DNA from: Marinospirillum sp.
GTDB lineage: Bacteria; Pseudomonadota; Gammaproteobacteria; Pseudomonadales; Halomonadaceae
Length of the DNA: 5,142 nt
Assembly: GCF_014859565.1 (NCBI RefSeq)
Contig: NZ_JACUUA010000224.1
Location: 1-5,142 of the forward strand
Direction: 5' to 3'
The translations under genes were made by a program, and so were the position numbers. The notes under the pieces were generated by a model. The model made no database searches and was not told the origin of the DNA. It worked only from the letters and a program-made list of their open reading frames with translations. This document shows, in pieces, positions 1 to 5,142 of this stretch (its first letter is position 1; every line of letters begins with the position of its first letter).

Positions 1-119
1 GGGGCAAAGTTTGGTATCCGCAAGTACCCTGTTTGGTATCCGCAAGTACCCTGTTTGGTATCCGCAAGTACCCTGTTGGTATCCGTAAGTACCCTATCTA
101 GGTATCTGCTAGTACCCTG
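1..119. repeat. oriV iterons (five direct repeats)
   Basis: Five direct repeats with core GGTATCCGCAAGTACCCTG start at 13, 35, 57, 78 and 101. The first three are identical and sit on an exact 22-bp period. The fourth (CCGT for CCGC, final A) and the fifth (CTGCT for CCGCA) have diverged, with start-to-start steps of 21 and 23 bp. They lie directly downstream of the stop codon of the TrfA-like gene, next to an AT-rich segment, which is the usual arrangement for initiator-binding iterons of theta plasmids. Such repeats normally bind the plasmid initiator as monomers and also set copy number and incompatibility. From memory the core does not resemble the 17-bp RK2 iteron, so the binding specificity is probably distinct. 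Copies at 5100-5118 and 5122-5140 are the first two iterons seen again in the terminal overlap. Confidence 0.93.
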
Positions 120-122
120 TTT

Positions 123-1010
123 CTACCCGCTATGACGGTGCCTTTTTTTCTTGGCCAGATGTTTGATCTGGGTTTTGACTGGTTGCCGATTTACGACCAC
201 CAGCCCTGCTTTTATTTCGTAATCAAACGGTGTGTCGCCCTCACTGCAAGCTGCTTTGACTGCTTCGAGTGCCTTGATTAGTTTTTGTTTTCCGCTTTTT
301 AGACTGCTGTTTTCGCTTCCTGTCAGCCTTAACAGGGTTTCAACTTTGATTGGGTATGGGTTTGCGTGGCTTGAGTAAAAGCCATGAAGCCACTGCGCCA
401 TCTGGCTCCCGCCTAGTTTTTTTCGTGTATCCCACTGTATGTGGGAATATTGATCGACTCCAAAAAGCGGTGTGATCTTATCGTCTAGCTCGATAATCCA
501 TTCGTTTGTATTGTCGTCCTTCACCGCAGAACTAATCAGACTGCCGATGTATGTGTATCTTTCATGCTTTACAATCAATGCGTTGGCGACAAGTCGCTCG
601 ATGCGAGATTGAAGAATCTCCCTGTTTTTTCCTGATAGCGTTTTGCCCATCAGCTTTAGTAGCTGATAGCCTGTGATGTGGCATTTGCTGCCCAGATCTT
701 GCAGGCGTACGGCGTGCAAAATCGACTCCCAGGTATCCAGGTCGCCTTGATCGAGTCGCTGACCTGTGTATCGAACCTCTATACCGTCTAGGCTTGCCAT
801 TGGTTCGCGCTCTAAATAGCGTCTACGACCGCGACCGACCGCACCGAATAGTGCTGAGCGCAGGAAACCATTTGGGACAGCTCTCACTGGCTCCGGCCAG
901 AATGGTAGCTGTATCACCTTGGCTGTTGTTGCAGGCGATTCATCCGCCCGCACCGACTTTGCTTTTTTTCCGGTTTTCAGTCGCTCAACCCGCGCTATCA
1001 AGTCATCCAT
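123..1010 (-). CDS. trfA: TrfA-family plasmid replication initiator
   Basis: The 295-aa protein should bind the adjacent iterons, open the origin and recruit host DnaB helicase and the beta clamp. It resembles the TrfA family of IncP plasmids across most of its length. Recognisable segments are QLPFWPEPVRAVPNGFLRSA (about 34-53), RYLERE (64-69), the GQRLDQGDLDTWESILH stretch (83-99), GKNREIL (127-133), and LHGFYSSHANPYPIKVET followed by LRLTGSE (208-233). The length is close to the short form of RK2 TrfA. QLPFW at 34-38 could be a degenerate version of the QLSLF-type clamp-binding motif; this is inference. The C-terminal end is strongly basic (KKKRHRH). The start is ATG at 1008-1010, with AGGA eight bases upstream (plus-strand tcct at 1019-1022). 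The stop codon (123-125) begins four bases after the last iteron, so read-through transcription would run into oriV. The gene has its own promoter and is not part of the mob operon. Confidence 0.93.
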   Translation of the reverse strand: MDDLIARVERLKTGKKAKSVRADESPATTAKVIQLPFWPEPVRAVPNGFLRSALFGAVGRGRRRYLEREPMASLDGIEVRYTGQRLDQGDLDTWESILHAVRLQDLGSKCHITGYQLLKLMGKTLSGKNREILQSRIERLVANALIVKHERYTYIGSLISSAVKDDNTNEWIIELDDKITPLFGVDQYSHIQWDTRKKLGGSQMAQWLHGFYSSHANPYPIKVETLLRLTGSENSSLKSGKQKLIKALEAVKAACSEGDTPFDYEIKAGLVVVNRQPVKTQIKHLAKKKRHRHSG

Positions 1011-1040
1011 CGGTTTGATCCTGGTATTTGTTTCTATATG

Positions 1041-1068
1041 ATTATAGTACCACTATACAGCCTGACCA
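1041..1068 (-). promoter_or_regulatory. rep promoter with operator-like palindrome
   Basis: On the minus strand a perfect TATAAT (plus-strand attata, 1041-1046) lies about 30 bases upstream of the rep start codon. A TGGTCA -35 candidate (1063-1068) stands 16 bp upstream of it and matches TTGACA at four of six bases. A perfect inverted repeat TATAGT-ACC-ACTATA (1043-1057) overlaps the -10 box, as expected for a repressor operator giving autoregulation or copy control. Which protein would bind it is unknown. Confidence 0.6.
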
Positions 1069-1199
1069 GCAATAGGCAATACTGTCTTTTTATTCTTTGA
1101 TTCACTGCACTACATTTCTGGACTGCTACTGTCTTTCCGTTCCTCGTTCTGCCTGTCGCTCTCTTTTCTAGTATGACTGTCTTTTATATTTCGGCGTGC
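1057..1199. repeat. Periodic ACWGY array C (rep promoter to mobA 3' end)
   Basis: The pentamer ACWGY recurs at 1057 (ACAGC), 1081 (ACTGT), 1104 (ACTGC), 1128 (ACTGT), 1152 (CCTGT, one mismatch) and 1176 (ACTGT), with steps of 24, 23, 24, 24 and 24 bp. Bases between the pentamers are poorly conserved, although three copies continue as ACTGTCTTT. The array begins between the -10 and -35 boxes of rep, fills the rep-mobA gap and runs about 90 bases into mobA. There it encodes the charged tail of the relaxase, where 24 bp equals eight codons. It shares its motif and period with the arrays at 3902-4096 and 4531-4724. The function is unknown. Confidence 0.7.
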
Positions 1200-3215
1200 C
1201 TCTAATGCTGCGTCGGTTGTCCGACCTGCGTAGTCAGCCGGGTCGTGCTTGCGCCTGGTTGCCGGGTGCAGTAGTAGTGCATTCTCGACCTCACCGGCGC
1301 TGAAACCGGCTCGGAGCATCGCAACACAAGCCCCAAAGTCGCGCCTGCTTTCGTCCGACGTTTTCATTAAAAGCCTATATCTTTCAAGTGTTTGAACAAG
1401 GTCTGATTCATCCTTGCTGCTTGGCATGAGTGCCGCTGGCTCGCCGCGCAGCTGCACTTTTGCTGCCCGCTGCTCTGCTGCCTGCATGCGCTCCTGCTGT
1501 CGCTCCAGCTCGGCTTTTTTGCGCCTCGACCGTATCATTTCAAGAAGCTTGACCGTCTTACCGCAAACCCGATCTATAGCCTGAATTATCTTTGTAAATG
1601 GCGAATTTTTGCCTATTTTTTTGTTCGCAAACCCTGCCAGCCTGAATGGATGTATTGCACCAGTAAACGCCTTGTCTCCGTATTTCTTGTTCACACCTTG
1701 GACAAATTCATTCGCTGTTGACTGTTCTTCTTTTGAAATTTCGGGCTTTGGCGCTTTGATAATCGCCTGTAAATTGTCTTGGCTCGACTCTTGTATCAGA
1801 CATGGCTCGTAGCCAGCATTCAGCAGTTTATCCTTTGTTGTTGGTGTCAGATCATCCACCACTAAGTAATGATGGCTTGGATCAATCGGTGTAATGTACA
1901 CCTCATAGCTGCCAGCATTTTTTAGGCTCAAAAATCTAAACTGCTGCCTTACTTCATCCGCTGTATAAAAAATTTCATCCGCACCTTTGCGTCGCCCGTA
2001 GTCATTGCCCGGTATGATAACTGGATCACCATCACGCCTCGGCATAAGTGTTATCCGGTATCGCTCCGCCCGTAGTGCTGCATGCTGTTCGGCCCATGCC
2101 GCCTCTTTTATCTTGATGTGTTCAGGCTTAGGCCCAGGGGCTTCTGCCGCTATCCTAGTAATTTCATCAGCAGTGCCATTGCCACTGCTCCGGATCCCGC
2201 CGCTGCCGCCAGTTGCCACATTGAGTTCAACTCCCTTTGGCTCTCCAGCTCCTCCAGTGCCTCCTGCATCTTCTTTGCTAATTGCTTCTGCTGAAAATCG
2301 CTCTGCTCCAGTAGCAATTTCAGCCCTTCCTGCTGCTCCTGCTTGGTCATTTCCATTAAGTCTTTCAGTGCTGCGGCTATCTCTGCCTGCTGATCGATCT
2401 GCATCAATCGCTGCTCGCCCGATGCAGATGCTTGCCGTTTCCAGGTCTCGATCTTTGACATACTCAATTCCTCTCTTTATTAGTGAACCGACCTTTAAGC
2501 TGCTGGCCAGCTTGCCGCCACCGAACCAGATGCCTTCATCATCATCGCGCAACCGAAATGCAGCGCCCGACCATTTTGTGTTGTCCTTCTGTAGCGTTGG
2601 CTTAAAATCGACTCCGGCAGCATCAAGTTTCAGGGCAAAGTCTTTAAAGTTTTCTGATTTATCTGCCACCCTTGAAACGATTTCTTGCAGCAACAGTCTT
2701 GGAGGCGGTGCGCCTTTTCTGTCGGCTTTTTCAAGTTCTGCAATAGTTACTGCTCGTACTTTTACATCTTTTGAGTTCGCAACCTCTGTTAATCCATACT
2801 CTTTTTCAATGCCGCGCAACAGCTCCTCAGTGCGCTCAAAGTCCCTGGAATCAGACACAACCGATCCATCCGATCTCACCCGCGATGCAACTACATGCAC
2901 ATGGTCATGGTCGGCATCCTGGTGTCGAACCAGTGTCCAGGGCGCATCACCAAAACCCATACCATCTAAGTATTTTGTTGCAATACTGCGCCACTGCTCA
3001 GGAGTTAGACTGTCATGCTTGCCTACAGCCAGGCTGCAATGAAAAACTGCTTTACCCAGGCCTGGGCGCAGATTCCGATATGCAGCTAGTTCAGCAGCCA
3101 TGTCCCGGGCTGTTTTGCTGCCCAGAGTTGTATGCAGGAGCACCGCATCTTTCTTGCCAAGGACGTAGTCCAAGGCACCACGAAAGCCGCTTCCCTTAAC
3201 AATATTCGCTATCAT
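1110..3215 (-). CDS. mobA: MobA relaxase fused to RepB-like primase
   Basis: The 701-aa protein should nick oriT, stay covalently bound to the 5' end, pilot the strand into the recipient and probably prime synthesis there. Residues 1-145 are a MobA/VirD2-type (MOBP) relaxase. Y17 in ALDYVL is the likely catalytic tyrosine. The metal-binding motif III is H98-x-D100-x-x-H103-x-H105-x-H107. Residues about 255-360 are a Gly/Ser/Asp-rich linker. Residues about 365-535 resemble the RepB primase of IncQ plasmids: YITPIDP, the acidic pair D454-D455 in LVVDDL, NLQAIIKAP, and HPFRLAGFANKK (522-533). Residues 560-590 look like a charged coiled coil. Residues 625-675 (RDFGACVAMLRAGFS to DYAGRTTDAALEARR) resemble a primase C-terminal helical domain. 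The ATG overlaps the mobC stop as ATGA, so translation is probably coupled. The charged last 25 residues are encoded by periodic array C. The mobB gene lies inside codons 252-356. Confidence 0.92.
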   Translation of the reverse strand: MIANIVKGSGFRGALDYVLGKKDAVLLHTTLGSKTARDMAAELAAYRNLRPGLGKAVFHCSLAVGKHDSLTPEQWRSIATKYLDGMGFGDAPWTLVRHQDADHDHVHVVASRVRSDGSVVSDSRDFERTEELLRGIEKEYGLTEVANSKDVKVRAVTIAELEKADRKGAPPPRLLLQEIVSRVADKSENFKDFALKLDAAGVDFKPTLQKDNTKWSGAAFRLRDDDEGIWFGGGKLASSLKVGSLIKRGIEYVKDRDLETASICIGRAAIDADRSAGRDSRSTERLNGNDQAGAAGRAEIATGAERFSAEAISKEDAGGTGGAGEPKGVELNVATGGSGGIRSSGNGTADEITRIAAEAPGPKPEHIKIKEAAWAEQHAALRAERYRITLMPRRDGDPVIIPGNDYGRRKGADEIFYTADEVRQQFRFLSLKNAGSYEVYITPIDPSHHYLVVDDLTPTTKDKLLNAGYEPCLIQESSQDNLQAIIKAPKPEISKEEQSTANEFVQGVNKKYGDKAFTGAIHPFRLAGFANKKIGKNSPFTKIIQAIDRVCGKTVKLLEMIRSRRKKAELERQQERMQAAEQRAAKVQLRGEPAALMPSSKDESDLVQTLERYRLLMKTSDESRRDFGACVAMLRAGFSAGEVENALLLHPATRRKHDPADYAGRTTDAALEARRNIKDSHTRKESDRQNEERKDSSSPEM
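2150..2461 (-). CDS. mobB: MobB-like accessory protein nested in mobA
   Basis: A 103-aa protein is read in another frame inside mobA. It is Gln/Glu/Lys-rich and almost wholly helical, with a probable coiled coil over residues 20-77. It ends in a hydrophobic stretch at 82-103 (MWQLAAAAGS then GAVAMALLMKLLG) that could insert in the membrane. A nested MobB with a C-terminal hydrophobic part is known from RSF1010, and ColE1-type mob regions also nest small genes in mobA; MobB there stabilises the relaxosome and helps link it to the transfer machinery. The assignment rests on position and architecture, not on a sequence motif. The ATG at 2459-2461 is preferred because GAGAGGAA (plus strand 2468-2475) lies about seven bases upstream. 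The TTG two codons earlier would leave that Shine-Dalgarno site almost touching the start codon. The mobA protein over this stretch is low-complexity linker. Confidence 0.8.
   Translation of the reverse strand: MSKIETWKRQASASGEQRLMQIDQQAEIAAALKDLMEMTKQEQQEGLKLLLEQSDFQQKQLAKKMQEALEELESQRELNSMWQLAAAAGSGAVAMALLMKLLG
2468..2475 (-). promoter_or_regulatory. mobB ribosome binding site inside mobA
   Basis: GAGAGGAA on the minus strand is a strong Shine-Dalgarno match placed at good spacing before the mobB ATG. It lies within mobA coding sequence, where it has no role in mobA initiation. It decides the ATG start over the upstream TTG and supports real translation of the nested frame. Confidence 0.75.
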
Positions 3216-3589
3216 TTTTCTTCAACTCCAACTAGCTGCAGCTTAATTTCATCCAGCAAAACCGTTAGCTGGATCAGTTCATAATGCAATTCTTCGGCAT
3301 CAATGATGCCAAGCTGATTAACTTTTTTTGCAATCTGATTCAGGTTGCCGCCAATTTTTCCAAGCTCCGCATGTGTCTGTACGTTTATTTTCGGAACCTT
3401 GCCAGCCGGAAGATTTCTTTTTACGATTAGCGCACGAATAGCACCCGTGTAATTTTTCCGATTTTCGCCAGACAAAAAATGCAGCTCGGCAAGCTCCAGG
3501 TCATTCAGCCGCACTACAATAGGATGTCGCAGCCGATCTTCTCGCGGCTTCACCGGCCTACCGCCTTTACTCTTTTGATGTTCGCTCAC
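3212..3589 (-). CDS. mobC: MobC mobilization accessory protein
   Basis: The 125-aa protein belongs to the MobC family, which binds oriT, helps melt the nick region and assists the relaxase. Residues 5-20 are a basic start (QKSKGGRPVKPREDRL). Residues 23-57 (PIVVRLNDLELAELHF to IRALIVKR) fit a ribbon-helix-helix DNA-binding fold. Residues 76-92 (LGKIGGNLNQIAKKVNQ) are the hallmark MobC motif, and the rest is an acidic helix. The start is placed at GTG (3587-3589), with GGAG five bases upstream (plus-strand ctcc 3595-3598). The frame is open to an ATG at 3689-3691, but those extra 34 residues are Leu/Cys-rich, unlike MobC, and would be encoded by palindromic DNA of the probable oriT region. The stop codon overlaps the mobA ATG by four bases, so the two form an operon. 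Confidence 0.9.
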   Translation of the reverse strand: MSEHQKSKGGRPVKPREDRLRHPIVVRLNDLELAELHFLSGENRKNYTGAIRALIVKRNLPAGKVPKINVQTHAELGKIGGNLNQIAKKVNQLGIIDAEELHYELIQLTVLLDEIKLQLVGVEEK

Positions 3590-3616
3590 AGCTGCTCCAT
3601 CTGGGGTTAAGGCAAT

Positions 3617-3631
3617 CCAACGGCACGTTGG
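3617..3631. repeat. Perfect inverted repeat, GCA centre (1)
   Basis: CCAACG-GCA-CGTTGG has 6-bp perfect arms and a 3-base centre. It lies between the mobC start codon and the second, longer GCA-centred palindrome, with centres 56 bp apart. It is a candidate MobC or relaxase recognition hairpin, or an operator of the mob operon. Confidence 0.6.
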
Positions 3632-3670
3632 CAAGCACAACAAAAACAAGCGCAGCGTAGTTTGAAGTTG

Positions 3671-3689
3671 GTTAAGTGGCACACTTAAC
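3671..3689. repeat. Perfect inverted repeat, GCA centre (2)
   Basis: GTTAAGTGGCACACTTAAC is a 19-base hyphenated palindrome with 8-bp perfect arms and centre GCA. It is the strongest palindrome upstream of mobC, and hence the best candidate for an oriT inverted repeat or MobC operator. Its size is close to that of relaxase-accessory binding palindromes in other oriTs; that comparison is by analogy. Confidence 0.7.
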
Positions 3690-3743
3690 ATTGCTTGCTA
3701 CCTACCTTTTTTGACTCTTGCTGCCACTATAGCCGATTTCGAT

Positions 3744-3768
3744 AAAGCCCCGAGAGCAGGGGTTTTTT
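3744..3768 (+). terminator. Rho-independent terminator candidate
   Basis: AAAGCCCC (3744-3751) pairs with GGGGTTTT (3759-3766), including one G-T pair, around a 7-base loop (GAGAGCA). The T-run reaches 3768. This is a good intrinsic terminator for plus-strand transcription, although no plus-strand gene precedes it. A competing stem, CCGAGAGCA (3750-3758) with TGCTCTCGG (3772-3780), shares its bases, so only one hairpin can form at a time. Minus-strand RNA would have the same hairpin with a weak U-tract. Confidence 0.5.
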
Positions 3769-3857
3769 GCATGCTCTCGGCATATAGTCGCTGCCCTGGT
3801 GGTTGCGCCTCTATGCCTGTCAGAGTGTTACTACACTTGCAGCACCAGGCAAGCACA

Positions 3858-3882
3858 CGCCGCCGCCGCCGCCGCCGCCGCC
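3858..3882. repeat. (GCC)8 trinucleotide tract
   Basis: An uninterrupted run of eight GCC triplets (3859-3882, preceded by one C) lies in non-coding DNA. It directly borders the AT-rich periodic array that begins at 3902. Frames through it would give poly-Arg or poly-Ala and are not convincing genes. Pure trinucleotide runs of this length are uncommon in bacterial plasmids and prone to slippage, so the number of units may vary. Confidence 0.85.
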
Positions 3883-3901
3883 AGAAAGAAATGAAAAAAA
3901 C

Positions 3902-4096
3902 ACTGCAAACCAAAAAATAAACATACTGCACAACTACATAGAAACATCACAGTATAACCGCATTTCGGAATGACTGCACTTCCAAAAATTAGCAATACAG
4001 TATTACCACATAAACTTGCGACAGTATTTTTTTTAAAAAAATACAGTGAAAGTGCTTGCAGGCAGACAGTATAATGCCTTATAATGAACCTACAGT
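3902..4096. repeat. Periodic ACWGY array A upstream of unknown gene
   Basis: Nine pentamers matching ACWGY start at 3902 (ACTGC), 3925 (ACTGC), 3949 (ACAGT), 3973 (ACTGC), 3997, 4021, 4043, 4066 and 4092 (all ACAGT). Steps are 23, 24, 24, 24, 24, 22, 23 and 26 bp. Bases between the pentamers are AT-rich and only loosely conserved; the first five copies often continue with A/T-rich bases and a CC about eight bases in. The array ends at the promoter of the 4120-4596 gene: the copy at 4066 overlaps its -10 box and the copy at 4092 lies in its leader. This is not a CRISPR, since the shared part is only five bases. It is best read as an array of protein binding sites, possibly for the product of the adjacent gene. 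Confidence 0.75.
4046..4085 (+). promoter_or_regulatory. Promoter of the unknown plus-strand gene
   Basis: A perfect TATAAT (4070-4075) is preceded 18 bp upstream by GTGAAA (4046-4051), a four-of-six match to the -35 consensus. A second TATAAT lies at 4080-4085. A near-palindrome TGCTTGCAGGCA (4053-4064) sits between the -35 and -10 boxes, a typical place for a repressor. Two copies of the periodic motif (4043, 4066) overlap the promoter, which suggests that whatever binds the array also regulates the gene. Confidence 0.6.
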
Positions 4097-4119
4097 CAGA
4101 CAGAAAAGAGGTGTTAGTC

Positions 4120-4596
4120 ATGCAGTTCATCGTTCAGCAGGGTTCGAGCAAAGTAAAAGTCATGCGCTACGCTGGCTACGACAAAGAAAAGCGCCGCTCA
4201 GTGGTCAAGCAGGTCGCCAGCATGGATAAGTACGCCCCCGAGATTACTGATGAAATGCGCCAGATTTTCACTCCAGAGGAGCTTGAAGAAGTCGAGGACT
4301 GGATCAAAAAACGACTGCACGAAATGAACCGATCCGAGCAAAAACACGCTTTTGAGCGGCTGGATTACTACTTGTCCCGGGCTTCTTCTGCGGTCGCGCT
4401 GGATGTTGTTGAACTGACTGAAGAGCGCGTTGGCCGGATTTATGCGGCAATCGCACACTTTGAGCATCTGCTTAAAAAGCGCGGATTCAAAAAAACTGGT
4501 CTGCTCAAAAAGCATAGTCATGCGACCCGGACTGCAGATCAGGCGAAAAAGTCAGATAGCAGCAAAGAAATCAGACAGACAGTGATGCCGCTATAG
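4120..4596 (+). CDS. Uncharacterised 158-aa plasmid protein
   Basis: I do not recognise this protein family. Residues 1-35 look like short beta strands with a conserved-looking patch RYAGYDKEKRRSVVKQV (16-32). Residues 41-125 appear mainly helical, with an acidic segment (EELEEVED, 53-60) and then basic ones (KKR). Residues 119-158 are a basic, Ser/Lys-rich, probably disordered tail. There is no signal peptide, membrane segment or clear helix-turn-helix. The start is ATG at 4120, with AGAGGT (4107-4112) about seven bases upstream. The in-frame ATG at 4084 is rejected because it overlaps a -10 box and lacks a ribosome binding site. The gene stands alone, divergent from the mob operon, between two periodic ACWGY arrays, one over its promoter and one over its 3' end. 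A DNA-binding regulator or single-gene segregation factor is possible; that is inferred only from position. Confidence 0.85.
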   Translation: MQFIVQQGSSKVKVMRYAGYDKEKRRSVVKQVASMDKYAPEITDEMRQIFTPEELEEVEDWIKKRLHEMNRSEQKHAFERLDYYLSRASSAVALDVVELTEERVGRIYAAIAHFEHLLKKRGFKKTGLLKKHSHATRTADQAKKSDSSKEIRQTVMPL

Positions 4597-4724
4597 ATTG
4601 GCATATACCAGCATAGAATAGACCGACTGTGTGTTTCTGCAATGCAATACAGCAACACCAACAAATGGCAAGACTGTATTGCTTGCAAGTGAATTACTGT
4701 CATTTCCGTTATCCGGCTGACGGC
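4531..4724. repeat. Periodic ACWGY array B (gene 3' end and beyond)
   Basis: Motif copies start at 4531 (ACTGC), 4556 (ATAGC, one mismatch), 4579 (ACAGT), 4626 (ACTGT), 4649 (ACAGC), 4673 (ACTGT), 4696 (ACTGT) and 4720 (ACGGC, one mismatch). Steps are 25, 23, 47 (two units, the middle one not recognisable), 23, 24, 23 and 24 bp. The first three copies lie inside the coding end of the 158-aa gene and the rest are non-coding. The pattern matches the arrays at 3902-4096 and 1057-1199, but it is weaker and less regular. Confidence 0.55.
4638..4687. repeat. Imperfect long inverted repeat
   Basis: GCAATACAG (4644-4652) and CTGTATTGC (4674-4682) are perfect 9-bp arms. With one bulged base the arms extend to TGCAA (4638-4642) and TTGCA (4683-4687). 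The loop is 21 bases. The tips of the arms are the ACAGC and ACTGT copies of periodic array B. It may therefore be a pair of oppositely oriented binding sites rather than an RNA hairpin. Confidence 0.6.
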
Positions 4725-4892
4725 TGGAGTCCTATGCCTTGGATTTGTGCCTTTGCCTTTATTTCTGGCGCGCGGCGGCGCGGCGTGTGTTCGCATGTGT
4801 GGGCGACCGCAGGGAGACAAGCAACATGCCTTAAAAGGCCTCCTAGAGCCTCTACAGTGCATTTTTAGCACTCGGCTGCGTTTAGGGTGCTG

Positions 4893-4933
4893 CTGGCCTG
4901 AAATCGCCCGTAGGGGCGATTGATAGAGGCCAG
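4893..4933. repeat. Compound hairpin near oriV, possible priming site
   Basis: An inner stem AATCGCCC/GGGCGATT (4902-4909 with 4914-4921, 4-base loop) is nested in an outer stem CTGGCCT/AGGCCAG (4893-4899 with 4927-4933), separated by short internal loops. No T-run follows, so it does not look like a terminator. Because the plasmid encodes a RepB-like primase, this structure beside oriV is a candidate single-strand initiation (ssi) hairpin of the IncQ kind; that is inference. Confidence 0.5.
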
Positions 4934-4940
4934 GCATTAC

Positions 4941-5142
4941 CAGGGGGAGGGGGAGCCGCGCAGCGGGGGAACCCCCTTGGGGGTGCCCCAGACCAATGGT
5001 CTGCCTGATTAATATATGATTAAAAACGATTAGCGCATTTTTGAAGATTTCCGAAACCCTTGCAGCGCGTGGCCTACAGGCAATCTCGGGGCAAAGTTTG
5101 GTATCCGCAAGTACCCTGTTTGGTATCCGCAAGTACCCTGTT
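4941..5142. other. oriV: Putative oriV core leading into the iterons
   Basis: From left to right the region holds a GC-rich block with G5 runs at 4943, 4949, 4965 and 4979 and C5 at 4972-4976. Next comes a 15-base palindrome, CAGACCA-A-TGGTCTG (4989-5003). An AT-rich stretch (about 5006-5050) follows, with GATTA repeated at 5007, 5018 and 5028, steps of 11 and 10 bp. The iterons come last and continue at 1-119 across the join. This GC block, AT-rich unwinding element and iteron order is typical of iteron-driven theta or IncQ-like origins. I found no convincing DnaA box. Confidence 0.75.
5088..5142. repeat. 55-bp terminal redundancy (circular join)
   Basis: These 55 bases are identical to bases 1-55, starting at ggggcaaag and ending within the gap after the second iteron. 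The simplest reading is that the sequence is a closed circle of 5,087 bp written with its assembly overlap. The duplicate should be trimmed, and its two iterons should not be counted twice. Confidence 0.93.

Follow-up and report, generated by a model that had tools for sequence, protein, structure and literature searches.

A small Marinospirillum plasmid carries three arrays of a short motif, ACWGY, repeated at a regular pitch. We think that the arrays are probably tandem operators of a 158-aa protein encoded on the same plasmid, which would coat them cooperatively and repress both a core maintenance gene and the promoter of its own gene. From the sequences, the 158-aa protein seems to belong to an unnamed family, encoded on plasmids, whose members cover the control regions of their own genes. 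The arrays, their pitch, their position over predicted promoters, their association with the gene family and the conservation of the sites in IncQ-3 plasmids were computed; from them, we infer that the 158-aa protein is the binder, that it is a dimer that oligomerizes, and that repression is the effect.

The window, by which we mean the whole stretch of 5,142 nucleotides analyzed, is a closed circle of 5087 bp because its first 55 bases are identical to its last 55. It holds 22-bp iterons (9–122, plus strand; 5.2 copies by repeat analysis), a TrfA-type replication initiator gene (123–1010, minus strand; Pfam TrfA, E=4e-18), a gene for a MobA relaxase fused to a RepB primase (mobA-repB, 1110–3215, minus strand; Pfam Relaxase and RepB_primase) and mobC (3212–3592, minus strand; Pfam MobC), whose start codon is uncertain, the open frame extending to 3691. 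The gene of the 158-aa protein, the proposed array-binding regulator, lies at 4120–4596 on the plus strand; its start is best set at ATG 4120 because the MQF start is homologous in relatives. The MobA-RepB fusion is an IncQ feature, yet the initiator is TrfA-like, and no match to the IncQ RepA helicase or RepC initiator was found in the five window ORFs scanned. The backbone is thus a hybrid of an IncQ-type MobA-RepB fusion, a TrfA-type initiator and 22-bp iterons. In a related hybrid, p31A16004_B_KPC (L012), a homolog of the 158-aa protein occurs together with TrfA and a RepB primase; no plasmid matching the window DNA was found in PLSDB in near mode. By eye, we also saw a short inverted repeat (GTTAAGTG/CACTTAAC, 3671–3689) upstream of mobC, possibly part of an origin of transfer.

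The array directly upstream of the 158-aa gene (array 2, 3902–4096, plus strand) holds nine ACWGY sites, at 3902, 3925, 3949, 3973, 3997, 4021, 4043, 4066 and 4092. The first-pass annotation had reported nine copies at 22–26-bp steps, and we recovered every pentamer and every step (23, 24, 24, 24, 24, 22, 23 and 26 bp; mean 23.75 bp). It had also held that the array is not random. When the 5087-bp circle was dinucleotide-shuffled 5000 times, the longest chain of ACWGY at 22–26 bp had three members versus the nine observed, and in 20,000 shuffles of 3881–4125 alone a chain of four was the longest, reached once; the chain of nine was thus unmatched in both sets. A motif-free test, which scores the longest chain of any 6-mer on either strand at a period of 20–26 with one mismatch allowed, gave 8 copies for array 2 versus a maximum of 5 in 100 shuffles. 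A perfect CGC triplet tract (8.3 copies, 3858–3882) lies shortly upstream of the array.

Array 2 was the one array that had been described. It is real, but two more of the same pitch were missed. Array 1 (1057–1180) has ACWGY at 1057, 1081, 1104, 1128 and 1176, and 1152 carries a site with one mismatch (mean step 23.80 bp with this site counted); the array lies upstream of trfA and overlaps the 3′ end of mobA-repB. Array 3 (4579–4700) has ACWGY at 4579, 4626, 4649, 4673 and 4696, with the register position near 4603 empty and a mean step of 23.33 bp measured from 4626; from the 3′ end of the 158-aa gene, it continues into non-coding DNA. Outside 3891–4100, we counted seven further ACWGY pairs at 22–26 bp, three in array 1, three in array 3 (4626–4700) and one inside mobA (2985/3009). 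The shuffle mean was 0.39 and the maximum 4, and none of 5000 shuffles reached seven. Four sites spaced 24 bp apart also cluster weakly within mobA-repB (2959–3039); their score of 22.4 was reached in none of 200 synonymous shuffles (maximum 19.9), mobA-repB being one of four genes tested. Across the three arrays, each site is rotated by 80–96 degrees (2.2–2.3 turns at 10.5 bp per turn). The ∼2.26 turns per unit of array 2 are in keeping with a binder that spirals along DNA, as had been suggested.

Where do the arrays sit relative to promoters? The proposal that array 2 covers the promoter of an unknown gene stands for its position, upstream of the 158-aa gene where a promoter is expected. The promoter call itself is weak: the predicted promoter (GTGAAA-18-TATAAT, 4046–4075, plus strand) has hexamers that touch sites 4043 and 4066, but one promoter-like site over the array versus 1.4 expected (the shuffle mean) is no excess. 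At array 1, two overlapping promoters of the trfA-like gene are predicted (1041–1079, minus strand), with site 1057 in the spacer of one, and window positions 900–1300 hold three promoter-like sites (two on the minus strand) versus 0.4 expected. In IncQ-3 plasmids, a predicted promoter (TTGACA-17-TAGAAT) lies under the array of the homologous gene. In pHNGDW697-2 (L035), the own-gene promoter call did not stand out from shuffles; in pTR_2_37, the prediction gave no promoter ahead of the regulator gene.

The 158-aa protein had no match above cut-off in a scan of curated families, and its PHROG matches were weak. In a Pfam scan of 81 relatives, the matches were spread over unrelated families, the most frequent of which was matched by 14 of the 81. 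By tblastn against PLSDB, relatives were found on 46 plasmids, with the annotation "hypothetical protein" in 40 of the 40 matches listed; a profile search picked out 282 of 3171 candidates as relatives (the best 120 of the 282 listed). Some of the relatives lie on IncQ-3 plasmids, pGNB2 being one, and there the gene and mobC diverge. More distant ones are carried by P-type plasmids of ∼36 kb, by Polaromonas, Pseudomonas, Halomonas, Paraburkholderia and uncultured plasmids, and by one contig from a viral collection. That 38-kb contig (L010) has a tyrosine recombinase-like ORF and, at 5686–5962, the family member behind its array. Identity to the window protein was 14–27% over the alignment for 12 representatives. 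An AlphaFold2 model built on 81 aligned sequences (mean pLDDT 86.3) shows a three-stranded sheet (residues 2–5, 11–21 and 26–36), five helices and a low-confidence tail; the sheet region (MQF...GYDKEKRR) is the most conserved in close relatives. Our guess from the model is that the sheet would read DNA and the helices would oligomerize. Searches of solved and viral structures with the model gave no convincing match.

We applied the motif-free test to 16 upstream regions of homologs, up to 400 bp each, several of them from one subfamily or from near relatives. Eight arrays were unmatched by 100 shuffles: those of the window, L001, L003 and L007 (all three IncQ-3), L010, L020, L029 and L031. Three more (L011, L012 and L030) were borderline, matched by one or two of 100 shuffles. 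The test was not significant in 5 of the 16, namely L013 (14 of 100 shuffles), L019 (22), L027 (56), L028 (93) and L032 (31); L013 and L019 passed a later half-site test, L027 and L028 show no array, and the annotation of L032 is truncated. Beside the start of a RepB-type rep gene on the Halomonas plasmid pHA020_1 (L030, 2406–2590), we noted a different repeat of ∼23 bp with the word AAAAGG, perhaps the iterons of that plasmid.

Could such arrays arise by chance or from base composition? The pentamer is short and degenerate, and real DNA gives a higher background than shuffles do. Among 1029 overlapping 400-bp tiles from 17 loci, 50 hold a 6-copy chain of some word, some of them family arrays or iterons and many of them GC-rich words elsewhere. 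Shuffles therefore understate the background, and 6-copy arrays alone, such as those of IncQ-3, prove little and need further evidence. Only eight tiles score at least 8; seven of these belong to five distinct arrays of this family, and the eighth is a GC-rich coding stretch. We give chance next to no probability, since none of 5000 shuffles matched the chain or, separately, the outside pairs, and since the IncQ-3 sites are conserved and recur inside a gene at 23-bp steps (see below).

Across the family, the pitch is constant at 21–24 bp and the letters differ by lineage. Read by eye, each unit holds one short near-palindrome: ACWGT in the window, CGACWGTCG in IncQ-3 (24 bp), GACAGTC in L010 (21–22 bp), CAGT/ACTG in the Halomonas plasmid, CGCATGCG in pHNGDW697-2 (22 bp), CCGCATGCGG in pTR_2_37 (22–23 bp) and GGATA/TATCC in the P-type plasmids, L012 and Polaromonas. 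In this last (GGATA) class, the half sites fall on a lattice whose best period is 11.6–11.8 bp in five of five loci. Out of 2000 random placements, the number as strong within 11.2–12.3 bp was 0 for L011, 11 for L036 (the full plasmid of L013), 7 for L034 (the full plasmid of L020), 0 for L019 (600 bp) and 1 for L012. Words of this class are concentrated upstream of the gene in all five loci: per 400 bp, L019 has 18 there versus 1.39 elsewhere, L012 7 versus 0.55, L034 10 versus 0.25, L036 9 versus 0.25 and L011 11 versus 0.24. Motif classes cluster on the protein tree, with five changes versus a shuffled mean of 7.1 (as low in 6 of 200), on a tree in which 5 of 10 inner branches are unresolved and the long branches of the window and L010 meet, as the tool warned. 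Thus, the array belongs with the 158-aa gene family, and its pitch is kept while its letters change. The sites might instead be read by a protein of the host, for example LexA or a nucleoid protein, and ACTGT/ACAGT does resemble the halves of the enterobacterial LexA box. However, the halves of that box lie 13 bp apart, the motif class tracks the plasmid protein, and CGACWGTCG and GGATA arrays both occur on enterobacterial plasmids, so that the letters vary within one host family while the pitch stays; we consider a host reader very unlikely.

By the first-pass annotation, a lack of conservation of the pentamers in related plasmids would tell against the array; it passed this check in eight distinct IncQ-3 upstream sequences from nine loci. 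The mean major-base frequency was 0.970 in the site 7-mers (42 columns, 33 invariant) versus 0.845 in the spacers (82 columns, 30 invariant; p=1e-6), and the DNA just upstream of the array was intermediate (0.917 over 50 columns). Rapid change in the spacers, as opposed to slow change in the sites, may therefore account for some of the contrast. In IncQ-3, the homologous gene also has this motif in a second array within its own coding sequence (L001, 6509–6640), at the same offsets in L002, L003, L005 and L007. Its sites are at offsets 118, 142, 165, 189, 213 and 236 (steps of 24, 23, 24, 24 and 23), with an extra site at offset 94 in four of the five loci. Scored with a motif trained on the IncQ-3 promoter sites only, the intragenic array was reached in none of 300 synonymous-codon shuffles in each of these five closely related loci. 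The 23-bp steps are not multiples of a codon, which points to selection on the DNA.

Second arrays also occur before parA. In pTR_2_37 (L031), a motif trained on the regulator's own array gave 11 distinct matches once duplicates across the circular join were removed: six in that array, five upstream of parA and none elsewhere. By eye, this second array (L031, 1638–1797) has seven units and lies over a predicted parA promoter (TTGACA-17-TAGTAT; one found versus 0.6 expected). In pHNGDW697-2, a looser second array (about 7716–7860) lies upstream of a ParA-type ATPase gene; it has three motif matches in a chain and a de novo chain score of 5.5, and 33 of the 45 motif matches are singles. In both plasmids the ParA gene has its own promoter region, and the regulator gene and the parA operon point toward one another, the arrays lying on their outer sides.

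These layouts raise the possibility that the arrays are primarily centromeres and the protein a segregation factor, StbA-like and with or without ParA, repression being secondary. There are several arrays per plasmid, array 3 has no gene start directly after it, second arrays stand before parA in pTR_2_37 and pHNGDW697-2 and inside the gene in IncQ-3, and StbA of R388 stabilizes its own plasmid through promoter-proximal repeats, according to the available text of PMC3098194. On the other side, no ParA-like ATPase was found among the five window ORFs scanned, and predicted promoters lie under several arrays. In pHNGDW697-2, moreover, the second array is the weaker one, and the ParA operon has a candidate centromere binder of its own, a weak ribbon-helix-helix match (E=0.001, below the cut-off). 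We regard a primarily centromeric role as possible and the less likely reading; operators of the 158-aa protein remain our preferred one.

Two other proteins had been named with the 158-aa protein as candidate binders. The TrfA-like protein and MobC fit less well than the 158-aa protein because same-pitch arrays precede homologs on plasmids with other Rep genes, some without an adjoining mobC. The arrays might be extra iterons or an operator of the TrfA-like initiator, since iteron plasmids rely on repeats of 22 bp, the iterons of the window have this length and array 1 precedes trfA. Yet the true iterons of the window are a different and far better conserved repeat; long near-identical direct repeats, the mark of iterons, were not found in array 2, whose units share only a 5-bp core; and homologs behind such arrays occur with IncQ RepC, P-type rep or replicase-family initiators. 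An initiator role is scarcely plausible. We find it equally hard to credit that array 2 is an operator of MobC. The mobC gene is divergent from the 158-aa gene or its homolog in the window and in IncQ-3, but the arrays of pTR_2_37, pHNGDW697-2 and the P-type plasmids precede homologs that have no mobC beside them, arrays 1 and 3 are far from mobC, and array 2 starts 310 bp from its probable start.

How might the 158-aa protein act? One protein unit, probably a dimer, would sit on each near-palindromic site, and neighboring units 21–24 bp apart would touch side by side, so that a short nucleoprotein filament would form and coil around the DNA. Over the protein's own promoter, such a filament could occlude RNA polymerase and so autorepress the 158-aa gene. 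It may also form over a maintenance promoter, that of the trfA-like rep gene in the window and that of parA in relatives. Coating and repression would then tie together the level of the protein, the dose of the plasmid and the expression of maintenance genes.

On the best reading, by analogy, the family may work like KfrA or StbA. In the available text of PMC7783346, KfrA of the IncU plasmid RA3 is an autoregulator that acts on five 9-bp repeats, is needed for stable maintenance and combines a helix-turn-helix at its N terminus with a long helical tail (residues 54–355). Like the 158-aa protein, it is plasmid-encoded; it has a several-repeat operator over its own promoter, as that protein would, and it binds more strongly with more repeats (PMC7783346). 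Unlike KfrA, the protein is only 158 aa long, its model opens with three strands that form an N-terminal sheet, it has no KfrA family match at E up to 1, and its near-palindromic sites come every 21–24 bp (∼23.75 bp in array 2) rather than as adjacent 9-bp repeats. As the available part of PMC3098194 describes it, StbA of the IncW plasmid R388 has as its stbDRs two sets of five 9-bp direct repeats with 2-bp spacers (11-bp pitch, one direction), and it is needed for stability without requiring its ATPase partner. The arrays here are instead dyads at 21–24 bp, with a pitch of 23.3–23.8 bp in the window, where no StbB-type gene was found among the five ORFs scanned. Because the tested features of both systems fail, we do not file the family under KfrA or StbA.

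Small centromere-binding proteins that also repress their own operon are known as well among type Ib partition proteins, for example ParG. The 158-aa protein had no match to the ribbon-helix-helix family, and its model differs, though such a fold may still escape structure searches. The IncQ-3 homolog (26–28% identity over the alignment, divergent from mobC, with an upstream array at 23–24 bp) differs from the window in its motif, in its IncQ RepA/RepC replicon and in the second array inside the gene. It is one of four core genes of five plasmids, a "hypothetical protein" whose array goes unmentioned in the available text of PMC7557826. Among the open-access titles and abstract openings listed in our searches, we saw no description of these arrays. 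The family lacks a curated name, its repeat layout is one that we did not find described in the literature searched, and its proposed role is of a known kind.

More tentatively still, the family may be a new class of filament-forming proteins for plasmid segregation and control, with a beta-sheet that reads DNA and a helical part that oligomerizes, whose arrays are operator and centromere at once. Such proteins would work without a motor on small mobilizable plasmids and with ParA on others; their lattice (∼23 bp, in one class 2 × 11.7 bp) would be kept and the letters changed so that co-resident plasmids avoid cross-talk.

Homologs occur on plasmids that bear clinical resistance genes, namely IncQ-3 plasmids with GES-6, CTX-M-53 or qnrS2 and one KPC-2 plasmid. 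For a gene annotated as a "hypothetical protein," the array suggests a concrete job, with binding sites, regulated promoters and perhaps a centromere. The family would also be a natural experiment, in which an array-binding protein changes its letters and keeps its lattice.
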